Part shown: positions 1 to 64,000 of the stretch, in pieces
Numbering within the stretch: the stretch's first letter is position 1
Layout: each line of letters begins with the position of its first letter
NCBI RefSeq assembly: GCF_030848495.1
Contig: NZ_JAVDDT010000001.1
Coordinates: 372,001 to 436,000, forward strand
Direction of reading: 5' to 3'
Source: Natronospira bacteriovora
GTDB lineage: Bacteria > Pseudomonadota > Gammaproteobacteria > Natronospirales > Natronospiraceae
DNA: 64,000 nt
Notes under the pieces: generated by a model
What the model saw: the letters and a program-made list of their open reading frames with translations, nothing else
Database searches by the model: none
What the model was told of the DNA's origin: nothing
Made by a program: the position numbers and the translations under genes

Positions 1-47
1 GGAGATTCAGGGCATTGATCTGGACGCCGCCACCTCGCCACTTGTTC

Positions 48-220
48 AGTGAACAGTTCCCAGTTCCCAGTGAACAGCAGGCCATGCCAACCGAGCGGCC
101 TTCTGTTTCCTGATGGCTTGGTGTCACACTGAGCGCTAGGCTGTCGGGGCTTATCCGAAGCAGTACGGCGTTTATCTTCTGCACGGCCGGCTGTTCACTG
201 GGAACTGTTCACTGTTCACT
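48..220. repeat. MITE-like repeat, copy A
   Basis: This is a ~170-bp element bounded by inverted ends. The left end reads AGTGAACAGTTCCCAGT and the right end carries the complementary ACTGGGAACTGTTCACT-type sequence. The GTTCCCAGT unit is locally duplicated at the left end. The interior (TGCCAACCGA, CTGTTTCCTGAT, TTATCCGAAGC) matches the copies at 1905-2078 and 2632-2797 but is the most diverged of the three. It fills the gap upstream of the 242 gene, so that gene's promoter must lie in or beside it. No protein is encoded. Confidence 0.85.
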
Positions 221-241
221 AACCCTCTGCTGGGGCTAAAT

Positions 242-682
242 ATGAATAGATCACAGATTAGAGAGAGAACAATCCACGGCTTCGACGACATGATCGCCAT
301 TGCCGCCGCCGAGCCGCAGCCGCACAAGCTGCTGACGGTGCTCTTGCGGATTGATCATGCCTACGCCCAGGGTGATGATGGCAAGACACGGCCCATCGAG
401 AATGAGGGCGAGCTGGTGCCGATTGCCATCAAGAGCTTCGATATCGATGAAAAGCTGGACTTTGCCAGCCTCAAGGAGGATGCCGATGCCGGGGCGCCGG
501 GCTGGGGCCTGATGATGATGGCCGTCCTGCCCGGCCAGGGGCCGAATCCGCCCTCCGAAGAGGATGTGGACAATCACCTCAAGCGCATGGCACAGACCAT
601 CCTGTCTGGTGGCAGTCTGGATCGCTTCCTGTTCATCGATCGTGAAGGCAATGCGGTGAGCATGGAGTCCCAGCATGGCTGA
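242..682 (+). CDS. hypothetical protein upstream of moeA
   Basis: A 146-aa soluble acidic protein with no signal peptide or membrane segment. Its layout (PHKLLTVLL near residue 28, a central GWGLMMMAVLPG, a C-terminal SGGSLDRFLFIDREGN) recalls a family of ~140-aa proteobacterial proteins often labelled ribonucleotide reductase subunit alpha. That label has no evident functional basis, and no reductase motif is visible here. The gene overlaps the start of moeA by 8 bp, which suggests translational coupling and a role near molybdenum cofactor metabolism. That role is inference only. Confidence 0.75.
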   Translation: MNRSQIRERTIHGFDDMIAIAAAEPQPHKLLTVLLRIDHAYAQGDDGKTRPIENEGELVPIAIKSFDIDEKLDFASLKEDADAGAPGWGLMMMAVLPGQGPNPPSEEDVDNHLKRMAQTILSGGSLDRFLFIDREGNAVSMESQHG

Positions 683-1916
683 AGCCGTCAGCTGTGACAG
701 CAACGCCCACAAGCTGCTCTCCGTCGAGGACGCCCGTGCCCGATTGCTGGAGACCGCTGCCCCCCTGGACGGCGCAGAAACGCTGCCCCTGATTGATTGC
801 CTGGGGCGGACACTGGCCGTCGATGTCATTGCCGAAAGCCCGACACCACCGGCGGATAACAGCGCCATGGATGGTTACGCCTTTCGTGCGAAGGAACTGC
901 GAGAGGGTGAAGGCCTGCCCTTGAGTCAGCGCATTCCTGCCGGCCATGCGCCCTCACCGCTGAAGCCAGGCACTGCGGCGCGGATCTATACCGGTGCCGT
1001 CATTCCGGACGGCGCGGATACCGTGGTCATGCAGGAGCGCTGCCGCGAAAACGAGGGCCAGGTCTTCGTGGACGGGCCAGTCAAGGTGGGTGACAACATT
1101 CGTCGCGCAGGCGAGGACATTGCGGCCGGTGACACGGTCCTTTCGGCCGGGCAACGCCTTCGGCCACAGGATATCGGCGTTGCCGCCGGCTCCGGACGGG
1201 ACGCGCTGAGCGTCCGCCGTCGCCCGGTGGTCGCCATTCTCTCCACCGGGGATGAACTGGTTCAGCCCGGCCAGCCCTTGGGCCCGGCACAGATTTACAA
1301 CAGCAACGAGAGCATGCTGACCGGCCTGCTCTCATCCATGGGCTGTGAAGTCCTGCCGGCCTGGCGCGTTGAAGACACCGCCGACGCCACACGCAATGCT
1401 CTAAATGAAGCGGCCGCCCAGGCCGACCTGATCATTTCCAGCGGTGGTGTCTCCGTCGGCGATGAGGATCACGTCAAGGCCGCCGTCCAGGCCCTGGGAT
1501 CCCTGGATCTCTGGCGTATTGCCGTCAAGCCGGGCAAGCCCGTGGCCTTCGGGCATGTGAACCATCAAGACCGCAAGGTGGCTTTCCTGGGCCTGCCCGG
1601 CAATCCGGTCTCCCTGTTCGTCACCTTTCTCCTGTTTGGCGCTCCCCTGTTGCGCCATCTGCAGGGCCGGGACAGGATCGTCCCGGCACCTGTCCTGCTG
1701 CCCGCAAACTTCGAACGGCCGAAACCCGGCAAGCGCGAGGAATACCTGCGGGTTCGTGTCGAAGACGGCCGACTCCAGACCTACCCCCACCAGGGTTCGG
1801 GTGTACTGAGCTCCGCCAGTTGGGCGGATGGGCTGGCGAGGGTGCCCGCCGGAGAGACGGTGGCTTTGGGGGATTCCGTGGAATATTTTGGTTTTGACAA
1901 GTTAAGTGAACAGTGA
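675..1916 (+). CDS. moeA: molybdopterin molybdenumtransferase MoeA
   Basis: A 413-aa protein of the usual MoeA length. MoeA inserts molybdate into adenylylated molybdopterin in the last step of molybdenum cofactor synthesis. The N-terminal half has the DNSAMDGYA motif (about residues 60-68). The MoCF-binding domain follows, with STGDELV near residue 190, IYNSNE after it, SSGGVSVGDEDHV near 255-267 and GLPGNPVSLF near 306-315. The C-terminal beta domain (PGKREEYLRVRV) is present. The last residues, SEQ, and the stop codon are read from the left end of repeat copy B, so the repeat has inserted into, or supplied, the 3' end of the gene. Confidence 0.97.
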   Translation: MAEAVSCDSNAHKLLSVEDARARLLETAAPLDGAETLPLIDCLGRTLAVDVIAESPTPPADNSAMDGYAFRAKELREGEGLPLSQRIPAGHAPSPLKPGTAARIYTGAVIPDGADTVVMQERCRENEGQVFVDGPVKVGDNIRRAGEDIAAGDTVLSAGQRLRPQDIGVAAGSGRDALSVRRRPVVAILSTGDELVQPGQPLGPAQIYNSNESMLTGLLSSMGCEVLPAWRVEDTADATRNALNEAAAQADLIISSGGVSVGDEDHVKAAVQALGSLDLWRIAVKPGKPVAFGHVNHQDRKVAFLGLPGNPVSLFVTFLLFGAPLLRHLQGRDRIVPAPVLLPANFERPKPGKREEYLRVRVEDGRLQTYPHQGSGVLSSASWADGLARVPAGETVALGDSVEYFGFDKLSEQ

Positions 1917-2078
1917 ACAGTTCCCAGTGAACAGCTGGTCGTGCCAACCGAATGGCCCTCTGTTTCCTGATTGATCGGTGCCACCCTGAGTGCGAAGTTG
2001 CCCCGGTTTATCCGAAGCGGCACGGCGTCTCTCTTCAGCACGGCCTGCTGTTCACTGGGAACTGGGAACTGTTCACTC
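1905..2078. repeat. MITE-like repeat, copy B
   Basis: This copy begins AGTGAACAGTGAACAGTTCCCAGTG, overlaps the moeA stop codon, and ends ACTGGGAACTGTTCACT just before the moaB ribosome binding site. It differs from copy C (2632-2797) at only a few positions, for example CTGGTC against CTGGCC and CCCCGGTTTA against CCTCGCTTTA. Copies B and C lie in the same orientation and enclose moaB. Confidence 0.9.
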
Positions 2079-2096
2079 TTTTTTCCGGAGGAAAAA

Positions 2097-2630
2097 ATGT
2101 CCCGACAAGGCTGTGCTGACAAACCGTTTCGACCGATCCGCATTGCGGTGCTGACGGTGTCCGACTCCCGGACACGGGAGAATGACACCTCCGGTGACAC
2201 CCTGCAGGAGCGACTGGAATCGGCCGGGCATGAACTGGCGGAACGGATGATCGTGAAGGACGACATCTTTCAGCTGCGGGCCGTTGTTTCGCGCTGGATC
2301 GCCGATGAGAGCGTGGACTGCGTGCTGATTACCGGCGGCACGGGCATCACCGGCCGCGACAATACCCCGGAAGCCATTCGCCCCCTGCTGGTACGTGACA
2401 TCCCCGGCTTCGGCGAGCTGTTCCGCCATTACAGCCTGGAAGAGATCGGCACCTCCACCGTCCAGTCCCGGGCCTTCGCCGGCACCGCCAACGCCACGCT
2501 GATCTTCGCCCTGCCCGGCTCCACCGGCGCCTGCCGCACCGCCTGGGATCGAATTCTCGGCGACCAGCTGGACAGCCGAACCGGGCCTTGCAACTTCATC
2601 TCCCTGATTCCGCGGTTGAATGAAAGTTGA
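2097..2630 (+). CDS. moaB: molybdenum cofactor biosynthesis protein MoaB
   Basis: A 177-aa MoaB/MogA-type protein, which adenylylates molybdopterin before MoeA acts. Visible MoCF-domain motifs are [10 protein letters not shown] near residues 17-26, the [12 protein letters not shown] loop near 78-89, and the late [15 protein letters not shown] segment. The ATG at 2097 is preceded by GGAGG at the right distance. The open frame continues upstream, but only into repeat copy B, so the upstream starts are rejected. The gene is bracketed by two nearly identical direct repeats. It may be transcribed with moeA unless the repeat terminates or initiates transcription. Confidence 0.95.
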
Positions 2631-2631
2631 A

Positions 2632-2797
2632 AGTGAACAGTTCCCAGTGAACAGCTGGCCGTGCCAACCGAATGGCCCTCTGTTTCCTGATTGATCGGTG
2701 CCACCCTGAGTGCGAAGTTGCCTCGCTTTATCCGAAGCGGCACGGCGTCTCTCTTCAGCACGGCCTGCTGTTCACTGGGAACTGGGAACTGTTCACT
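2632..2797. repeat. MITE-like repeat, copy C
   Basis: This copy runs from AGTGAACAGTTCCCAGT to ACTGTTCACT. It is almost identical to copy B and in the same orientation. It occupies essentially the whole gap between the moaB stop and the convergent transporter stop at 2802. The near identity of B and C against the diverged copy A suggests recent duplication or gene conversion. Confidence 0.9.
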
Positions 2798-2801
2798 CAA
2801 T

Positions 2802-3683
2802 TCAGGATCCAGCCTCACAGGTCTGGCGGGCGATGCGCAGGCGGCGTTTCTCGTCCAGGCTTTGCAGCAGGATGGGAATGACGATCATGGCCGAGCCCAG
2901 GTAGAACCAGAGGTCCGGAACCTCGGCGAACCACAGCCAGCCCACCACCATGGCCCAGATCAGGCCGGTGTATTCGGCACTGGTGACCTGGTTGGCAGCG
3001 CAGTGCCGATAGGCCAGCAGGATGGTGATGTTGTAGCCGAGGATGAAGAAGGATGAGCCAAAGGCCGTCGCCACCAGGCTCGGATCAAAGGGCGCCCCCT
3101 CCATCACTGCCAGCAACAGCACCGCCGGCAGCACGTAGACATGGGTCAGGATCAGGGTATGCACCATGCTCTGACCACGGGGCAACTTGCGCACCAGCAG
3201 GGCATTGATGGCCAGAGCCACGGCCAGGCCCAGCGCGCTGAGGCTTTCCCAGCTCAGGGCCACGGGGCGCAGGATCACGACAATGCCCAGAAAGCCGCTG
3301 ACCACGGCAAGCAGACTAAGACCGCTCAGGCGCTCACCGAAGAACAGCACCCCCAGCACCATCACCAGCACCGGCGCCGCATAGAAAATGGCATTGGCGG
3401 TGGCCAGAGGCAGGCTGTTGAGCGCCACGATCATGCACAGCACCCCGGCCAGCCCCACATGGGCCCGAATGAGATGAATCTTCGTCCCCTCGAACAGGCG
3501 GCGGCGGTCAATCATGGCCACAAAGGGCAGCAGCATCAGCAGAGTCGCAATGACGCGCAGCAGCACGAACTGGAAGATGGCCACATCGCCACCCTGCCAC
3601 TTGATGATGCTGTCCGAGATGATGGCCAGAAAATTGCCAATCACCAGGAGCATTATCGCGCTGTTCACCGTACGACCCGACAT
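2802..3683 (-). CDS. EamA-family (DMT) transporter
   Basis: A 293-aa inner-membrane protein with about ten hydrophobic helices arranged as two EamA repeats. The substrate cannot be predicted; family members export amino acids, metabolites or drugs. Motifs include the N-terminal IIKWQGGDVAIFQFVLLR segment and NAIFYAAPVLVMVLGVLFFGE at the end of repeat one. The ATG at 3683 has GGAGGG about 9 bp upstream and is preferred over the ATG 24 bp further out. The gene is divergent from the LysR gene at 3800, a common arrangement for a regulator and its target. Confidence 0.9.
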   Translation of the reverse strand: MSGRTVNSAIMLLVIGNFLAIISDSIIKWQGGDVAIFQFVLLRVIATLLMLLPFVAMIDRRRLFEGTKIHLIRAHVGLAGVLCMIVALNSLPLATANAIFYAAPVLVMVLGVLFFGERLSGLSLLAVVSGFLGIVVILRPVALSWESLSALGLAVALAINALLVRKLPRGQSMVHTLILTHVYVLPAVLLLAVMEGAPFDPSLVATAFGSSFFILGYNITILLAYRHCAANQVTSAEYTGLIWAMVVGWLWFAEVPDLWFYLGSAMIVIPILLQSLDEKRRLRIARQTCEAGS

Positions 3684-3746
3684 TGCGTGGAACCCTCCAA
3701 CTGCCATTGAACCTGGGTGAAATTCTAAAGACCCAGACCCATGATG

Positions 3747-3752
3747 TATAAT
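3747..3752 (+). promoter_or_regulatory. candidate -10 box upstream of the LysR gene
   Basis: A perfect TATAAT lies 48 bp before the LysR start codon, inside an AT-rich 90-bp divergent intergenic region that contrasts with the GC-rich flanks. No clear -35 hexamer was found at 17 bp, so activation may depend on a regulator. This is a sequence match only. Confidence 0.4.
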
Positions 3753-3799
3753 GATGATTATTGATGAGTCATTAGTTTTTTAGATAACGGAGTCGCGCC

Positions 3800-4741
3800 A
3801 TGCGCCTGCCGCCGCTCAAAACCCTCCCGGTCTTCGAAGCCGTGGCCCGCCTGAGCAGCTTTTCCCTGGCCGCCCAGGAATTGCATGTCAGCCAGAGTGC
3901 GGTCAGCCACCAGATCCGTCAGCTGGAAGACTGGCTGGGGGAGCCTTTGTTCCTGCGTACCGGACGGAGCATCCGCCTGACCGAGGAAGGCAATCAGTAT
4001 TACGAGCACATCGTCGCCGCCCTGGGTCAGATCCAGCGGGCCAGCGAACAGTTGCAAGGCAACGAGGACAGCCAGATTCGTCTCGCCGCCTACAGCTCCT
4101 TCGCGGTGAGCTGGCTGATTCCACGCATGCAGCAACTACAGCGCCAGCATCCGCAGCTCGACCTGGACCTGGAAATGCTCAGTGATCTGCCCCACATGTC
4201 GGATCGCGTGGGTGACTGTTTCATTGCCATCAACCCGAGACAGCGCGGTTTCAGTTCCGATCTGCTTTATTCCGAACAGATGTTCCCGGTCTGCAGCCGC
4301 AGCTACTGGCAGCAGATGTGCGACGAGCTCCTGGAGGCCGCCCTTATTGAGGGGCCGGAACCGGACTGGATCGAGACAGCGTGGATTCAGCGTTTCACCC
4401 TGCTCTCTGCCACCAGCATCTTCGAAAAGAAGAACGAGGACTGGGCCCGCTGGCTGGCCGCCGATGACCAACGCATGCAAGCAGACACCCGCGTGCAGCA
4501 CTTCAGCCACATGCTGCTGGCCCATGAAGCGGCGCGCCATCACCAGGGCATCGCCCTCAGTAATGACTACATGTTCAGCCCGGATGACAGCGGCCTGGTG
4601 CGATTGCCTTGCCACAATCTGGACACCGGTGACGAGTTCCACTTCGCCTACAAGACCAGCCGTCGCAATGAACCGGCCATTCGCATTCTGCGGCAATGGC
4701 TGCTCCAGGAAGCCTCGCGCTCGGGCCTGAGAAAGGGCTGA
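3800..4741 (+). CDS. LysR-family transcriptional regulator, GcvA-like
   Basis: A 313-aa regulator with an N-terminal winged helix-turn-helix (LKTLPVFEAVARLSSFSLAA, then LHVSQSAVSHQIRQLE, residues about 7-45) of the GcvA/AmpR-like subgroup. It also has a C-terminal periplasmic-binding-like effector domain. It is divergent from the EamA transporter at 2802, which is its most likely target by position. The effector is unknown. Confidence 0.93.
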   Translation: MRLPPLKTLPVFEAVARLSSFSLAAQELHVSQSAVSHQIRQLEDWLGEPLFLRTGRSIRLTEEGNQYYEHIVAALGQIQRASEQLQGNEDSQIRLAAYSSFAVSWLIPRMQQLQRQHPQLDLDLEMLSDLPHMSDRVGDCFIAINPRQRGFSSDLLYSEQMFPVCSRSYWQQMCDELLEAALIEGPEPDWIETAWIQRFTLLSATSIFEKKNEDWARWLAADDQRMQADTRVQHFSHMLLAHEAARHHQGIALSNDYMFSPDDSGLVRLPCHNLDTGDEFHFAYKTSRRNEPAIRILRQWLLQEASRSGLRKG

Positions 4742-4796
4742 GTCGGCATGCTAAGGTATTCTCCATCACTCCATGACAATTCATGAGGGGACGGAA

Positions 4797-5987
4797 ATGC
4801 CCACACTTCGACGCACCCTTGCCCTGACCACTGCCGTGGCCGCCATGACCGCGGGCGCCTGTGGTGAAGAGCCAGGCCCGCTCAGTGACGAGCCCATCGT
4901 GATCGGTGCGACCCAATCCCTGACCGGCGCCTATGCCACGCAGGGCCAGGCGGCCTATAACGGCTATCGCCTGTGCGAAGCCGGCCTCAATGAGGAGGGC
5001 GGGTTGCTGGGGCGCCCCGTGGAGTTCATCATTCATGACGATGAGTCCGACAGTGAACGGGCCATGGCCCTGTATGACACCCTGATCAGCGAAACCGGGG
5101 TGGACGCCGTCCTGGGCCCTTATGGCTCGACGCTCACCGAGGCCGTGGCGCCGGTGACGGAGCGTTACCGCATGGTTCACGTCTCGCCGCTGGCGGCCAC
5201 CAGCTCCATTTGGGAGCAGGGACGGGAGTACCTCTTCATGGTGTTGCCACCGGCCGAACTGTTCCTGGCCGGGCTGATCCACATGGCCGATGACCATGGC
5301 GTGGAACGCATCGCCGTGCTGGCCGAGGATCAACTGTTCCCGGGCGCCGCCGCCCAGGGTGCGGCCGAGCTGGCCCGTGAGCGCGGCATGAGCGTGGTGC
5401 TGGACAGCCGATATGAGAGCGGCCGTGAGGATTTCAGCGCCATTCTCGAGGCCATGGACGAGGCAGGGGCTGATGTACTGGCCATGGCCGCCTCCAACCT
5501 GGATGATTTCATCACCGTTACCCGACAGTTGAAGGAACTGGACATCACGCTGAAGATGTTCGGCACCTCCGGGGCCGTGGATGAATATATCGAAGCGCTG
5601 GGCGCCGATGGCGAGTTCACCTATGGCCTGTCCGCCTGGGAGCCCACTCTGCCCTACCCCGGCATCGATTCCTTCGTGGAAGCCTATGAAGCCCAGTTCG
5701 AGCGCCGGCCCAGTTTTCACGCCGCCGGCGCCTACGGCAGCTGCCAGCTCTTCGCTCTCGCCATTGAAATGGCCGGCTCGCTGGATGCCGACGCCATTCG
5801 CCATCAGCTTCTGAATCTGGAGACCACCACCATATTCGGTCCCTTCGCCGTGGACGAGCGCGGTTATCAGACGGCCAATCAGGGCGTCTTCATACAGTGG
5901 CAGGATGGCGACAAGGTCGTGGTCTGGCCGGAGGAGCAGGCGACGGCCTCACCGCGTATCCCCACACCGGCATGGGATGAGCGCTAG
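4797..5987 (+). CDS. ABC-type branched-chain amino acid-like substrate-binding protein
   Basis: A 396-aa type I periplasmic binding protein (Peripla_BP_6/LivK-like). The start at 4797 has GAGGGG upstream and gives a basic signal sequence followed by a hydrophobic run ending near AGAC, a weak lipobox. Binding-fold motifs are IVIGATQSLTGAYATQGQ near residue 30, then GLNEEGGLLGRPVEF and GPYGSTLTEAVAPV. No ABC permease or ATPase gene is adjacent, so it is an orphan and may serve a transporter elsewhere or act as a sensor component. The ligand cannot be read from the sequence. Confidence 0.9.
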   Translation: MPTLRRTLALTTAVAAMTAGACGEEPGPLSDEPIVIGATQSLTGAYATQGQAAYNGYRLCEAGLNEEGGLLGRPVEFIIHDDESDSERAMALYDTLISETGVDAVLGPYGSTLTEAVAPVTERYRMVHVSPLAATSSIWEQGREYLFMVLPPAELFLAGLIHMADDHGVERIAVLAEDQLFPGAAAQGAAELARERGMSVVLDSRYESGREDFSAILEAMDEAGADVLAMAASNLDDFITVTRQLKELDITLKMFGTSGAVDEYIEALGADGEFTYGLSAWEPTLPYPGIDSFVEAYEAQFERRPSFHAAGAYGSCQLFALAIEMAGSLDADAIRHQLLNLETTTIFGPFAVDERGYQTANQGVFIQWQDGDKVVVWPEEQATASPRIPTPAWDER

Positions 5988-6000
5988 GCCGGCAGTGCAA

Positions 6001-6021
6001 GCAGCAAGGAGCAAGGAGCAA
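6001..6021 (+). repeat. tandem 7-bp repeat carrying Shine-Dalgarno sequences
   Basis: Three consecutive units, (A)GCAAGGA then GCAAGGA then GCAAGC, run directly into the start codon at 6024. Two units contain AAGGA, so the ribosome binding site itself is the repeat. Confidence 0.6.
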
Positions 6022-6023
6022 GC

Positions 6024-7655
6024 ATGCGTATCGGATTGCTGGCCTGGTTTTCCACCACCGGCCTTCTGCTGGGCACGTTCTTCTTCGCCCTGTCCCTGAC
6101 ACCGTCGCTGGTGCCCCGCAGTGAGACGGTGCAAGGCCTGATCTCCGGCCTGTCATTGGCCGCCGGCTACGGCATCGGGGTGGCGGCTGACGCCTTGTGG
6201 CGCTTCATGCACCTGCCCACACCCCGCAAGCACCTCCGCTTCTATCTGCAGCTGACCGCCGGCCTGCTCTGTGGCCTCACCGCCGTCATTTTCCTGTGGC
6301 AGGCGGATCGCTGGCAGAACGCCCTGCGGGCCCTGATGGAAATGGAACCCACTTCTGGGATGCGCTCCCTGGTCATTGCCCTGATCGCGGTACTGGTTTT
6401 CCTGTTTGTTTTCCTGCTGGCTCACGGCTTCCGCCGCACTTTCCTTTTTCTCTCGCGCAAGCTGGAGCGCTTCATCTCGCCGCATTCGGCACACCTCATC
6501 GGTCTTGCCATGGCCTTTGCCCTGTTCTGGGCACTGGTGGACGGCATTCTGTTCTCGGCCGCGCTGCGCAGCGCCGACACCACTCATCAGCAGCTGGATG
6601 CCCTCATGGAGGCCGAGCACGAGGCCCCGCTTGATCCGGCCCTGGCCGGCAGCCCGGCTTCACTGCTGGCCTGGGAGGACATGGGCCGGCAGGGGCGCCG
6701 GTATCTGGCGGGCACGCCCGAACCGGCCGACATCCAGGCGGTGACCGGCGAGGACGCCCAGCGCCCGATCCGGGTCTATGTTGGCCTGAATGCCGGCGAC
6801 TCCCCCGAAGAACGCGCCGAACTGGCCCTGCAGGAACTGATTCGCGTGGGTGGCTTCGACCGCTCCACCCTGTTGCTGATCACGCCCACCGGCACCGGCT
6901 GGGTGGATCCGGCTGGCGTGGAACCCGTGGAATACATGCTGGGCGGGGACGTGGCCAGTGTGGCCGCCCAGTACTCCTATCTGCCCAGCCCCATTTCCCT
7001 GATGGCCGAGGGCGCCTACGGAGCGGAAAGTGCCCGAGCCCTGTTTCAGGCCGTCTATGGCCACTGGACGGAACTGGCGCCGACAAGTCGGCCCGATCTC
7101 TATCTCTTCGGGCTCAGCCTGGGGGCACTCAATTCCGATCGCTCCTTCGACTTCTACGACATCATCAATGACCCCTTCCAGGGGGCCCTCTGGAGTGGCC
7201 CGCCCTTCCGCAGTGACACCTGGCGGGACGCCACCCGGCGGCGCCATCCGGACTCTCCGGCCTGGCTGCCCCGCTTCCGGGATGATGCCGTGATCCGTTT
7301 CGCCAACCAGCAAGGGGGTCTTGAGCAAGGCGCCCGGCCCTGGGGTAATTTCCGCATCGCCTTCCTGCAGTACGCCAGCGACCCCATTACCTTCTTCTCT
7401 CCAGATATAATGTTCCGCGAACCGGACTGGATGCAGTCTCGGCGGGGTCCGGATGTGTCGAAGGATCTTCGCTGGTTCCCGGTGGTGACCATGCTGCAAC
7501 TGGCCGCCGACATGGCGGCAGGCAGCGCGCCCACCGGCTACGGCCACGAGATCGCCGCCAGGGATTATCTCGACGCCTGGATGGCGCTCATGGAGCCTGG
7601 CCATCTGAATGAGGCGCTGGCGCGTCGGCTTCGAAACCATTTCGGCGACCGCTGA
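6024..7655 (+). CDS. membrane-anchored alpha/beta hydrolase (Abhydrolase_9 type)
   Basis: A 543-aa protein. The first ~190 residues form four to five membrane helices, starting TGLLLGTFFFALSLTPSLVPR, a known family signature. The rest is an alpha/beta-hydrolase-like domain with RPIRVYVGLNAG, STLLLITPTGTGWVDP near residue 292 and LYLFGLSLGAL near 356, where the GLSLG serine is the likely nucleophile. Family members are largely uncharacterised, so the substrate is unknown. Translation probably depends on the tandem AAGGAGCA repeat just upstream. Confidence 0.88.
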   Translation: MRIGLLAWFSTTGLLLGTFFFALSLTPSLVPRSETVQGLISGLSLAAGYGIGVAADALWRFMHLPTPRKHLRFYLQLTAGLLCGLTAVIFLWQADRWQNALRALMEMEPTSGMRSLVIALIAVLVFLFVFLLAHGFRRTFLFLSRKLERFISPHSAHLIGLAMAFALFWALVDGILFSAALRSADTTHQQLDALMEAEHEAPLDPALAGSPASLLAWEDMGRQGRRYLAGTPEPADIQAVTGEDAQRPIRVYVGLNAGDSPEERAELALQELIRVGGFDRSTLLLITPTGTGWVDPAGVEPVEYMLGGDVASVAAQYSYLPSPISLMAEGAYGAESARALFQAVYGHWTELAPTSRPDLYLFGLSLGALNSDRSFDFYDIINDPFQGALWSGPPFRSDTWRDATRRRHPDSPAWLPRFRDDAVIRFANQQGGLEQGARPWGNFRIAFLQYASDPITFFSPDIMFREPDWMQSRRGPDVSKDLRWFPVVTMLQLAADMAAGSAPTGYGHEIAARDYLDAWMALMEPGHLNEALARRLRNHFGDR

Positions 7656-7740
7656 CCCGTTATCCAGGTTGCATTCCGCCGCCGTCCGCACACGGCGAAA
7701 ACTTGACAGAATGGCTGACTGAATCAGAATCTGATGCCGA

Positions 7741-8646
7741 ATGCATCGAGGAACCATGAACGTGAAGGAACGCTCACACAGGACACCGGAACGGGTGGAC
7801 TGGGCCAATGTAGAACTTCCGGAAACCTGGGCCGACCGAATGACTCGTCACCCCCTGAGTGCCCTCATCAATATGCTGAGGCACCCCTTCAGGAAGCGAC
7901 GAAAGATTGTGCTGCCGGAAGACCTGCCTGGCCGGGATCGTATCCCCAAGTACGCCCTGCTCGAGTTCCATCATCTGCCCAATGGCAACTATTCCGACCG
8001 GGTCAGTCGTGGCTATATCACTGGCTTCGAACGCAGCATGCTGGGCGCCATGCCCTGGCTTCGCGGACGCATTGCCGAGGATCTGGCTGACCACGACGTG
8101 GTACTGGACATCGGAAGTGGGGGCGGGAAAACGGTCAATCACCTGCGCTCAAAGGGGCATTCGGAAGTCTGGGGCCTGGAGCCCTCCCCCTATCTGCTTC
8201 GCCATGCCTGCCGGGATTACCCCGAGGACCGTTTCGTACAGGGCGTGATGGAAGACATCCCCTTTGGCTCCGAGTACTTCGATGCTGTCAGCGTCTCTTT
8301 CGTGCTTCATGAGATGCCACCCCATTACATTCGGAAAGGGCTGGCCGAGATCTGGCGAGTGCTGAAGCCCGGTGGTCGCCTGCTGGTGGGTGAGCCCTCC
8401 CCGGCTCACTACCGCTCCGGCTTACTTGAGGCGATCCAGCGCTGGGGGTGGCGTGGGCTCTATTTCCGCACCCTGTCGCGCAAACTGCATGAGCCCTACA
8501 TCCGTGCCTGGCACGGTATGGATTTTGCGGCTGCCCTTGAGGCCCAGGGATTCAAGGTGCTGACGGTCGACGAAGGCATGCCCGTCAAATACTGGGTCAT
8601 CGAGAAAACAGACGCCGCAGAAAACCCGGCGCCTTCCCCTCCGTAG
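7741..8646 (+). CDS. class I SAM-dependent methyltransferase
   Basis: A 301-aa protein with a Rossmann-type methyltransferase core. Motif I is VVLDIGSGGGKTV near residues 120-132. It is followed by a GLEPSPYLL acidic-loop region, and by AEIWRVLKPGGRLLVGEPS near 202-220. About 110 residues of unassigned N-terminal sequence precede the core. An alternative ATG at 7756 follows a GAGGA with short spacing. The substrate is unknown. The neighbours on both sides are unrelated. Confidence 0.88.
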   Translation: MHRGTMNVKERSHRTPERVDWANVELPETWADRMTRHPLSALINMLRHPFRKRRKIVLPEDLPGRDRIPKYALLEFHHLPNGNYSDRVSRGYITGFERSMLGAMPWLRGRIAEDLADHDVVLDIGSGGGKTVNHLRSKGHSEVWGLEPSPYLLRHACRDYPEDRFVQGVMEDIPFGSEYFDAVSVSFVLHEMPPHYIRKGLAEIWRVLKPGGRLLVGEPSPAHYRSGLLEAIQRWGWRGLYFRTLSRKLHEPYIRAWHGMDFAAALEAQGFKVLTVDEGMPVKYWVIEKTDAAENPAPSPP

Positions 8647-8741
8647 CAGCCGGCGGATGGGCATCCGGAATCTCGGCACGGCTCGGATCGTCCAGCTTCA
8701 CGCAGGCAAGCAACAGGCAGCCTGAATTCAAGTCAGGGGTT

Positions 8742-9083
8742 TCAATGCGGGGTTTTCCTGCGGAAATACTGTTCCATCAGGGAACGGACGTAGAGTTCGT
8801 CCATGTCGGCCAGGCGCATCTCGCCCAGAAACTGCAGATCCTCGGTGCCCGGGCAGCCAACGCCAATCCCCACCTTGCCTGGGATGGAATCCTTCATGAT
8901 GAACATCAGGCGCTGCCTGGAGCGGGGGCACTCGACACTCACGGCATCGGAGTCGTCACCCAGGGCCCGCAGGGACTCATTCGTCACACCCAGCGCGGTA
9001 GAGGCCTCGGGGTGTTCGGCATCGTACTGCTCGTTGGCCCGGGTAATCAGGTCCACCAGGGGCTGAAGCTTCTCGCTGAACAT
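8742..9083 (-). CDS. hypothetical protein
   Basis: A 113-aa soluble protein I do not recognise. The start at 9083 follows AGGGAGAG; the open frame extends further but without support. Features are a helical N-terminus (FSEKLQPLVDLITRANEQY), two cysteines in DAVSVECPRSRQ and GIGVGCPGTED, and a basic end. It is convergent with the 7741 methyltransferase and divergent from the MoxR gene at 9243, with a ~160-bp gap that must carry both promoters. Confidence 0.7.
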   Translation of the reverse strand: MFSEKLQPLVDLITRANEQYDAEHPEASTALGVTNESLRALGDDSDAVSVECPRSRQRLMFIMKDSIPGKVGIGVGCPGTEDLQFLGEMRLADMDELYVRSLMEQYFRRKTPH

Positions 9084-9242
9084 CCATCTCTCCCTGAAAA
9101 ATGCCACCATGGCTACCCATACCCTAGCCGCTTGTCGGGTTCGCGCCAAGTCTCCCGCCGCGGCCTTTGTCCTCCCGGCGCAAAATCCCTACACTGCGCG
9201 CTCCGGAGCCCCAGCCCCTATTTGATTCCTCAGGAGCCAGCC

Positions 9243-10088
9243 ATGACCGCCTTTACCGGATCCCGACAGTACATCGCCAGTGAGGCCCTGCGCCTGGCCG
9301 TGAATGCCGCCATGACCCTGGAACGCCCCCTGCTGGTCAAGGGCGAGCCCGGCACCGGCAAGACCATGCTGGCGGAGGAAATCGCGGCCGGGATGGGCAT
9401 GCCCCTGATCCAGTGGCACATCAAATCCACCACCCGGGCCCAGCAGGGGCTTTACGAATACGACGCCGTCTCCAGGCTGCGGGATTCCCAGCTGGGCGAT
9501 GACCGTGTACACGACGTGGCCAACTACATTCGCCCCGGCAAGCTGTGGGAAGCCTTCAGCAGCGAGCAGCGGTCGGTACTGCTGATTGACGAGATCGACA
9601 AGGCGGACATCGAATTCCCCAACGATCTGCTGGTGGAACTGGATCGGATGGAATTCCATGTCTACGAAACCGGCGAGACCATCCGCGCCCGACACCGGCC
9701 GGTGGTGATCATCACCTCGAACAATGAAAAGGAGCTGCCGGACGCCTTTCTGCGCCGCTGCTTCTTCCATTACATCGAGTTTCCCGACGCCGACACCCTC
9801 AAGGCCATCATCGATGTGCACTTTCCCAATATCGAATCCAAGCTGGTGAGCGATGCCCTGCGAATGTTCTTCCAGGTTCGGGAGGTACCCGGCCTGAAGA
9901 AACCGCCCTCCACCTCCGAGCTGCTGGACTGGCTCAAGCTGCTGGTGAGCGATCAACTGGCGGCCAGCGCCCTCAAGGCGGGTGACATTCGTGAAGCCCT
10001 GCCGCCCCTGTATGGCGCCCTGGTCAAGAACGAGCAGGATGTGCAGCTGCTGGAGCGCCTGGCCTTCATGAGCCGCCGAAACGGCTGA
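9243..10088 (+). CDS. MoxR-family AAA+ ATPase
   Basis: A 281-aa AAA+ ATPase. Walker A is GEPGTGKT at about residues 34-41, Walker B is LLIDEIDKAD near 114-123, and the sensor/arginine-finger region is TSNNEKELPDAFLRR near 158-172. The start at 9243 is preferred over an upstream frame that only covers the divergent gene. Such ATPases act as chaperones with a von Willebrand factor A partner, often in maturation of metalloenzymes (for example CoxD with CoxE). The VWA partner is the next gene, 20 bp downstream. Confidence 0.93.
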   Translation: MTAFTGSRQYIASEALRLAVNAAMTLERPLLVKGEPGTGKTMLAEEIAAGMGMPLIQWHIKSTTRAQQGLYEYDAVSRLRDSQLGDDRVHDVANYIRPGKLWEAFSSEQRSVLLIDEIDKADIEFPNDLLVELDRMEFHVYETGETIRARHRPVVIITSNNEKELPDAFLRRCFFHYIEFPDADTLKAIIDVHFPNIESKLVSDALRMFFQVREVPGLKKPPSTSELLDWLKLLVSDQLAASALKAGDIREALPPLYGALVKNEQDVQLLERLAFMSRRNG

Positions 10089-10108
10089 AGCCGACCTGAC
10101 CCCTGGCC

Positions 10109-11305
10109 ATGCTCATTCGTTTCTTCACCACCCTGCGACAGCACGGGCTCCCGGTCACCCCCCGGGACCTGATCGCCCTGCATGAAGTGATGGCCGCCAA
10201 TCTGGCCGGCTGCGACATGCAGGCCTTCTATCACCTGTCTCGCACTACCCTGGTGAAGGACGAGACCCGCTTCGACCGTTTTGACCAGGCCTTCGCCCAT
10301 TTCCAGGAGGGACTGGAGGCCATGCCCGACCCCCTGGGGGGCGAACTGCCGGAAGACTGGCTGCGGCTGGAGCTGGAGCGGCATTTCAGCGAGGAGGAAA
10401 AGCGCCAGATCGAGGCCCTGGGGGGTCTGGAAGCACTGATGAAGGCGCTGGAGGAACGGCTCAATGAGCAGACCGGCCGGCACCAGGGCGGCAACCGTTG
10501 GATCGGTACCGGTGGCACCAGCCCCTTCGGCCACGGGGGCTACAACCCGGAAGGCGTGCGCATCGGCGGCCCCGGCCGTCATCGTCGGGCCGTGAAGGTC
10601 TGGGAACAGCGACGCTTCCGCAATCTGGATGATCAGGCCGAAATCGGCACGCGCAACATCCAGCTTGCTCTGCGCAAGCTTCGACGCTTTGCCCGCAGCG
10701 GTGCCCGTGAGGAACTGGACCTGGAAGGCACCATTCGAGACACGGCCCGCAATGCCGGCCTGCTGGACATCCGCACCCGGCCGGAACGACACAATGCCGT
10801 CAAGGTACTGAGTTTCTTCGACGTGGGCGGTTCAATGGATGACCACGTACAGCTTTCCGAGGCGCTGTTCACCGCCTGCCGGGCCGAATTCAAGCACCTG
10901 GAACACTACTACTTCCATAACTTCATCTACGAGCATCTCTGGCGGGACAACCAGCTGCGCCAGGACACACTCACGCCACTGGATGAGATCCTTCATACCT
11001 ACGGGCCGGACTACAAGGTGATCTTCGTCGGCGACGCCTCCATGTCGCCCTACGAGATCGCCACCCCCTTCGGGGCCATCGACTTCATGAACCCCGAGCC
11101 CGGCGCGGCTTCATTCGAGAAGATCAAGCACCGATTCGAACGCCTGGTCTGGCTCAATCCGGTTCCGGAAGAACACTGGGACCGGACCTACAGCATCGGC
11201 ATGGTCCGCGAGCTGGTGAATGACCGCATGTTCCCCCTCACCGTCGAGGGGCTGGAACGAGCCATCGCCTGCCTGCAGGGACGCGGGAGCATGGCCGGCG
11301 CCTAA
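10109..11305 (+). CDS. VWA-domain protein, CoxE-like
   Basis: A 398-aa partner of the preceding MoxR ATPase. A helical N-terminal region with a glycine/histidine-rich linker (TGGTSPFGHGGYNPEG, near residues 131-146) leads into a CoxE-type VWA domain. The MIDAS-like motif FFDVGGSMDDH lies near residues 236-246. The first serine of the usual DxSxS is glycine here, so metal binding may be altered. FVGDASMSPYE near 306 marks the distal loop. In the cox system the pair matures the CO dehydrogenase active site. No target metalloenzyme is adjacent, so the client is unknown. Confidence 0.9.
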   Translation: MLIRFFTTLRQHGLPVTPRDLIALHEVMAANLAGCDMQAFYHLSRTTLVKDETRFDRFDQAFAHFQEGLEAMPDPLGGELPEDWLRLELERHFSEEEKRQIEALGGLEALMKALEERLNEQTGRHQGGNRWIGTGGTSPFGHGGYNPEGVRIGGPGRHRRAVKVWEQRRFRNLDDQAEIGTRNIQLALRKLRRFARSGAREELDLEGTIRDTARNAGLLDIRTRPERHNAVKVLSFFDVGGSMDDHVQLSEALFTACRAEFKHLEHYYFHNFIYEHLWRDNQLRQDTLTPLDEILHTYGPDYKVIFVGDASMSPYEIATPFGAIDFMNPEPGAASFEKIKHRFERLVWLNPVPEEHWDRTYSIGMVRELVNDRMFPLTVEGLERAIACLQGRGSMAGA

Positions 11306-11330
11306 CCGGCCACCTGGGCCCGAAACAGCA

Positions 11331-11822
11331 TCAATCGCCATCCGGCAACAGACCCAGCTGGCGTTGGAAATTAAGCTGGTCACTGATTTCCCAAAGCTCG
11401 ACCATGCGCCCTTCCTCAAAGCGAAAGATCACCATCAAGGCCGTGTGAATGTCCTGACCGAGCGGCTCGGCACCGGCCCATTCGCCTTCGTGGGTACCGG
11501 TGAACGTAATTCGCACCGCGGCTCGATCCCCGTCCACGAGAATATCTTCCACTGCCATGTGAAGACCCGGGAAAGCTTCACGCCACTGCAGAACAATGTC
11601 ACTCATCTGCTCCCGGGAGAGCGTGTCACTGTCCGTGCCATGAGTGAAGACGACATTCTCGGCGATGGTGTCTTCGAAAACATCCGTATTACCCTGATTC
11701 CAGCCTTCATCGAACCAGGCGACAATAATATCTTCCAGTTCCGACTCGACAGGTTTCTTTTCCGCTTCACAGGCGCCTAGCATCAACAGACAGGATAAGG
11801 CCAGAAACATTGATGGACGCAT
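11331..11822 (-). CDS. SnoaL/NTF2-like lipoprotein
   Basis: A 163-aa protein with a lipoprotein signal peptide (LSCLLMLGAC, acylated Cys about residue 18). A SnoaL-type alpha+beta barrel follows: WFDEGWNQGNTDVFEDTIAENVVFTH, then WREAFPGLHMAVEDILVDGDRAAVRITFTG. Family members bind or act on small hydrophobic substrates (polyketide cyclases, ester cyclases). The substrate is unknown. It is probably anchored in the outer or inner membrane facing the periplasm. Confidence 0.88.
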   Translation of the reverse strand: MRPSMFLALSCLLMLGACEAEKKPVESELEDIIVAWFDEGWNQGNTDVFEDTIAENVVFTHGTDSDTLSREQMSDIVLQWREAFPGLHMAVEDILVDGDRAAVRITFTGTHEGEWAGAEPLGQDIHTALMVIFRFEEGRMVELWEISDQLNFQRQLGLLPDGD

Positions 11823-11858
11823 GGACTTGCTCCTTTCCGTGACGAACAGTTGCTCAAT

Positions 11859-12257
11859 TCACGACGGTTCCATCCGGGTTGTACTGCTGCTTTTGAGTAC
11901 CATCCAGAACATCAACAGGGCCGATGCGAGTACCAGCAAGGACGCGACCCCCAGAATCGGCCCCAATACCGTCTCGGCCATCATATGGCCGTAAAGCAGG
12001 AACAGGCCGAGACTCATGACAATGGCACCCAACTGGTGGAGATAGAACTGAACATTGGCCACGGCAAGAGAATGACCGTTCAGCCAGAGGCGGTGGATAA
12101 TCCCGTAAAGCAATGACAAAACAAAGCCCACCAGAAGCACATGGGCATGTGTCACGTGCTGACCGTGATCCTTGGATACGGCCATGTAAATCCCCAGAAT
12201 CATTCCAAGAACGATATAAACCAAAGCCCAGATAAGAAATTTTCGGTCGATAGTCAC
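11859..12257 (-). CDS. small four-helix membrane protein, heme-copper oxidase-like fold
   Basis: A 132-aa inner-membrane protein with four predicted helices. The first covers WALVYIVLGMILGIYMAV and the second HAHVLLVGFVLSLLYGIIH, with histidines at the helix ends (HVTHAH, HQLGAIVMSLGLFLLYGH). The pattern resembles a fragment of the subunit I superfamily of heme-copper oxidases, as found in several uncharacterised bacterial proteins. Whether it binds heme is unknown. It lies head-to-tail upstream of the SnoaL lipoprotein gene, with a 36-bp gap. Confidence 0.75.
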   Translation of the reverse strand: MTIDRKFLIWALVYIVLGMILGIYMAVSKDHGQHVTHAHVLLVGFVLSLLYGIIHRLWLNGHSLAVANVQFYLHQLGAIVMSLGLFLLYGHMMAETVLGPILGVASLLVLASALLMFWMVLKSSSTTRMEPS

Positions 12258-12336
12258 GATTCATTACTCCCCATTAGATCATGCCAGCTCACAATGGCTG
12301 GTCTTAATGTAATAGTTCATGGGAATAATAAATCAA

Positions 12337-12362
12337 GGCCGCTGCCCTCAAGGGCAGCGGCC
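12337..12362 (-). terminator. Rho-independent-like terminator of the 12382 gene
   Basis: GGCCGCTGCCCT and AGGGCAGCGGCC form a 12-bp perfect stem with a minimal loop. On the minus strand it is followed by TTGATTTATTATT. It lies 20 bp past the stop of the zinc metalloprotease gene. Confidence 0.75.
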
Positions 12363-12381
12363 AGGTTGGCTTCCAAGGGTA

Positions 12382-14865
12382 TCAGCGCAAGGCGCTGGCA
12401 ATCCGTTTACGAGCATCTTGCAGATGGATTCGCGTCATGCGATCGGCGACGCCGGTGGCCAACGCCGCTTCGATTTCCTCGTTCAACAGGGTGAGCTGGT
12501 CGCGGATCAGGGGCCGAATGTCCGACTGGCTGATGTGGAGGTCGGCATTCAGAGGTGGATCGTCATTGGAACCCACCCGCAGGTTGCCGGAGGCCGGCGG
12601 CTGCCAGTACTCGGATTCCGCCTGCTGGAGCAGATACCCGGCCTGTTCCAGGTAGGCCCGCTGCATGTTGCGCCGCCAGGTGTTGATGGCCTGGCCCTCA
12701 CCCAGCTCCTGCCAGACCATGGCCCGGGTATCATCCAGCATGTCAGCGGGGCGATAGGTGTCATCACCCAGGAAGGCTTCGTGTTCGATCATGCGCGCCA
12801 GGCGGGCGTGGTTGAGCAGGCGCTGCACGGCCAGTTCCTGGTAGGCCCGGATGCGTTCCACCGCGCCGGCGTGCTCCAAACGACGCAGTGTCTCCATGTC
12901 CAGGGCCCAGTCCGGCGTACTCAGTACATGCTCGTCGATGAAGGCCATGGCCTTGCGCTGATAATCAGCCTCGATGGGCGTATAGACCGGGCCGTCCTCC
13001 CCCACCCGCTTGTGATGGGTCCAGGAGCCACCCACGGCGGCCGCCGCGTGTTCGGCGTAGCGGTTCCACTGGGTCAGGTTCTGCAGGTAATGGGTTTCCA
13101 GCTCGTAGTAATCGTCACCCGCCTGCAGCAACCACTCCCGTAGATTGCGGGTCGCCTCGCGCAGATTGCGCATACCGTACTCGGCCGCCTTGACCGGATC
13201 ATCCGAAATGCCCTCGGTCATGCGGTAGGGGTCCCATTCCACATCCATGCCGAACTGTGCCAGGGCCGACCGGAACCAGGGTTTGTCGGCCCGCTCGACG
13301 ATCCACTCATTGAGAGTCTCGAGCTCTTCTTCCGGTGTGGTGGCTTCCGGGATCGGGCGATAGCCCCACATGATGGCGAACTCGTCCCACAGGCCGATGC
13401 GCCGCTCCGGGGGCACATCATCACCGGGCTGGGCCACGTAGTTGTAACGGGTACGCCCGACCGATGACGCCGAATGACCCCACTCTTTCACGAAATCCGG
13501 GTCGCGCAGGCTTTCCACCGGATAGACAAAGTTCGCCCGCTGGTTGTGGGGCAGTCCCATGGCGTGGGCCATTTCGTGGGACACCACATAGCGCAGGGCC
13601 TCGCCCAGGTCCTCTTCCGTCAGTTCCGTGGTACGGAAGCGGGGATTGGCCGTGGCCACCTGGGCCACCAGCCACCAGCGCAGGCGTTCGTCCAGGCCGT
13701 GATACATGTTCATGTGGCCGCGAATCACCTCGCCGGAACGCGGGTCCACCACATCCCCCCCGGCATTGGCCGAGCGCACCGGCGTGGCCACGTAGCGAAT
13801 CACGTTGTAGCGGGCATCCAGCAGGCTGAATTCCGGGTCTTCCTCCTCGGTGGGCGCAAGCCGCACATCCACCGCATTCTTGAAACCCGCCTTCTCGAAG
13901 GCCGACTCCCACTCCATGATGCCGGCCTTGAAGTAAGGCACCCACTTCTCCGGCGTGGCCGGGTCGATATACCAGACGATGGGCTTCTTCGGCACCACCA
14001 GCTCACCACGCTTGAAGGCCTCCATGTCCTTGGGCTCCAGGCGATAGCGGCGCAGGTATTCATAGGGCCGCACGCCCTGGAAGTCTCGCGAGTAATCGGT
14101 CTGCTGCTGGGTGATGTAGGTGACCCGCTCATCCGCCAGGCGCGGCATCATCGGTTCTTCCGGCAGCAGGATCATGGAATGGTTGATCTCGAAGGAGACC
14201 GTGCCGCCGCGACGATTGGAGGGTGGATTGTCCGCGTCGTAGCTGCGCACCGCGCGGATTTCGATGTTCTCCGGAAAGGCCCGGCTCCATTCCAGCCAGC
14301 TGCGCTCGCCATCAAAACCGCGAATGCCCAGGTCATCGCGCCGCTGGCGCGGGAAGGAAAAGGCCGGGTGATCGCCGAGATAGAGCTCGGTGACATCAAT
14401 CACCGCACGGCCCTGGCGTTCAAGCTTAACGGGGAAGCTGGCAATCACCGGGGAAAAATTGGAATTGGCCACCGCCAGGGCAAGCGGGGTATCCGGATCA
14501 GCGGTATTGGCGTAACTCTGACTGCGCAGCACGATGCGATCCCCGCGCCGCTCCCAGTGCACCACCATGTTCTCGGTCATGCGGTCACCACCGCCACGGG
14601 CTGCCAGCCCCTCCTGGGCCTTGGCATAACGGCTCATCACCGCCATGTCACGCCCCAGCATCTCCTCGGGAATCTCAAAGAGAATTCGCTCATCCAGCTG
14701 ATGCACCGTGAACAGGCCGGCGGCCGATTCGGCCTGGCGCAAATCCCGCTCGGACAGGCCCTTGGGTGAATCACCGGAAGGCCCACAGGCCATCAGGGAA
14801 AGACCAAGCACCACAATAAGAAGCGAACTAGAGGCGCGAAGGAAACAGGCTGGCAGTTTATGCAT
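12382..14865 (-). CDS. zinc-dependent metalloprotease lipoprotein (DUF5117/DUF4953 type)
   Basis: An 827-aa secreted lipoprotein (signal ending LSLMAC, Cys about residue 27). The N-terminal DUF5117-like beta region spans about residues 60-260. The metzincin-like domain carries HEMAHAMGLPH near residues 427-437: HExxH supplies two ligands and the catalytic Glu, and the distal His is a third ligand. The C-terminal part is helical. Related proteins are common in Xanthomonadales and Bacteroidetes, with substrates unproven. It is followed by a clear terminator. The amidohydrolase lipoprotein gene lies upstream on the same strand with a ~107-bp gap. Confidence 0.93.
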   Translation of the reverse strand: MHKLPACFLRASSSLLIVVLGLSLMACGPSGDSPKGLSERDLRQAESAAGLFTVHQLDERILFEIPEEMLGRDMAVMSRYAKAQEGLAARGGGDRMTENMVVHWERRGDRIVLRSQSYANTADPDTPLALAVANSNFSPVIASFPVKLERQGRAVIDVTELYLGDHPAFSFPRQRRDDLGIRGFDGERSWLEWSRAFPENIEIRAVRSYDADNPPSNRRGGTVSFEINHSMILLPEEPMMPRLADERVTYITQQQTDYSRDFQGVRPYEYLRRYRLEPKDMEAFKRGELVVPKKPIVWYIDPATPEKWVPYFKAGIMEWESAFEKAGFKNAVDVRLAPTEEEDPEFSLLDARYNVIRYVATPVRSANAGGDVVDPRSGEVIRGHMNMYHGLDERLRWWLVAQVATANPRFRTTELTEEDLGEALRYVVSHEMAHAMGLPHNQRANFVYPVESLRDPDFVKEWGHSASSVGRTRYNYVAQPGDDVPPERRIGLWDEFAIMWGYRPIPEATTPEEELETLNEWIVERADKPWFRSALAQFGMDVEWDPYRMTEGISDDPVKAAEYGMRNLREATRNLREWLLQAGDDYYELETHYLQNLTQWNRYAEHAAAAVGGSWTHHKRVGEDGPVYTPIEADYQRKAMAFIDEHVLSTPDWALDMETLRRLEHAGAVERIRAYQELAVQRLLNHARLARMIEHEAFLGDDTYRPADMLDDTRAMVWQELGEGQAINTWRRNMQRAYLEQAGYLLQQAESEYWQPPASGNLRVGSNDDPPLNADLHISQSDIRPLIRDQLTLLNEEIEAALATGVADRMTRIHLQDARKRIASALR

Positions 14866-14972
14866 GGGTCACCACGGGGTCGGGGTTCCGGACAGAGAAT
14901 CGCACCCCATCCTCCCGGAAGCAGCAAGTGACCGCAACCTGTCACGACCTGGGCTCTTACACAGAAAGGCCG

Positions 14973-16412
14973 TCAGCGCTCGGCCATTGCCTCCAGGCGC
15001 TCGCGGATCTCGCTCTGTGGCAGCCAGCGGCCGTTCACCATGACACCGGCCTGGGCGTCTTTCATGGCGCTGATGTCCTCCAGCGGATTGGCCTCGAGCA
15101 GAATCAGGTCGGCGCGACGGCCTTCGGCCACCGAGCCGGCCTCGTCCAACTCATCGAAATGACGGGCCACCTCCCAGGTGCCGGCGCGAATGACTTCGGC
15201 GGGGCTCATGCCCAGCTCCACCCACAGCGCCATTTCCCGATGATTGGCAAAACCCGGCACGCTGAACAACTGCGGGGAGTCTGTTCCCATGAGGAACGTT
15301 GCGCCACCCTCATGCAGGGCCTGGAAAATCTCGCACCGCAACTCCACCACGCGGCGGGCGCCGTCGGGATGGCCAATCGTCTCCCGCAGACTGGCCAGCC
15401 GCTCTTCCCAGGCCTCGACCGTCTCCGCCGGCATATAGCGAATCTCCGGCGTGGCCGCCTTGATCTCATCGACCGGCTTGCCGCCAAAGAAGACTTCCCA
15501 TAGCACCAGAGTGGGCACCTGAGCCGTGTCGCTGGCCAGCGTGGCGTCGACGAGTTCGGCAATTCGATCCCTGTCGGCGTCATCCGCCACGGAAGCCACG
15601 CCCCAGAGCGCTGCGATATCCGCCCGTTTGTCTTCCGGCATCAGCGCTTCGACATAGTTATCCAGATGATCAATGGTCACCTGGCCGGCCTCCAGTACGG
15701 CCAGCAGGCCGACTTCATCCGGCACATGGCCCGCCAGTGGAAGCCCCTCGGCTTCACCGGCTTCCAGCAGAGCCTGATAGGTCTCTCGGTCCGGGCCTTC
15801 ACCAATCTTGATCAGGTCGTATCCCGCCTCGCGAAACTCGCGAACTAGCTCCGGCACGTCCTCGGCCTGCGGCGTATTGCCCCAGCCCATGGCCGGGCTG
15901 CCCAGCACCAGGCGCGGCCCCAGAAGCTCACCGGCTTCAATGGCCTCACGCACGGCCAGCTGGCTGTCATGGCCCTGCATGCCGCGCACCAGGGTCACGC
16001 CATTGGCCAGATACAGAAACAGCAGATCCGCCACGGCCTGATCCGAGGGGCCACCCCGCGGCAGATGCCCGTGCATCTCCGCCATGCCCGGCATCAGGTA
16101 GCGCCCGGCGCCATCAACCACCTCGGCGCCGGCCGGAATCTCCACCGTCTCCGCCGGGCCGGCCTGCTCAATGCGGCCATCACGCACCACCACCGTACGT
16201 CCGCTGATCGCATCACCGTGCTGCATATCGATCACGGACACATTGCGAAAGGCGAACAGCGCCACCGCGTCGTCCACCGAATCAACAGCTTGCTCATGCT
16301 CACCTTCGGGCACTTCACAACCCAGTATCAGCAAGGCGACCAGCAGCAGTACACTGCTCATGCCAGGGCGGGACAATGAGGGAAATCGGAATTGGGGATT
16401 GAATCCTTGCAT
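14973..16412 (-). CDS. amidohydrolase lipoprotein
   Basis: A 479-aa member of the metal-dependent amidohydrolase superfamily. The lipoprotein signal ends in LLILGC (Cys about residue 35). Metal-site motifs are HGH in MAEMHGHLPRG near residue 113, AGHVPDE near 227, TIDHLDNY near 244 and GTDSPQLF near 377 for the late Asp. The beta-sandwich halves are VIDMQHGDAISGRTVVVRDG at the N-terminus and VAEGRRADLILLEANPLEDI at the C-terminus, as in imidazolonepropionase/dipeptidase-like enzymes. A peptidase-like role is plausible with the neighbouring metalloprotease, but the substrate is unknown. Confidence 0.93.
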   Translation of the reverse strand: MQGFNPQFRFPSLSRPGMSSVLLLVALLILGCEVPEGEHEQAVDSVDDAVALFAFRNVSVIDMQHGDAISGRTVVVRDGRIEQAGPAETVEIPAGAEVVDGAGRYLMPGMAEMHGHLPRGGPSDQAVADLLFLYLANGVTLVRGMQGHDSQLAVREAIEAGELLGPRLVLGSPAMGWGNTPQAEDVPELVREFREAGYDLIKIGEGPDRETYQALLEAGEAEGLPLAGHVPDEVGLLAVLEAGQVTIDHLDNYVEALMPEDKRADIAALWGVASVADDADRDRIAELVDATLASDTAQVPTLVLWEVFFGGKPVDEIKAATPEIRYMPAETVEAWEERLASLRETIGHPDGARRVVELRCEIFQALHEGGATFLMGTDSPQLFSVPGFANHREMALWVELGMSPAEVIRAGTWEVARHFDELDEAGSVAEGRRADLILLEANPLEDISAMKDAQAGVMVNGRWLPQSEIRERLEAMAER

Positions 16413-16490
16413 GACTCACCACCTGTTAGGAACGCAAGACAAACATTGCCAGCCCATACTCCCCGATCAATCTTTCACCCGCAACAGAAG

Positions 16491-16535
16491 GCGAGGCCGG
16501 CGCCCCACCCGTTGAGTGCAGGTTACCGGCCTCGC
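16491..16535 (-). terminator. possible terminator of the urcA-like gene
   Basis: GCGAGGCCGG and CCGGCCTCGC form a 10-bp perfect stem around a 25-nt loop, 26 bp past the stop of the 16561 gene. On the minus strand it is followed by CTTCTGTTG, only weakly U-rich. Confidence 0.5.
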
Positions 16536-16560
16536 AGATGGTCTGATGATGAAGTGTGTT

Positions 16561-16962
16561 TCAGCGTTGCGTCAGCTGGTGAAGAATGCTTCGCACCTCG
16601 TCCATGGCGTCCGCCACGGCCCGCTCGATGCAAGTCGCCTTGGCCGGACGTCCGCGCGGGAACTGCTCCTGCAGGTCCTCGCAGATCTGCGAAGCTGCGC
16701 TCTGAATGCGCTGTTCCAGCTGCATGAAATGCATCGTCTGGCGAATATCCAGATCCGAGAAATCAACCGTGGCATCTTTCTCCACCGTGATTACCCGCCG
16801 CAACGGACTCTCCTCACGCACAATACGCGGCGCAACCACGACAATCCGCTCCAGCTCTCTGGCCTGTTCCCGCTGTTGCGCCACGGCACTGTCCATATTG
16901 AGTACCTGCGCCAGAAACAGCCCTGCAAAGACCGCCATTAAAGCGGCAATCATTCTGTTCAT
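16561..16962 (-). CDS. UrcA-family secreted protein
   Basis: A 133-aa protein with an N-terminal signal peptide (MNRMIAALMAVFAGLFLAQV, cleavage near AVA-QQ). It has the UrcA pattern VDFSDLDIRQ, then a helix with ASQICEDL and TCIERAVADAMDEV, whose two cysteines probably form a disulfide. UrcA proteins are periplasmic and of unknown biochemical role. A strong GGAGGTAG precedes the start. It stands alone between stem-loops and unrelated genes. Confidence 0.8.
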   Translation of the reverse strand: MNRMIAALMAVFAGLFLAQVLNMDSAVAQQREQARELERIVVVAPRIVREESPLRRVITVEKDATVDFSDLDIRQTMHFMQLEQRIQSAASQICEDLQEQFPRGRPAKATCIERAVADAMDEVRSILHQLTQR

Positions 16963-17060
16963 GACTCTACCTCCTGAATGACAAGCAACCCGCCGGCCCC
17001 AGACTCAATGTCGGGAGATTCCACGCTATACCTGTCGGGGAAGGCAGCCGTTGACGGCCG

Positions 17061-17699
17061 TCAACGATCAGGCCGCTGTGCAGATCGCTGGCCCTGTACG
17101 CTCATCATTCCCCAGAAGGCCGAGAGTCGATAGCGCTCGGTCTGGATGGACTGAAAACCGGCCGTGCCGAGAAATCCCCGCATCTCCTGCTGATTCCAGG
17201 TACGAAAATGGGCGGGATCCCGCCAATGGAGCCAGCGATCGAACAGGCGCATGGTGAGAAAGTCCCGGCACCAGTCGGTAAGCAGCAAGCGACCACCGGG
17301 CCGAAGCACCCGCGCCATTTCATTCACCGCGGCCTGTGGCTGTCGGAAATAGTGAAAGGCACTGCTGGAGACCACCACATCAAACGCCCCATCCGGGAAG
17401 GGCAGCTGCTCGGCCGGGGCCTGCGCCAGGGTGACGGCATCACCCAGTCGTTCCCGCGCTCTTGCCAGCATGCCCGGAGACGGATCAATCCCGGTGAGGC
17501 TTACGCCCGGTACTGCTACCTTAAGCCGATCCAGCAACAGGCCCGTGCCACAGCCAACATCCAACAAGGCCTCCCCCGAAAACACGGCCAATCGGCCGAC
17601 GGTCGCGTCGAGGCTGCTCACGAGATAGTGGCCCCAGCGCTGGTCATACACCGGCGCCAGTCGGTCATATTCCCGAGTGGAAGGCAAATGCTCAGTCAT
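17061..17699 (-). CDS. class I SAM-dependent methyltransferase (UbiE/type 11-like)
   Basis: A 212-aa methyltransferase. Motif I is LLDVGCGTGLLLDRL near residues 46-60, followed by GIDPSPGMLARARERLG. The post-motif FDVVVSSSAFHYF is near 103-115, and MARVLRPGGRLLLTDWCRDF is near 128-147. The length and motifs fit the methyltransferase type 11 group, which acts on small molecules, quinones or lipids. The substrate cannot be told. It is divergent from the SRPBCC gene at 17800 with a 100-bp gap. Confidence 0.9.
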   Translation of the reverse strand: MTEHLPSTREYDRLAPVYDQRWGHYLVSSLDATVGRLAVFSGEALLDVGCGTGLLLDRLKVAVPGVSLTGIDPSPGMLARARERLGDAVTLAQAPAEQLPFPDGAFDVVVSSSAFHYFRQPQAAVNEMARVLRPGGRLLLTDWCRDFLTMRLFDRWLHWRDPAHFRTWNQQEMRGFLGTAGFQSIQTERYRLSAFWGMMSVQGQRSAQRPDR

Positions 17700-17799
17700 G
17701 GCCCGATTCTCGTCGCCCGCCCTGTGGATGTCCAGTTATACAAAGGAGCAAAAGCTGAGCGTCCATGGAAGGTTCTGCTAGAGTGAAACCGCCGTTACC

Positions 17800-18234
17800 A
17801 TGGGATTCAGCAGCATGCCGCAGATCGAACATGAAGCGAGTGTCAGTGCGCCGCCGGCCGAGGTGTTTTCCCTCATCAGCCGGGTCGAGCCCTTCGTTGA
17901 TCTCTGTGAGGCAGTCCAGGATATCGAAGCCCTTGGGGATGACCGCTATCGGTGGCATGTGCGGGTGGCTGGCGTCAAACTCAGTTTCGAAGTTCAGGTC
18001 ACCGACATTCAGCCACCCACCCACTTTGCCTGGGAGTCCATCACCGGGGTGCCTAACCGGGGCCGCTACACACTCACCCCCACCGCCGATGGCACCCGCC
18101 TCCATTTCCAGCTGCACTACGAATTGAAGAATCGCCTGCTGGAAAAAGCCCTATCCGGCACTACCCGCTCGATCGTGCACCGACTGAGCAATGAGATTGT
18201 GGGCAACGTGGAACGAGAACTCGGCAAGCGCTGA
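17800..18234 (+). CDS. SRPBCC-family protein (coenzyme Q-binding/polyketide cyclase-like)
   Basis: A 144-aa START/Bet v 1-like protein. The signature N-terminus is MPQIEHEASVSAPPAEVFSL, with a central THFAWESITGVPNRGRYTLTP and a long C-terminal helix ending GNVERELGKR. Such folds bind hydrophobic ligands in a central cavity. The ligand is unknown. An alternative start lies at 17815 (MPQ), which matches the family N-terminus better. The neighbours give no functional hint. Confidence 0.88.
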   Translation: MGFSSMPQIEHEASVSAPPAEVFSLISRVEPFVDLCEAVQDIEALGDDRYRWHVRVAGVKLSFEVQVTDIQPPTHFAWESITGVPNRGRYTLTPTADGTRLHFQLHYELKNRLLEKALSGTTRSIVHRLSNEIVGNVERELGKR

Positions 18235-18369
18235 GTCAGTGATACACACAAGAGACCAAGCGATGGCCAAATTCGTCGAAATCGGAAGCGCAGACATCCC
18301 CGGCCAGGGCAGCCGTCCGCGCCCACCGGGGCAAGGGCGCCAAACACTGCATCTGGCTTGCCTGGTGAC

Positions 18370-18990
18370 ATGAAACGAAGCGCCCGGGCAATCTGCACGG
18401 CCCTCAATGCCATCTTGCTCGGCAGCCTGACCACCGGCTGCGCCGGCGTCATCACGGCACCACCAGCCCCGAATGACAAAGCGGCAGAAATCTACCTCCT
18501 CTACCACAGCCCCCACACCAGCCTCGCCATCCCCCGGGAATCTGGCGGCATGGTTCGCTACAAGTACTGCGACTGGCGCTGGTGTGTTCAGGGCCGGCGC
18601 CACCTGCCCTCCGGCACGGCCGCCCTGCTCTGGCCCACACAAAGCGGCCTGGGCCGTGGCGAACACCCGGAAGTGAACAGCAAGGACGATCTGGACAAGC
18701 TCGCCCCGGAGGGCATCACCCGCCTATACCCCCTGAAGGCCGATGCCGAGAAGGCCAGGGCATTGAAGCAGCGACTGGATGCCCTGTTCAGCCAGGCCGA
18801 GGCGCAAGCCACGCACAATGAAGAATTCGCCATGACATTCGTCCCCCACGCCCGCGGCTACTGGCTGGCCCACCAGTCCAACCTGCTCATCGCCCAGTGG
18901 CTGCGGGAAATGGGCTTCCAGGTGCGAAGTTACCCGCTGCTGCTGGCCTGGCGGATTGACACCGTGGAGCGCGAAACGGACGACGAGTAA
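18370..18990 (+). CDS. hypothetical lipoprotein, DUF2459-like
   Basis: A 206-aa protein with a lipoprotein signal (ILLGSLTTGC, Cys about residue 24). The segment IYLLYHSPHTSLAIPRE followed by YKYCDWRWC resembles the start of DUF2459 proteins, which have a His-Thr pair and a later W-x-x-aromatic pattern. The match is from memory and partial. The late part (GYWLAHQSNLLIAQWLREMGF) is consistent with that family. The function is unknown. Confidence 0.75.
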   Translation: MKRSARAICTALNAILLGSLTTGCAGVITAPPAPNDKAAEIYLLYHSPHTSLAIPRESGGMVRYKYCDWRWCVQGRRHLPSGTAALLWPTQSGLGRGEHPEVNSKDDLDKLAPEGITRLYPLKADAEKARALKQRLDALFSQAEAQATHNEEFAMTFVPHARGYWLAHQSNLLIAQWLREMGFQVRSYPLLLAWRIDTVERETDDE

Positions 18991-19105
18991 TCCTGTGCCC
19001 GGTGAAGTGGCAGACACGCCCAAGTAAGTCTAATATGTAAAAACAAACGCTCATCAATCCATCCGGGCCCAGGGCGGCTCTCCACTGGCCAACCAAGGAA
19101 ACGGT

Positions 19106-19993
19106 ATGACCGACGGGCCCTTCACCGACACGCTCCCCACTGAAGATTTCACCCTGAGCCTCCCCGACGGCCGGCAGCTCGCCTGGGCCGAATACGGTAC
19201 TGCCGATGGATCCGCCGTGATCTATTTTCACGGTGCCCCCGGCTCCCGGCGTGAGTGTCTGCCGACGACGACGCTGGCCGCCGTTCTCGGGCTGAGGATC
19301 ATCGTGCCGGATCGCCCGGGTTACGGGGGCAGCTCACCCCGTCCCGGGCGCAGCGTCGCGGACTTTGCGGATGATGTGGCGGCTCTGCTCGACCACCTGG
19401 AACTGAAACAGGCCGGTGCCGCGGGGTTCTCCGGTGGCGGCCCCCATGCACTGGCCTGCGCGCTTCGTCTGCCGGATCGCATTGACCGTCTGGGTCTGGT
19501 CAGCAGCCTGGCCCCATTCTCCGATGCCACCACACAGGGCATGCCTGAATCACTGCAAGGCTTCTGGCAGCTGGCTGCCACGGACGCCGATGCCTTCCGG
19601 GCCACCCTCAACGATGGCCTGAAAGCGACCGGTGGCCCCTATGAACTGTTGCTCGCGGGCGCGCCGCCCGAAGATCAGGCCATCTTCAGCAATGGCATGA
19701 CTGAGGCCTACGCAGACAGCCTCACGGAAGGCATTCGCCCGGGCCTGGAGGGCATGGTGTCGGACGGCCAGGCACTCACCGCCGACTGGGGGTTCACACT
19801 GAAAGCACCACACTGCCCCACGCATCTCTGGCACGGCACCCAGGATCTCAATGCCCCCATCGGCATGGGGCGCTGGCTGGCCGGGCACCTGGGCGGTGCA
19901 ACGCTGACTGAATGGCCTGGGATGGGCCATTTCGCCCTGCTCCAGCAATGGGACCAGATCCTGGACGCCTTTGCCGAGCCGACTACGCCGTGA
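19106..19993 (+). CDS. alpha/beta hydrolase
   Basis: A 295-aa classical alpha/beta hydrolase. The oxyanion motif is YFHGAPGSRRE near residues 41-51, followed by VPDRPGYGGSS near 71-81. The nucleophile elbow is GFSGGGPHAL near 107-116 (Ser about 109). The acid is probably in LWHGTQDLNAPIG and the histidine in MGHFALLQQW near 275. No signal peptide. AAGGAAA precedes the ATG. The next gene, a LuxR-type regulator, starts 10 bp downstream, so the two are probably co-transcribed. The substrate is unknown. Confidence 0.93.
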   Translation: MTDGPFTDTLPTEDFTLSLPDGRQLAWAEYGTADGSAVIYFHGAPGSRRECLPTTTLAAVLGLRIIVPDRPGYGGSSPRPGRSVADFADDVAALLDHLELKQAGAAGFSGGGPHALACALRLPDRIDRLGLVSSLAPFSDATTQGMPESLQGFWQLAATDADAFRATLNDGLKATGGPYELLLAGAPPEDQAIFSNGMTEAYADSLTEGIRPGLEGMVSDGQALTADWGFTLKAPHCPTHLWHGTQDLNAPIGMGRWLAGHLGGATLTEWPGMGHFALLQQWDQILDAFAEPTTP

Positions 19994-20003
19994 AGGAGGC
20001 CGG

Positions 20004-21182
20004 ATGACATCAACACGAGATATCGATGTCTTCTCCCGCCTAGTCGAGTCCGTCTACACGGCGGCGTCCGATCCCTCTCACTGGCAACGCTTTCTGATCG
20101 ACCTTGCCGACACGCTCAATGCCAAGTCCGGCATCATCCGTGTCATCGACGAACGCAATACCGCCATCCGTGCCAACATCCATCACAATCTGGATCCGGC
20201 CCTTCAAAAGGCGCACCGCGAGCACTACGTCAAGAAAGACATCTTCATCGATGTGTTAAAGACCGTCCCCGCCGGCTTCATTGCCACTTCGGAACAGCTT
20301 TTCACCCGCCGGGAGCTCCAGCACAACGAATTTTTTGCCGATTACATGAGACCCCAGGAGAATTATCACGTCTGCGGCGGGCTGGCGGTCCGCAACGAGG
20401 ACTGCGTATTCAAGTTCGCGGTGCAACGCCACCTTGCAAGCGGACCGTTCGGAAGGGAAGACGAAGCCTACATGCGCCGACTGGTGCCCCACATCCAGCG
20501 GGCCGTGAACCTGGGCCATTTACTGAGCCAGACCCGCCAGCAGGCCGATGCCGCCGAGCACACACTGAACGCCCTGTCCGTGGGCATTCTGCTGCTGGAC
20601 AGCCAACACCGCATCATTCACAGCAACGACAAGGCCGGGGAGCTGCTCGCCCAACAATGTGGCTTGACCACGAGAGCCGGCCACGTCGCCGTTGCCCACG
20701 CCGGGGACCGGAAGGGCTTCCAGAACCTCCTGGATACCGTTCAGGCACGCATCAGCAGTGCGCAACCACCGGCACCGGAAGCGCTTCTTCTGAAATCGCA
20801 GCCCGGCCAGCCCCGGATTCTCCTGGTCGCCTGCCCGGCACGAAAAGGCGCCCTCGGATTCGACGGCCCCTGGCCGGATGTGGAAACGGCACTGCTGGTC
20901 AGCAACCTGGACGATGCCGGCCTGGTCAACCGGGACATTCTCATGAGCCTCTACGGCCTGACATCGGCGGAGGCACGGCTCGCCTGCGCCCTCTCGCAAG
21001 GCCACGAACTCGCCGATCTCAGCAAGCACTGGCATCTCTCACGCGAAACCCTGCGCAGCCACCTCAAAAAGGTGCTGGCCAAGACCCGCACCAAGCGCCA
21101 GTCTGAACTCATCCGCCTGCTCACAGGCAAACCGTGGAATATGACCGCCAGCCAACCCTGTTCTGGAAGCAGATCCCCCTAG
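20004..21182 (+). CDS. LuxR-type helix-turn-helix regulator
   Basis: A 392-aa regulator. The C-terminal LuxR/GerE helix-turn-helix is LTSAEARLACALSQGHELAD through HLSRETLRSHLKKVLAKT, near residues 323-370. The middle has a PAS-like segment (ALSVGILLLDSQHRIIHSND near 191-210), and the N-terminal ~180 residues are an unassigned sensory region. AAGGAGG at 19993-19999 sets the ATG at 20004; the upstream frame lies in the hydrolase gene. It is coupled to the hydrolase gene, so it may respond to that enzyme's substrate or product. Confidence 0.9.
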   Translation: MTSTRDIDVFSRLVESVYTAASDPSHWQRFLIDLADTLNAKSGIIRVIDERNTAIRANIHHNLDPALQKAHREHYVKKDIFIDVLKTVPAGFIATSEQLFTRRELQHNEFFADYMRPQENYHVCGGLAVRNEDCVFKFAVQRHLASGPFGREDEAYMRRLVPHIQRAVNLGHLLSQTRQQADAAEHTLNALSVGILLLDSQHRIIHSNDKAGELLAQQCGLTTRAGHVAVAHAGDRKGFQNLLDTVQARISSAQPPAPEALLLKSQPGQPRILLVACPARKGALGFDGPWPDVETALLVSNLDDAGLVNRDILMSLYGLTSAEARLACALSQGHELADLSKHWHLSRETLRSHLKKVLAKTRTKRQSELIRLLTGKPWNMTASQPCSGSRSP

Positions 21183-21346
21183 CCATCCTCCCCCCCTGCA
21201 GGCAACGGAACGCGAAAGCACACTTCACCCGTTTGGGTGATGTGCCTATGCCCTTGCTTGACTAGGTTTACTAAACGCCCTCTTTTCCCCACGCACGACA
21301 AGCGGAAGGGGTTCGGGCAGTCTGTAAACACATAAGGAGTGTGACC

Positions 21347-23512
21347 ATGTTTCCATCCATTGCGAGAACCAGCCTGTACTCCCTTGTTCTCATCCTCCCC
21401 CTCGCCGCCTGTAACAGCTCGGGTTCCGGTGACGGTGACACTGGCGCGCCTGGCGGTGATGCCGGGTTCACGGTGGGCGGCGAAGTCACCGGACTGACCG
21501 GCGATCAGCTCATATTGCGGCTCAATGACGCAGAATCATTGACCATCGAATCCAACGGGCCGTTCGAGTTTTCCACCCAGCTGGAAGACGGCGAAAGCTA
21601 CAGCGTCTCGACCCAGGTGCTGCCAGAGGCCCCGGCACAGAACTGTGACCTGGAGAATATCGAAGGGACGGTCTCCGCGGCTGACGTCAGCGACATTGCC
21701 GTGTCCTGCCATGGAGCCATCCAGATGATCGGCCGTGTTGCCGGCCCAATCATCACCGATGCCGACATCGAGGCACAGGTCGGGGAAACAATCTATCAGA
21801 CCAGCTCCGACGAGCAGGGCATGTACGCCTTGCGCCTCAGCATTCGTGAACCGGACGACATGGTCAGCCTGAAGGCCACCGATCCCACGGACGGTTTCAT
21901 CCTGTTCCGCTCCTACCTGGGCGACATGGAGCGGGTTCAATCCCTGGCCACCAACGATGGCCTTCTCACCCGGGAACAGAATGTCGGCGTCAACATCACC
22001 AACGTCAGCACCGCCAATGCCGCGCTGATGCGCTGGCAAAACGAGGGCCAGGCGCCGGAAACGGAAGCCGAGCGTGTGGCACTGCGGGATGCATTCTCCG
22101 CCAATCTGCTGCTGCGTTCTTCAGCACTGATCCGTATTGCCGTGGAAGACCCTGACCGCACCATTGTGCCGGCAGCGGGCGGCTCCCTGCGGCAAGCGGG
22201 CCTGGCCATGGCGGACAGTGACGACACCAGCAGCCTGATTGAACAGGAGGAGACACGCATCAGTTATGAGCAGGAAGTCCTGGAGAACGATCCCGACAGC
22301 ATCAACAACGCCATTGCCGAGATCGTTTCCGATCCGGATCTGGTGCAAGGGATTGACGAGGACGACACACCCAATGACTGGTTCGGCATTACCGGGCCGG
22401 AACCCAACATCATTACCGGCACCCAGTTTCGCTTTGAAGAGGATGGAACTGGCCTCTACTCCAACCACGTGGATGCCGTCACATTCCAATGGGAAGTCAT
22501 TGACGGCACACTGGAACTCAACCTCGACGATGAGCTCACTACGGGCGCTTTCTGCTGGGTCGAGGACGAGGATGGTAACGACTATCAAACCGTCTGCATT
22601 ACCCGTCTCGATGAGTTCGGAGCCACGCTGGTGGCGCAAGAAGATGGCATGGACATTGTCTCCATCAGCCAGACCGGGACTCGTGATTTTCCCGATGAGC
22701 CCGACAGGGAAAGCGTGGAGGTGGATTTCCGAACCGACATGTACGGTCATCATCTGAGCCAGCTCATCCCCTTCGAAGAGGCGGACATTGTCGATCAGAC
22801 CTGGGCCATACCGGGCAATTTCCCGGCGCTATTGGGTGGCCTGGCCTGGTATGGCGACGAGCTGCTGACTTTCACCAATGGGGGCGTGGGTGAGGCGGTT
22901 GATTCCGGCCTCTTCAACTGGTCATTGACCGATGAGGGATGGCTCAGAATTGAGTTTGGCAGTGGGGCCGTGCATGAGATTGGCCTCAAATCCGAACAAC
23001 GCCTGCCGGTCTGGCGTTCCATGGTGCTGTCGGCCACTGACGACGGCCAGGCGCGTTCCAGCCGATCCATGATCGCCCCCCAGCTGGACGATAGCGGTCT
23101 GGACGAGGCCTTTGCCAGCGATCTTTTTGTCCAGTGGGGTTACCAGACAGGCAGTGATTACGCCTTCGCCATCGACCTTACAGAAGATGGTTGGGGTGGG
23201 GTTCGCAATGTCTACAAACCCACGGACGAAATTCTGGGCATTCACTACGAGTTCGACTATCGCTTCGAGGCCGGCACTTTGCACATTGAGGCCTGGGCGC
23301 AGCCGCGAGATGATGGCCCTGTGTGGTGGGGCCGGGAGTCCATTTGCGACGACTCCCAGCAAGCCGACTGTTACCTGACCATGGTTCGAAGCTGGACATT
23401 GCTCCACGACGACGGCGACTGGGTCTCCCTGCTGGAGCGTATCGAGAACCTGGACGAGGACGGGGAGCCCATATCCATCTCGCCCCGTGTCATCCAATAC
23501 CGCCGATTCTGA
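21347..23512 (+). CDS. large secreted lipoprotein, unknown function
   Basis: A 721-aa lipoprotein. AAGGAG at 21334-21339 supports the ATG at 21347; a GTG six bases earlier is possible. The signal ends LPLAAC (Cys about residue 23) and is followed by a Ser/Gly/Asp-rich linker. A carboxypeptidase-regulatory or bacterial Ig-like repeat is suggested by FTVGGEVTGLTGDQLILRLN and PFEFSTQLEDGESYSV. The rest is acidic and beta-rich with repeated DDGDW/EDGW-type motifs and no recognised catalytic residues. It is likely on the cell surface. Confidence 0.82.
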   Translation: MFPSIARTSLYSLVLILPLAACNSSGSGDGDTGAPGGDAGFTVGGEVTGLTGDQLILRLNDAESLTIESNGPFEFSTQLEDGESYSVSTQVLPEAPAQNCDLENIEGTVSAADVSDIAVSCHGAIQMIGRVAGPIITDADIEAQVGETIYQTSSDEQGMYALRLSIREPDDMVSLKATDPTDGFILFRSYLGDMERVQSLATNDGLLTREQNVGVNITNVSTANAALMRWQNEGQAPETEAERVALRDAFSANLLLRSSALIRIAVEDPDRTIVPAAGGSLRQAGLAMADSDDTSSLIEQEETRISYEQEVLENDPDSINNAIAEIVSDPDLVQGIDEDDTPNDWFGITGPEPNIITGTQFRFEEDGTGLYSNHVDAVTFQWEVIDGTLELNLDDELTTGAFCWVEDEDGNDYQTVCITRLDEFGATLVAQEDGMDIVSISQTGTRDFPDEPDRESVEVDFRTDMYGHHLSQLIPFEEADIVDQTWAIPGNFPALLGGLAWYGDELLTFTNGGVGEAVDSGLFNWSLTDEGWLRIEFGSGAVHEIGLKSEQRLPVWRSMVLSATDDGQARSSRSMIAPQLDDSGLDEAFASDLFVQWGYQTGSDYAFAIDLTEDGWGGVRNVYKPTDEILGIHYEFDYRFEAGTLHIEAWAQPRDDGPVWWGRESICDDSQQADCYLTMVRSWTLLHDDGDWVSLLERIENLDEDGEPISISPRVIQYRRF

Positions 23513-23529
23513 TCCATTCATGACTTAAT

Positions 23530-23563
23530 GAGAGGGCCGCAGCAAACTGGCTGCGGCCCTCTC
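23530..23563. terminator. bidirectional terminator hairpin
   Basis: GAGAGGGCCGCAG and CTGCGGCCCTCTC form a perfect 13-bp stem with an 8-nt loop, between the convergent genes ending at 23512 and 23562. Its right arm reaches the minus-strand stop codon. It can serve both transcripts, although U-tracts are weak. Confidence 0.75.
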
Positions 23564-24140
23564 ACTTGCGATGGGGTCCGCACTGAGGCCAACGCTCATC
23601 CGGAGTCAGGTGCCCCGCGATCAATCGCATATCGGCAATCGTTCCAGACATCTTCTCGTTGCGGACAGCAAAGAAGGCCGCCGACTTGCAGGACCACTGC
23701 CAGTGCATGCGGAAATTGGCATTGATGCGAGCCGATGCATCCGCGCCCGCATCAAGCAGAAGCTCTACCCGCTCTTCGTCGCCCGTCATGGCTGCCAAAT
23801 CAAGTGCCGTCCTGCCGTGCTTCAACCACTCCTCAACATCCGCACCCGCCTCAAGGAGCACCCGAGTGACATCCAAGTCGTTGTAGAGGATTGTGACCAT
23901 CAACGCACTGGGTGATTCCATGGTGACACCCCGCCAGGGATCCCGAAACTCAACCCTGCGTCGAGGAAAAAATTGCAGACTCGGGTCCGCCCCCGCATCA
24001 ATTGCCGCCGCCACTTCTTCCGCCGATCCATCCATCAGGAGATTCGCATACGCCTGATCCGATAGTGGGCGATCAACCGCAAAAGCGACGCTAGAACTCG
24101 AGAACATCAGGAAAAACAGCTTGACCCCGGATTTGCACAT
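23562..24140 (-). CDS. ankyrin-repeat secreted protein
   Basis: A 192-aa protein. The start at 24140 gives a signal peptide (VKLFFLMFSSSSVAFA) after a GGGGGAGGG tract; the frame is open further upstream without support. At least three ankyrin-like units are visible: EEVAAAIDAGADPSL, DVTRVLLEAGADVEEW with HGRTALDLAAM, and DEERVELLLDAGADAS. Two cysteines lie near the C-terminus. It is probably a periplasmic protein-interaction scaffold. The partner is unknown. Confidence 0.85.
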   Translation of the reverse strand: MCKSGVKLFFLMFSSSSVAFAVDRPLSDQAYANLLMDGSAEEVAAAIDAGADPSLQFFPRRRVEFRDPWRGVTMESPSALMVTILYNDLDVTRVLLEAGADVEEWLKHGRTALDLAAMTGDEERVELLLDAGADASARINANFRMHWQWSCKSAAFFAVRNEKMSGTIADMRLIAGHLTPDERWPQCGPHRK

Positions 24141-24246
24141 ACCCTCCCCCCTTCTTCTTCGATACCAATGCAAGGATGCCTCTAACAGGCGGATCCGCCC
24201 CCTTGTCCCATTCTGGCTCAGAGCGTTCCTCCCTGCCAGATTCGCC

Positions 24247-25161
24247 TCAGACTGAAGCCACCTTGCGACGGGAATTGGAATAGACACTCAGCGCCGTCAC
24301 CGTGACAAGAATGAGTGCCATGCCCAGAAGCTGCACCAGCCCCAGGCTTTCACCCAGAACCGCGACGCCGAACAGGGAGGCGGTGACCGGTTCCACCATG
24401 GCAACGATGGACGCCACGGCCGGGGCCGTATGGTTGAGGCCGATAATGTAGAAGATGAATGACAAGCCGGCACCGATCACGCCCAGGATCAGAAACAGGG
24501 GCCAACTTGAAGTGCTCAGAACGGCCACGGTCTGCTCCGGATTGCCCAAGGCAAACAGGATGACGGCCATCACCGCAAAGGCAATCACCAGAATTGCCTG
24601 GGGACTTCCGTGAGGGGCGGCGTACTTGAATCCGAAGATGAACACGGCATAAGACAAGCCCGACAACAGACCCGCCCCGGCCGCGACCAGCGTCACCTCC
24701 CCGGCACCCACATCATAAATACCGGTCAGCAGAACCACCCCAAGCAGGACCATAACAATGGCTACCCACTTGAACACGCTCGGCTGCTCAAGCCGGAGCG
24801 TGAAGGACACCAGATAGACAAAGACCGGCGCGCAATACATCAGCATGGCAGCCACCGCCACACTGCCCTCGGCAATGCTCAGAAAATAAAAGGCGAAGTT
24901 GCCCGCCACCCCGACACCGGCCAGCAGCGACCACAACCACAGCTTTTTATTGCCCAGGCCACTCCCCCGCGGCCGGAGCGCCAGCCAGGCCAGCACGAAC
25001 AGAAAGCCAATGGCGCCCCGGTAAAAGGACACCACCACCGGATCCCAACCCTCACCGGTAAGAATCCCGCCAATCCCGCCCGACAGCCCCCAGCACAGGG
25101 CCGCCAGGGCCACAAAGGCCGTACTCAGGCCTGCCACACGCTCGGTCGGCAAGCTCTTCAT
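24247..25161 (-). CDS. EamA-family (DMT) transporter
   Basis: A 304-aa ten-helix membrane protein with two EamA halves. The first half includes PVVVSFYRGAIGFLFVLAW and VAVAAMLMYCAPVFVYLV; the second includes HTAPAVASIVAMVEPVTAS and FGVAVLGESLGLVQLLGM. It is only distantly similar to the transporter at 2802. The substrate is unknown. It is downstream of, and on the same strand as, the universal stress protein gene, with a 29-bp gap, so the two may be co-transcribed. Confidence 0.92.
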   Translation of the reverse strand: MKSLPTERVAGLSTAFVALAALCWGLSGGIGGILTGEGWDPVVVSFYRGAIGFLFVLAWLALRPRGSGLGNKKLWLWSLLAGVGVAGNFAFYFLSIAEGSVAVAAMLMYCAPVFVYLVSFTLRLEQPSVFKWVAIVMVLLGVVLLTGIYDVGAGEVTLVAAGAGLLSGLSYAVFIFGFKYAAPHGSPQAILVIAFAVMAVILFALGNPEQTVAVLSTSSWPLFLILGVIGAGLSFIFYIIGLNHTAPAVASIVAMVEPVTASLFGVAVLGESLGLVQLLGMALILVTVTALSVYSNSRRKVASV

Positions 25162-25190
25162 GCGGAGATCCGGACCGGAGACATACAGGC

Positions 25191-25658
25191 TTAATCCATC
25201 GGGGGCAGGAACTCGGCCTGTTCAGGAGCAAGGTCCACATCATGAACCGCCAGGACAGGTTGCTTGGCGTGGCGGACCAGCCACTCGGTGGCGGAGCCAT
25301 GGAGGAACTGCTGCAGGCCGCTGCGGCTGCGGGTGCCCATGGCGATCAGGCTGGCATCCCACTGGTCGGCATGCTGGCTGATCTTCTCGGCCGCGCTGCC
25401 CACTTCAATGGCCACTTCCTCGCCTTCGCGCTGCCAGGCCTTGAGCTTTTCCATGGCCGCCTGTTCGGCCTTGCTGCGCTCCTCGCGGGCGTGCAGGGGG
25501 TTGATGGCGGGGTTGGCCGTGGCCTCGGCGATATCGCTGGGGTCCAGAATCGTCAGCAGTCGAATCACGGCATTCTCGGGGCGGAAGGAGCGGGTCACCG
25601 CCAGTGCCCGGGCCGAGGCACTGGTGAAGTTCACGGGAACGAGAATGCGCTTGAGCAT
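25191..25658 (-). CDS. universal stress protein (UspA family)
   Basis: A 155-aa single UspA domain. It starts MLKRILVPVNFTSASARALAV and has the ATP-binding loop pattern IAMGTRSRSGLQQFLHGSA, near residues 111-129, then TEWLVRHAKQPVLAVHD. The GxRSRxG(9)GSxxEW layout is the ATP-binding type. A cytoplasmic stress protein of general role. It probably leads a short operon with the EamA transporter. Confidence 0.92.
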   Translation of the reverse strand: MLKRILVPVNFTSASARALAVTRSFRPENAVIRLLTILDPSDIAEATANPAINPLHAREERSKAEQAAMEKLKAWQREGEEVAIEVGSAAEKISQHADQWDASLIAMGTRSRSGLQQFLHGSATEWLVRHAKQPVLAVHDVDLAPEQAEFLPPMD

Positions 25659-26091
25659 GGCAATCGGCCTTTAAAGGTTCGTTTTGGCTGGAGGGGCATC
25701 GCGCGGATGTCCCGCTGAATGCCCCGCAGGGTACCCCATCGGCCGCCAAGCGGCACAGCCATTCCCGAAAAAAACCGCCTTAAAACAGACCCAAATCAAT
25801 TTGATATGCTGCAGCGGGCCGTTCGCCTTGAGACCCCGGGCCAATCGCCGTATCATTCCCGCCTTTCGCGACTTTGGCAATTTGGTCGCCGCGAGACAGA
25901 TATCCCCTGTTTGATATCCCCCAGGAGTTGCGTACTCCGGCCACGCGGCTTATCAGCATTTTCCTGCCAGTAGTTGAATCCGGGAGCGCCCAGCGCCCTT
26001 CCCGCCACGATTCATTTTGGCGGCGGGCAGAGCATGGCGGCTTCCCGGCATGCCTGCCATGCGACCGCCCGTAACCCCTCAAGGGACATCA
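25659..26091. other. 433-bp divergent intergenic region
   Basis: The gap between the universal stress protein gene and the SulP gene. It must hold both promoters. A short AT-rich stretch near 25770-25810 (GAAAAAAACCGCC, CAAATCAATTTGATATG) is the likeliest promoter region. GATATCCCC occurs twice near 25899-25921. Otherwise I see no gene, repeat or RNA structure that I can support. Confidence 0.5.
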
Positions 26092-27585
26092 ATGCTTTCC
26101 GAGACAATCAAGCGTAACTGGTCCGCCGTCCGCAATACCTGGTTCTTCAATGTCCGTGGAGATTTGATCTCGGGCATCGTCGTGGCCCTGGCGCTGATTC
26201 CCGAAGCCATTGCCTTTTCCATCATCGCCGGCGTGGACCCCAAGGTCGGCCTCTACGCTTCATTCTGCATCGCCGTGGTACTCGCCTTCACCGGCGGCCG
26301 CCCAGGCATGATCTCGGCCGCCACGGGTGCCATGGCCCTGCTGATGATCACCCTGGTGGCCGATCACGGGGTGGAATACCTCTTCGCCGCCACCATTCTC
26401 ACGGGCATCTTCCAGTTGGTGGCCGGCTGGCTGAAGCTGGCGCGCTACATGATGTTCATCCCACGCACCGTGATGATGGGCTTCGTCAACGCCCTGGCCA
26501 TTCTTATCTTCATGGCCCAGCTCGAGCATTTCATCGGCCACGGCATCCCCACCTATCTCATGGTGGCCGCGGGCCTGGTGATTCTCTACGGCTTTCCCTA
26601 CATCACCAAGAAGATCCCGCCCGCCCTGGTGGCCATCGTCTCCCTGACCGCCGTGGCCTGGTTTGTTGATGTGCCTTTCAATACCGTGGGCGGCATGGGC
26701 GAGCTGCCCGATGGCGCGCCCTTCTTCCACCTTCCCAATGTACCCTTCACATTGGAAACCCTGATGATTATCCTGCCCACGGCCCTGACGCTCACCATTG
26801 TCGGCCTGCTGGAATCCCTGCTCACGGCCTCCATCGTGGATGACCTGACCGACACCCCCAGCAAGAAGAACAAGGAAAGCCGGGGTCAGGGCATCGGCAA
26901 CATCGTCAGCGGCTTCTTCGGTGGCATGGCCGGCTGCGCCATGATTGGCCAGTCCATCATCAATGTAAAATCCGGCGGGCGCGGGCGCCTCTCCTCCCTG
27001 GCCGCCGGGGTCTATCTGCTTTTCTTTATTCTGGTCCTGGGCGATCTGGTCTCCATGATCCCCATGCCCGCCCTGGTGGCGGTCATGATCATGGTGGCCA
27101 TCGGCACCTTCGACTGGAGCTCCTTCGGGATGCTGAGAAAGATGCCCCGCACCGACGCCCTGGTGCTCATTGTTACTGTCGCCACGGTGGTCATCACCCA
27201 TGACCTGGCCAAGGGTGTGTTCGCCGGCGTGCTCATGAGCGCGATCTTCTTCGTTCGCAAACTGGCCCGCCAGATCCAGGTCGAGGCCATCGACAGCGAT
27301 ACCGGACAACACCGCACTTACAAGGTCCGCGGCGTGCTGTTCTTCGTGGCGGTAAACAACTTCATGAAGGGCTTCGACGCCGACAACCCCATCCCGAATG
27401 TCACCATCGACCTGAGTACCGCCACCCTCTGGGACAGCTCAGCCGTGGGCGCGGTGGACAAGATCGTCGGCAAGCTTCGCCGCAACGGCAAGACCGTGGA
27501 GGTCATCCACCCGGAAGGACAAGGCTCGGAGATGATGGACAAGCTGGCGGCCTATGATCAGGCCGGGGGCGGCAGTGGGCACTAA
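26092..27585 (+). CDS. SulP-family anion transporter with STAS domain
   Basis: A 497-aa SulP permease. The N-terminal transmembrane core begins with [20 protein letters not shown] near residues 23-42. [16 protein letters not shown] and [14 protein letters not shown], then [19 protein letters not shown], match SulP signatures. The C-terminal STAS domain (about 400-497) includes [15 protein letters not shown]. Family members move sulfate, bicarbonate or other anions; the ion is not predictable here. It converges with and overlaps the next gene by 4 bp at the stop codons. Confidence 0.94.
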
Positions 27586-28238
27586 GGGGCATTGCGCTGG
27601 GATGGATTACGCTGGAAAGCCGGTGCATCCGAGGCCGGGTCCCGGCGATCCCACTGGGCCTGGCAGGCCTCGGCCCACCACGCGAGCTGCGAGAACGTCC
27701 GGCCAAAGTAGCCGGACCAGGCCTCGCCATCCTCTCCTGCCGCAAAGTCTCCGTCTTCGGTCAGGGCTTCACCCGCCCGGGGCACATGAATCATGGCGGA
27801 AACGGGCAGACAGCCCAGCTCCGAGAGAAAGGCGCGCATGGCCACGGCGGCCCGGGTTCCGCCCCATTGGCCCGCCGAGTAACTGACGATCGCGCTAGGC
27901 CGGTAGGAGAACAGCGAACTGCCGAAATGATTGAGCAGATCGGCCAACGCCGGGCTCATGGAATGATTGTATTCCGGGCTGATCATTACATAGCCGTCCG
28001 CCGAACGAATCTGCCCGGCCAGGGCATCCAGCGCCTCCGGCACCCGCCCCTTGGGATAACTGAAATGGGGTCGGAAGTTTTCCTCTCTCGGCACCGTCAG
28101 GGGGTCCACAAGCGTTGTCCTGACACCGCCTTCCTCAAGCAAGCGCAGGCAAGCCTGGGCCACCCGCCACCCCAGGCGAGTCGGTCGCGGCGCGCCTTCC
28201 GTGCGGGTGGAACCAAGAAACACCAGATAATGCATCAC
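27582..28238 (-). CDS. NADPH-dependent FMN reductase-family protein
   Basis: A 218-aa flavodoxin-like protein. The phosphate-binding start is [13 protein letters not shown], with [20 protein letters not shown] near residues 80-99 and [12 protein letters not shown] near 119-130, as in the FMN_red/ArsH-like superfamily. It sits at the downstream end of the arsenic cluster, 62 bp after arsC. By that context it could act as an arsenic-linked oxidoreductase, but ArsH proper is not established. It may be a general quinone or flavin reductase. Confidence 0.88.
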
Positions 28239-28299
28239 CTTCTCCCATGATTTTCCAAAACGGTGCCCGGAGACAGCCGCCCCATCAGTGGGCGCCTAC

Positions 28300-28716
28300 T
28301 CAAGCGAAAGTCTCGCTGATCCGCTCACGGAGTGCATCCCTCACCGCCCGGAAAGGCGCAAGATCGTCGGGCCCGGCGCGATCGCCGGCCGGGTCGGGAA
28401 ATGGCCAGTGACGGCGGGTAAAATCACCCATGGCCACCGGGCAGACTTCGTCCGCGCACAGGGTCACCACCTGATCGAAATCGGCCAGGCGTATCTCGTC
28501 CACGGACTTGGAATGATGGTGTTGGATGTCGATGCCTTGCTCCGCCATCACCGCAACGGCCCGAGGATCAAGCTGGCCCGGGCTCGATCCTGCCGAGGCA
28601 ATACGGACTGTCTCGGGTAACAGCGCCCGTGCCAACCCCTCCGCCATTTGGCTGCGGGCGGCATTGGCCACGCAGAGGAAGAGGATGCCCCGAGGCTTGG
28701 ATTTTGAATCAGGCAT
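28300..28716 (-). CDS. arsC: arsenate reductase ArsC, thioredoxin-dependent type
   Basis: A 138-aa low-molecular-weight phosphatase-like ArsC that reduces arsenate to arsenite. The catalytic CX5R loop is [13 protein letters not shown] near residues 16-28. The two further redox cysteines are in TLCADEVCP near 84-92, and the general acid Asp is in PFPDPAGD. The start at 28716 (MPDSKSKP) overlaps the acr3 stop by 8 bp, indicating coupling; longer frames are unsupported. It supplies arsenite to the adjacent pump. Confidence 0.94.
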
Positions 28717-29839
28717 TGTCCTGGCCTCCTCCGGTCTCGCTGACCGTCCGGTTTCTATCCACCGCGCCACCGGTCCATTCTTCACCCGTGAACCAGCGAC
28801 GCTTGAGCCACAATGCCACATTCACCAGGGCAATCAGCACCGGCACCTCCACCAGCGGGCCGATGATGGTTGCAAAGGCCACCGCCGAACCCAGGCCGAA
28901 CGTGGCAATCGCCACGGCAATGGCCAGTTCGAAATTGTTGGAAGCGGCCGTGAAGGCCACCGCCGTGGTGCGCGGGTAATCCGCTGAGATGAGCCGGCCC
29001 ATGAAAAAACTCACCATGAACATCACCACGAAATAGATGCCCAGGGGCAAGGCAATGCGCAGGGCATCCAGGGGCAGTTCCAGCACTGCCGAACCCTTGA
29101 GGCTGAACATCGCCATGATGGTCAATAACAACGCCACCAGGGTCAGCGGGCTGATGCGGGGAATGAAGCGGGACTCATACCACTCCCGTCCCCGCCGTTT
29201 CACCAGCCAGCGACGGGTCAGAAAACCGGCGGCAAAGGGAATGCCCAGATACACCAGCACCGCCTGGGCAATGGTGGCAAAACCCACGTCAATCACCTGG
29301 CCTTCCAGGCCCACCCAGCCCGGCAGCACGGCCAGAAAGAACCAGGCATAGACACTGAAGAAAACCAACTGAAAGAGGCTGTTGAAGGCCACCAGGCCGG
29401 CCACATACTGATTGTTACCGCCCGCCAACTGATTCCAGACAATCACCATGGCAATGCAGCGGGCCAGGCCGATCAGAATCAGGCCGGTCATGTACTCGGG
29501 ATAATCCCGCAGGAAAATCACCGCCAGAGCAAACATCAGAACCGGCCCGATGACCCAGTTCTGCACCAGCGACAGGGTGAGCACCCGCCAATCTCGAAAC
29601 ACCTGGGGCAGCTCTTCATAACGCACCCGGGCCAGAGGCGGATACATCATCAGGATCAGCCCGATGGCGATGGGAATATTGGTATTACCCACGCTCATGG
29701 CATCCAGTGTCGCGGGCAGATCGCCAAACACCGTCCCCAGAGCCACCCCCACGGCCATGGCCAGGAAGATCCAGACGGTCAGGTAGCGGTCCAGCCACCC
29801 CATGCGCTTGCTGACAGACGCTTGACCTTCATCCATCAC
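28709..29839 (-). CDS. acr3: arsenite efflux transporter, ACR3 family
   Basis: A 376-aa ten-helix inner-membrane arsenite exporter. ACR3 features are [20 protein letters not shown] at the N-terminus, [18 protein letters not shown], the [18 protein letters not shown] helix with the conserved Cys near residue 128, and [19 protein letters not shown] near 297-315 with its conserved Glu. An ArsR-like operator lies just upstream, so it can be transcribed on its own after the arsR terminator. It precedes arsC with an overlapping stop and start. Confidence 0.95.
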
Positions 29840-29862
29840 AACGGTTTCTCCACATTAATTCG

Positions 29863-29882
29863 TTTATCGTCGATTTACGATT
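29863..29882 (-). promoter_or_regulatory. candidate ArsR operator upstream of acr3
   Basis: TTTATCGTCGATTTACGATT matches the site at 30251-30270 in the pattern TTNATCGTCGANTNNCGATT. It lies 24 bp before the acr3 start, in an AT-rich gap. Being the only two such sites seen, and both preceding ars genes, supports ArsR binding. The protein-DNA contact itself is inferred. Confidence 0.6.
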
Positions 29883-29899
29883 GTCGCTTGATAAAAAAA

Positions 29900-29925
29900 A
29901 CAGCCCCGGCTTTCACAGGCTGTTC
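29900..29925 (-). terminator. Rho-independent terminator of arsR
   Basis: On the minus strand, GAACAGCC pairs with GGGCTGTT around a short loop and is followed by a run of eight T. The stem overlaps the last codons and stop of arsR. It separates arsR from acr3, which has its own operator. Confidence 0.75.
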
Positions 29926-30227
29926 AACAAATCCCGCAGGCGGGCCATGGCCTCTGGCTTCGGCCGATAACAGGTCCGGGGCGGCTGGGGCTCGGCCTCG
30001 ATCAACCCGGCCTCGCGCAGAATCCGCAGATGTTCAGAGACCGTGGACTGCGCCAAGCCCACTGATTCCACCAGCTCCGCGCTGATGCACTCCCGGCGTC
30101 CGGCAATCTGGCGCAACAGCTTGACCCGGGCCGGATGCCCCAGCGCCCGGGCATATCCGGCCAGGGCCTCGTCCCGACCCTCCGGCGTCAGATCCAGATT
30201 GTCCGGGTGCTCACAGCAATCTTTCAT
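29913..30227 (-). CDS. arsR: ArsR-family metalloregulator
   Basis: A 104-aa ArsR/SmtB winged-helix repressor. The HTH is AELVESVGLAQSTVSEHLRI near residues 50-69. Cysteines are C4 and C5 (vicinal), C47 and C86. It lacks the CxC motif of the E. coli-type alpha-3 site. The N-terminal vicinal pair plus C47 resembles the intersubunit arsenite site described for Corynebacterium glutamicum ArsR, so arsenite sensing is likely by that geometry. An operator-like site lies 24 bp upstream of its start. Confidence 0.93.
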   Translation of the reverse strand: MKDCCEHPDNLDLTPEGRDEALAGYARALGHPARVKLLRQIAGRRECISAELVESVGLAQSTVSEHLRILREAGLIEAEPQPPRTCYRPKPEAMARLRDLLNSL

Positions 30228-30250
30228 GGCGCATTTCCAGGCACGATCCG

Positions 30251-30270
30251 TTAATCGTCGAATGGCGATT
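30251..30270 (-). promoter_or_regulatory. candidate ArsR operator upstream of arsR
   Basis: TTAATCGTCGAATGGCGATT shares the TTNATCGTCGANTNNCGATT pattern with the site before acr3. It lies just before arsR, together with an AT-rich ATTATAATG that, read on the minus strand, can serve as a -10 region. Autoregulation is the expected role. Confidence 0.6.
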
Positions 30271-30329
30271 ATAATGCAAATGAGCGTTTGCGTAAAACCA
30301 TGTCAGGGCCATTCCGTGGCGCGCCCGGT

Positions 30330-30911
30330 CTAGGGCTTTCCGAATCGCCGGCGATACTCGAGGACCTCCCCGTTGGCACTGGCCTCGATGTGGCAGCAAT
30401 CCAGGATGGCTTCCCGGAGCATGGCGCGGCCCCGGGCCATGCGGCTTTTGATGGCCGAGGGCGTGAGGCCGAGTTCACGACTGAGCTGTGCGCCGGACTT
30501 GCCTTCCAGAGTCGTCGCGTACATCACCTGGCGGTACTTGGGCGGCAGACCGTTGATGAAGGGGATCAGGCAGGCGGCCATTTCCTGCTCCGCCTGGTTA
30601 TGGCCCGGCCCATCGTCGGCCAGATCGACCGGCAGCGCTTCCGTGGGACGGGCCCGGCGATAATGATCCGTCAGGGCGTTGGCCGCAATGGTCCGCAGCC
30701 AGGCGGGCAGATTGCTCGGGCGTGCGCCCCGATCCAGGGCGTCGAGAGCCTTCAGGAAAACCTCGTGCAGCAGATCCTCGGCCACGACCGGCTCACTGAG
30801 CTTGCTCCTGAGAAACGCCAGCAACCCCTCCCGAAAACGTGGGTAAGCGGCGGCCAGCTCACGGCTGGCCGCCCTGCTTCGGTCTGTCTGCTTCCGGCTT
30901 TCATCACTCAT
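30330..30911 (-). CDS. SigZ-like ECF RNA polymerase sigma factor
   Basis: A 193-aa ECF sigma factor. Region 2 is VAEDLLHEVFLKALDALDRG near residues 43-62, with WLRTIAANALTDHYRR near 71-86. Region 4 is LPPKYRQVMYATTLEGKS through LGLTPSAIKSRMARGRAML. The short tail has a vicinal pair at C172-C173 (ILDCCHIEAS) and ends EVLEYRRRF, a pattern typical of SigZ-type factors. The start at 30911 lies 8 bp past the arsI stop, so it is in the arsI transcript. No anti-sigma gene is adjacent. A link to arsenic is suggested by position only. Confidence 0.9.
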   Translation of the reverse strand: MSDESRKQTDRSRAASRELAAAYPRFREGLLAFLRSKLSEPVVAEDLLHEVFLKALDALDRGARPSNLPAWLRTIAANALTDHYRRARPTEALPVDLADDGPGHNQAEQEMAACLIPFINGLPPKYRQVMYATTLEGKSGAQLSRELGLTPSAIKSRMARGRAMLREAILDCCHIEASANGEVLEYRRRFGKP

Positions 30912-30918
30912 GACAGCC

Positions 30919-31383
30919 TCAGCCACAACCACAACCACAACCCGCCCGGCGGGTCCGGACCTGCTCAGCGCCAGCCGCCTCCCCAATCAACTCCACCGGG
31001 CCATGGTCGCCATATTGCTCGGCATCACCAATAGTCAGAAAATGCTCCCAGGCCACCCCCTGGGGATCCACGCTCCAATGCTTCTCACTCTGTGCATAGC
31101 AACAGGTCGTCTGCCCCTCGTCAATCAGGCCTTCGGCATTGGCCGCCTCGGCCCGAGCGCGCAGCTCGGCCAGTTCTTCCTCGGAATCCACCTGGATGCC
31201 CAGATGGCTGACCCCCGGCTCCCCGCAGCGACTGGAAATCGCGAAGTTGACCCGCGGCTCCTCCAGCATCCACTTGGCGTATCCAGACTCCTCCTTCGTC
31301 GGCCCCGAACCGAACAGGGCCGTGTAATAGCGAATACTCTTCTCCAGATCACTGACCCCGACATGGACATGCAGGCGTTTCAT
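30919..31383 (-). CDS. arsI: ArsI-type C-As lyase / CadI-family dioxygenase
   Basis: A 154-aa vicinal-oxygen-chelate (glyoxalase) protein. ArsI cleaves the carbon-arsenic bond of trivalent organoarsenicals with Fe(II) and oxygen. Candidate metal ligands are H5 (or H7), H60 and E113, and the vicinal thiols C94-C95 (TTCCYAQSEKHW) match the substrate-binding pair of known ArsI. The start at 31383 (MKRLHVHVGVSD) fits the family; the longer frame is junk. The C-terminal tail AGCGCGCG is an unusual extra Cys-rich end. It leads the arsI-sigma transcript upstream of arsR. Confidence 0.88.
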   Translation of the reverse strand: MKRLHVHVGVSDLEKSIRYYTALFGSGPTKEESGYAKWMLEEPRVNFAISSRCGEPGVSHLGIQVDSEEELAELRARAEAANAEGLIDEGQTTCCYAQSEKHWSVDPQGVAWEHFLTIGDAEQYGDHGPVELIGEAAGAEQVRTRRAGCGCGCG

Positions 31384-31424
31384 GGCGTGCTCCTCTTGCA
31401 GTTCAACTTGTATATACCCGATCG

Positions 31425-31438
31425 CTCGGGCTCTATTC
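31425..31438. promoter_or_regulatory. palindromic site upstream of arsI
   Basis: CCCGA-TCGC-TCGGG-type dyad (minus strand CCCGAGCGATCGGG) about 42 bp before the arsI start, beside TATATA. It does not match the two ArsR-like sites, so arsI may have another regulator. This is a short match that could be chance. Confidence 0.3.
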
Positions 31439-31637
31439 CCAATGACGCAGGAAGGGCTGAATGGTCGCAAAATGATGCACCGCTGGCGGTGGATGGTCTC
31501 GCAATAAGGTGGGGGTCTTGGTGCTTTTCTGGCTCGATAGATCGGGATTCTTGTTGACGCCTGACGGCGGGAGGAGGAGCATGAATCGGTGATTGATTCC
31601 GCTCCGTACTGCACGATCAATCAGGAGTCCTCGCCAA

Positions 31638-32603
31638 ATGCGTGTCTTTGCCAATCCGGTCGGTGCCGGCCAGCTCTGGTTCGACAATCTCGCCACCAAC
31701 GACGGAACGCCTGTCGCCTATGATCCCCAGGCCCGTGCCTTCGTGGTCATGCCACCCTTCTGTGCCAACCGGGAGCGCATCGGCTGCAACTGGATCGCAC
31801 CGGAACAGGGGGCTTTCTGCCGCTCCTGCGCCATGACCGCCCTGGCCCCGGACCCCGGCATCCCCAACGCCATTCCCAACTGGGCCCAAACCGAGGTCGC
31901 CAAGCGTTGGGTGCTGGACAATCTTGGTCGCTGGCACTGGTTCCGGCCGGAAGACCCGGGCACCCGCCCGGTTTTTCACCTGCTCGCCGAAGGGCCGACA
32001 CCGGTCCCCATGGGGCACGCGGAGGGCGTGGTGACCGTCAGTGTCGCCGAGATGGATCCGGTTCTGGTGACGGCTCGCCGCCAGGCACTGGAAGAACCCT
32101 ATCGCACCATGATCGGGCATATGCGCCATGAAATTGCGCACATGCTGTGGTGGCGCTTGAGTCTGCGAGACGACTTTCTCGACGCTTTCCGTGCCATGTT
32201 CGGGGACGAGCGCGCGGACTACCAGACAGCTCTCCAGAACCACTACGAGAACGGCCCACCAGCAGACTGGCGGACGCGCTTCCTGACCACCTACGCCTCT
32301 TCACACCCCCATGAGGACTGGGCCGAGACGGCTGCACACCTGCTGCATCTGACAGATATTGTCGATAGTTTCGTTGCGGCGGGCCTGTCTTCACCGGAGC
32401 TGCCGGGCCAGAACTGGGATCCCTATTCGGAACCGAACCCCTATCGCCTGATCCATGTTGCGGCCACCCTCACAATCGGGGTCAATCACATCAATCGATC
32501 GATGGGCCTCTCGGATCTTTACCCCTTCGTTCACTCAAAGCCGGCGCTTGAGAAACTCGCCTTCGTACACGACTGGTTACGCCGCGGCGCTCAGGGCCTC
32601 TGA
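31638..32603 (+). CDS. putative zinc-binding metallopeptidase with zinc ribbon
   Basis: A 321-aa protein. The N-terminus has a Cys-rich zinc-ribbon-like segment (MPPFCANRERIGCNWI, then AFCRSCAMTAL, about residues 35-75). A metallopeptidase centre follows, with HEIAHMLWW near residues 164-172 and a later glutamate region HEDWAETAAHLLH near 225-237. The layout matches the family of putative zinc-binding metallopeptidases of unknown substrate. The start at 31638 has AGGAG upstream. It has no signal peptide and no functional neighbours. Confidence 0.85.
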   Translation: MRVFANPVGAGQLWFDNLATNDGTPVAYDPQARAFVVMPPFCANRERIGCNWIAPEQGAFCRSCAMTALAPDPGIPNAIPNWAQTEVAKRWVLDNLGRWHWFRPEDPGTRPVFHLLAEGPTPVPMGHAEGVVTVSVAEMDPVLVTARRQALEEPYRTMIGHMRHEIAHMLWWRLSLRDDFLDAFRAMFGDERADYQTALQNHYENGPPADWRTRFLTTYASSHPHEDWAETAAHLLHLTDIVDSFVAAGLSSPELPGQNWDPYSEPNPYRLIHVAATLTIGVNHINRSMGLSDLYPFVHSKPALEKLAFVHDWLRRGAQGL

Positions 32604-32632
32604 CCGAGCCGGAATGTAATGGGCGCAGCCAA

Positions 32633-32717
32633 GGGCCCATTCCACCCGTGTTCACATCCAAAGAAACCCACGAACAGGCGCTTGCCGTTGATTCGGGACC
32701 TGGGTGTCTGGGTTGTT
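32633..32717. repeat. REP-like long repeat, copy 1
   Basis: GCCCATTCCACCCGTGTTCAC through ACCTGGGTGTCTGGGTTGTT. It matches the copies at 35816-35926 and 39750-39862 along the order CATTCCA, CACGCCCAAAGAAACCCACGA, GCAGCTAATCCGGG, GGTGGATGTCTCGGTTGTT. It lies just downstream of the metallopeptidase gene. It is the most diverged copy. Confidence 0.7.
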
Positions 32718-32761
32718 AAGGCGCCGAGGCCGGGGCCACTACGCCCCGTGAAGAGAGAATT

Positions 32762-32808
32762 CGCCAAAAGGCGATAAATCGTCTATATTTAGCCAAATGG
32801 CGAATATC
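32762..32808 (+). promoter_or_regulatory. promoter and double operator of the Xre/RES toxin-antitoxin pair
   Basis: Two direct copies of a short dyad flank a -10-like TATATT (32784-32789). The first is GCCAAAAGGCGATAAATCG at 32763 and the second is GCCAAATGGCGAATATCG at 32792, 29 bp apart, or nearly three helical turns. GGAG at 32812-32815 is the ribosome binding site. The layout is what an autoregulatory antitoxin operator should look like. Binding is inferred. Confidence 0.6.
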
Positions 32809-32821
32809 GCAGGAGTGTCCC

Positions 32822-33196
32822 ATGGGGAACATACGCCATAGCACGGCAAGCGATGGTCGGCTCGTCACAACGGCGTTTCTTCGGGCGGCGAAGATTCTTG
32901 GGCTCGATAAAAAACGAATGGCCCAGGTCATTGGCGTGGGCGAACGCACCCTGGACCGAATGAGGTCTGGGGATAAGACCCTAAAGCCGGATTCCAAGGA
33001 ATGGGAGCTGGCCTTGGCACTCATTCGCCTGTATCGCAGCCTGGATGCTGTATGTGCGTCCGATGAGAAGGTGGTGCGCCAGTGGATGCAGAACCCCAAC
33101 AAGGACCTGGATGCCGTTCCGGCGGAGCGCATTGTCTCCATTGAAGGTTTGATGTCGACGGTGGATTATGTGGACGCCTACCGAGCTCCGGGCTAA
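32822..33196 (+). CDS. Xre/MbcA/ParS-type antitoxin (DUF2384)
   Basis: A 124-aa antitoxin of the RES-Xre family. The N-terminal Xre-like helix-turn-helix is AAKILGLDKKRMAQVIGVGE through RTLDRMRSGDK, near residues 23-56. The C-terminal toxin-binding DUF2384 domain includes EWELALALIRLYRSLDAVC and the ending WMQNPNKDLDAVPAERIVS. It is expected to neutralise the RES toxin encoded by the next gene, which it overlaps by 29 bp, and to repress the operon through the double operator upstream. Confidence 0.92.
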   Translation: MGNIRHSTASDGRLVTTAFLRAAKILGLDKKRMAQVIGVGERTLDRMRSGDKTLKPDSKEWELALALIRLYRSLDAVCASDEKVVRQWMQNPNKDLDAVPAERIVSIEGLMSTVDYVDAYRAPG

Positions 33197-33911
33197 TTTC
33201 CAGTGGGGGAGTGGGACACTCTGGCGGGCCGTCGAGAATCAATTCAAGGCCAGCACACGCCGGATCACCGACACCCTGGATGAGCAGAGTCGACTGGAAG
33301 AACTCGTCGAAGGTAACAAGCCGCCGGTGCCTGAATCGGCCCGGGGCCTGGATTATCTGCTGATGACCCCGTTTCGGTACCGCCCCCCTCATCCAAGAGG
33401 CAGCCGCTTTCGTCGGCCCCATGCGCCCTGGGGCCTTTTCTATGCGGCCGAAGCCCGGCGCACGGCGCTGGCGGAGCTGAGCTACCACCGGTATCAATTT
33501 TTCCTGGCTTCCGAGGGGACGGAACTGCCGGCCACGGAATCCCTTCTCACCCTGTTTTCGGTGTCCTATGCGGTGAAATATCAGACTGACCTAAGCCGCC
33601 CGCCGCTGGATCGAGACAAAGCCAACTGGACCGATCCAAACGATTACAGTGCCACCCAGGCCCTCGCCGAGGCCGCCCGCGAGGCGGGAGCCCAAAGTAT
33701 TCGCAATGAATCGGTTCGGGATCCGGAACCCGGAAAGAATGTGGCCTTGCTGGATCCGGCCGGGTTTCGGACCCAGGCCCCATCGAAGAAGGAAACCTGG
33801 AAGCTTCATTTGGGTGACATCGAGGCGGCCGCCATTCCGGCGATTGAGGGCGAGGTTGAGCCCATTCGGTTCAAAAGGGCGGATTGGGATCTACCCGAAC
33901 CGCCGGAATAA
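33168..33911 (+). CDS. RES-domain toxin
   Basis: A 247-aa RES-family toxin. Characterised members (for example MbcT) break down NAD+. The Arg-Glu-Ser fold is seen in YRPPHPRGSRFRRPHAPWGL, then FYAAEARRTALAELSYHRY near residues 91-109 with its catalytic-type Arg and Glu, and DYSATQALAEAAREAGAQSI with ESVRDPEPGKNVALLD near 172-200. The start at 33168 is inside the antitoxin gene. A RAYT gene fragment begins 13 bp after its stop. Confidence 0.9.
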   Translation: MWTPTELRANFQWGSGTLWRAVENQFKASTRRITDTLDEQSRLEELVEGNKPPVPESARGLDYLLMTPFRYRPPHPRGSRFRRPHAPWGLFYAAEARRTALAELSYHRYQFFLASEGTELPATESLLTLFSVSYAVKYQTDLSRPPLDRDKANWTDPNDYSATQALAEAAREAGAQSIRNESVRDPEPGKNVALLDPAGFRTQAPSKKETWKLHLGDIEAAAIPAIEGEVEPIRFKRADWDLPEPPE

Positions 33912-33924
33912 GGGAATCGAGCAA

Positions 33925-33998
33925 GTGGATTGGAGCGGCCGGATTGCGCGGGAAGGCAAGCGGGGCGCAATCCCGGAGAATCCGCTGCCCATTCTGGA
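33925..33998 (+). pseudogene. RAYT transposase gene fragment 1
   Basis: About 74 bp that translate to VDWSGRIAREGKRGAIPE and a few more residues. They match VDWSGRIVREGKRGAIPE of the intact transposase at 38525-39529 (near residues 255-272). Both ends are lost. The surrounding 188-bp gap holds nothing else that I can support. Confidence 0.85.
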
Positions 33999-34099
33999 AA
34001 CAATGCAAGGTGTCGATTTTTGCCCCAGTGACGAAACACAACTACCCTGAAAGGCAGACTTCATTTTCAGGTTAACGCAAGCACTGGCACCACTGGCTC

Positions 34100-34762
34100 A
34101 TGACTCAGGTGACCACAAAGGGAAAACGCCGGCGAAGCCCGGGCGAGGAACGGGCCAACAGCCTGAGTCACGGTGTGGCCCTGCTCGCCATTCTCGCGGC
34201 GGCTCCCTACCTCATCGTGCACGCCACGCGGGAAGGGGACGGACTGGTCACACTCGGCGCAAGCATCTTTGCGGGAACGCTGGCTTTCCTCTACGCCGCC
34301 TCGACGTTCTACCACGCCCTGCCGGGAGGCCGCTTCAAAGCGATATTCCAGAAGGTCGAGCATGCCGCTATCCTGTTGTTGATTGCAGGCACATATACCC
34401 CATTCAGTCTGGGCATTCTTTGGGGCGAGGGCGGCTGGCTCCTGCTCCTCGTGCTCTGGGGCCTGGCCCTCATGGGCATCGCGCTAAAAATCTTCCGTGG
34501 CCAGACTCACCCGGCCCTGTTCGTGATCCTCTATGTCGGCATGGGCTGGCTGATGGTCATCGCCTTCAGACCGCTAATGCATCTGCTTCCGATGGAGGAC
34601 CTCATCTGGCTTCTGGCCGGCGGCATCGCCTACACCGCGGGACTTGTTTTCTTTGTCGCTGACCTGCGCCTCCGGTACGCCCACTTCTTCTGGCATCTTT
34701 TCGTGATCGCCGGAAGCACCTGCCACTACCTGGCCGTCCTCTGGTACGCCCATGGCGGATGA
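34100..34762 (+). CDS. hemolysin III family (PAQR-like) membrane protein
   Basis: A 220-aa protein with seven predicted helices. Hemolysin III/PAQR signatures are EERANSLSHGVALLAILAAA near residues 17-36, TFYHALPG near 68-75, EHAAILLLIAGTYTPFSLG near 87-105 and HFFWHLFVIAGSTCHYLAVL near 195-214. The three metal-type histidines (in SHG/FYHAL, FWHLF, CHYLAV) are kept. Members are linked to membrane fluidity and hydrolase activity, and the hemolysin name is historical. Confidence 0.93.
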   Translation: MTQVTTKGKRRRSPGEERANSLSHGVALLAILAAAPYLIVHATREGDGLVTLGASIFAGTLAFLYAASTFYHALPGGRFKAIFQKVEHAAILLLIAGTYTPFSLGILWGEGGWLLLLVLWGLALMGIALKIFRGQTHPALFVILYVGMGWLMVIAFRPLMHLLPMEDLIWLLAGGIAYTAGLVFFVADLRLRYAHFFWHLFVIAGSTCHYLAVLWYAHGG

Positions 34763-34809
34763 GCGCCAGGCTGTCGATCCATCACGAAACCGACCGCGGC
34801 GGCGTGTCG

Positions 34810-34945
34810 CTGGCGGTGGCGGAGACCCATGGACTGCCGAGCTGGCACCCGGGCAGCAGCTCGACCAGGCGGCCCTGCTGCAAGTCTTCCCCCACCAGAA
34901 AGTCCGGCTGCAGGATCACGCCATGGTCCCTGAGCGCGGCGACGC
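34810..34945 (-). pseudogene. LysR regulator remnant
   Basis: On the minus strand, AALRDHGVILQPDFLVGEDL then QQGRLVELLPGC reads as the late effector-domain part of a LysR regulator (usually GxGIxLLPDFLVxxxLxxGxLVxLLP). Both ends are missing, and the frame decays to unrelated residues at WVSATASDTPP. Its broken end meets the dioxygenase remnant on the opposite strand. Confidence 0.75.
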
Positions 34946-34949
34946 GGCC

Positions 34950-35342
34950 GGTGCCCTTCGCCTGGGCCAGGCGCTCGCGCCTCTGCGCAACCGCGGTGTG
35001 CTGGTAATGGGCTCGGGCAGCCTGACCCATAACCTGTACGAATTCCGCCGCCACGTGGACGACCCCGAGTACGCGCAGATCTTTGCCGACTGGATCCATG
35101 ACGCCGTGGCAGGCGGCGATGTCGATGCCCTTGTGCACTACCGTGACCGCGCCCCGCACGCGGAACGGGCCCACCCCACCGAGGAGCACTACCTGCCGCT
35201 GCTGGTCGCCCTGGGCGCGGCCGAGGTGGAAGAGACGGGTGTCTTGCTGGAAGGCGGCATGACCGACGGCACGCTGTCGATGGACTCATTCGTCTGGGGC
35301 GCTGCGCCCGGCCGCCGGCCTGACGGCACGCACCAGCGCTGA
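34950..35342 (+). pseudogene. DODA-type extradiol dioxygenase remnant (3' part)
   Basis: About 130 codons of a class III ring-opening dioxygenase. LRLGQALAPLRNRGVLVMGS then GSLTHNLYEF and the C-terminal ALVHYRDRAPHAERAHPTEE with HYLPLLVALGAA match the family end. The N-terminal half, with the metal-binding histidines (normally in ISHGSP and SAHWE motifs), is absent. The 30-odd codons before LRLGQ read as the other strand of a LysR remnant. It is therefore a truncated non-functional gene, although an ATG-started frame is open from 34752. Confidence 0.8.
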
Positions 35343-35350
35343 ACCCGGCC

Positions 35351-35713
35351 TTAGAACTGCCGGCGCCCCAACTTGTCGCGGTGCACGACCTCGTAGTGAT
35401 TGACCGTCGGCACCAGGGCTTCAAGGAAATCGGCATCACGCGGGTAATAGCGCGCCCGTGTCGTGTCCTCGCCGGCAAAGGCCCGGATCGCGTCCATGTC
35501 ACGCCACAGCGTCAGGGTGACGAACTCCGTGCGCCCCGCGTCCAGTGGCCGGCACAGCAGCAGCACCCCGGCATTACCCGGCGTGGCCGCGTAGTCCCCA
35601 AGCCCGGTTTCATGCAGGTACTCGACATAGGCCTCCCGGTCCGCCGTGCGGGTCACCCCGCGCCACTCCCGCAGGATCAAGACCCCGGGTTGTTTGGACG
35701 ACTCAGGCATCAC
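35351..35713 (-). CDS. antibiotic biosynthesis monooxygenase-domain protein
   Basis: A 120-aa dimeric alpha-beta barrel (ABM/EthD-like). It has VLILREWRGVTRTADREAYV near residues 10-29, TEFVTLTLWRDMDAIRAFAG near 61-80 and VNHYEVVHRDKL near the end. Such proteins act on aromatic or quinone-like compounds or heme. It lies next to the ring-cleavage dioxygenase remnant and may be a surviving piece of the same aromatic gene cluster. Confidence 0.85.
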   Translation of the reverse strand: MMPESSKQPGVLILREWRGVTRTADREAYVEYLHETGLGDYAATPGNAGVLLLCRPLDAGRTEFVTLTLWRDMDAIRAFAGEDTTRARYYPRDADFLEALVPTVNHYEVVHRDKLGRRQF

Positions 35714-35815
35714 GCGGCTCCTGGCAGATAACCAACAAAACGGCTATAGGTAGTAAAAAACATAGACCAGCTGATTCGACCAGAGAATAACCCCAGATAT
35801 GCCGCTTCCTCTACT

Positions 35816-35926
35816 GTCGCCCCCTTCCAAGACAATCAAAGGGGCATTCCACCCGGGCTCACGCCCAAAGAAACCCCACGAAAGCGCGCTCGCAGCTAAT
35901 CCGGGAGGTGGATGTCTCGGTTGTTG
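35816..35926. repeat. REP-like long repeat, copy 2
   Basis: GTCGCCCCCTTCCAAGACAATC, then GGGGCATTCCACCCGGGCTC, ACGCCCAAAGAAACCCCACG, AGCTAATCCGGGAGGTGGAT and GTCTCGGTTGTT. It aligns along its whole length with 39750-39862, which lies just after the intact RAYT gene. A second GGGAGGTGGGTGTCTGG motif follows directly at 35934. Confidence 0.8.
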
Positions 35927-35965
35927 CCCATTAGGGAGGTGGGTGTCTGGTTTCTTTCTTGCTCA

Positions 35966-36009
35966 AAGGGCTGGGCTTCGCCAGAACCCTCTTCCCGGAG
36001 CCTGGCTAG
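35966..36009 (+). pseudogene. RAYT transposase gene fragment 2 (3' end)
   Basis: AAGGGCTGGGCTTCGCCAGA, then CCCTCTTCCCGGAGCCTGGCTAG. It matches the last ~44 bp of the intact RAYT gene, GGGGCTGGGCTTCGCCAGGA through CCCGGCTAG at 39486-39529. The 5' rest of the gene is absent. Confidence 0.75.
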
Positions 36010-36198
36010 CCACTCCAGCCTACCTCAACCGATTCGCTCACTATGCCGCCCAAGACGGCTCGCCCCTGCCCGAGAAACGCCAAATACTACCCTCACCTCG
36101 AAAAAGAACAGAGAAACCGGCTGAATCCGCCTCAGAACGGCCTGCACCGAATGCGCAAAGCCAGCAAGAACCCCAGGTCAACCAATTTTGGGTCCTTT

Positions 36199-36225
36199 AG
36201 CGAGGTGAGTGTCTTCGTCCTTTCG
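36199..36225. repeat. short REP-like motif, left of the 36227 gene
   Basis: AGCGAGGTGAGTGTCTTCGT then CCTTTCG. It is nearly identical to 36964-36990 and in the same orientation, so the two enclose the gene at 36227-36865. It shares GAGGTGxGTGTCT with the long repeats. Confidence 0.65.
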
Positions 36226-36226
36226 C

Positions 36227-36865
36227 TCAGTAGAAACGAGCCGAGTCCGGGGGAGGCGTTACTCCTGGACATTCTGGCCCGATAATAACGCCTGTGACTC
36301 GAAAATCTTCTTTGCCGGGAAGCTCTTCCATTTCCTCCGGCGCAACATCGTCGTAATTCCAGTACCTTGGGTCCGTATTGAGCGCCGGATCGACCTTGAA
36401 TTGGCGCATTCCCGGACCGTACGGGCTGATAATCCTCATATTGCCCCAGGTTTCTCCTGGCTTGATATAGACGCCCCAGAGCGCCTCGGCAAGCACGCTA
36501 ATTCCATAATCACCCCTGTCGGCACGTATTATCGCAGGCGTGTAGGCTATTCCGTGCTCTTCGGGTCTTCCAATACCCATGTTTCTTGGGTCGTCATCAC
36601 GTTGTTCCTGCAAGCCCTGGTCATCGAGTTCCTGGTCGCATTCAAGGTCAACAAACAAAGTAGATACAATGCCTTTGCTGTCCTCAGGATTGCTAATTAC
36701 ATAGTCATACTGATAGAACCCATCGTCGCGCCTAGAATATTCGACATCAACAACGACGCCAGAAATATCTTCGTCACGCTCCCAAGGGTCAGCGCGGTCG
36801 TCCACTGCCCACGCGCCGAATGACATGACTGATGCTAATACACATATGCAGACCTGGCTTTTCAT
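36227..36865 (-). CDS. hypothetical secreted protein
   Basis: A 212-aa protein with a signal peptide (VCICVLASVMSFGAWA, cut before VDDRADP). The mature part is acidic, with a beta-rich region (DISGVVVDVEYSRRDDGFYQ near residues 33-52) and a proline-rich end. I do not recognise a family. Short direct repeats flank it on both sides, so it could have been moved or duplicated with REP-like elements. Confidence 0.75.
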   Translation of the reverse strand: MKSQVCICVLASVMSFGAWAVDDRADPWERDEDISGVVVDVEYSRRDDGFYQYDYVISNPEDSKGIVSTLFVDLECDQELDDQGLQEQRDDDPRNMGIGRPEEHGIAYTPAIIRADRGDYGISVLAEALWGVYIKPGETWGNMRIISPYGPGMRQFKVDPALNTDPRYWNYDDVAPEEMEELPGKEDFRVTGVIIGPECPGVTPPPDSARFY

Positions 36866-36963
36866 AGTTCAGCCCTCTATCCGCGCCGACAATCTAAAAT
36901 GCATTCCCGCTGGCGGAACCCTGGTAAAACCACTGTTCAGAGCGCGATTCTCTAATGGTCGGG

Positions 36964-36990
36964 AGCGAGGTGGGTATCTTCGTCTTTTCG
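36964..36990. repeat. short REP-like motif, right of the 36227 gene
   Basis: AGCGAGGTGGGTATCTTCGT then CTTTTCG. It matches 36199-36225 at all but about three positions. The remainder of the 36866-37029 gap shows nothing else. Confidence 0.65.
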
Positions 36991-37029
36991 TCCTGTTAAC
37001 CCGGCATATGGATCACTCGGCTTCCGCTG

Positions 37030-37272
37030 TTAGGAACTCCCGCCCCTGAGATGGGCGGAAAAGCCCTCTCTGGCTTCGCGCGTAATCGGTGCCAGTGCTT
37101 TGGCGGGCTCCCGCCGAACCGTGATGCCCATGGCAGTGGCCTGCCGAACAAGGTCATCGGCCACTTGCTCGGAGGCAATGTACAGAAACTCCGGTCGGGC
37201 GCCGGCCTTGCCCTGGGCACTGATCAGCAGCCAGGCCTGGTTCGGCGTAAATTGTGTGGGGTCTATCGACAA
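37030..37272 (-). CDS. small hypothetical protein
   Basis: An 80-aa protein starting with TTG at 37272, preceded by CTGGAG at suitable spacing. The sequence FLYIASEQVADDLVRQATAM then GITVRREPAKALAPITREAR looks like a small alpha/beta domain. I do not recognise it. It lies 50 bp downstream of the rhuM-like gene on the same strand and may be co-transcribed with it. Confidence 0.5.
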   Translation of the reverse strand: MSIDPTQFTPNQAWLLISAQGKAGARPEFLYIASEQVADDLVRQATAMGITVRREPAKALAPITREAREGFSAHLRGGSS

Positions 37273-37322
37273 TTTTCACTCCAGTATCATTTTCGGTCAC
37301 CGGATGCGTGGTGCGCGAAGCG

Positions 37323-38327
37323 TCAAGGCTCGCTTTCCTTCTTGATCCGCTCCTCCAGCGCCTCCAATTCCCGCAACTCCTCGGCATCGGCCTCCAGCGC
37401 CTCATCCCGTCGCCGTTGGGCGTCAAATTGCTCGTAACGCTCGTGCGCAATCTGCTCCATGCGATCGCGGCTGATGCTGCCGGCCCCGTCAAGAATCGGC
37501 CGTTCGTTGAATTCCAACAGCCGATCTACATTGTTGCGCCAATAGTTCAGGGTCAGGTCCTTGCGCTCCTTGGCACGCAGCTCGGCCTGTTCCAGGAAGA
37601 TCACCACCAGACGGTTCAGGGTGTCCACCTCGTCGGCGCTCAGGTAGTTCTTGGCGATGGTGACATCCTGCTTACGCACCCGTGCGCCCTGCCAACTGGT
37701 CAACGCCATATTGGGAGAAGCGGCGTCGGCGCGCTGCACCACGATCTCGGCGGCAGTAAGGCGGGTGACCGCATAGAGCAGCTTGTTCTGCACTTCGGCG
37801 AAGAAGGTCTGCGCGTCGTGGTCGTCGGGCCGGTAGTCGCTGGACAGAGCGAAGAGATCGCGCACCTTCTGGTAGAAGCGCTTCTCCGAGGCACGGATGT
37901 CGCGAATGCGGGCCAGCAGCTCGTCGAAGTAATCCCAGCCACCGGGCTCCTTCAGGCGCTCATCGTCCATGACGAAGCCCTTGACCAGGTATTCCTCCAG
38001 ATGGGCGGTGGCCCACTGACGGAATTGGGTGCCCCGGGCGGAGCGAACCCGGTAGCCCACGGCCAGGATCATGGGCAGGCTGTACCACTTGACCCGGTAG
38101 CGCTTCCCGTCGGCGGCAGTTGTCAAGTTTTCCTTGACAACTGCCGCCTCGGATAACTCCCCTTCTTTCAGGGTGTTACGGATATGTAGGCTGACATTCT
38201 GCTTGGTGGTGGCGAACAGCTCCGCCATCTCCGCCTGGGTCAACCAGACGGTCTCCCCCTCCACACGAAGCTGGATTTCGGCCAATCCGTCGTCACTTTG
38301 GTAGAGAATCAGTTCGCCCCGGCTCAT
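37323..38327 (-). CDS. rhuM: RhuM-family protein
   Basis: A 334-aa protein of the RhuM family, named for a Salmonella pathogenicity-island gene. Hallmarks are the helix-turn-helix-like TVWLTQAEMAELFATTKQNV near residues 26-45, VVKENLTTAADGKRYRVKWY near 63-82, and AVGYRVRSARGTQFRQWA near 88-105. The C-terminal third is a charged coiled coil ending ERIKKESEP. RhuM genes recur in mobile regions, and their role is unproven. The start at 38327 has GGGGAGA upstream; the longer frame is unsupported. A perfect 16-bp inverted repeat lies within the coding region. Confidence 0.9.
   Translation of the reverse strand: MSRGELILYQSDDGLAEIQLRVEGETVWLTQAEMAELFATTKQNVSLHIRNTLKEGELSEAAVVKENLTTAADGKRYRVKWYSLPMILAVGYRVRSARGTQFRQWATAHLEEYLVKGFVMDDERLKEPGGWDYFDELLARIRDIRASEKRFYQKVRDLFALSSDYRPDDHDAQTFFAEVQNKLLYAVTRLTAAEIVVQRADAASPNMALTSWQGARVRKQDVTIAKNYLSADEVDTLNRLVVIFLEQAELRAKERKDLTLNYWRNNVDRLLEFNERPILDGAGSISRDRMEQIAHERYEQFDAQRRRDEALEADAEELRELEALEERIKKESEP
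38112..38148. repeat. perfect 16-bp inverted repeat inside rhuM
   Basis: GGCGGCAGTTGTCAAG, a 5-nt spacer TTTTC, then the exact complement CTTGACAACTGCCGCC. It falls within codons for residues near 60-72 (EAAVVKENLTTAA), a conserved part of the family. Confidence 0.9.
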
Positions 38328-38524
38328 TCCATCTCCCCGTTGAACCAATCCAAACCGCGCCTTACGACCTTCATCACCTGGAACCCTCCCCATGGTTACC
38401 GGGCAAGTTATTTGGCACTGAATTTCCCCCACTGATTCTGACATACCCAATCAGAATACGCCTACACCAAAACACACGCGAATCACAGACACTATCCCCA
38501 GGTACCAATCGGAAAGGATCCACC

Positions 38525-39529
38525 ATGCCCACAGCACGAAAGGAACTCGTCTGTCTGGACGCAACGCCCTACTACCATGTGGTCTCACGCTGCGTGCGGC
38601 GGGCCTTTCTGTGCGGGGTGGATTCCGTTACAGGCCGATCCTATGAGCATCGCAAGGAATGGATCGTGGAGCGGCTCACCGAACTGTCGGAACTCTTTGC
38701 CGTCGATCTGTGCAGCTACGCCGTGATGAGCAACCACACGCATCTCGTGCTGCGCCTGGATCCCGAGACTGCCGAACGATGGTCCGAAGAGGAAATCATG
38801 GAGCGCTGGGACCAGCTGTTTTCTCTGCCGGTGCTGGTACAGCGCTACCGCAAGGGGCAAACCACCTGCCGGGCCGAGATTGAAGCCGCTCAGAAGAAGA
38901 TTGAGGCCTGGCGAGAGCGGCTGTCTGACTTATCGTGGTTCATGCGCTGCCTGAACGAACCCATCGCCCGTCAGGCCAATGCCGAGGATGGCTGTACCGG
39001 TCGGTTCTGGGAGGGTCGATTCAAGTCCCAGGCGCTATTAGATGAGGCCGCCCTACTCACCTGCATGGCCTATGTGGATCTCAATCCCATCCGGGCCGCC
39101 ATTGCCGGCACACCGGAACAGTCCGACTTCACCGCCATTCAGCAACGCGTCCGCGAAGTGATGGCCCTCAAAGACCGAAAACCCCCGGCAAACGGGCCTC
39201 GCCTGCTGGATTTCGCCGGCGACGAACGCTGGAACGGCCCGGATGGCCTCCCCTTCTCCCTGGACGATTACATCCAGTTAGTGGACTGGAGCGGCCGAAT
39301 TGTGCGGGAAGGCAAGCGGGGGGCAATCCCAGAGGACCTGCCGCCCATCCTGGATCGCCTGGAGATTGACGCCAGAACCTGGCTCAGAGCCATTCGTCGG
39401 GGCCAGCGTCTCAAATTCCACCATGCCGTGGGCAGAGCCTCGGCCATCAAGGTAGCGGCGGAGCAATTCGGGCGAAGCTTTCTGAAGGGGCTGGGCTTCG
39501 CCAGGACGCTATTCCCAGAACCCGGCTAG
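38525..39529 (+). CDS. REP-associated tyrosine transposase (RAYT), intact
   Basis: A 334-aa Y1/HUH-superfamily protein of the REP-associated group. The metal-binding HUH motif is H71-T-H73 in SNHTHLVLRLD. The group signature GRFWEGRFKSQALLDEAALL near 159-178 and AYVDLNPIRAAI near 182-193 follow; Y183 is a candidate catalytic tyrosine, but its assignment is uncertain in this subgroup. It is surrounded by related repeats and two gene fragments, which suggests a domesticated or recently active system acting on the local REP-like sequences. Confidence 0.92.
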   Translation: MPTARKELVCLDATPYYHVVSRCVRRAFLCGVDSVTGRSYEHRKEWIVERLTELSELFAVDLCSYAVMSNHTHLVLRLDPETAERWSEEEIMERWDQLFSLPVLVQRYRKGQTTCRAEIEAAQKKIEAWRERLSDLSWFMRCLNEPIARQANAEDGCTGRFWEGRFKSQALLDEAALLTCMAYVDLNPIRAAIAGTPEQSDFTAIQQRVREVMALKDRKPPANGPRLLDFAGDERWNGPDGLPFSLDDYIQLVDWSGRIVREGKRGAIPEDLPPILDRLEIDARTWLRAIRRGQRLKFHHAVGRASAIKVAAEQFGRSFLKGLGFARTLFPEPG

Positions 39530-39895
39530 GCAAACCCTCGTAGCCTCGGAATGACACACAAACTGCCGCCCACGGCGGCCTGCCCCTGTCCGCAATAACT
39601 AGAACTGGGCAATATCCCGCCATTTCATCCCGCGAAACGGCTTCTTTTGCCAGCGAAAGGGTCTTTCATCGGTCCTATCCCGCCAAACAAGCTATCGCAC
39701 GAGTGAATCTACCCGATCAGGGAGATGGCTGTCCTTGTTGTTGTCGTGGTCGCCAGCCCCTTCCAAGCCATCCAAACCGCCATTCCAGCCGTACTCACGC
39801 CCAACGAAAACCCACGAAAACGCGCCAGCAGCTAATCCGGGCGATGGATGTCTCGGTTGTTGGCTTTTCTCTTTCTTGTTCTTTCCCCGGACGAC
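39530..39895. other. 366-bp gene-free region after RAYT
   Basis: It holds a short motif near 39719-39740 (AGGGAGATGGCTGTCC), the long repeat at 39750-39862, and an undistinguished GC-rich start. No gene is seen. Confidence 0.6.
39750..39862. repeat. REP-like long repeat, copy 3
   Basis: GTCGCCAGCCCCTTCCAAGC, then ATCCAAACCGCCATTCCAGC, CACGCCCAACGAAAACCCAC, GCAGCTAATCCGGGCGATGG and ATGTCTCGGTTGTTGG. It is the copy nearest to the RAYT gene and aligns with copy 2 over about 110 bp. Confidence 0.8.
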
Positions 39896-40660
39896 TCAGG
39901 CTGCGGCCTGACGAGCAGCCACCAGAAACACTTCCTTGAATGTTTGCTCAAGTTCACGCGCTGGAAGCACATCAAAATTGACTACGCGACGGTACGCCAA
40001 TAAGCTTTTCAATGCCTCCCTCGTTATCTCCTCCATTCGTCCCTGGCCAAATTCATCTGCCAGTTCCACCCACGTCTCTGCCAATAGTCGCGCTACCTGG
40101 GGCTCCGCTGAAAGACCGGTCCGGTCCAAAATTTGCACAAACGCATCCTGCGTCAACCTATCGACATATTCCCATCCCGGTGGGCCATCTCCATGGGGCA
40201 ATCCGATCAAATAACCTCGCCGCCACAGTGTTTCAAAAGTGTTCCTCATTCCGCCTACCCAACGTTCACGCGCCCCGAGCGAAAACCGCCACGCAGTCAC
40301 ATCCGGCAGCAGGATGATGCAAAAATACGACCAGATTTCTCTCCGACAGGCCTCTGGGAACGGAATTCTCGCCTCTTCAGCAAGGTATCTGGCACAAGCA
40401 GCATCAAATCGGGTCTTTTGACGATCACCTGCCGGCCCTGGGAATCCATTCTGGCTCGCCAGATCCAGGATCTGCTGTCGTATTCCCTCCAGGCGCGCAG
40501 TTTCCACACGACGTCCTCCAGTGGCAGTCCAGGTTACCGCCTCATGGTGCGCACCTTCATACTCCGGCAGCCTCTGACCTTCATTGCCATATTCCTGAAG
40601 CTGCTCCCACAATTGCTGAGCTGCAAACCCGGTCAAACGCGGGAATAGTTCAATCGCCAT
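39896..40660 (-). CDS. DUF6339-like protein of the Z1/GHKL defence operon
   Basis: A 254-aa soluble protein, last in the operon. It resembles the family annotated DUF6339, which I associate with Z1/GHKL operons; the family name is from memory and not proven here. Visible features are LEGIRQQILDLASQNGFP near residues 57-74, an aromatic middle WSYFCIILLPDVTAWRFSLG near 109-128 and a Trp/Tyr/Gly-rich RRGYLIGLPHGDGPPGWEYV near 147-166. No catalytic motif is clear. The start at 40660 overlaps the stop of the previous gene by 11 bp, so translation is coupled. Confidence 0.75.
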   Translation of the reverse strand: MAIELFPRLTGFAAQQLWEQLQEYGNEGQRLPEYEGAHHEAVTWTATGGRRVETARLEGIRQQILDLASQNGFPGPAGDRQKTRFDAACARYLAEEARIPFPEACRREIWSYFCIILLPDVTAWRFSLGARERWVGGMRNTFETLWRRGYLIGLPHGDGPPGWEYVDRLTQDAFVQILDRTGLSAEPQVARLLAETWVELADEFGQGRMEEITREALKSLLAYRRVVNFDVLPARELEQTFKEVFLVAARQAAA

Positions 40661-41546
40661 GATGCCCACCAAAGGTGGATGACAGAATTGCTCTGAATTT
40701 GGCAGGCGCTCGCTTCCTCATGGCCATGATTTCATCAAGCCCCTCTTCCGGAAACGCCTGATCAAGCCATTGAGATACTGTCCATCCGATGGATTCCTCC
40801 TCGTAATCATCGGATTTTCCGCTGTAGTCATCCCAATCCATGACTTGAGAGATCAGATGGTGAACCAGTTCGTTGGTAAGGCGCTCCAAAATTGCAGTAT
40901 CGGAGTTGTGGATAGCCTCTATAACATCACCCCGGTGACTGTTAAGTCGAACCTGAAAGTGGCCTAGAAAACTCGCGTCCAAGTCTGAAGTTTCGAGATG
41001 AAACATCCACGGCGCCTTGCCTAGGCGCGGATCAACAGCTGTAAAATCCGACGCCTCCATTGGCAAACGCCCACCGCCCCCCTCCAGCTGGCAGACCAAT
41101 CGATCATCCCAGATCCGACTCCCCGGAAACGACGGAGCAAGACGGTTTTTCGGCTCGCCGTCGACCAGGGACACTGACGTCATGAGATCGAGATGACCTT
41201 GAAGCTCCTGCCCAGGAAGCTCGATACTGATCTCCCTTTCCAACACCCCCTGACCGCGACTTATCAGCAATTCCTCTTTCCAGAGGGATCGCCTTATACC
41301 AACATCGCCCGTCGTCAATCCCACTGAAATAACGAACTTTGCTCCATCACGGAGAGCGCATTCTTCCAGCAGATTGTCAGCATGGACATCAAGGTTCCTG
41401 CTGACAACAATATCCGTCGTATAATCCCAATGCGGAATCACACCACCAAGTTCCATGAGTCCTTCGTAACCCCGGTACCGCCATGCTGCTGCTGATATCG
41501 TTCCAGCCAGTGGACGCAGAAATGGATATGCAACCGTTTCACTCAT
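40650..41546 (-). CDS. unknown 298-aa component of the Z1/GHKL defence operon
   Basis: A 298-aa protein I cannot assign. It has a beta-rich N-terminal half (VAYPFLRPLAGTISAAAWRY, DGAKFVISVGLTTGDVGIRR, ISIELPGQELQGHLDLMTSV) and an acidic helical C-terminal third (MDWDDYSGKSDDYEEESIGW). No signal peptide, no membrane segment, no known nuclease motif. The start codon overlaps the GHKL ATPase stop (ATGAGTGA), and the next gene overlaps its own stop. It is therefore an integral part of the module rather than a neighbour. Confidence 0.8.
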   Translation of the reverse strand: MSETVAYPFLRPLAGTISAAAWRYRGYEGLMELGGVIPHWDYTTDIVVSRNLDVHADNLLEECALRDGAKFVISVGLTTGDVGIRRSLWKEELLISRGQGVLEREISIELPGQELQGHLDLMTSVSLVDGEPKNRLAPSFPGSRIWDDRLVCQLEGGGGRLPMEASDFTAVDPRLGKAPWMFHLETSDLDASFLGHFQVRLNSHRGDVIEAIHNSDTAILERLTNELVHHLISQVMDWDDYSGKSDDYEEESIGWTVSQWLDQAFPEEGLDEIMAMRKRAPAKFRAILSSTFGGHHGD

Positions 41547-43380
41547 CCGGCAGCTCCTCGAGCTTCAAACCAGGAGTGATAGCGACATGTGATGGCAAGC
41601 GAATCATCACCTCCCCTTGAACCGTACCGCCTGGAAGCTTTGACCTTATGCCTCTTGACCGGTCTTCCTTCTTTCCTTCTCCCAAGCGCCAGCGGACTAC
41701 TTCTGGCCTTTCGCCCTCGGGGGTTTTCTCCAGCTTCTCTCTGCCTTCCGTCACGATCAGGGGCTGGGCGGTCACCTGCACTTTCCTGCCCGCAGGACCC
41801 GCGATCTCAAATTCAAACCGTGCTACAGGCCGTTCCTCCTCTTCTACAAGCCCTGAAAAAACAATATTCCTCAGCCTTACCTTGCGCTGGCTGCCGGATG
41901 TCCGGCCCGCATCCCTGGATTGGGGAACTGCGCGATCTCCGCTGTTGTGCAGCAAAACTCCACCCACCCGATCTGCGCTTGCCGCAAACCCACCCATCTC
42001 TTCGCTGCGTGGAAGCCTCGTTTCCGGGCTTATTCTCTCCATTTCCTCACGAATTCTCTTGAGAGCCACATTCACATACGTCTTCTTGCGGCTCCCACCA
42101 GGTAGGTGCTGAGGAACCCAGTCGTCGTGAGCTGGAGGCTCTGCTTCTGCAAAAGCCGATTCCACTTCCTCCTCATCACTGCAGATGAACACTCCACCCC
42201 ATTCCATGCGTCTATCTGCCAGCTGATTACCAGTGAGATACTTTACAACCAACTCAGCCGGCCGCATCAAAGCAATGTGATGACAAACCTCCGGAATCTT
42301 GGGCTCGCAGTTTCCTCGCATGAACTGGTACCGCTCCTCTCTGAAGTCTCGCTGGGCGGCCATCCATCCCAGATGCTGCTTCGGTCGCTTCGACCGGATC
42401 CTGACTGCTGGATCGCTTTGAGAACGAGCAATTCGCAACGCATCGGCAAACAGAGAAAATGGTGCTGCTTCATCAACCTCTGGAACGTGAACAGGCTCAC
42501 CCTCACAATGCACCCTGAATTCCATCGGAGTACTAATGCCTTCGCTGCCAACCATTTTCGGCCAGAAATACCACATCAATGCTCTGACCATTCTCTCCGC
42601 GGCTTCCCTAAGGGTCGAAACCTCATCACCGAGATCGGGCTCGATGATCATGATACTCGTACCTGGCATATTCTTCCGGACCGGCATTCCAAGGCCACAG
42701 GCCAGAAACTCTGCATCCTCGCCAATAATTGGATCCACGACACCATCATCTGCTCGGCAACCCCACCAGTGTCTTCCGGTATAGGCTCTTTCACCATCGT
42801 GGAACTCCTCACCAGTCCGCGCAGCCATGAATCTGCGCTCCACCATTCCTTGGTGATTTGTAGCTACGCTGTCTACCACAATGGTTTCACAATTACTGAC
42901 ACTGAATAGCGAAGACTTCCCGTATCCATAAGTGCCACCGGAAAGACTCTGCTCTTCTCTCGGTCCTCCTATATTCCTGAGAAACTTCACAAAACGGGAG
43001 GTTTCCCCCTTGCCAAGGGCCGAAGATCGAGTAGGCCCGTCGAGACCAGTAGTCTGGTAGTCGCAGATGTCAAGAACTGTTATTTCATCCTTGCTGAGAA
43101 TTCTCTTGAGCCGGGATTCTGGATCAGTCGACAGGTCTCTGAAAACCACCTCCTTGAAGAATCTCAATTCCTTCTGGTCAAGCTTTCGAAGATACAGTTC
43201 ATATTTCGGCGTCTGCCCCTTGTTTCGAGCGTCCCAACTGTTCTGTACGCTCTCCCTGATCGCGGTAACAAGCGGATCTGACGACGGCGCGCCAAGAAGT
43301 CGCCGCGCCCCTTGCCCTGAAACGTTGCCAAAATCGCTGTACGGCTCACTTGACCGATCCACCCTAATCATCGCTGACAA
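41539..43380 (-). CDS. GHKL (MORC/MutL-like) ATPase of the defence operon
   Basis: A 613-aa protein with an N-terminal GHKL ATPase. The N-box is AIRESVQNSWDAR near residues 40-52, the G1 box is VLDICDYQTTGLDG near 101-114, and the G2 region is GGTYGYGKSSLFSVSNC near 148-164. The rest (about 250-613) is unassigned and probably includes an S5-like part and beta domains. Such paraMORC ATPases in restriction-modification neighbourhoods were described by Iyer, Abhiman and Aravind (2008). They are thought to remodel DNA or protein complexes with ATP. It overlaps the PD-(D/E)XK gene by 17 bp. Confidence 0.9.
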   Translation of the reverse strand: MSAMIRVDRSSEPYSDFGNVSGQGARRLLGAPSSDPLVTAIRESVQNSWDARNKGQTPKYELYLRKLDQKELRFFKEVVFRDLSTDPESRLKRILSKDEITVLDICDYQTTGLDGPTRSSALGKGETSRFVKFLRNIGGPREEQSLSGGTYGYGKSSLFSVSNCETIVVDSVATNHQGMVERRFMAARTGEEFHDGERAYTGRHWWGCRADDGVVDPIIGEDAEFLACGLGMPVRKNMPGTSIMIIEPDLGDEVSTLREAAERMVRALMWYFWPKMVGSEGISTPMEFRVHCEGEPVHVPEVDEAAPFSLFADALRIARSQSDPAVRIRSKRPKQHLGWMAAQRDFREERYQFMRGNCEPKIPEVCHHIALMRPAELVVKYLTGNQLADRRMEWGGVFICSDEEEVESAFAEAEPPAHDDWVPQHLPGGSRKKTYVNVALKRIREEMERISPETRLPRSEEMGGFAASADRVGGVLLHNSGDRAVPQSRDAGRTSGSQRKVRLRNIVFSGLVEEEERPVARFEFEIAGPAGRKVQVTAQPLIVTEGREKLEKTPEGERPEVVRWRLGEGKKEDRSRGIRSKLPGGTVQGEVMIRLPSHVAITPGLKLEELPDE

Positions 43381-44401
43381 ACCTCGAAAACACCTGATCC
43401 ATGTGTTTCGGCGAAACCTGCCATTGCCTTATGGAAGCGAGTGAAATCGAATATCTCACGTCACCAATTCCGGCAGGCAATTCCCCACCTGTGATCTCTG
43501 TCTTCGTCAACTTCGGGAATCCCTTGCTGACATCAAAACATGTCATGCTTGAGAGCGAAAACCTGTGGTCTTCCCACCGAACAGGTTCTGATGGGTGAAA
43601 TCCTGAAGCATTCAATCTCTCAATAAAGCCTGATTCGTCATCAACGATCCTCTGAATACTCGCTGATAGCATTGGGACGCTGACATTTCCTTTCGGATCC
43701 GGCACCAGGACCAAATGAAACAGGTAAAGGCCCTTTGCCGGCGGATTCAGTTGATCCAGTCCGTGGATCTCAATACGCGATTCTCCTACATGAGCAGATG
43801 CCTTGACCTCGATCGCCTGCTCGCCTGACATGAAGTCATGTGTCTCGCCCAGAGGCCCGTTCCATGCCCTCCATGAACCAGGATCTACCCCGACAAGTTT
43901 CTCCAGCACAAGGAGTTCACCTACCAGACCAATCGCTTCTTCCATGCCCACACGGGAGGGCAGATCCCGCTGAAGAAGGTTGCGAAAATCCTCGAGAGCC
44001 TGCTCGATCGCGCGTCGGCTCGCCAATCCGTTGGAAATGCGCCGAATAACATCCACCGCAAGTTCGGCGAATACAGGCTCGAGAGCCGATTCCTGACAGA
44101 CAAGCTCGATCACAGGCAAGGGACGACCATCAACCAGGGGGCTTCGGACTGTCACTCCGATGTTTCGCCCCCCAAGGTCGCGAGACACCGCTTCCCTGGG
44201 GTCGATCTCCGCAAGAATCGCAGCTTCCCCGTCAAGCCCCAGAGAAATCAGAACGGTGGTATCTGTCTTTGTGTGGAAGGGCTCCGCCACTTCGCGAGTA
44301 TCTTCTCCAACGCCAGTCGATTCCCGTCGCAACTTATCCCACCAGGCCAGTACCTCACCTGGCGAGATCATTGCACTAGGGTCATCCCGATACGAGTTCA
44401 T
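43364..44401 (-). CDS. PD-(D/E)XK motif nuclease of the defence operon (DUF4420-like)
   Basis: A 345-aa protein of the PD-(D/E)XK motif family (DUF4420/PF14390 type). The nuclease core is visible as E162 (GLVGELLVLEKLVG), D189 (ETHDFMSGEQ) and E198-V-K200 (AIEVKASAHVGESRIEIHGL). An N-terminal ~140-residue domain of beta type precedes it. It is the likely DNA-cutting subunit, or one of two with Vsr. The start codon lies one base after the Z1 stop, and its 3' end overlaps the GHKL gene. Confidence 0.9.
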   Translation of the reverse strand: MNSYRDDPSAMISPGEVLAWWDKLRRESTGVGEDTREVAEPFHTKTDTTVLISLGLDGEAAILAEIDPREAVSRDLGGRNIGVTVRSPLVDGRPLPVIELVCQESALEPVFAELAVDVIRRISNGLASRRAIEQALEDFRNLLQRDLPSRVGMEEAIGLVGELLVLEKLVGVDPGSWRAWNGPLGETHDFMSGEQAIEVKASAHVGESRIEIHGLDQLNPPAKGLYLFHLVLVPDPKGNVSVPMLSASIQRIVDDESGFIERLNASGFHPSEPVRWEDHRFSLSSMTCFDVSKGFPKLTKTEITGGELPAGIGDVRYSISLASIRQWQVSPKHMDQVFSRFVSDD

Positions 44402-44402
44402 C

Positions 44403-47027
44403 TCAATCCTCTTCTACTTCCGCATCAATTGCCAAGGCCCGGAGGTCCACCGAAACATAATCCCCGGTTCGACCTTCCGGGAAAACCAGCCCAAGCCCCA
44501 TGACATCCATGACGGCATCAAGCTGCACTCGGTCGCGACCGGAAACCCTGGGCGGGGAGTCCCTACGGATTGGATAAAGCAAAAGCAGAGGTCGGTGATT
44601 TCGGCTCTGAACTTCCTCTCGGTACTTCTTGAATGCCTTCCAGCTCGTCCCTTGTGAAGGAGTGTCTGACACCTTCTTCTGATCTGGCAGATCCACCAGC
44701 ACATCCCTCTTCGACATCAACGCCTTGATATCTACGGCGTCATCAGGCGAATCCTTCATTTTCGCGCGAATGACTGTTCGGACCTTTCCAAGTGGCCCCA
44801 ACGGCAACTCTGATTTTTGGCCGCTTGCTGGGCCTATTACCCCAACATTCCAACGGTCCAAGCCCTTGTCCATGTATTCATCGATGTACTTTCGGATAGC
44901 TGAAGTGTTGGTTCTACGCTGTTCGCTGCTCGTCCGATAGTTTGCAAGAAACTCGAGGATTATTGTTACTGGGAGATCGTGAAAAACATGCCCGCCAGGG
45001 CGCGCCTCATGCTTCGCGCCTTGGTCGGCCGCCGATTCGATCAGCCGTTCAGCAGCATTCCAATTTGATGCCAGCCATTCACGGTTCTTATGGTAGAAGC
45101 GGATAGTCTGTACATGCTCGCCGCCATAGGACAACGCGGCGGTCCGCGCATGCTTCATCGCGGCGCGGCGCGTTACAAGCATCCCTGGAACCTGCCTGAT
45201 TCGAACAGCCCAATCCAGAGGAGTAATCTTGCTCTGTGCATAAACAGAGATATCTTCTCGGATCTCCGCTTCAATCGTGGCAAGCTCGCGAAAATTCGCA
45301 GCCGTCTCTGCCGTCATCCATATTCTAGGAAGATCTTCATACCCGTGCCGATATCCAAACCATCGCCCCATTTGCAGGAGGGTGTCGTATTGCCTCGTGT
45401 TGCGCCCAAAGTAACTGACCAGTAGCCCGGGCAGCGTGACGCCACGCGCCAACCGGTTTCCCCCGACAACAATAGTCCATGCGGGCGGCCCTTCATCCGG
45501 AAACTCGACACGATCGTCACTTACGTAGTTGTCCTCCAAAACCCTGACGCTCCTTGCCACCTCTTCAACACGACTCCAGATGCTATCGATCGATCTCGGC
45601 TCGTGGTCAAACCGGTCAGGTTCCACGCGTTTACTTTCCGTATCGAGAAGCAACGCCATTCTTTGCCTGTTGCCATCCAATCGACCTGACTTCAGGTCAT
45701 GAACAAAGCTCTTCAAGGCATCAGCGATACTGTCATGAGCATCTACCCGAGCGCTGGTATGCACCAGCATGGTGCAGTGAGACTGCCTTCTTTCTTGAAG
45801 GATGGCTGCCGAGACAATGAACCAGAGAACCGCATCCTCCAGCGAGTGCGGAAGAGGCTCGTTGGCTCCTGTCTCACAACGCTCGATCTCCCTGATCCTC
45901 TGCAGTTCATCGCCACTTATGTTTCGGACCATGTCCAGACCGGATTCCTCAGGTGGCGCCTCTTCTGCAGAAGTCATGTCCCGGCCAAACAGGCTTTCCG
46001 GACCGAAATAATCTGGCGGAGTCGGCAGCGAAACGATGAAATCGTCAGGATAGAGCCCTCGAGCGAGGCGCCCCTCTTGACCGGAATCTGCGGGATCACT
46101 GAGCACATTGGCGAAAGGGGTGGCCGTGTAGCCGACATAGGAGAACCTGGAAAATCGCTCGAGAATCTCCCGGATCCGCAGGTTGATCGTACTGGGATCT
46201 GACCCTTGACTCGGCCGGCTCACGTCCGGACTTGCCTGGTCGGTTTCGTCATCGATGATCAGGGCTGGTATCTGCGCTCGTGTTCCTGCAGGGGTATTGT
46301 CGAGGAGTTCACGAAAGCGGCGAAGGATATTCGTATCCTTTTTGATCACAGCAAGGAATGCCGCCTGTCCGGGCATTGAAAGCCATGGTCTGCTGCCTGC
46401 CTGGAAGTCCTGTTCGTCTACAGTCAGAAGCTCCCAGAAATCCTGATTGCCTTGGACAAGGTCAGCTTCGAGGCGGCGTTGAGTCTGAGTACGAAGAGAG
46501 TCAGTCATGCCGGCGAAGACGAGAATGAGCCGGTAGCCCCGATCTACTGCCTTGGCGATCACCGCCGTCATGTTTGCGGTTTTTCCGCTCTGAACATGTC
46601 CGACAACCAGGCCCCGCACGGATGACGAGTCGAGCCCCGGGGGCGACAAACATCCCACGATGGTGTTCGAGTATTCGTCAATGCTCTCGACAGACGCCCT
46701 GGACCAGTTCTTTTCGTTCAGTAGTCGGTCCCGCAGGGAAGGCCATAGCCTGTCGCCTTCCTCGGAGCCGCAGTACCACTGGCGCCTCTGTTCGCACGGC
46801 TTGCGGATCGTGGACCAGTCGACGGTGCGAATTCTGGCTGCACCAGCCATGACCTCATCCGCGATCCGATCCGCCAGAGCCTCGGCTTCGTCTGGATCGA
46901 CGCACAGCAAGTCCTCGACTAACCCCTGAAGGTCCCGCTTCGCGCCGTCGAGCCCCAGACCGCTGGCCAAGCCCTTCCGAAACTCTTTCCGAAATCTCTG
47001 CAATTGCCGGTCAGATAGGCCTTCCAT
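44403..47027 (-). CDS. Z1-domain helicase-like protein of the defence operon
   Basis: An 874-aa Z1 family protein, a superfamily II helicase-like ATPase fold. Walker A is GHVQSGKT (143-150), Walker B-like is ALIIDDETDQ (DDE 259-261), and SF2 motif III-like is GYTATPFANVL (299-309). The C-terminal motifs V and VI are VVGGNRLARGVTLPGLLVS near 520-538 and LLQMGRWFGYR near 550-560. It probably uses ATP to move along or unwind DNA for the operon's nuclease. It is the largest gene of the module and follows vsr by 123 bp. Confidence 0.93.
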   Translation of the reverse strand: MEGLSDRQLQRFRKEFRKGLASGLGLDGAKRDLQGLVEDLLCVDPDEAEALADRIADEVMAGAARIRTVDWSTIRKPCEQRRQWYCGSEEGDRLWPSLRDRLLNEKNWSRASVESIDEYSNTIVGCLSPPGLDSSSVRGLVVGHVQSGKTANMTAVIAKAVDRGYRLILVFAGMTDSLRTQTQRRLEADLVQGNQDFWELLTVDEQDFQAGSRPWLSMPGQAAFLAVIKKDTNILRRFRELLDNTPAGTRAQIPALIIDDETDQASPDVSRPSQGSDPSTINLRIREILERFSRFSYVGYTATPFANVLSDPADSGQEGRLARGLYPDDFIVSLPTPPDYFGPESLFGRDMTSAEEAPPEESGLDMVRNISGDELQRIREIERCETGANEPLPHSLEDAVLWFIVSAAILQERRQSHCTMLVHTSARVDAHDSIADALKSFVHDLKSGRLDGNRQRMALLLDTESKRVEPDRFDHEPRSIDSIWSRVEEVARSVRVLEDNYVSDDRVEFPDEGPPAWTIVVGGNRLARGVTLPGLLVSYFGRNTRQYDTLLQMGRWFGYRHGYEDLPRIWMTAETAANFRELATIEAEIREDISVYAQSKITPLDWAVRIRQVPGMLVTRRAAMKHARTAALSYGGEHVQTIRFYHKNREWLASNWNAAERLIESAADQGAKHEARPGGHVFHDLPVTIILEFLANYRTSSEQRRTNTSAIRKYIDEYMDKGLDRWNVGVIGPASGQKSELPLGPLGKVRTVIRAKMKDSPDDAVDIKALMSKRDVLVDLPDQKKVSDTPSQGTSWKAFKKYREEVQSRNHRPLLLLYPIRRDSPPRVSGRDRVQLDAVMDVMGLGLVFPEGRTGDYVSVDLRALAIDAEVEED

Positions 47028-47149
47028 GGGATCTCCCTAGGCATGTCTTCGGCTGTAAGCCAGAATCGAATGCAATCCGTCCCTTTGCCCAATACTGCCA
47101 CCGGCAGGGCGGCGGTGGGAAGCCTGGTAGCAGAGCCCGTGGTCCCGGC
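47028..47149. other. gap between vsr and the Z1 gene
   Basis: About 120 bp, on the small side for a separate operon. It holds an unremarkable GC-rich stretch. I see no clear terminator or promoter in it, so vsr and the Z1 operon may be one transcript. Confidence 0.4.
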
Positions 47150-47614
47150 TCAGACTCTGGAACGGGGCGGACTCTTAGGAATTTCACATATTCCGGAGCT
47201 TTCTTGCAAGAGCAAGGTGGTCAGCCTGTCCAGCACGGCTTCCGGCTGGTGACGGACCCCGCATTCCCAGACCACCAGAACCCGCCAGTTCAGCGCCAGG
47301 AGCTCCTGCTGGTGACGGTGATCGCGGGCGATGTTCGACGCGAACTTCTCGTCCCAGAACGACTTGCGGCTGGCAGGGGCGGTCGTGTAGTAACAACCGG
47401 CGTGCCGATGCCAGAAGCACCCATGCACGAAGATGACCGTCCGGTACCGCGGCAAAATCAGGTCGGGGGTCCCGGGCAGACGGCGATCGTGCAGCCGGAA
47501 CCGGAAGCCGGACCGATGCAGGGCGCTTCTAATTACCCGCTCCGGCCTGGTATTCTTCCCTCGGATCGCCGCCATCATGCGCGACCGAGTTTCCGGGTCC
47601 ACTATGTCCGTCAT
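47150..47614 (-). CDS. vsr: very short patch repair endonuclease (Vsr)
   Basis: A 154-aa Vsr nuclease. Such enzymes nick next to T:G mismatches that arise when 5-methylcytosine deaminates. The motifs are SRMMAAIRGKNTRPERVIRS near residues 11-30, FRLHDRRLPGTPDLILPRYR near 39-58 with the catalytic Asp, VIFVHGCFWHRHAGCY near 60-75, and LALNWRVLVVWECGV near 106-120. It is divergent from the cytosine methyltransferase at 47680, as expected for repair of that enzyme's deamination products, and is upstream of the Z1 operon. Confidence 0.95.
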   Translation of the reverse strand: MTDIVDPETRSRMMAAIRGKNTRPERVIRSALHRSGFRFRLHDRRLPGTPDLILPRYRTVIFVHGCFWHRHAGCYYTTAPASRKSFWDEKFASNIARDHRHQQELLALNWRVLVVWECGVRHQPEAVLDRLTTLLLQESSGICEIPKSPPRSRV

Positions 47615-47679
47615 TTCGTTCTGTCCTGCCTTGTTTGCGGGGCGCTCGTGTCAGATTAGCAGGGAGAGCACACGTAATA
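47615..47679. promoter_or_regulatory. divergent vsr/methyltransferase intergenic region
   Basis: Only 65 bp separate the vsr and methyltransferase start codons, so both promoters must be packed here or inside the genes. It has no obvious -10 box or operator repeat. A shared regulator or the methyltransferase itself could control it. Confidence 0.45.
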
Positions 47680-49239
47680 ATGAATAAAATCAAGGTTGTA
47701 GATATATTCGCAGGTCCCGGGGGACTTGGAGAGGGTTTTGCAAGCTTCTCCCCTCCCGGCACCGGCGGGGAGCGCCCATTCCAGATCGCATGCTCAGCCG
47801 AAAAGGACCCCGCAGCAGTCCGGACCTTGCGCCTTCGCACCTTCTATCGCCTCTGCCGGGAAGCCGGCGACATTCCGGAATCCTACTACGAATACCTGCG
47901 CGACCCGGCATGCCCCCCGTACGACATGCATACAGAGCATCTCTGGGAGGAGGCCGACCAAGAAACCAGGCCGCTGGAACTGGGGACATCGGCCGGCACT
48001 AAACGGCTGCGCGAAATGCTTGAGAGCAAGCTGGGCCGTGACGACCAGTGGGTCCTGATAGGCGGCCCTCCCTGCCAGGCATACAGCCTGGTCGGACGAT
48101 CCAGGAACAGGGGAAACAAAGGGTATCGACCGGAAAAGGACAAGCGCCATTTCCTCTACCGCCAGTATCTGAAAATACTGGCCGAATTCCGACCCGCCGC
48201 CTTCGTCATGGAGAATGTCAAGGGAATCCTCTCCTCCCGGGTCGGTAACGAACTGATTTTCCCCCAAATACTGAAGGATCTGAGCGAACCCAACGGCCAA
48301 CAAGGCGCCAGAAATCCAGTCCGGTATCGAATCCATTCACTTGTGACGGATGAGGCCTATTTTCCGGGCGACGACCCGGATGGGATTGATGCAAACAATT
48401 TCATCGTTCGTACTGAAGACTATGGCATACCGCAGGCTCGTCATCGGGTCATTCTGATCGGCATCCGTGACGACGGCGTCCAGACTCCGAAACCACGCAT
48501 ACTGAGAAGAGCATCTCAACCGGTCCCAGTTGAATGGGCTATACGCTCCCTTCCCGACGTCCGGAGCGGCTTGAGCAAAGGCGACAACGGCAGTCAAAAG
48601 TGGCTTGACGCAATACAAGATGCCATCCGACAGGCCTCCCGATCCGGCCTTTCAGTGACCGACGCCCGCCGAATGCGATCCGCACTTTCCAGAGCATGCC
48701 ACCTAGCTCACAACTGGGATCGAGGCGGGCGATTCATACGCCAATATCGGATTCCGCTCGGCCGAACGCCTGGCGAAAAGCGACTCCTGAGGCAACTCCA
48801 GTCCTTCGCACTCGAGGGAACCGCCAATCATCAGTCGCGTGGACACATGCCCATGGACCTTGCTCGCTATCTATTCGCGTCTACCTTTGCCGAGGACCAT
48901 GGCCGATCACCGCGCTCATCCGAATTCCCGAAATCCCTTGCACCTGACCACAAGAATTGGACCTCAGGCTACTTCGCAGACCGGTTTCGAGTTCAGGTTA
49001 CTGGCCAGCCAGGAAATACCGTAACCAGCCACATCTCAAAGGACGGTCATTACTATATCCACCCCGACCCTACACAATGCCGAAGTTTAACTGTCCGCGA
49101 GGCCGCACGAATTCAAACATTTCCTGATGATTACTTCTTTGAAGGCAATAGAACTGAGCAATACATACAAACCGGAAATGCTGTCCCCCCGCTTTTGGCA
49201 AAAAAGATCGCAAATATAGTCTACAAATCCATTACTTGA
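47680..49239 (+). CDS. DNA (cytosine-5) methyltransferase
   Basis: A 519-aa C5-methyltransferase, longer than most stand-alone ones (about 330-420 aa). Motif I is DIFAGPGGLGEGF near residues 8-20. The catalytic PCQ is GGPPCQAYSLVGR near 128-140, ENV is MENVKGIL near 176-183, and QxRxR is PQARHRVILIGIR near 251-263. The long variable region to about 430 should carry the recognition domain, and the late motifs are TVTSHISKDGHYY and SLTVREAARIQTFPDDYFF. The target site is not predictable. The start at 47680 lies about 65 bp from vsr, so the two share a divergent promoter region. Confidence 0.95.
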   Translation: MNKIKVVDIFAGPGGLGEGFASFSPPGTGGERPFQIACSAEKDPAAVRTLRLRTFYRLCREAGDIPESYYEYLRDPACPPYDMHTEHLWEEADQETRPLELGTSAGTKRLREMLESKLGRDDQWVLIGGPPCQAYSLVGRSRNRGNKGYRPEKDKRHFLYRQYLKILAEFRPAAFVMENVKGILSSRVGNELIFPQILKDLSEPNGQQGARNPVRYRIHSLVTDEAYFPGDDPDGIDANNFIVRTEDYGIPQARHRVILIGIRDDGVQTPKPRILRRASQPVPVEWAIRSLPDVRSGLSKGDNGSQKWLDAIQDAIRQASRSGLSVTDARRMRSALSRACHLAHNWDRGGRFIRQYRIPLGRTPGEKRLLRQLQSFALEGTANHQSRGHMPMDLARYLFASTFAEDHGRSPRSSEFPKSLAPDHKNWTSGYFADRFRVQVTGQPGNTVTSHISKDGHYYIHPDPTQCRSLTVREAARIQTFPDDYFFEGNRTEQYIQTGNAVPPLLAKKIANIVYKSIT

Positions 49240-49325
49240 TTGCACTTCCGACGGTATCGCCGGGAATTTTTTTGTAATACCGGGTGAGGCAAAAAAGTCC
49301 GGACAAGGTATCCACTAGACCCAGG

Positions 49326-49394
49326 AGCACACCCGCAGCACGGACAAACTGTAGCGCAGCAGCAATTTTGTCCCAGTGCCTTCGCTTTTTAGGC
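49326..49394 (-). repeat. attC-like site 1 (degenerate, array end)
   Basis: Read on the minus strand it runs GCCTAAA, then GGCACTGGGACAAAATT, a GCTGCTGCGCTACAG middle, the partner TTGTCCGTGCTGCGG and GTGTGC. The arms pair around an AGC/CGC-type loop, as in integron attC sites. The outer cores are altered (AAA for AAC, GTG for GTT), so it may no longer recombine. It overlaps the stop codon of the HNH gene. No other features were seen in 49240-49325. Confidence 0.75.
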
Positions 49395-50201
49395 TTCTTT
49401 AACCTGAAGCTTCTGTTTTATTTCCGGATATTCCAGCCCCTCTTTCTTCATGTAAATATGTACCGCTCTATGGCAGTTTGGACAAAGCAACGCAAAATCA
49501 TCCCGCCCTACAACGTAAGAAGAAGAGTAGGTAGATATAGGCACCTTATGGTGCGCCTCTATGTACTCGACGCCATACTGCTCGAAAAAATTCATATGAC
49601 AAATATCGCAAACCGAGGCGGATCTAGCTTTAAGAGCCTTTACGACCTCTTGGTTGCGCTCAGCCATCAGGTGAGTAACGTACCTTCTTCCACCCTCTTG
49701 ATAAAGCACTTCTTCCTGCGGTGGAGCTTGTTCTGGCGCGAAACCAGATCCGCGCTGCAGTACAACGTACCCTCTCTCAATTTCAGAGACTGAAAAAGTG
49801 CCTTCATAAACCCAAGAGTCACCACTCTCTGTGAATAGCATAACAGGATACTTATACTGAGGTTGATTAATTAGTGCCGCGTTCGCCTTTTCCGAATGCG
49901 ACACTTTGCCGCTGCGGGCCTTGAACGAGTAGTGAAAAGCTGTCTTGTTTTTGCCTGCCCACCCATCCTCTTCATAAGCACCTGGCCGCGTCTTGATGAT
50001 TACTCCATGACATGCGGGTGGCTCGCCAATCCAATTAACCCCCTGCTGCGGCGTATTCCTTATTTGAACCTCTTCACCTCCCCAGTACTGAGAGTCAACG
50101 ACCTTGGAGTACTGAATCAGGTCGAAGAGATTGCGCTTAGGGACCACATCTCCCGCGGCGAGCGAAAACAACTCTTGTGGCCTCGCCAAATTCACATTCA
50201 T
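49389..50201 (-). CDS. HNH endonuclease, cassette gene 4
   Basis: A 270-aa protein with a C-terminal HNH nuclease of McrA type: VCDICHMNFFEQYG near residues 202-215, EYIEAHHKVP near 218-227 (His pair) and FALLCPNCHRAVH near 241-253. The two CxxC pairs bind zinc. The N-terminal ~190 residues are unassigned, with WIGEPPACHGVIIKTRPGAY and FHYSFKARSGKVSHSE, and could sense modified DNA or act in targeting. GGGAGAGG supports the start at 50201. By content it is a plausible anti-phage nuclease in an integron cassette. Confidence 0.88.
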   Translation of the reverse strand: MNVNLARPQELFSLAAGDVVPKRNLFDLIQYSKVVDSQYWGGEEVQIRNTPQQGVNWIGEPPACHGVIIKTRPGAYEEDGWAGKNKTAFHYSFKARSGKVSHSEKANAALINQPQYKYPVMLFTESGDSWVYEGTFSVSEIERGYVVLQRGSGFAPEQAPPQEEVLYQEGGRRYVTHLMAERNQEVVKALKARSASVCDICHMNFFEQYGVEYIEAHHKVPISTYSSSYVVGRDDFALLCPNCHRAVHIYMKKEGLEYPEIKQKLQVKEA

Positions 50202-50217
50202 ACCCTCTCCCATGTAA

Positions 50218-50284
50218 CTTAACGCATTCCTCACCGCTAAATCAGGAGCGTAGCGAGTAATTTACGTGCAGCAAATTGTTATGA
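50218..50284 (-). repeat. attC-like site 2
   Basis: Minus strand CATAACAATTTGCTGCACGT, then AAATTACTCGCTACGCTCCT, GATTTAGCGGTGAGGAATG and GCGTTAAG. It is bounded by TAAC and GTTA cores. It is the least symmetrical of the four sites, but overlaps the stop codon of the gene at 50279 exactly as the others do. Confidence 0.65.
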
Positions 50285-51127
50285 TCCGACGCCGGTAATG
50301 TGCAATTTATGGACAACTACCCCTCCGAACGGGCTCACTGCTTCTTCTACGAGGCAGTACAACGTCACTTGCGGCTTGAGCAACGTATAAATGTATTCTA
50401 CGTTATCCTGGTTTCCGAAAATGGTGAAACTATACTCACCAAGTGGTATCGCCTGCCCAGCATCAGAGACGGACAGCTTCCCAGCATTCTTGTATTTGTT
50501 AAAATCAAATACTTCACACTTAAGCTCCGTCGTTTCTTTCTGTATTTTTGTCGGAATGTCAAAAGCGTCCCGATCGGCCTCACCAAGGTAAATATCATGT
50601 TTTGAGCTGAACCGTTTACCAGCAGACACTTCTGTTAATTTTCTATTACCCAGCAAGTGTGCCAAATCTTGGTAATTTGGAAGTGCGAGTTGAGCGATTT
50701 GGAATACGGGGCCATGATAGTGATGATGTTCATCGCCAATTCTAAGATCGACATCGCCATTGTTGTTGAACTCATAGGTAGGCTGATTTCCGCTACGTAC
50801 CGCACCACAAACAAGTTTCAACATAGAGAAAGTGTCTTTGGTTAAATCCCATATGTTTTGCGGACCAAGGCTTGACACGAGCGGTAGCCCTAGCTGGACG
50901 CCTTGCAAAGCAATCTCAAAATACGTTAGCAAAGAACCGTGCTTGAACTCAGTCGCCTTTATGTAAAATTTTTCTCTTTCGGATGCGGTTATACGGCTTT
51001 TTTCGGCGGTAACAAGATAGGTTTTGTCGACAATGCTTTGAAAGCTACTCAAAGCAGATATCGCTACGGGAAGCGGAACTCCCCCCTTCAGAATAGGGCC
51101 ATCAATTTTAAATTGTAGTTCTTCCAA
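50279..51127 (-). CDS. hypothetical protein, cassette gene 3
   Basis: A 282-aa soluble protein I do not recognise. It starts MEELQFKIDGPILKGGVPL and carries a basic Tyr/Lys-rich N-terminal half, a middle NNNGDVDLRIGDEHHHYHGP, and a late beta region (LGEYSFTIFGNQDNVEYIYT). AT-rich codons contrast with the surrounding chromosome. It ends inside attC-like site 2, and its start is just inside site 3. The function is unknown. Confidence 0.75.
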   Translation of the reverse strand: MEELQFKIDGPILKGGVPLPVAISALSSFQSIVDKTYLVTAEKSRITASEREKFYIKATEFKHGSLLTYFEIALQGVQLGLPLVSSLGPQNIWDLTKDTFSMLKLVCGAVRSGNQPTYEFNNNGDVDLRIGDEHHHYHGPVFQIAQLALPNYQDLAHLLGNRKLTEVSAGKRFSSKHDIYLGEADRDAFDIPTKIQKETTELKCEVFDFNKYKNAGKLSVSDAGQAIPLGEYSFTIFGNQDNVEYIYTLLKPQVTLYCLVEEAVSPFGGVVVHKLHITGVGS

Positions 51128-51155
51128 CGGTTACTCCCTATCTGATTCTAGTGCC

Positions 51156-51238
51156 CATAACGCCCGCAGCACGCACGGCTTTGTAGTGGAGGCGCAGCCG
51201 GAACGAAAAAGCCGTCGCTGTGCCTGCGATTGTTACAG
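51156..51238 (-). repeat. attC-like site 3
   Basis: Minus strand TGTAACAATCGCAGGCACAG, CGACGGCTTTTTCGTTCCGG, CTGCGCCTCCACTACAAAGC, CGTGCGTGCTGCGGGCGTTA. GGCACAGCGACGGCTTT pairs with AAAGCCGTGCGTGCTGCG. The outer cores are TAAC and GTTA. It shares long stretches (GCCTGCGATTGTTA, AACGCCCGCAGCACG on the plus strand) with site 4. Confidence 0.88.
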
Positions 51239-51967
51239 GGCGCTGCCCGATAGCTCATATTTCTTTGTTCCAAGGTCAGAATCTGAAAGATGAAGAAAAT
51301 AGCCAATATAGCCTAGGTATCTCCTTACCTCTACTCCAATCTTTCCTATTGTATAAAGCCTGGCGAGCGCTCTCGCAAACCTTTCAAGTCGAGAAACAAC
51401 TTCATTATTAATTTCTATATGGACTCGATTGCTTGCAGGGTTATTTGTAATTTCATCCATTAGGTCTTTGCGAGCCAAAAGTATCTCAGTCTCAAGCCGT
51501 TGCCACGCAGCGTCCGGATCATCCGTTTGCACATTCCGGCCAACGACCACATCCAAATTGTAGTACCGCGCCGCTTGCCCAAAGTCGCTAAGCACAGAAA
51601 TAAATGACAGAAGCTCCTTTGAATTTAGGTATTCGACGTCTGCCTTTGCTACAGGGATATTGTCTACGTAATCATCTAAAAAGCATTCAGCACGAACTCT
51701 TTCGAGCAGGCATTTGAGGTCATGTCCGTTTCGCCCGGATGGTAAAGCTTTGCTGGTCGGAAAACTGCCATGCACCTCAAGCCAACGGAAGCATAACGTA
51801 ACCTTCATGAACCGCTCGAACCCACTTGCCAAAGTTAATAGCGGTAGGTGATAGAAGTCATTGCCCGCATTGAGCGTCTGAAGCTGCCCAAGACCTGCTT
51901 TGATAAGCCTCACCGCATTAAAAAGCTCTTGGTCTAAGGCTAGTGTTTTTTGAAGCTCCGTGGTCAT
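51233..51967 (-). CDS. hypothetical protein, cassette gene 2
   Basis: A 244-aa helical soluble protein I do not recognise. It starts MTTELQKTLALDQELFNAVR and has LKCLLERVRAECFLDDYVDN and NEVVSRLERFARALARLYTI. No catalytic motif is visible. It ends inside attC-like site 3, and the site-4 core is just upstream of its start. It is an AT-rich cassette gene of unknown function. Confidence 0.72.
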   Translation of the reverse strand: MTTELQKTLALDQELFNAVRLIKAGLGQLQTLNAGNDFYHLPLLTLASGFERFMKVTLCFRWLEVHGSFPTSKALPSGRNGHDLKCLLERVRAECFLDDYVDNIPVAKADVEYLNSKELLSFISVLSDFGQAARYYNLDVVVGRNVQTDDPDAAWQRLETEILLARKDLMDEITNNPASNRVHIEINNEVVSRLERFARALARLYTIGKIGVEVRRYLGYIGYFLHLSDSDLGTKKYELSGSAL

Positions 51968-51978
51968 GATCTAGCCCT

Positions 51979-52048
51979 GTAACGCCCGCAGCACGGGCAA
52001 AATTGAAGCGCAGCGAAAATTTTGTCCCTGTGCCTGCGATTGTTAGGT
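51979..52048 (-). repeat. attC-like site 4
   Basis: Minus strand ACCTAAC, CGCAGGCACAGGGACAAAAT, TTTCGCTGCGCTTCAATTTT, GCCCGTGCTGCGGGCGTTAC. The arms AGGCACAGGGACAAAATTTT and AATTTTGCCCGTGCTGC pair with extra-helical bases, and AGCGCAGCG forms the loop. The outer ACCTAAC fits the attC RYYYAAC core; GTTACAG fits GTTRRRY only loosely. It is the clearest site of the four. Confidence 0.9.
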
Positions 52049-52054
52049 ATTTAA

Positions 52055-52705
52055 TCAATACGCCTGCCTGGGATTTCCAATCATCCACAGCACCTTATCT
52101 ATGATCCTGATGTCGTACGGGTAGGTCACGCCGTATTTGTTTCGAAGATTGTTCAGGAGTTCGCGATGGACGGACAACAGTTGGTGGACCATGGCGTAAT
52201 AGTTCATGTAATGCCGAACTGCTAGCGCGATATCTGCCTCACTGCCTATCCGCGGTGCTGCTCCGATTCTCGGAAAGTCCGCAAGATCATTATCTAAACA
52301 TTGCATAACCACCAGTGCACGATGTACGAAAGCGTCATAGATAACAGCCGTCTGTGGATAGAGACACCAAAGGAGTTTTGAACTCGCCGACACCCAACTT
52401 CGTGGTACTTGCCGATGAAGAGCAGTAAGAAGCTCTGTGAATAGCGCCTCAATATCAGCGGCAGACGGTTGGCGACCGGTTCGCTCATGCTGCCGCGCAA
52501 AGTGCAGGAACTGTTTCACGACTGCATTTCTGTTCTGCGTCGTGATGCCTTGGAAAAGCCCGTAGTCTCTCATCCATGTGCGAACAAGGTCTGCGTCCTG
52601 CGGTCCACTCGTGAGCATCACGACCATCTCTTGGTCACGGTAAATCGCCTCCTGCATTACAGAAGCAGTCGTGTATTTATTTTCAAGATATCGTCGAAAA
52701 CTCAT
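52055..52705 (-). CDS. hypothetical protein, cassette gene 1
   Basis: A 216-aa helical protein starting MSFRRYLENKYTTASVMQEA. Visible parts are FLHFARQHERTGRQPSAADI and VMQCLDNDLADFPRIGAAPR. I do not recognise a family. A TAAC/GTTAGG core lies 7 bp before its start (52712-52717), which marks the right edge of the cassette array. Its stop precedes attC-like site 4. Confidence 0.72.
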   Translation of the reverse strand: MSFRRYLENKYTTASVMQEAIYRDQEMVVMLTSGPQDADLVRTWMRDYGLFQGITTQNRNAVVKQFLHFARQHERTGRQPSAADIEALFTELLTALHRQVPRSWVSASSKLLWCLYPQTAVIYDAFVHRALVVMQCLDNDLADFPRIGAAPRIGSEADIALAVRHYMNYYAMVHQLLSVHRELLNNLRNKYGVTYPYDIRIIDKVLWMIGNPRQAY

Positions 52706-53050
52706 ACCAGTCCTAACAGTTGATTATACGGCTCGCGGTGTATCCCATATTATCGGGACTGCAGTATAAGCCGGTGGGCATGGGAGCGCGGATTTGCTTA
52801 TTTTTCTCGTAGAAACATAAAGTTGGGAAAATCTGCGGATTCGCCGGACGGTGTTATATTGCACGGCGCTTTTTTTTGCGATTTCGATAATGTCCCGGCA
52901 CGCCAACCGTGTGGCGAGATAGCTAGGTGATTGGATTGGGGGCTGGTTCATGGCGGCCTCGTCCCTGGCTATGGATTTCAGCTTAGCCTACTCTGTGCTT
53001 ATGTCCAATCCCGCGTTGGCGTTTCGAGCCAGCTTGCAGGATGCGCATTC
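52706..53050. other. 345-bp region between the cassette array and korB
   Basis: It starts with the array-edge core (52712-52717). It contains an AT-rich stretch 52795-52885 that could hold a promoter for the array or the flanking operon. An open frame at 52724-52951 on the minus strand has no ribosome binding site or family match, and I do not accept it. There is no integrase gene or attI-like landmark that I can identify. Confidence 0.5.
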
Positions 53051-54097
53051 TCAGCGACTTGTCGACTGAAAGGTTTCCAAAATCTTCTTTGGATCCCTAA
53101 TCGCAGCCCCACCCGTCAGACTCTTAGGCGGCATAACATCCCCTACCCCACCCCCATGATCCTCATTAACATAAAGCAACCCAGTAACAATCTCCTGAGC
53201 CTCCCGATGCCGCTCCAAATACCCAATAGCCGCCGCCCGATTCGTCGGCTCATGATCCACATCAATCTTCCTCAGCACGATGGTCGACCCGTCATGCAAC
53301 TCAATGGGCATGGCCTTGCCCTTCTCATACTCCACCTTGATTTCTTCCCGGGGCGGGATGAAGTCGGTGTGAATGGCGGGATGGAAGTATTCACGAGTAT
53401 GGGCATAACTCTTGGTGCTCCCCTCGTGGTCATTGAAGGCCACACAGGGGCTGATGACATCGATGAGGGCGAAGCCGTTGTGCTTGAGGCCCGCCTGAAT
53501 CAGCGGAATGAGCTGATCCTTGTCGCCGGAGAAGCCTCTTGCGACGAAGCCGCAGCCGAGGGTGATGGCGGTGAGTACGGGGTCGATGGGTGGGTTTTCG
53601 TTGACCTGGCCGTACTTGGCCTTGCTGCCGACATCGGCGCTGGCGGAGAACTGGCCTTTGGTGAGGCCGTAGACGCCGTTGTTTTCGATGATGTAGAGCA
53701 TGTTTACATCGCGGCGGATGGCGTGGGCGAACTGGCCGAAGCCGATGTTGAGGGAGTCGCCGTCGCCGGAGACGCCGATGAAGTGGAGTTCCGGGTTGGC
53801 GGCCTGGGCGCCGGTGGCGATGGAGGGCATGCGGCCGTGGACGGCGTTGATGCCGTGGGCTTCGCGCAGGAAGTAGGCCGGGGTTTTGGAGGAGCAGCCG
53901 ATGCCGCTCATCTTGGCGACCTTGTGGGGTTCGATGTCCAAGGCCCAGACGGCTTCGATCAGGCCGGCGGTGATGGAGTCGTGGCCGCAGCCGGCGCAGA
54001 GGGTGGACATGCCGCCCTCGTAGTCGCGGGTGGTGAGGCCCAGTTTGTTTTTGGGGAGGTTCGGGTGGTGGACCTTTGGCTTGGTCATGAAGCTCAT
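53051..54097 (-). CDS. korB: 2-oxoacid:ferredoxin oxidoreductase subunit beta (KorB-like)
   Basis: A 348-aa TPP-binding beta subunit. Motifs are TLCAGCGHDSITAGLIEAVW near residues 32-51, MSGIGCSSKTPAYFL near 63-77 and VSGDGDSLNIGFGQFAHAI near 113-131, the GDG TPP/Mg motif. IIENNGVYGLTKGQFSASA near 139-157 and LIDVISPCVAFNDHEG follow. With KorA it decarboxylates 2-oxoglutarate or a related acid to acyl-CoA and reduces ferredoxin. The third gene of a minus-strand operon, after a 281-bp gap that holds an inverted-repeat element. Confidence 0.93.
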   Translation of the reverse strand: MSFMTKPKVHHPNLPKNKLGLTTRDYEGGMSTLCAGCGHDSITAGLIEAVWALDIEPHKVAKMSGIGCSSKTPAYFLREAHGINAVHGRMPSIATGAQAANPELHFIGVSGDGDSLNIGFGQFAHAIRRDVNMLYIIENNGVYGLTKGQFSASADVGSKAKYGQVNENPPIDPVLTAITLGCGFVARGFSGDKDQLIPLIQAGLKHNGFALIDVISPCVAFNDHEGSTKSYAHTREYFHPAIHTDFIPPREEIKVEYEKGKAMPIELHDGSTIVLRKIDVDHEPTNRAAAIGYLERHREAQEIVTGLLYVNEDHGGGVGDVMPPKSLTGGAAIRDPKKILETFQSTSR

Positions 54098-54126
54098 GGG
54101 TCAGACCTCTACATTCAAAAGATTTT

Positions 54127-54366
54127 TCTCGCGCAGAGACGCTGAGACGCTGAGAAAACCTGAAGAAGGGCTTGTGGGTTTTGTTTGGGTGGAAGATTGG
54201 GGTGGCTGCGGGTCAAGTGCGATTGCCGGGGCAGCTGGCAGATTGTCAAGGCTGAAGCCTCTCCCACCACTAAAACCAGTTCCAGAATGGAATTTTTTCT
54301 TTCTCTGCGACTCTGCGTCTCTGCGCGAGAAACAGCCTTTGAATTTCCTGGCGTCTCTGCGCGAGA
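54127..54366. repeat. inverted-repeat element between korA and korB
   Basis: The 16-mer GCGTCTCTGCGCGAGA occurs three times: inverted (TCTCGCGCAGAGACGC) at 54127-54142 and direct at 54315-54330 and 54351-54366. The first and last copies enclose ~240 bp of lower GC. It looks like a small insertion (MITE-like) in the operon gap. Confidence 0.7.
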
Positions 54367-54378
54367 TAGCAATGGTTT

Positions 54379-56190
54379 TCATGATGCCTCGGCCTCTCGG
54401 AAGTGGTCCTCGATGGCGGCTTCGATGTGCATGGAGGCGATGGGGAGGCCGTTGTAGTGGAGGATGGGGACGAGTTTGCGGGCGTCGGCGTCCAGTTCGG
54501 CTTGCAGCATGGCTTTTAATTGGGCGTCGCGGTTTTGTTCGATGACGAAGACGGTTTCGTGTTCGTCGATGAACTGGCGGATGTCGTCGGTGAAGGGGAA
54601 GGCGCGGATGCGGCAGTAGTCGAATTCGGTGCCCTTACCCTTGAGATTGTGTCTTGCTTCCTTCACGGCCAGGTCGCAGGAGCCGAGGCTGATGATGCCG
54701 GCCTTGACGGGTTTGCTGCGGGCGTAGTCGATGTAGGGGGCCGGGACGAATTTCCTGGCGGTGTCGAACTTGCGGCGCAGGCGGTCGAGGACGCGCTGGT
54801 ACTCGGCCGCGTCTTCGGTGTAGGTACCGTGCTCGGAGTGGCCGGAGCCGCGGGTGAAATAGGCGCCCTTGGGGTGCACGCCGGGCAGGGTGCGCCAGGG
54901 AATGCCGTCACGGTCCGGGTCCTGGTAGCGGCCGAAACGGCCTTCCAGTTTGTCTAGATCGCCGGCGGAGAGGACCTTGCCGCGATCCGGGCGGTAGCTC
55001 TCGTTCCACTTCAGTTCGGGGACCATCCATTCGTTCATGCCGATGTCGAGATCCGAGACCACGAAGACCGGGGTCTGGAAATGCTCGGCCAGGTCGAAGC
55101 TTCTGATGGCGAAGTCAAAGGCCTCGCGGGGGTCGGCCGGGTAGAGGCAGATGTGGCGGGTGTCGCCGTGGCCGGCGTAGGCGCATTCGTTGATGTCGGA
55201 CTGCTGGGTGCGGGTGGGCATGCCGGTGGAGGGGCCCACGCGCTGGATGTCGAAGATCACGGCCGGGATCTCGGTGTAATAGCCGAAGCTGATGAACTCG
55301 TTCATCAGGCTGATGCCGGGGCCGGAGGTGGCGGTGAAGGCGCGGGCGCCCATCCAGCCGGCGCCGAGCACCATGCCGCAGGCGGCCAGCTCGTCCTCGG
55401 CCTGGATGATCTTGTACTGGGGTTGGCCCTGGTCGTCGTGGCGGTGCTTGGCGCAGAAGCTGGTGAAGGCGTCCATGACGCTGGTGGACGGGGTGATGGG
55501 ATACCAGGCGGCCACATTGGCGCCGGCGAGCATGGCGCCCAGCGCAGCTGTGGTGTTGCCGTCGACGATGACATGGCCTTTTGTCATGTCGGCCTTTTTG
55601 ACATGCAGGGGCAGCGGGCAGTCGTAGTGCTTCTTGGCGTAGTCGTAGCCGATGTGGACGGCTTCCATGTTGGGCTCGACCAGCTTGGCCTTCTTCTCGC
55701 CGAAGGTTTCCTTGAGCAGTTGCTCGATGATGTCCAGGTCCAGATCCAGCAGTGCCGCCAGGGCGCCCACATAGGCGACGTTCTTCATCAGGATGCGGGT
55801 GCGGGGTTCGACGAAGTGGTGGTTGATCATCTCCGCCAGGGGCACGCCGATGACGGTGATGTCGTCGCGGGTGATCTCGCGGGTACGCGGCCAGGTGCTG
55901 TCGTAGAAGAGGTAGCCGCCGGGGGCGATCTCGGCCTGGTCCTTGGCGAAGGTTTCGGCATTCATGGCGACCATGAAGTGGACCTGGCCGGCGCGGGTGA
56001 GATGGCCGGGGTCGGTGACGCGGATTTCGTACCAGGTGGGCAGGCCCTGGATGTTGGAGGGGAAGTAGTTCTTGCCCATCACCGGGACACCCATGCGGAA
56101 GATCGATTTCATCAAGAGGCCATTGGCGCTGGCGGAGCCGGTGCCGTTGACCGTGGCGATCTTTAGGGTGAAGTCATTGACCTGGGGCAT
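54379..56190 (-). CDS. korA: 2-oxoacid:ferredoxin oxidoreductase subunit alpha (KorA-like, gamma-alpha fusion)
   Basis: A 603-aa fusion. The N-terminal gamma-type domain has ATVNGTGSASANGLLMKSIF near residues 13-32. The alpha (pyrimidine-binding) domain begins with VDGNTTAALGAMLAGANVAA and WYPITPSTSVMDAFT near 215-250. FTATSGPGISLMNEFISFGY near 293-312 and the P-S-T-G segment (QRVGPSTGMPTRTQQSD near 321-337) are typical. It is in the fused form common for 2-oxoglutarate/pyruvate-type ferredoxin oxidoreductases in proteobacteria. It precedes korB, separated by an inverted-repeat element. Confidence 0.93.
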   Translation of the reverse strand: MPQVNDFTLKIATVNGTGSASANGLLMKSIFRMGVPVMGKNYFPSNIQGLPTWYEIRVTDPGHLTRAGQVHFMVAMNAETFAKDQAEIAPGGYLFYDSTWPRTREITRDDITVIGVPLAEMINHHFVEPRTRILMKNVAYVGALAALLDLDLDIIEQLLKETFGEKKAKLVEPNMEAVHIGYDYAKKHYDCPLPLHVKKADMTKGHVIVDGNTTAALGAMLAGANVAAWYPITPSTSVMDAFTSFCAKHRHDDQGQPQYKIIQAEDELAACGMVLGAGWMGARAFTATSGPGISLMNEFISFGYYTEIPAVIFDIQRVGPSTGMPTRTQQSDINECAYAGHGDTRHICLYPADPREAFDFAIRSFDLAEHFQTPVFVVSDLDIGMNEWMVPELKWNESYRPDRGKVLSAGDLDKLEGRFGRYQDPDRDGIPWRTLPGVHPKGAYFTRGSGHSEHGTYTEDAAEYQRVLDRLRRKFDTARKFVPAPYIDYARSKPVKAGIISLGSCDLAVKEARHNLKGKGTEFDYCRIRAFPFTDDIRQFIDEHETVFVIEQNRDAQLKAMLQAELDADARKLVPILHYNGLPIASMHIEAAIEDHFREAEAS

Positions 56191-56322
56191 TACTCTTCCT
56201 CAAAGGGGATTCTGGTCCGCTGGGGTGTTTGATCCCCCTCTGGCTCCCCCTTCCGAGCGGGGCTCGCAAGGGGGAGGACCTGGTGGCTGGGCTTGGGAGG
56301 CCTTTGTGGTTGTTGCTTTTCA

Positions 56323-58158
56323 TCAGGCTCGTTTCTTTTCGGGTGTGCGGGCGGCCACCTCGTCGCCGACTTTGGGGATGAAGACTTCGCCGTGTTTCAT
56401 GTCCCAGGCGGCGGTGGGGCAGCGTTCGGCGCAGAGGCCGCAGTGCACGCATTGGTCTTCGTCCTTGACCATGTGGCGTTTGGTCTGGGGTAGCTTGGCG
56501 GAGACGTAGATGGCCTGGTCGGGGTTTCTGGCCGGGACCTTGAGGCGGGCGCGGACGGATTCCTCGCTCTCCTCGTCTTCAATGTGCAGCATGGTGAGGC
56601 ATTGCGTCGGGCAGATGTCGATGCAGGCGTCGCACTCGATGCATTTGTCGTTGAAGAAGATGGTCTGGATGTCGCAGTTGAGACAGCGCTCCACTTCCAC
56701 CGCCCACTCTTCCTGGCCAAAACCCAGTTCCACTTCGATGTTCACATTCTTGAAGCGCTTTTTCATGTCCACATGGGGAACCAGGCGGCGCTCTTCCGGG
56801 GCATACTGGTTGGAGTAGGCCCATTCGTGCTGGCCCATCTTGACGGTGTGCACATCCACGGCATTGGGCAGGCGCTGGGTGATGTCTTCGCCGTTGACGT
56901 ATTTGTGGATGGAGATGGCGGCTTCATGGCCGTGGCGCACGGCCCAGATGATGTTCTCCGGGCCGAAGGCGGCATCGCCACCGAAGAAGACCCCGGGACG
57001 GGTGGACTGGTAGGTGATCTTGTCCACCACCGGCACTTCCCAGTCATCGAATTCGATACCGATGTCGCGCTCGATCCAGGGGAAGGCGTTTTCCTGGCCG
57101 ATGGCGAGGATGACATCGTCGCAGGGCAGAAAGATTTCATCGACGACCTTGCTCTTCTGGCGGCCATCTTTTTCAAAGTATTCCAGCACTTCGAAATGCA
57201 TGCCCTTGAGCTTGCCGCCTTCCACCACGAAGGCCTTGGGGGAATGGCAGGTCATCAGTTCCACGCCCTCTTCCAGGGCGTCTTCCAGTTCCCATTCCGA
57301 GGCCTTGAGCTGGTCGGCGGGTTTTCGCGCCATGACGCGGACGTCATTGGCGCCCAGGCGCAGGGAGGTGCGGCAGCAGTCCATGGCGGTGTTGCCGGCA
57401 CCGATGATGAGCACCTTTTCGCCAATGGATTCGATGTGCTCGAAGGCCACCGATTCCAGCCAGTTGATGCCGATGTGCACCCGGCCGGTGTTCTGGGCCT
57501 CGTCCCGGCCATCGAGTTTCAGGTCCTTGCCGCGGGGGGCGCCGGCGCCGACGAAGACGGCGTCGAAGCCTTCTTCCAGCAGGGCCTGCATGGATTCGAT
57601 GGGGCTGTTGAGGCGCAGGTCCACATCCATGTCGAGGATGTTGTCGATTTCCTCGTCCAGGACTTTGGGCGGCAGGCGAAAGCGCGGGATGTTGGAGCGC
57701 ATCAGGCCGCCGGTGACGTCGAGCTTTTCGAAGATGGTGACTTCATAGCCCAGCGGGGCCAGGTCATTGGCCACGGTGAGCGAGGCACAGCCGGCGCCGA
57801 TGCAGGCAATCTTCTTGCCGTTCTTTTTCTTGGGGGCCCTGGGCAGGCGGTCGCTGATGTCGTCCTTGTAGTCGTCGGTAACGCGCTTGAGTCGGCAGAT
57901 GGCCACCGGCTTTTCATCGTCCACCCGCCCGCGCCGGCAGGCGGGTTCGCAGGGGCGGTCACAGACGCGACCGAGGATGCCCGGGAAGACGTTGGAGTCC
58001 CGGTTGAGCATGTAGGCGTCGGTGTAGCGGCCCTGGGCAATGAGGCGGATGTAGCCCGGGACGTCGGTGTGCGCGGGACAGGCCCACTGACAATCCACGA
58101 CCTTGTGGAAATAGTCAGGGTGATAGGTGTCGGTCGGTTTCATGCCCTTCTCCGACAA
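56323..58158 (-). CDS. GltD-like FAD/NAD(P) oxidoreductase with 4Fe-4S ferredoxin domain
   Basis: A 611-aa protein. The N-terminal Fe-S helical domain (CQWACPAHTDVPGYIRLIAQ, then RVCDRPCEPACRRGRVDD) is as in glutamate synthase small subunits. The FAD motif is IGAGCASLTVANDLAPLGYE near 116-135, and the NAD(P) motif is LIIGAGNTAMDCCRTSLRLG near 250-269. A C-terminal ferredoxin part carries CLNCDIQTIFFNDKCIECDA and CIDICPTQC, then CVHCGLCAERCPTAA. It probably passes electrons between NAD(P)H and the ferredoxin used by the following korA/korB. First gene of that operon. Confidence 0.92.
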   Translation of the reverse strand: MSEKGMKPTDTYHPDYFHKVVDCQWACPAHTDVPGYIRLIAQGRYTDAYMLNRDSNVFPGILGRVCDRPCEPACRRGRVDDEKPVAICRLKRVTDDYKDDISDRLPRAPKKKNGKKIACIGAGCASLTVANDLAPLGYEVTIFEKLDVTGGLMRSNIPRFRLPPKVLDEEIDNILDMDVDLRLNSPIESMQALLEEGFDAVFVGAGAPRGKDLKLDGRDEAQNTGRVHIGINWLESVAFEHIESIGEKVLIIGAGNTAMDCCRTSLRLGANDVRVMARKPADQLKASEWELEDALEEGVELMTCHSPKAFVVEGGKLKGMHFEVLEYFEKDGRQKSKVVDEIFLPCDDVILAIGQENAFPWIERDIGIEFDDWEVPVVDKITYQSTRPGVFFGGDAAFGPENIIWAVRHGHEAAISIHKYVNGEDITQRLPNAVDVHTVKMGQHEWAYSNQYAPEERRLVPHVDMKKRFKNVNIEVELGFGQEEWAVEVERCLNCDIQTIFFNDKCIECDACIDICPTQCLTMLHIEDEESEESVRARLKVPARNPDQAIYVSAKLPQTKRHMVKDEDQCVHCGLCAERCPTAAWDMKHGEVFIPKVGDEVAARTPEKKRA

Positions 58159-58294
58159 GACGGGCCGTCACGATTGCGGCCCGCTGTACTCATTAAACTA
58201 GACCCGCACCGTGCGGCGGTCAAGCGGGCGGCGGCGTGGCAATCCCGCCGCCAAGGGCCTAGGATGGGGGTTTCGTCCACGCCGGAGACCCTGC

Positions 58295-58900
58295 ATGAAT
58301 CTGCCCCTCAAGCGCCTGACGGCCACCCTGCTCCCCGCCCTTCTGATGGCCAACCCGGCCCTGGCCGGACCAGAGACCCTGCCCGAGGAACAGCGGGCCT
58401 TCTGGGAGCGTTTCCAGGCCCTGTGTGGCCAGGCGTTTGCGGGGGAGATTTCGGATGTGACGCATTATTACGCCGACGGGGTCGAGGGCCGTGAGATGCG
58501 CATGCAGGTGATGGAGTGCGAAGACGACCGCATCCACGCGCCTTTTCATATCGACGATAACCATTCCCGCAACTGGATCCTGACCATCGTCGACGGCACC
58601 ATCCGGCTCAAGCACGACCACCGCTATGAGGACGGGACCGAGGAGGCCATCAGCCAGTATGGCGGTGATGCCCCTACTCCTGGCCTGCCGACGCGTCAGA
58701 TCTTCCCGGCGGACGAGCACACCGCCGAGATCCTGCCCAAGCGGGCGGACAACTTCTGGTTCTTCGACTTCGTGGACGAGGACACCCTGCAGTACGGGGT
58801 GCACTGGCCGAAGTACGGCCACTCCATCCGGGTGGAATTCGATCTCTCGGAGACCATCGAGACGCCGCCACGGCCGTGGGGTTATGACGACGAGGACTAG
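58295..58900 (+). CDS. hypothetical secreted protein
   Basis: A 201-aa protein with a signal peptide (MNLPLKRLTATLLPALLMAN, cut after ALA). The mature part starts FWERFQALCGQAFAGEIS, with a Cys pair (CGQAF, VMECEDDR), histidine-rich HAPFHIDDNHSRNWILTI and KHDHRYEDGTEEAISQYGGD. I do not recognise a family. The start at 58295 is preferred because longer frames begin in the divergent promoter gap. It ends convergently with the next gene, overlapping by 4 bp. Confidence 0.8.
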   Translation: MNLPLKRLTATLLPALLMANPALAGPETLPEEQRAFWERFQALCGQAFAGEISDVTHYYADGVEGREMRMQVMECEDDRIHAPFHIDDNHSRNWILTIVDGTIRLKHDHRYEDGTEEAISQYGGDAPTPGLPTRQIFPADEHTAEILPKRADNFWFFDFVDEDTLQYGVHWPKYGHSIRVEFDLSETIETPPRPWGYDDED

Positions 58901-59856
58901 GGACAGGACGCCAGCAGGGAATCGGCCCACTCGCGGGCCTGGAGTTCTTCCTCGGCGGTGAGCAAATGCTGGCTGTCGCGGGCCTGTTCGGCGGGACGAC
59001 CATCATCATTCAGGCGGGCCGCGGCGTAGCGATGGGCGAAGGCATCCATGTGGCGGGAGGTGTGGTCATCGCGGCCCCAGTCGGTTTGGCGATCCAGCGT
59101 GCCGACAATCGCCGAGCCCCGGGCCAGATGCATGCCCGTTGAATGCAGGCTGCGCGCATGACAATTGTCACGTAGTCGTTCGTAGATTGCCTGTTCACGT
59201 GCCAATTGTTCTTCGCGGGCATCGTCATTGTCGGGACGCATTCGGCGTACCCCGGCAAACAGGGTGCGATACATGGCCTCGGCATGACCGGCGTCAGCGG
59301 CCTTTTCCAGCCAGCGGTCGTTTTCCGTTATCAGCTTTCTCGGGTCTGCCAGACTACTGGCCTGACAGCGTGTCTCCATGGACGCCGCGCGCTGATGCAG
59401 TTCAGCCATGTTCGTCCGGCGATCCGGATCCACTTCCTCATCAATGCCTGACCCCATATCCTCAATGGCAAGGGTCAGTATGCACAGCTGCGCGATCTCA
59501 TACAGCTGATAAGCCGCGTGGACGTCACCCGCTTCAAAGGCACGAATAAGTGCCTCGCGCGTCTCATCCACATCAGCGATGGCATCCCAGTCCGGCGACT
59601 CGGAGTTCAGGATCAAGCCGTTGCCTTCTGTCGCGCCAGGGTCTTGCTCGTCGTCGTCACTGGGCCCCGGCTGACTGTCTGCCGTTCGGGCAGGGGCATC
59701 GTCTTTCGCGCTGGCGTCGCTGGATGGATGCCCATCCGAGGCGGGTTCAAGGCCATTAACTTCAGGTATCGCGGTTTCTTCGTCAGGCAGCACCCACCAC
59801 AGCGCGGCGCTCAAGGCGAGGGCGGCGATTGCCAGAACCATCCATCGTGAATTCAT
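58897..59856 (-). CDS. hypothetical membrane-anchored protein with Sel1/TPR-like region
   Basis: A 319-aa protein. It starts at 59856 after GGGGAAGGG. A single N-terminal helix (RWMVLAIAALALSAALWWVL) is followed by an acidic linker. The soluble part has Sel1-like helices (EALIRAFEAGDVHAAYQLYE near residues 120, WLEKAADAGHAEAMYRTLFA near 197). The repeat match is weak. It is likely periplasmic, tethered by the helix. The function is unknown. Confidence 0.78.
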   Translation of the reverse strand: MNSRWMVLAIAALALSAALWWVLPDEETAIPEVNGLEPASDGHPSSDASAKDDAPARTADSQPGPSDDDEQDPGATEGNGLILNSESPDWDAIADVDETREALIRAFEAGDVHAAYQLYEIAQLCILTLAIEDMGSGIDEEVDPDRRTNMAELHQRAASMETRCQASSLADPRKLITENDRWLEKAADAGHAEAMYRTLFAGVRRMRPDNDDAREEQLAREQAIYERLRDNCHARSLHSTGMHLARGSAIVGTLDRQTDWGRDDHTSRHMDAFAHRYAAARLNDDGRPAEQARDSQHLLTAEEELQAREWADSLLASCP

Positions 59857-59991
59857 TCCCTTCCCCTGGATTGAAGGCCGCTTCCCCTCGGCCATGATGT
59901 TTGACGAGCGAGACATAGCCTGTCGGATTCACGCCGGCCGGGTCAAATCTGGCATGCTGTTGCGACGGCCAGGAATCGCGGAGTACAGGCG

Positions 59992-60864
59992 ATGAAGCAG
60001 GAATGTACCTTCAGCAGAGGACGCACGCGGCTGTTCTATCGCCGATGGCAGCTGCCCGGTGATCGGCAGACCCTGCTGATGTGCCATGGCCTGGCCAGCA
60101 ACGGCACCCGCTGGAGCGAGTTCGCCGAAGCGACGGTGACCGAACGGGAATGGAATATTTTCTGCCCGGATCTGCGCGGGCACGGGGGCTCGGCGGTGCG
60201 CGGGCGCATCAATCTGGATATCTGGGCCGATGACATTGCCGCTCTGCTGGATGCCGAGGGGGTGGAGCAAGCCGTGGTGGGCGGCCATTGCCTGGGGGCC
60301 AATCTGGCCCTGCATTTTGCCCGCCGTTATCCGGATCGCTGCAAGGGCCTGGTGCTGGTCGAGCCCATGTTTGCCCAGGCCCTGGGGGGCGTGCTGGGGC
60401 GTGTGCGCAAGGTGCGTTACCTGCTGCCCCTGCTGGCGGGAGTGATCCTGCCCTTCAACAAGCTGGGCCTGTACCGGCGTCAGCTGCCGTCACTGGATCT
60501 CACCGAGCTGGACATTCAGTCACGCCGGGCGGTGGAAGAAGCGGGTGACCCCTCGGCCATCACCGGACGCTATGCCAAACCCGGCAAGGACATGTTCTAC
60601 ATGCCGAGTGCCGCCTACCTGCAATCTCTCAATCAGGTGCTCAAGCCCATGAAGGGGCTGGAACAGATTCAGGCACCGGCGCTGGCCCTGCTCTCTTCGG
60701 GTGGCTTGTTCGGCGACCCGCCCATGACACGACAGCTTCTCGGCCAGTTACCCCGGGTGACCATTGATGAAATCGACGCCCTGCACTGGATTCCCACCGA
60801 GCAGCCGGTGGCCATGCGCCAGCACATCGAGGCCTGGCTGGATGCCCTCGGCGAACGGGGTTGA
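59992..60864 (+). CDS. alpha/beta hydrolase
   Basis: A 290-aa hydrolase. The oxyanion segment is LLMCHGLASNGTRW near residues 28-41, followed by FCPDLRGHGGS near 60-70. The nucleophile elbow is VVGGHCLGANLALHFA near 93-108, where the position normally Ser is Cys98 in GHCLG. The acid is probably in the LALLSSGGLFGD region and the histidine in DALHWIPTEQ near 262. A cysteine nucleophile as in dienelactone hydrolase would be unusual for this subgroup. The substrate is unknown. Confidence 0.9.
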   Translation: MKQECTFSRGRTRLFYRRWQLPGDRQTLLMCHGLASNGTRWSEFAEATVTEREWNIFCPDLRGHGGSAVRGRINLDIWADDIAALLDAEGVEQAVVGGHCLGANLALHFARRYPDRCKGLVLVEPMFAQALGGVLGRVRKVRYLLPLLAGVILPFNKLGLYRRQLPSLDLTELDIQSRRAVEEAGDPSAITGRYAKPGKDMFYMPSAAYLQSLNQVLKPMKGLEQIQAPALALLSSGGLFGDPPMTRQLLGQLPRVTIDEIDALHWIPTEQPVAMRQHIEAWLDALGERG

Positions 60865-60872
60865 TGCCGGGC

Positions 60873-61403
60873 TCAGTCCCAGCGATGCGGTACGCGACGC
60901 AGCTCCCCGATGTCATAACCCCGATCGGCAATGAACTGCACCAGGCGCTGGTAATCGGCTTCGTCCATCGCCGGCTCACGGGCCATGAGCCAGACGTAGT
61001 CGCGTTTCGTGCGGCCGATGATGGTGTGCTGGTAATCCTCGTCGAGATAGATGATGAGAAACTCGCCCTTGAAGGGCCAGATGAAGCGCATGCCCCATTC
61101 GGCGTTGTTCTCGCTGCGCACGAAACCGGTGGGGTTGTATTCGCGCACACGCTCATCGAAACCGCCCCGCCGCATGGTGAAGGTGGTGGCGATGGTGCCG
61201 TCTTCGTTCAGTTCATATTGTTCCAGGGCGTTGTGGGCATCCCGCTCGATGAACGTGGGGATGTGGGCGATGACGTACCAGTCGCCCATGAAGCGCTCGA
61301 TATCCACGTAGTCCACGGTCTGCATGGGCGGGTTGCTGGAGCAGGCCGACAGGGCCAGGGCCGCGAGGCCGAGAAGGAGCGATGGCTGGTTTTTCCTGTT
61401 CAT
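60873..61403 (-). CDS. lipocalin family lipoprotein (Blc-like)
   Basis: A 176-aa outer-membrane-type lipoprotein. The signal ends ALALSAC (Cys about residue 21). The lipocalin signature is YVDIERFMGDWYVIAHIPTF near residues 32-51 (GxWY). The beta-barrel continues through RRGGFDERVREYNPTGFVRS to EFLIIYLDEDYQHTIIGRTK. Blc lipocalins bind lysolipids or fatty acids and help in stress or envelope upkeep. Its stop is 8 bp from that of the convergent hydrolase gene. Confidence 0.93.
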   Translation of the reverse strand: MNRKNQPSLLLGLAALALSACSSNPPMQTVDYVDIERFMGDWYVIAHIPTFIERDAHNALEQYELNEDGTIATTFTMRRGGFDERVREYNPTGFVRSENNAEWGMRFIWPFKGEFLIIYLDEDYQHTIIGRTKRDYVWLMAREPAMDEADYQRLVQFIADRGYDIGELRRVPHRWD

Positions 61404-61485
61404 TGGGCGGGCTCCGCTGTGAGTGTATTGCAGGGTGGAACAGCGGTTTCGAGCCGCCGGGGATAATGAAGGTTCCCCACCCGCC

Positions 61486-61959
61486 TCAGGCCGATTTTTC
61501 GGCCCGGGTCAGATAACGATCGAGGTGATTGGCGAAGGCCTGGCGGTCAGCCTGACTCAGGGCGGGCGGGCCGCCAGTGTGAATGCCGCTGGCGCGCATG
61601 CTGTCCATGAAATCCCGCATGTTGAGGCGCTGGCGGATGTTGTCCTTCGAGTACCACTCGCCACGGGGGCTCAGGGCGTGGGCACCTTTTTCGATGACCT
61701 CCGCCGCCAGGGGGATGTCGCTGGTGATGACCAGATCACCGGGCTCGGCACGGCGGGCGATTTCATCGTCGGCCACGTCAAAACCGCTGCCCACCTGCAT
61801 CTGGCGAATCCAGCGCGAGGGGGGCACGCGGATGGGCTGGTTGGCCACCAGGGTGAGTGGTACGCCCCGCCGATCGGCCGCCTTGAAGAGGATTTCCCGC
61901 ACCACCACCGGGCAGGCATCGGCATCCACCCAGATTCGGGCGCCATTTCCCTCATTCAT
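61486..61959 (-). CDS. YaiI/YqxD (DUF188) family protein
   Basis: A 157-aa member of the YaiI/YqxD family, with PIN-like fold. Motifs are [20 protein letters not shown] near residues 8-27, [19 protein letters not shown] then [19 protein letters not shown] near 75-93, and [20 protein letters not shown] near 96-115. The aspartates at DAD and TSD are the conserved ones. The function is not settled. It has no functional neighbours. Confidence 0.93.
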
Positions 61960-62085
61960 TCCATGTTCTCCCTCGCCCCGGAATCATTTCCCGAGGCCTG
62001 TGTTTTAGTTGATACAGATCAACTCCATCGGACGGCCATCCCCTTAAAGTGTATACCCGAGCCAATAGCGAAATGAGCACAGACC

Positions 62086-62514
62086 ATGCAAGGCATGCCC
62101 CATCTCTACAAAGCCTCCGCCAACGGCGGGCCCAACGGTATCATCATCGCCAAGAGCCCCGGGTTGAAGGATCTGGAAACCGATTCCCCGGCCCAGTTCG
62201 GTGGCAGCGGTGACTTCTGGTCGCCCGAAACCCTGCTGGTGGCATCCATCAGCAATTGCTTTCTGCTCACCTTCCGGGCCGTCAGCCGCAAGTCCAATCT
62301 CGGGTGGACGGATCTCTGGGTGGACACCGAGGGCACCCTGGACAAGACAGAGGACGGCCTTCAGTTTACCCGCTTTGTCATCAGCGCCCGCCTGAGAGCG
62401 GACGATGGCGAGGAAGAGGACATTGCCGTGCTGCTGGAAAAGGCCAAGCAGCACTGCCTGATCAGCAATTCCCTCAAGGCGAAATGCGAGCTCAGGATCG
62501 AGATCGAGGTCTGA
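62086..62514 (+). CDS. OsmC-family protein
   Basis: A 142-aa OsmC/Ohr-superfamily protein. SPETLLVASISNCFLLTF near residues 46-63 holds the peroxidatic-type C58, and KAKQHCLISNSLKAKCEL near 119-136 has the second conserved cysteine. These proteins reduce organic hydroperoxides with thiols or act as related dithiol proteins. The subgroup is not certain. It is followed by a clear terminator. Confidence 0.92.
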   Translation: MQGMPHLYKASANGGPNGIIIAKSPGLKDLETDSPAQFGGSGDFWSPETLLVASISNCFLLTFRAVSRKSNLGWTDLWVDTEGTLDKTEDGLQFTRFVISARLRADDGEEEDIAVLLEKAKQHCLISNSLKAKCELRIEIEV

Positions 62515-62536
62515 CGGCGAGCAGGCAGGACACGGA

Positions 62537-62562
62537 AAAGGCCCGGCGAATGCCGGGCCTTT
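62537..62562. terminator. terminator of the OsmC gene, possibly bidirectional
   Basis: AAAGGCCCGGC, loop GAAT, GCCGGGCCTTT: a perfect 11-bp stem followed by TTCTGTTT on the plus strand. It lies between the OsmC stop and the convergent S8 peptidase stop (62606), and can also serve the latter since the minus-strand side reads TTTTCC. Confidence 0.85.
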
Positions 62563-62605
62563 CTGTTTGCGGGTCAGACACGAGCCACCCGAAGCAACAC
62601 CGTGT

Positions 62606-63991
62606 TCAGTGAATGGCGGCACGGGCATCGACGATGCCACTGCCAAACTCCTGACGGTTCCCGTGAATGCGATCGGCGTCCCGCTGCAGACGATTGACGG
62701 CCTGGCGGGCACTCAGATCGGGATTCTCGTCTCGAATGAGACCGACCACACCGGCGGCATGGGGTGAAGCCATGGAGGTGCCGGCCTTCCAGCCGAAACC
62801 CAGTCCGCAGGAGGCGGTCTGGGCACAGGCCTCGTTGGGAAAAACAATGGTCGAGAGCACCAGATACTCGAACCAGTCGGCCGGACGGGTCGCCGGGTCA
62901 CAGATACCGATCTGGCCACAGTCACCACCCGGTGCGGCCACATCAATCGCCGCACCATAATTGCTGTAGAAGGCGCGCACATCGAAGGAAACGCCCGGCT
63001 GATAACGCGGAGCGGGCTGGATGCCACTGGCGCCGACGTTGACGATGCCGGGCAGGCCACCGGGCAGGTTGATGAGCGTGCCGTTGAGGTTCAGGCCCGC
63101 GTTACCGGCCGACGCCACGATGGAGGTTCCCGCCGAGACCACCGCATTGGCGATGCGGTTGTCCGCCGCCACGAAGGTGGCCAGGCCGTCGGTGCCCTGC
63201 CCCTGGCCGTACCGCCCCAGAGCACCAAGACTCATGTTGATGACCTGGAAGCCACGGTCCGCCGCATCCAGCATGGCCAGCCAGCGGGATGAACTGAAGG
63301 CGCACAGGCCACAACCCGGGATTATTTCAAAGGTGTTGTAACTGGCGAGCGCCAGATTCGGGCCGACACCCACCGCCCCCGCTCCACCAAAGGCGGCCGC
63401 TACCGTACCGGCCACATGGGTGCCGTGGTCTGACTGGCTGGGATAGGGATTGCAGGGTGCGCCCGCCACCCAGAGCCCTTCGTGATAGCCGGCCGAGCTG
63501 TAGCAGGCCACATGGGTCACATTGGGCGCCAGGTCCGGATGATTCCAGGCGATACCGGTGTCGATCACCGCCACCGTGGTGTTGTGCGAACCGGTCACGC
63601 CGGCGGCCCAGGCTTCGGGGGCATGCACCCGTTCGATGCCCCAGAGCAGGCCATCGTTGAACAGCCAGTCATCGGCGGTCGGGCCACTGTTCGGGAATTC
63701 CACCTGACTGACATCCGGCAATGCCATGGCCGGCTCAATGCCCACCGAACGCACACGATTGTCACCGGCCATGAGGTCGCTGAAATTGGCGTTGTCGGAT
63801 CGGGCTATGGCAATGCCCAGGTGATCGAAGCTGGTCAGCAGCTCACCGCCGGCGGCCTCGATACTGGACACCAGGTTCTGGGGCACGTTGTTCTGTTTGT
63901 ACAGGATGATGTAGCGCTCGGCCATGGCCGAGCCGGCAAAGGTCAGAAGAATGAAGAAGGCAATCAGGGGAAATAGCAGTTTTTTGCGCAT
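62606..63991 (-). CDS. secreted S8 (subtilisin-like) serine protease
   Basis: A 461-aa subtilase. The signal peptide is MRKKLLFPLIAFFILLTFAG, cut near AMA. An inhibitor-I9-like propeptide (RYIILYKQNNVPQNLVSSIE) precedes the domain. The catalytic triad is D144 (AVIDTGIAWNHP), H189 (DHGTHVAGTVAA) and S406 (KAGTSMASPHAAGV), with oxyanion N297 (ASAGNAG). Paired cysteines (C163/C180, C227/C230, C358/C364, C389/C395) suggest disulfides. Extracellular or periplasmic proteolysis is expected. It extends to within 10 bp of the window end, so its promoter is not fully visible. Confidence 0.95.
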   Translation of the reverse strand: MRKKLLFPLIAFFILLTFAGSAMAERYIILYKQNNVPQNLVSSIEAAGGELLTSFDHLGIAIARSDNANFSDLMAGDNRVRSVGIEPAMALPDVSQVEFPNSGPTADDWLFNDGLLWGIERVHAPEAWAAGVTGSHNTTVAVIDTGIAWNHPDLAPNVTHVACYSSAGYHEGLWVAGAPCNPYPSQSDHGTHVAGTVAAAFGGAGAVGVGPNLALASYNTFEIIPGCGLCAFSSSRWLAMLDAADRGFQVINMSLGALGRYGQGQGTDGLATFVAADNRIANAVVSAGTSIVASAGNAGLNLNGTLINLPGGLPGIVNVGASGIQPAPRYQPGVSFDVRAFYSNYGAAIDVAAPGGDCGQIGICDPATRPADWFEYLVLSTIVFPNEACAQTASCGLGFGWKAGTSMASPHAAGVVGLIRDENPDLSARQAVNRLQRDADRIHGNRQEFGSGIVDARAAIH

Positions 63992-64000
63992 CGTCGAATC

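Follow-up and report, generated by a model that had tools for sequence, protein, structure and literature searches.

Integron-type cassette arrays that lack an adjacent integrase gene are usually taken for debris, and the locus described here raises the question of whether such an array is an inert leftover or a part of an integron whose integrase is encoded elsewhere. The window, meaning the whole 64,000-base stretch that was analysed, corresponds to bases 372001-436000 of contig C1 (581,901 bases) in a genome of 3.0 Mb and 15 contigs (G000). G001 and G002 denote congeners, and L numbers denote extracted loci (L174 in C4, L161 in C9). Four open reading frames on the minus strand, each ending at a hairpin site as described in the earlier note, were found in the array: cassette 1 (52055-52705, 216 aa), cassette 2 (51233-51967, 244 aa), cassette 3 (50279-51127, 282 aa) and cassette 4 (49389-50234). 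The GC content of this stretch is 0.46-0.50 vs about 0.60 in the surroundings, bearing out the AT-richness that had been noted.

The cassette 4 product is an McrA-type HNH nuclease, matching PF01844 (E = 1e-5), a PADLOC type IV enzyme model and PDB 6ghc_A (E = 2e-6, covering the HNH part). It is the single identified cargo of the window array, and no informative match was obtained for cassettes 1-3. The cassette 1 protein had no match in Pfam, NCBIfam, PADLOC or PHROG, the cassette 2 protein has weak plasmid relatives annotated as hypothetical, and the cassette 3 protein matches phrog_33593 (E = 9e-23), a PHROG itself of unknown function. Relatives of cassettes 1 and 4 were not found among the viral contigs searched, nor relatives of cassettes 1 and 3 among the plasmids searched. 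An Rfam scan over the array region gave no relevant match, and single-sequence structure predictions for cassettes 1 and 4 were of low confidence (mean pLDDT 46 and 33) and were set aside. The defence operon reported next door corresponds to a restriction-modification/defence cluster outside the array, adjoining its far (left) end at 40650-49239, with MzaC-, MzaD- and Vsr-like genes, cytosine-methylase genes and an ATPase-like gene matching PADLOC PDC-M33A.

A covariance model was built from seven attC sites in arrays on contigs C7 and C9 and in G002, with the classical pairing (R box, spacer and L box with unpaired bases) set by hand (R2); the window sites were left out because circularity was to be avoided. 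When the 64 kb were searched on both strands, the four reported sites were the four top-ranked matches of this independent model, the fifth scoring 9.3 bits. Site 4, the attC of cassette 1 (51980-52045, minus strand, as are all four; 64.7 bits, E = 2e-16), and site 3, that of cassette 2 (51158-51235; 46.4 bits, E = 5e-11), are intact and have identical arms, in agreement with the long identical stretches seen earlier. Site 2, the attC of cassette 3 (50220-50281; 27.2 bits, E = 2e-5), is damaged with both cores kept, and its length falls 4 bp short of that of a close relative in the C4 array (L174 14229-14294, 85% identical). Site 1, the attC of cassette 4 (49331-49387; 14.4 bits, E = 0.14), is decayed and aligns to model positions 5-69 only. 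The outer TAAC/GTTA cores claimed for every site are thus present at sites 2, 3 and 4, but both are lost at site 1. Similarly, folding better than shuffled sequence (DNA parameters) holds for sites 3 and 4 (z about -4) but not for sites 1 and 2 (z -0.4 and +0.2). A folding-energy scan for attC proved too permissive, with many false matches in the window, and was excluded from the evidence. The stretch is a genuine four-gene integron cassette array, in which attC quality drops with distance from the right edge.

The motif CCTAAC at that right edge had been read as a half-site core. The core is real, but it forms only the last bases of a complete 62-bp attI with a leader (attI at 52714-52775, minus strand; core GTTAGG at 52712-52717, with the cassettes following). 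An attI model made from 11 sites, none from the window, gave a single match in the window (34.2 bits, E = 1.7e-9), and a weight matrix made from 4 sites, again none from the window, scored 42.6 at 52714 vs 1.7 at the next unrelated place. The window attI ends CCGTATAATCAACTGTTAGG on the minus strand and the C7 attI ends CGTACAATCAACTGTTAG; the 15-bp core pattern TANAATCARCTGTTR is matched at exactly four places in the genome (C1 window, C4, C7 and C9), and its reversed control at none. Leader and attI together span 323 bp (52714-53036, minus strand) and are homologous to the leader of the intI-less C4 array, with a local alignment score of 161 vs a shuffle maximum of 40; without attI the leader still scores 93 against 40. 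In both the window and C4 an unrelated gene flanks the leader, which starts directly behind that gene's stop codon, and a further upstream box is common to the leaders of the window, C4, the C7 copy at 43.9 kb (C7-43k) and G002-C3. Because the right-edge core ends a complete attI inside a homologous leader, the window element is an attI-headed array without an integrase: attI lies at the 5' end of the array, as in an integron platform, and the cassettes all share one orientation. Few copies have diverged as far as the window attI, which shows 67% identity to the intI-linked C7 attI and 79% to that of C4.

Two features of the leaders were observed in addition. One cassette-direction frame is open through attI in 11 of the 11 copies listed from G000, G001 and G002 (window 52714-52775, L009, L161, L174, L190, L191, L145, L184, L148, L149 and L183), which are homologous and do not represent eleven independent cases. 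The core TGTTA(A/G) supplies the stop codon of this frame, so that coupling of a leader ORF to the first cassette is conceivable; a frameshift seems to interrupt the longer leader frame in the window. A box of the form TA.GCTAA..C..AGCCAAGGA.CAGGCC is also common to the intI-less leaders; in several of them CGCCATG comes next, an arrangement reminiscent of a promoter -10 element, ribosome site and start codon. The box was seen in the window (about 52960-53010), L174, L191, L190, L149, L183 and L195.

An intact intI gene was found on contig C7 (205978-206907; TIGR02249, 395 bits with a cut-off of 265), the sole above-cut-off match in the genome. It adjoins a LexA-type (SOS-type) box CTGTATGGATATACAG, its own attI and a series of at least five cassettes, which is cut off by the end of the contig. 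A family search and a leader scan revealed no integrase adjoining the window array, as had been stated from the letters, and a search of the window leader for remnants found no intI trace; the leaders of C4, C7-43k and others showed none either. With no integron integrase nearby, and with three attC sites at E <= 2e-5 plus a fourth that has decayed, the array can be classed as a CALIN, and it lacks the intI adjacent to attI that marks a complete integron. The earlier note's description of a CALIN or a remnant of a larger chromosomal integron thus fits the usual bookkeeping, and remnant is near the truth, but it missed the attI head and the distant intI. A complete integron split by the assembly was also considered and rejected, since some 157 kb separate the window array from the closer end of its contig.

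The window attI is one of several. The attI model identified six copies in G000 (C1 window, C4, C7 at 20.5, 43.9 and 207 kb, and C9), four in G001 and four in G002 (one of them cut short), and these genomes hold one, two and one intI genes, respectively. Besides the window, G000 thus has four more intI-less attI copies, and attC sites follow most of the copies counted across the three genomes. In 17 of 17 pairs, which are not independent of each other, attI is more alike than the preceding 100 bp (e.g. 97% vs 74%). Selection for recognition could account for this pattern, as could recent copying of attI alone. At C9, similarity of the flank to the G001 C48 integron extends to the intI 3' end and resumes near the intI 5' end; most of intI is missing and a short scrap is left, marking an intI deletion scar. 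Elsewhere, locus L195 (G002:C1:1509968-1510006), which matches the C7 integron flank, retains the leader and the 5' half of attI without intI.

The other arrays of G000 also carry cargo of note, including an AbiC-like protein and an Mrr-type nuclease. One cassette of the C4 array (L174 15937-18122) holds two genes, for an EcoRI-type methylase and a GmrSD/HNH protein, and judged from sequence is apparently a complete restriction-modification module. A cassette on C9 (L161 31-813) encodes a class D beta-lactamase (NF012161, 292 bits with a cut-off of 250), an 83% identical copy of which lies on contig C14. The remark that cassettes often carry anti-phage genes is therefore fair for part of them, given the HNH nuclease here and the defence-type cargo of other arrays, but the remaining window cassettes are uninformative. 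Six G000 contigs (C1, C4, C7, C9, C10 and C14) end in or near attC arrays, which probably caused these assembly breaks; the cassette count is consequently a lower bound.

A comparison between species is informative for one of the intI-less copies. The attI at 20.5 kb on C7 (C7-20k) has an orthologue on contig C60 of G001, and the two match at 94-95% identity across flank and leader as far as the final base of the attI core (3535 / 5742). Past the core, the cassettes of the two are unrelated, and attC is present in both. The intI-linked pair C7/C80 shows the same identity break at the attI core. Since both species lack intI at this site and share the leader, the simplest reading is that the cassettes were exchanged by an integrase encoded elsewhere, acting in trans. 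A homologous replacement that happened to stop precisely at the core could also explain this, though with lower probability.

Several intI-less attI copies per genome were found in three lineages, the genus of the window, Vreelandella utahensis and Pseudomonas. In V. utahensis DSM 3051, the 2.68-Mb contig that holds the integron attI has three further copies of it, none accompanied by intI and all followed by attC sites. Pseudomonas alcaliphila, P. mendocina FFL34 and Pseudomonas sp. P818 have leader-attI copies on other contigs, and five of those examined have no nearby intI. Next to several of the Pseudomonas copies few attC sites, if any, were detected with the attC model used here, so for these it is attI and leader that are demonstrated. 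In P. alcaliphila a second intI adjoins attI (L210 5203-6179, G058:C22) and was matched in two pieces meeting near residue 78; it is probably frameshifted, with decay in progress.

We consider it probable that the window locus is a satellite platform of the chromosomal integron, comprising attI, leader and four cassettes, with the integrase supplied in trans. The single intact C7 integrase would recognise the window attI and act in trans on it and on the four other intI-less attI copies, so that the window cassettes would have been captured without a local intI; the cassette turnover at C7-20k/C60 lends this indirect support. The leader would have been copied to dispersed sites, by a mode of copying that we infer, and newer cassettes would be inserted at attI, which fits the gradient from intact to decayed attC away from it. 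Counting against this reading are the divergence of the window attI, the damage to two of the four attC sites and the lack of an orthologous array.

That the window array itself is still served by the integrase is what we infer, and the main rival is that a second integron at this place lost its intI by deletion, leaving attI and cassettes inert and decaying. We regard this as unlikely, though it deserves serious weight: attC sites 1 and 2 are decayed, the window attI is diverged, and C9 provides an example of just such an intI deletion. Against it, two attC sites remain intact, as does the attI core, the window leader holds no intI remnant, and an orthologous intI-less attI elsewhere has changed its cassettes. 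Much less credible is a chromosomal rearrangement that split the window array off an intI-linked one. In its favour, synteny with G002 holds on the POR side of the array but not on the left (the corresponding G002 locus lacks an array, and no orthologue of the window array was found), and many contigs end inside arrays. Against it, the C7 intI comes with an attI, leader and cassettes of its own and a flank conserved in G001, and six attI copies for one intI cannot arise from a single split. A further rival, in which the distant integrase would have placed the cassettes at a secondary site (attG) present by chance, is an origin proposed for CALINs (PMC8618304) and one for which an integrase is present in the genome. 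It was rejected as extremely improbable, for the array is headed not by a chance core but by a full attI in a 323-bp homologous leader, which is unexpected at such a site.

If attI is kept at such arrays and served in trans, as in the satellite platform proposed for the window, a genome would have several cassette insertion ports, each beside different chromosomal genes, and working platforms would be counted as remnants in surveys that take no account of attI. The open question of how CALINs arise would also become directly testable, by looking for attI at their heads. Whether many CALINs of Gammaproteobacteria are attI-headed satellites, with one integrase serving several dispersed docking sites kept recognisable by selection and the integron being a genome-wide multi-port system, is in our view an evenly balanced proposition. 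A literature search covering few subscription journals, with older Pseudomonas integron work outside its range, found no account of multi-copy attI-headed satellite arrays, and a narrower one on plural or orphan attI found none.

Among known systems, CALINs resemble the window array in being attC arrays without an adjacent intI. Off-target insertion, intI loss and rearrangement have been proposed as their origins (PMC8618304, PMC12444791, PMC9024848), and their mobilisation in trans is described and accepted (PMC12444791). The window array differs in being headed by attI and a leader; IntegronFinder seeks attI for class 1 only (PMC9024848), so the attI heads of CALIN-like arrays go unseen outside that class. 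The sedentary chromosomal integron offers a second comparison: the same types of attI and attC, SOS-type box and cassette arrangement are found at the intI-linked C7 locus, but such integrons usually have one attI beside intI (PMC3607928), whereas here several attI lie far from it. The integron remnant of Treponema phagedenis, with attC at a locus syntenic to the integrons of its relatives and intI lost, is also alike, but the account of it mentions no integrase elsewhere and includes no analysis of attI (PMC3607928). Finally, in the delta-attI-type cassettes of mobile integrons (PMC12901181), attI likewise lies outside its usual single place and is still a substrate of IntI1; there attI replaces attC within a cassette, whereas here it heads separate chromosomal arrays.
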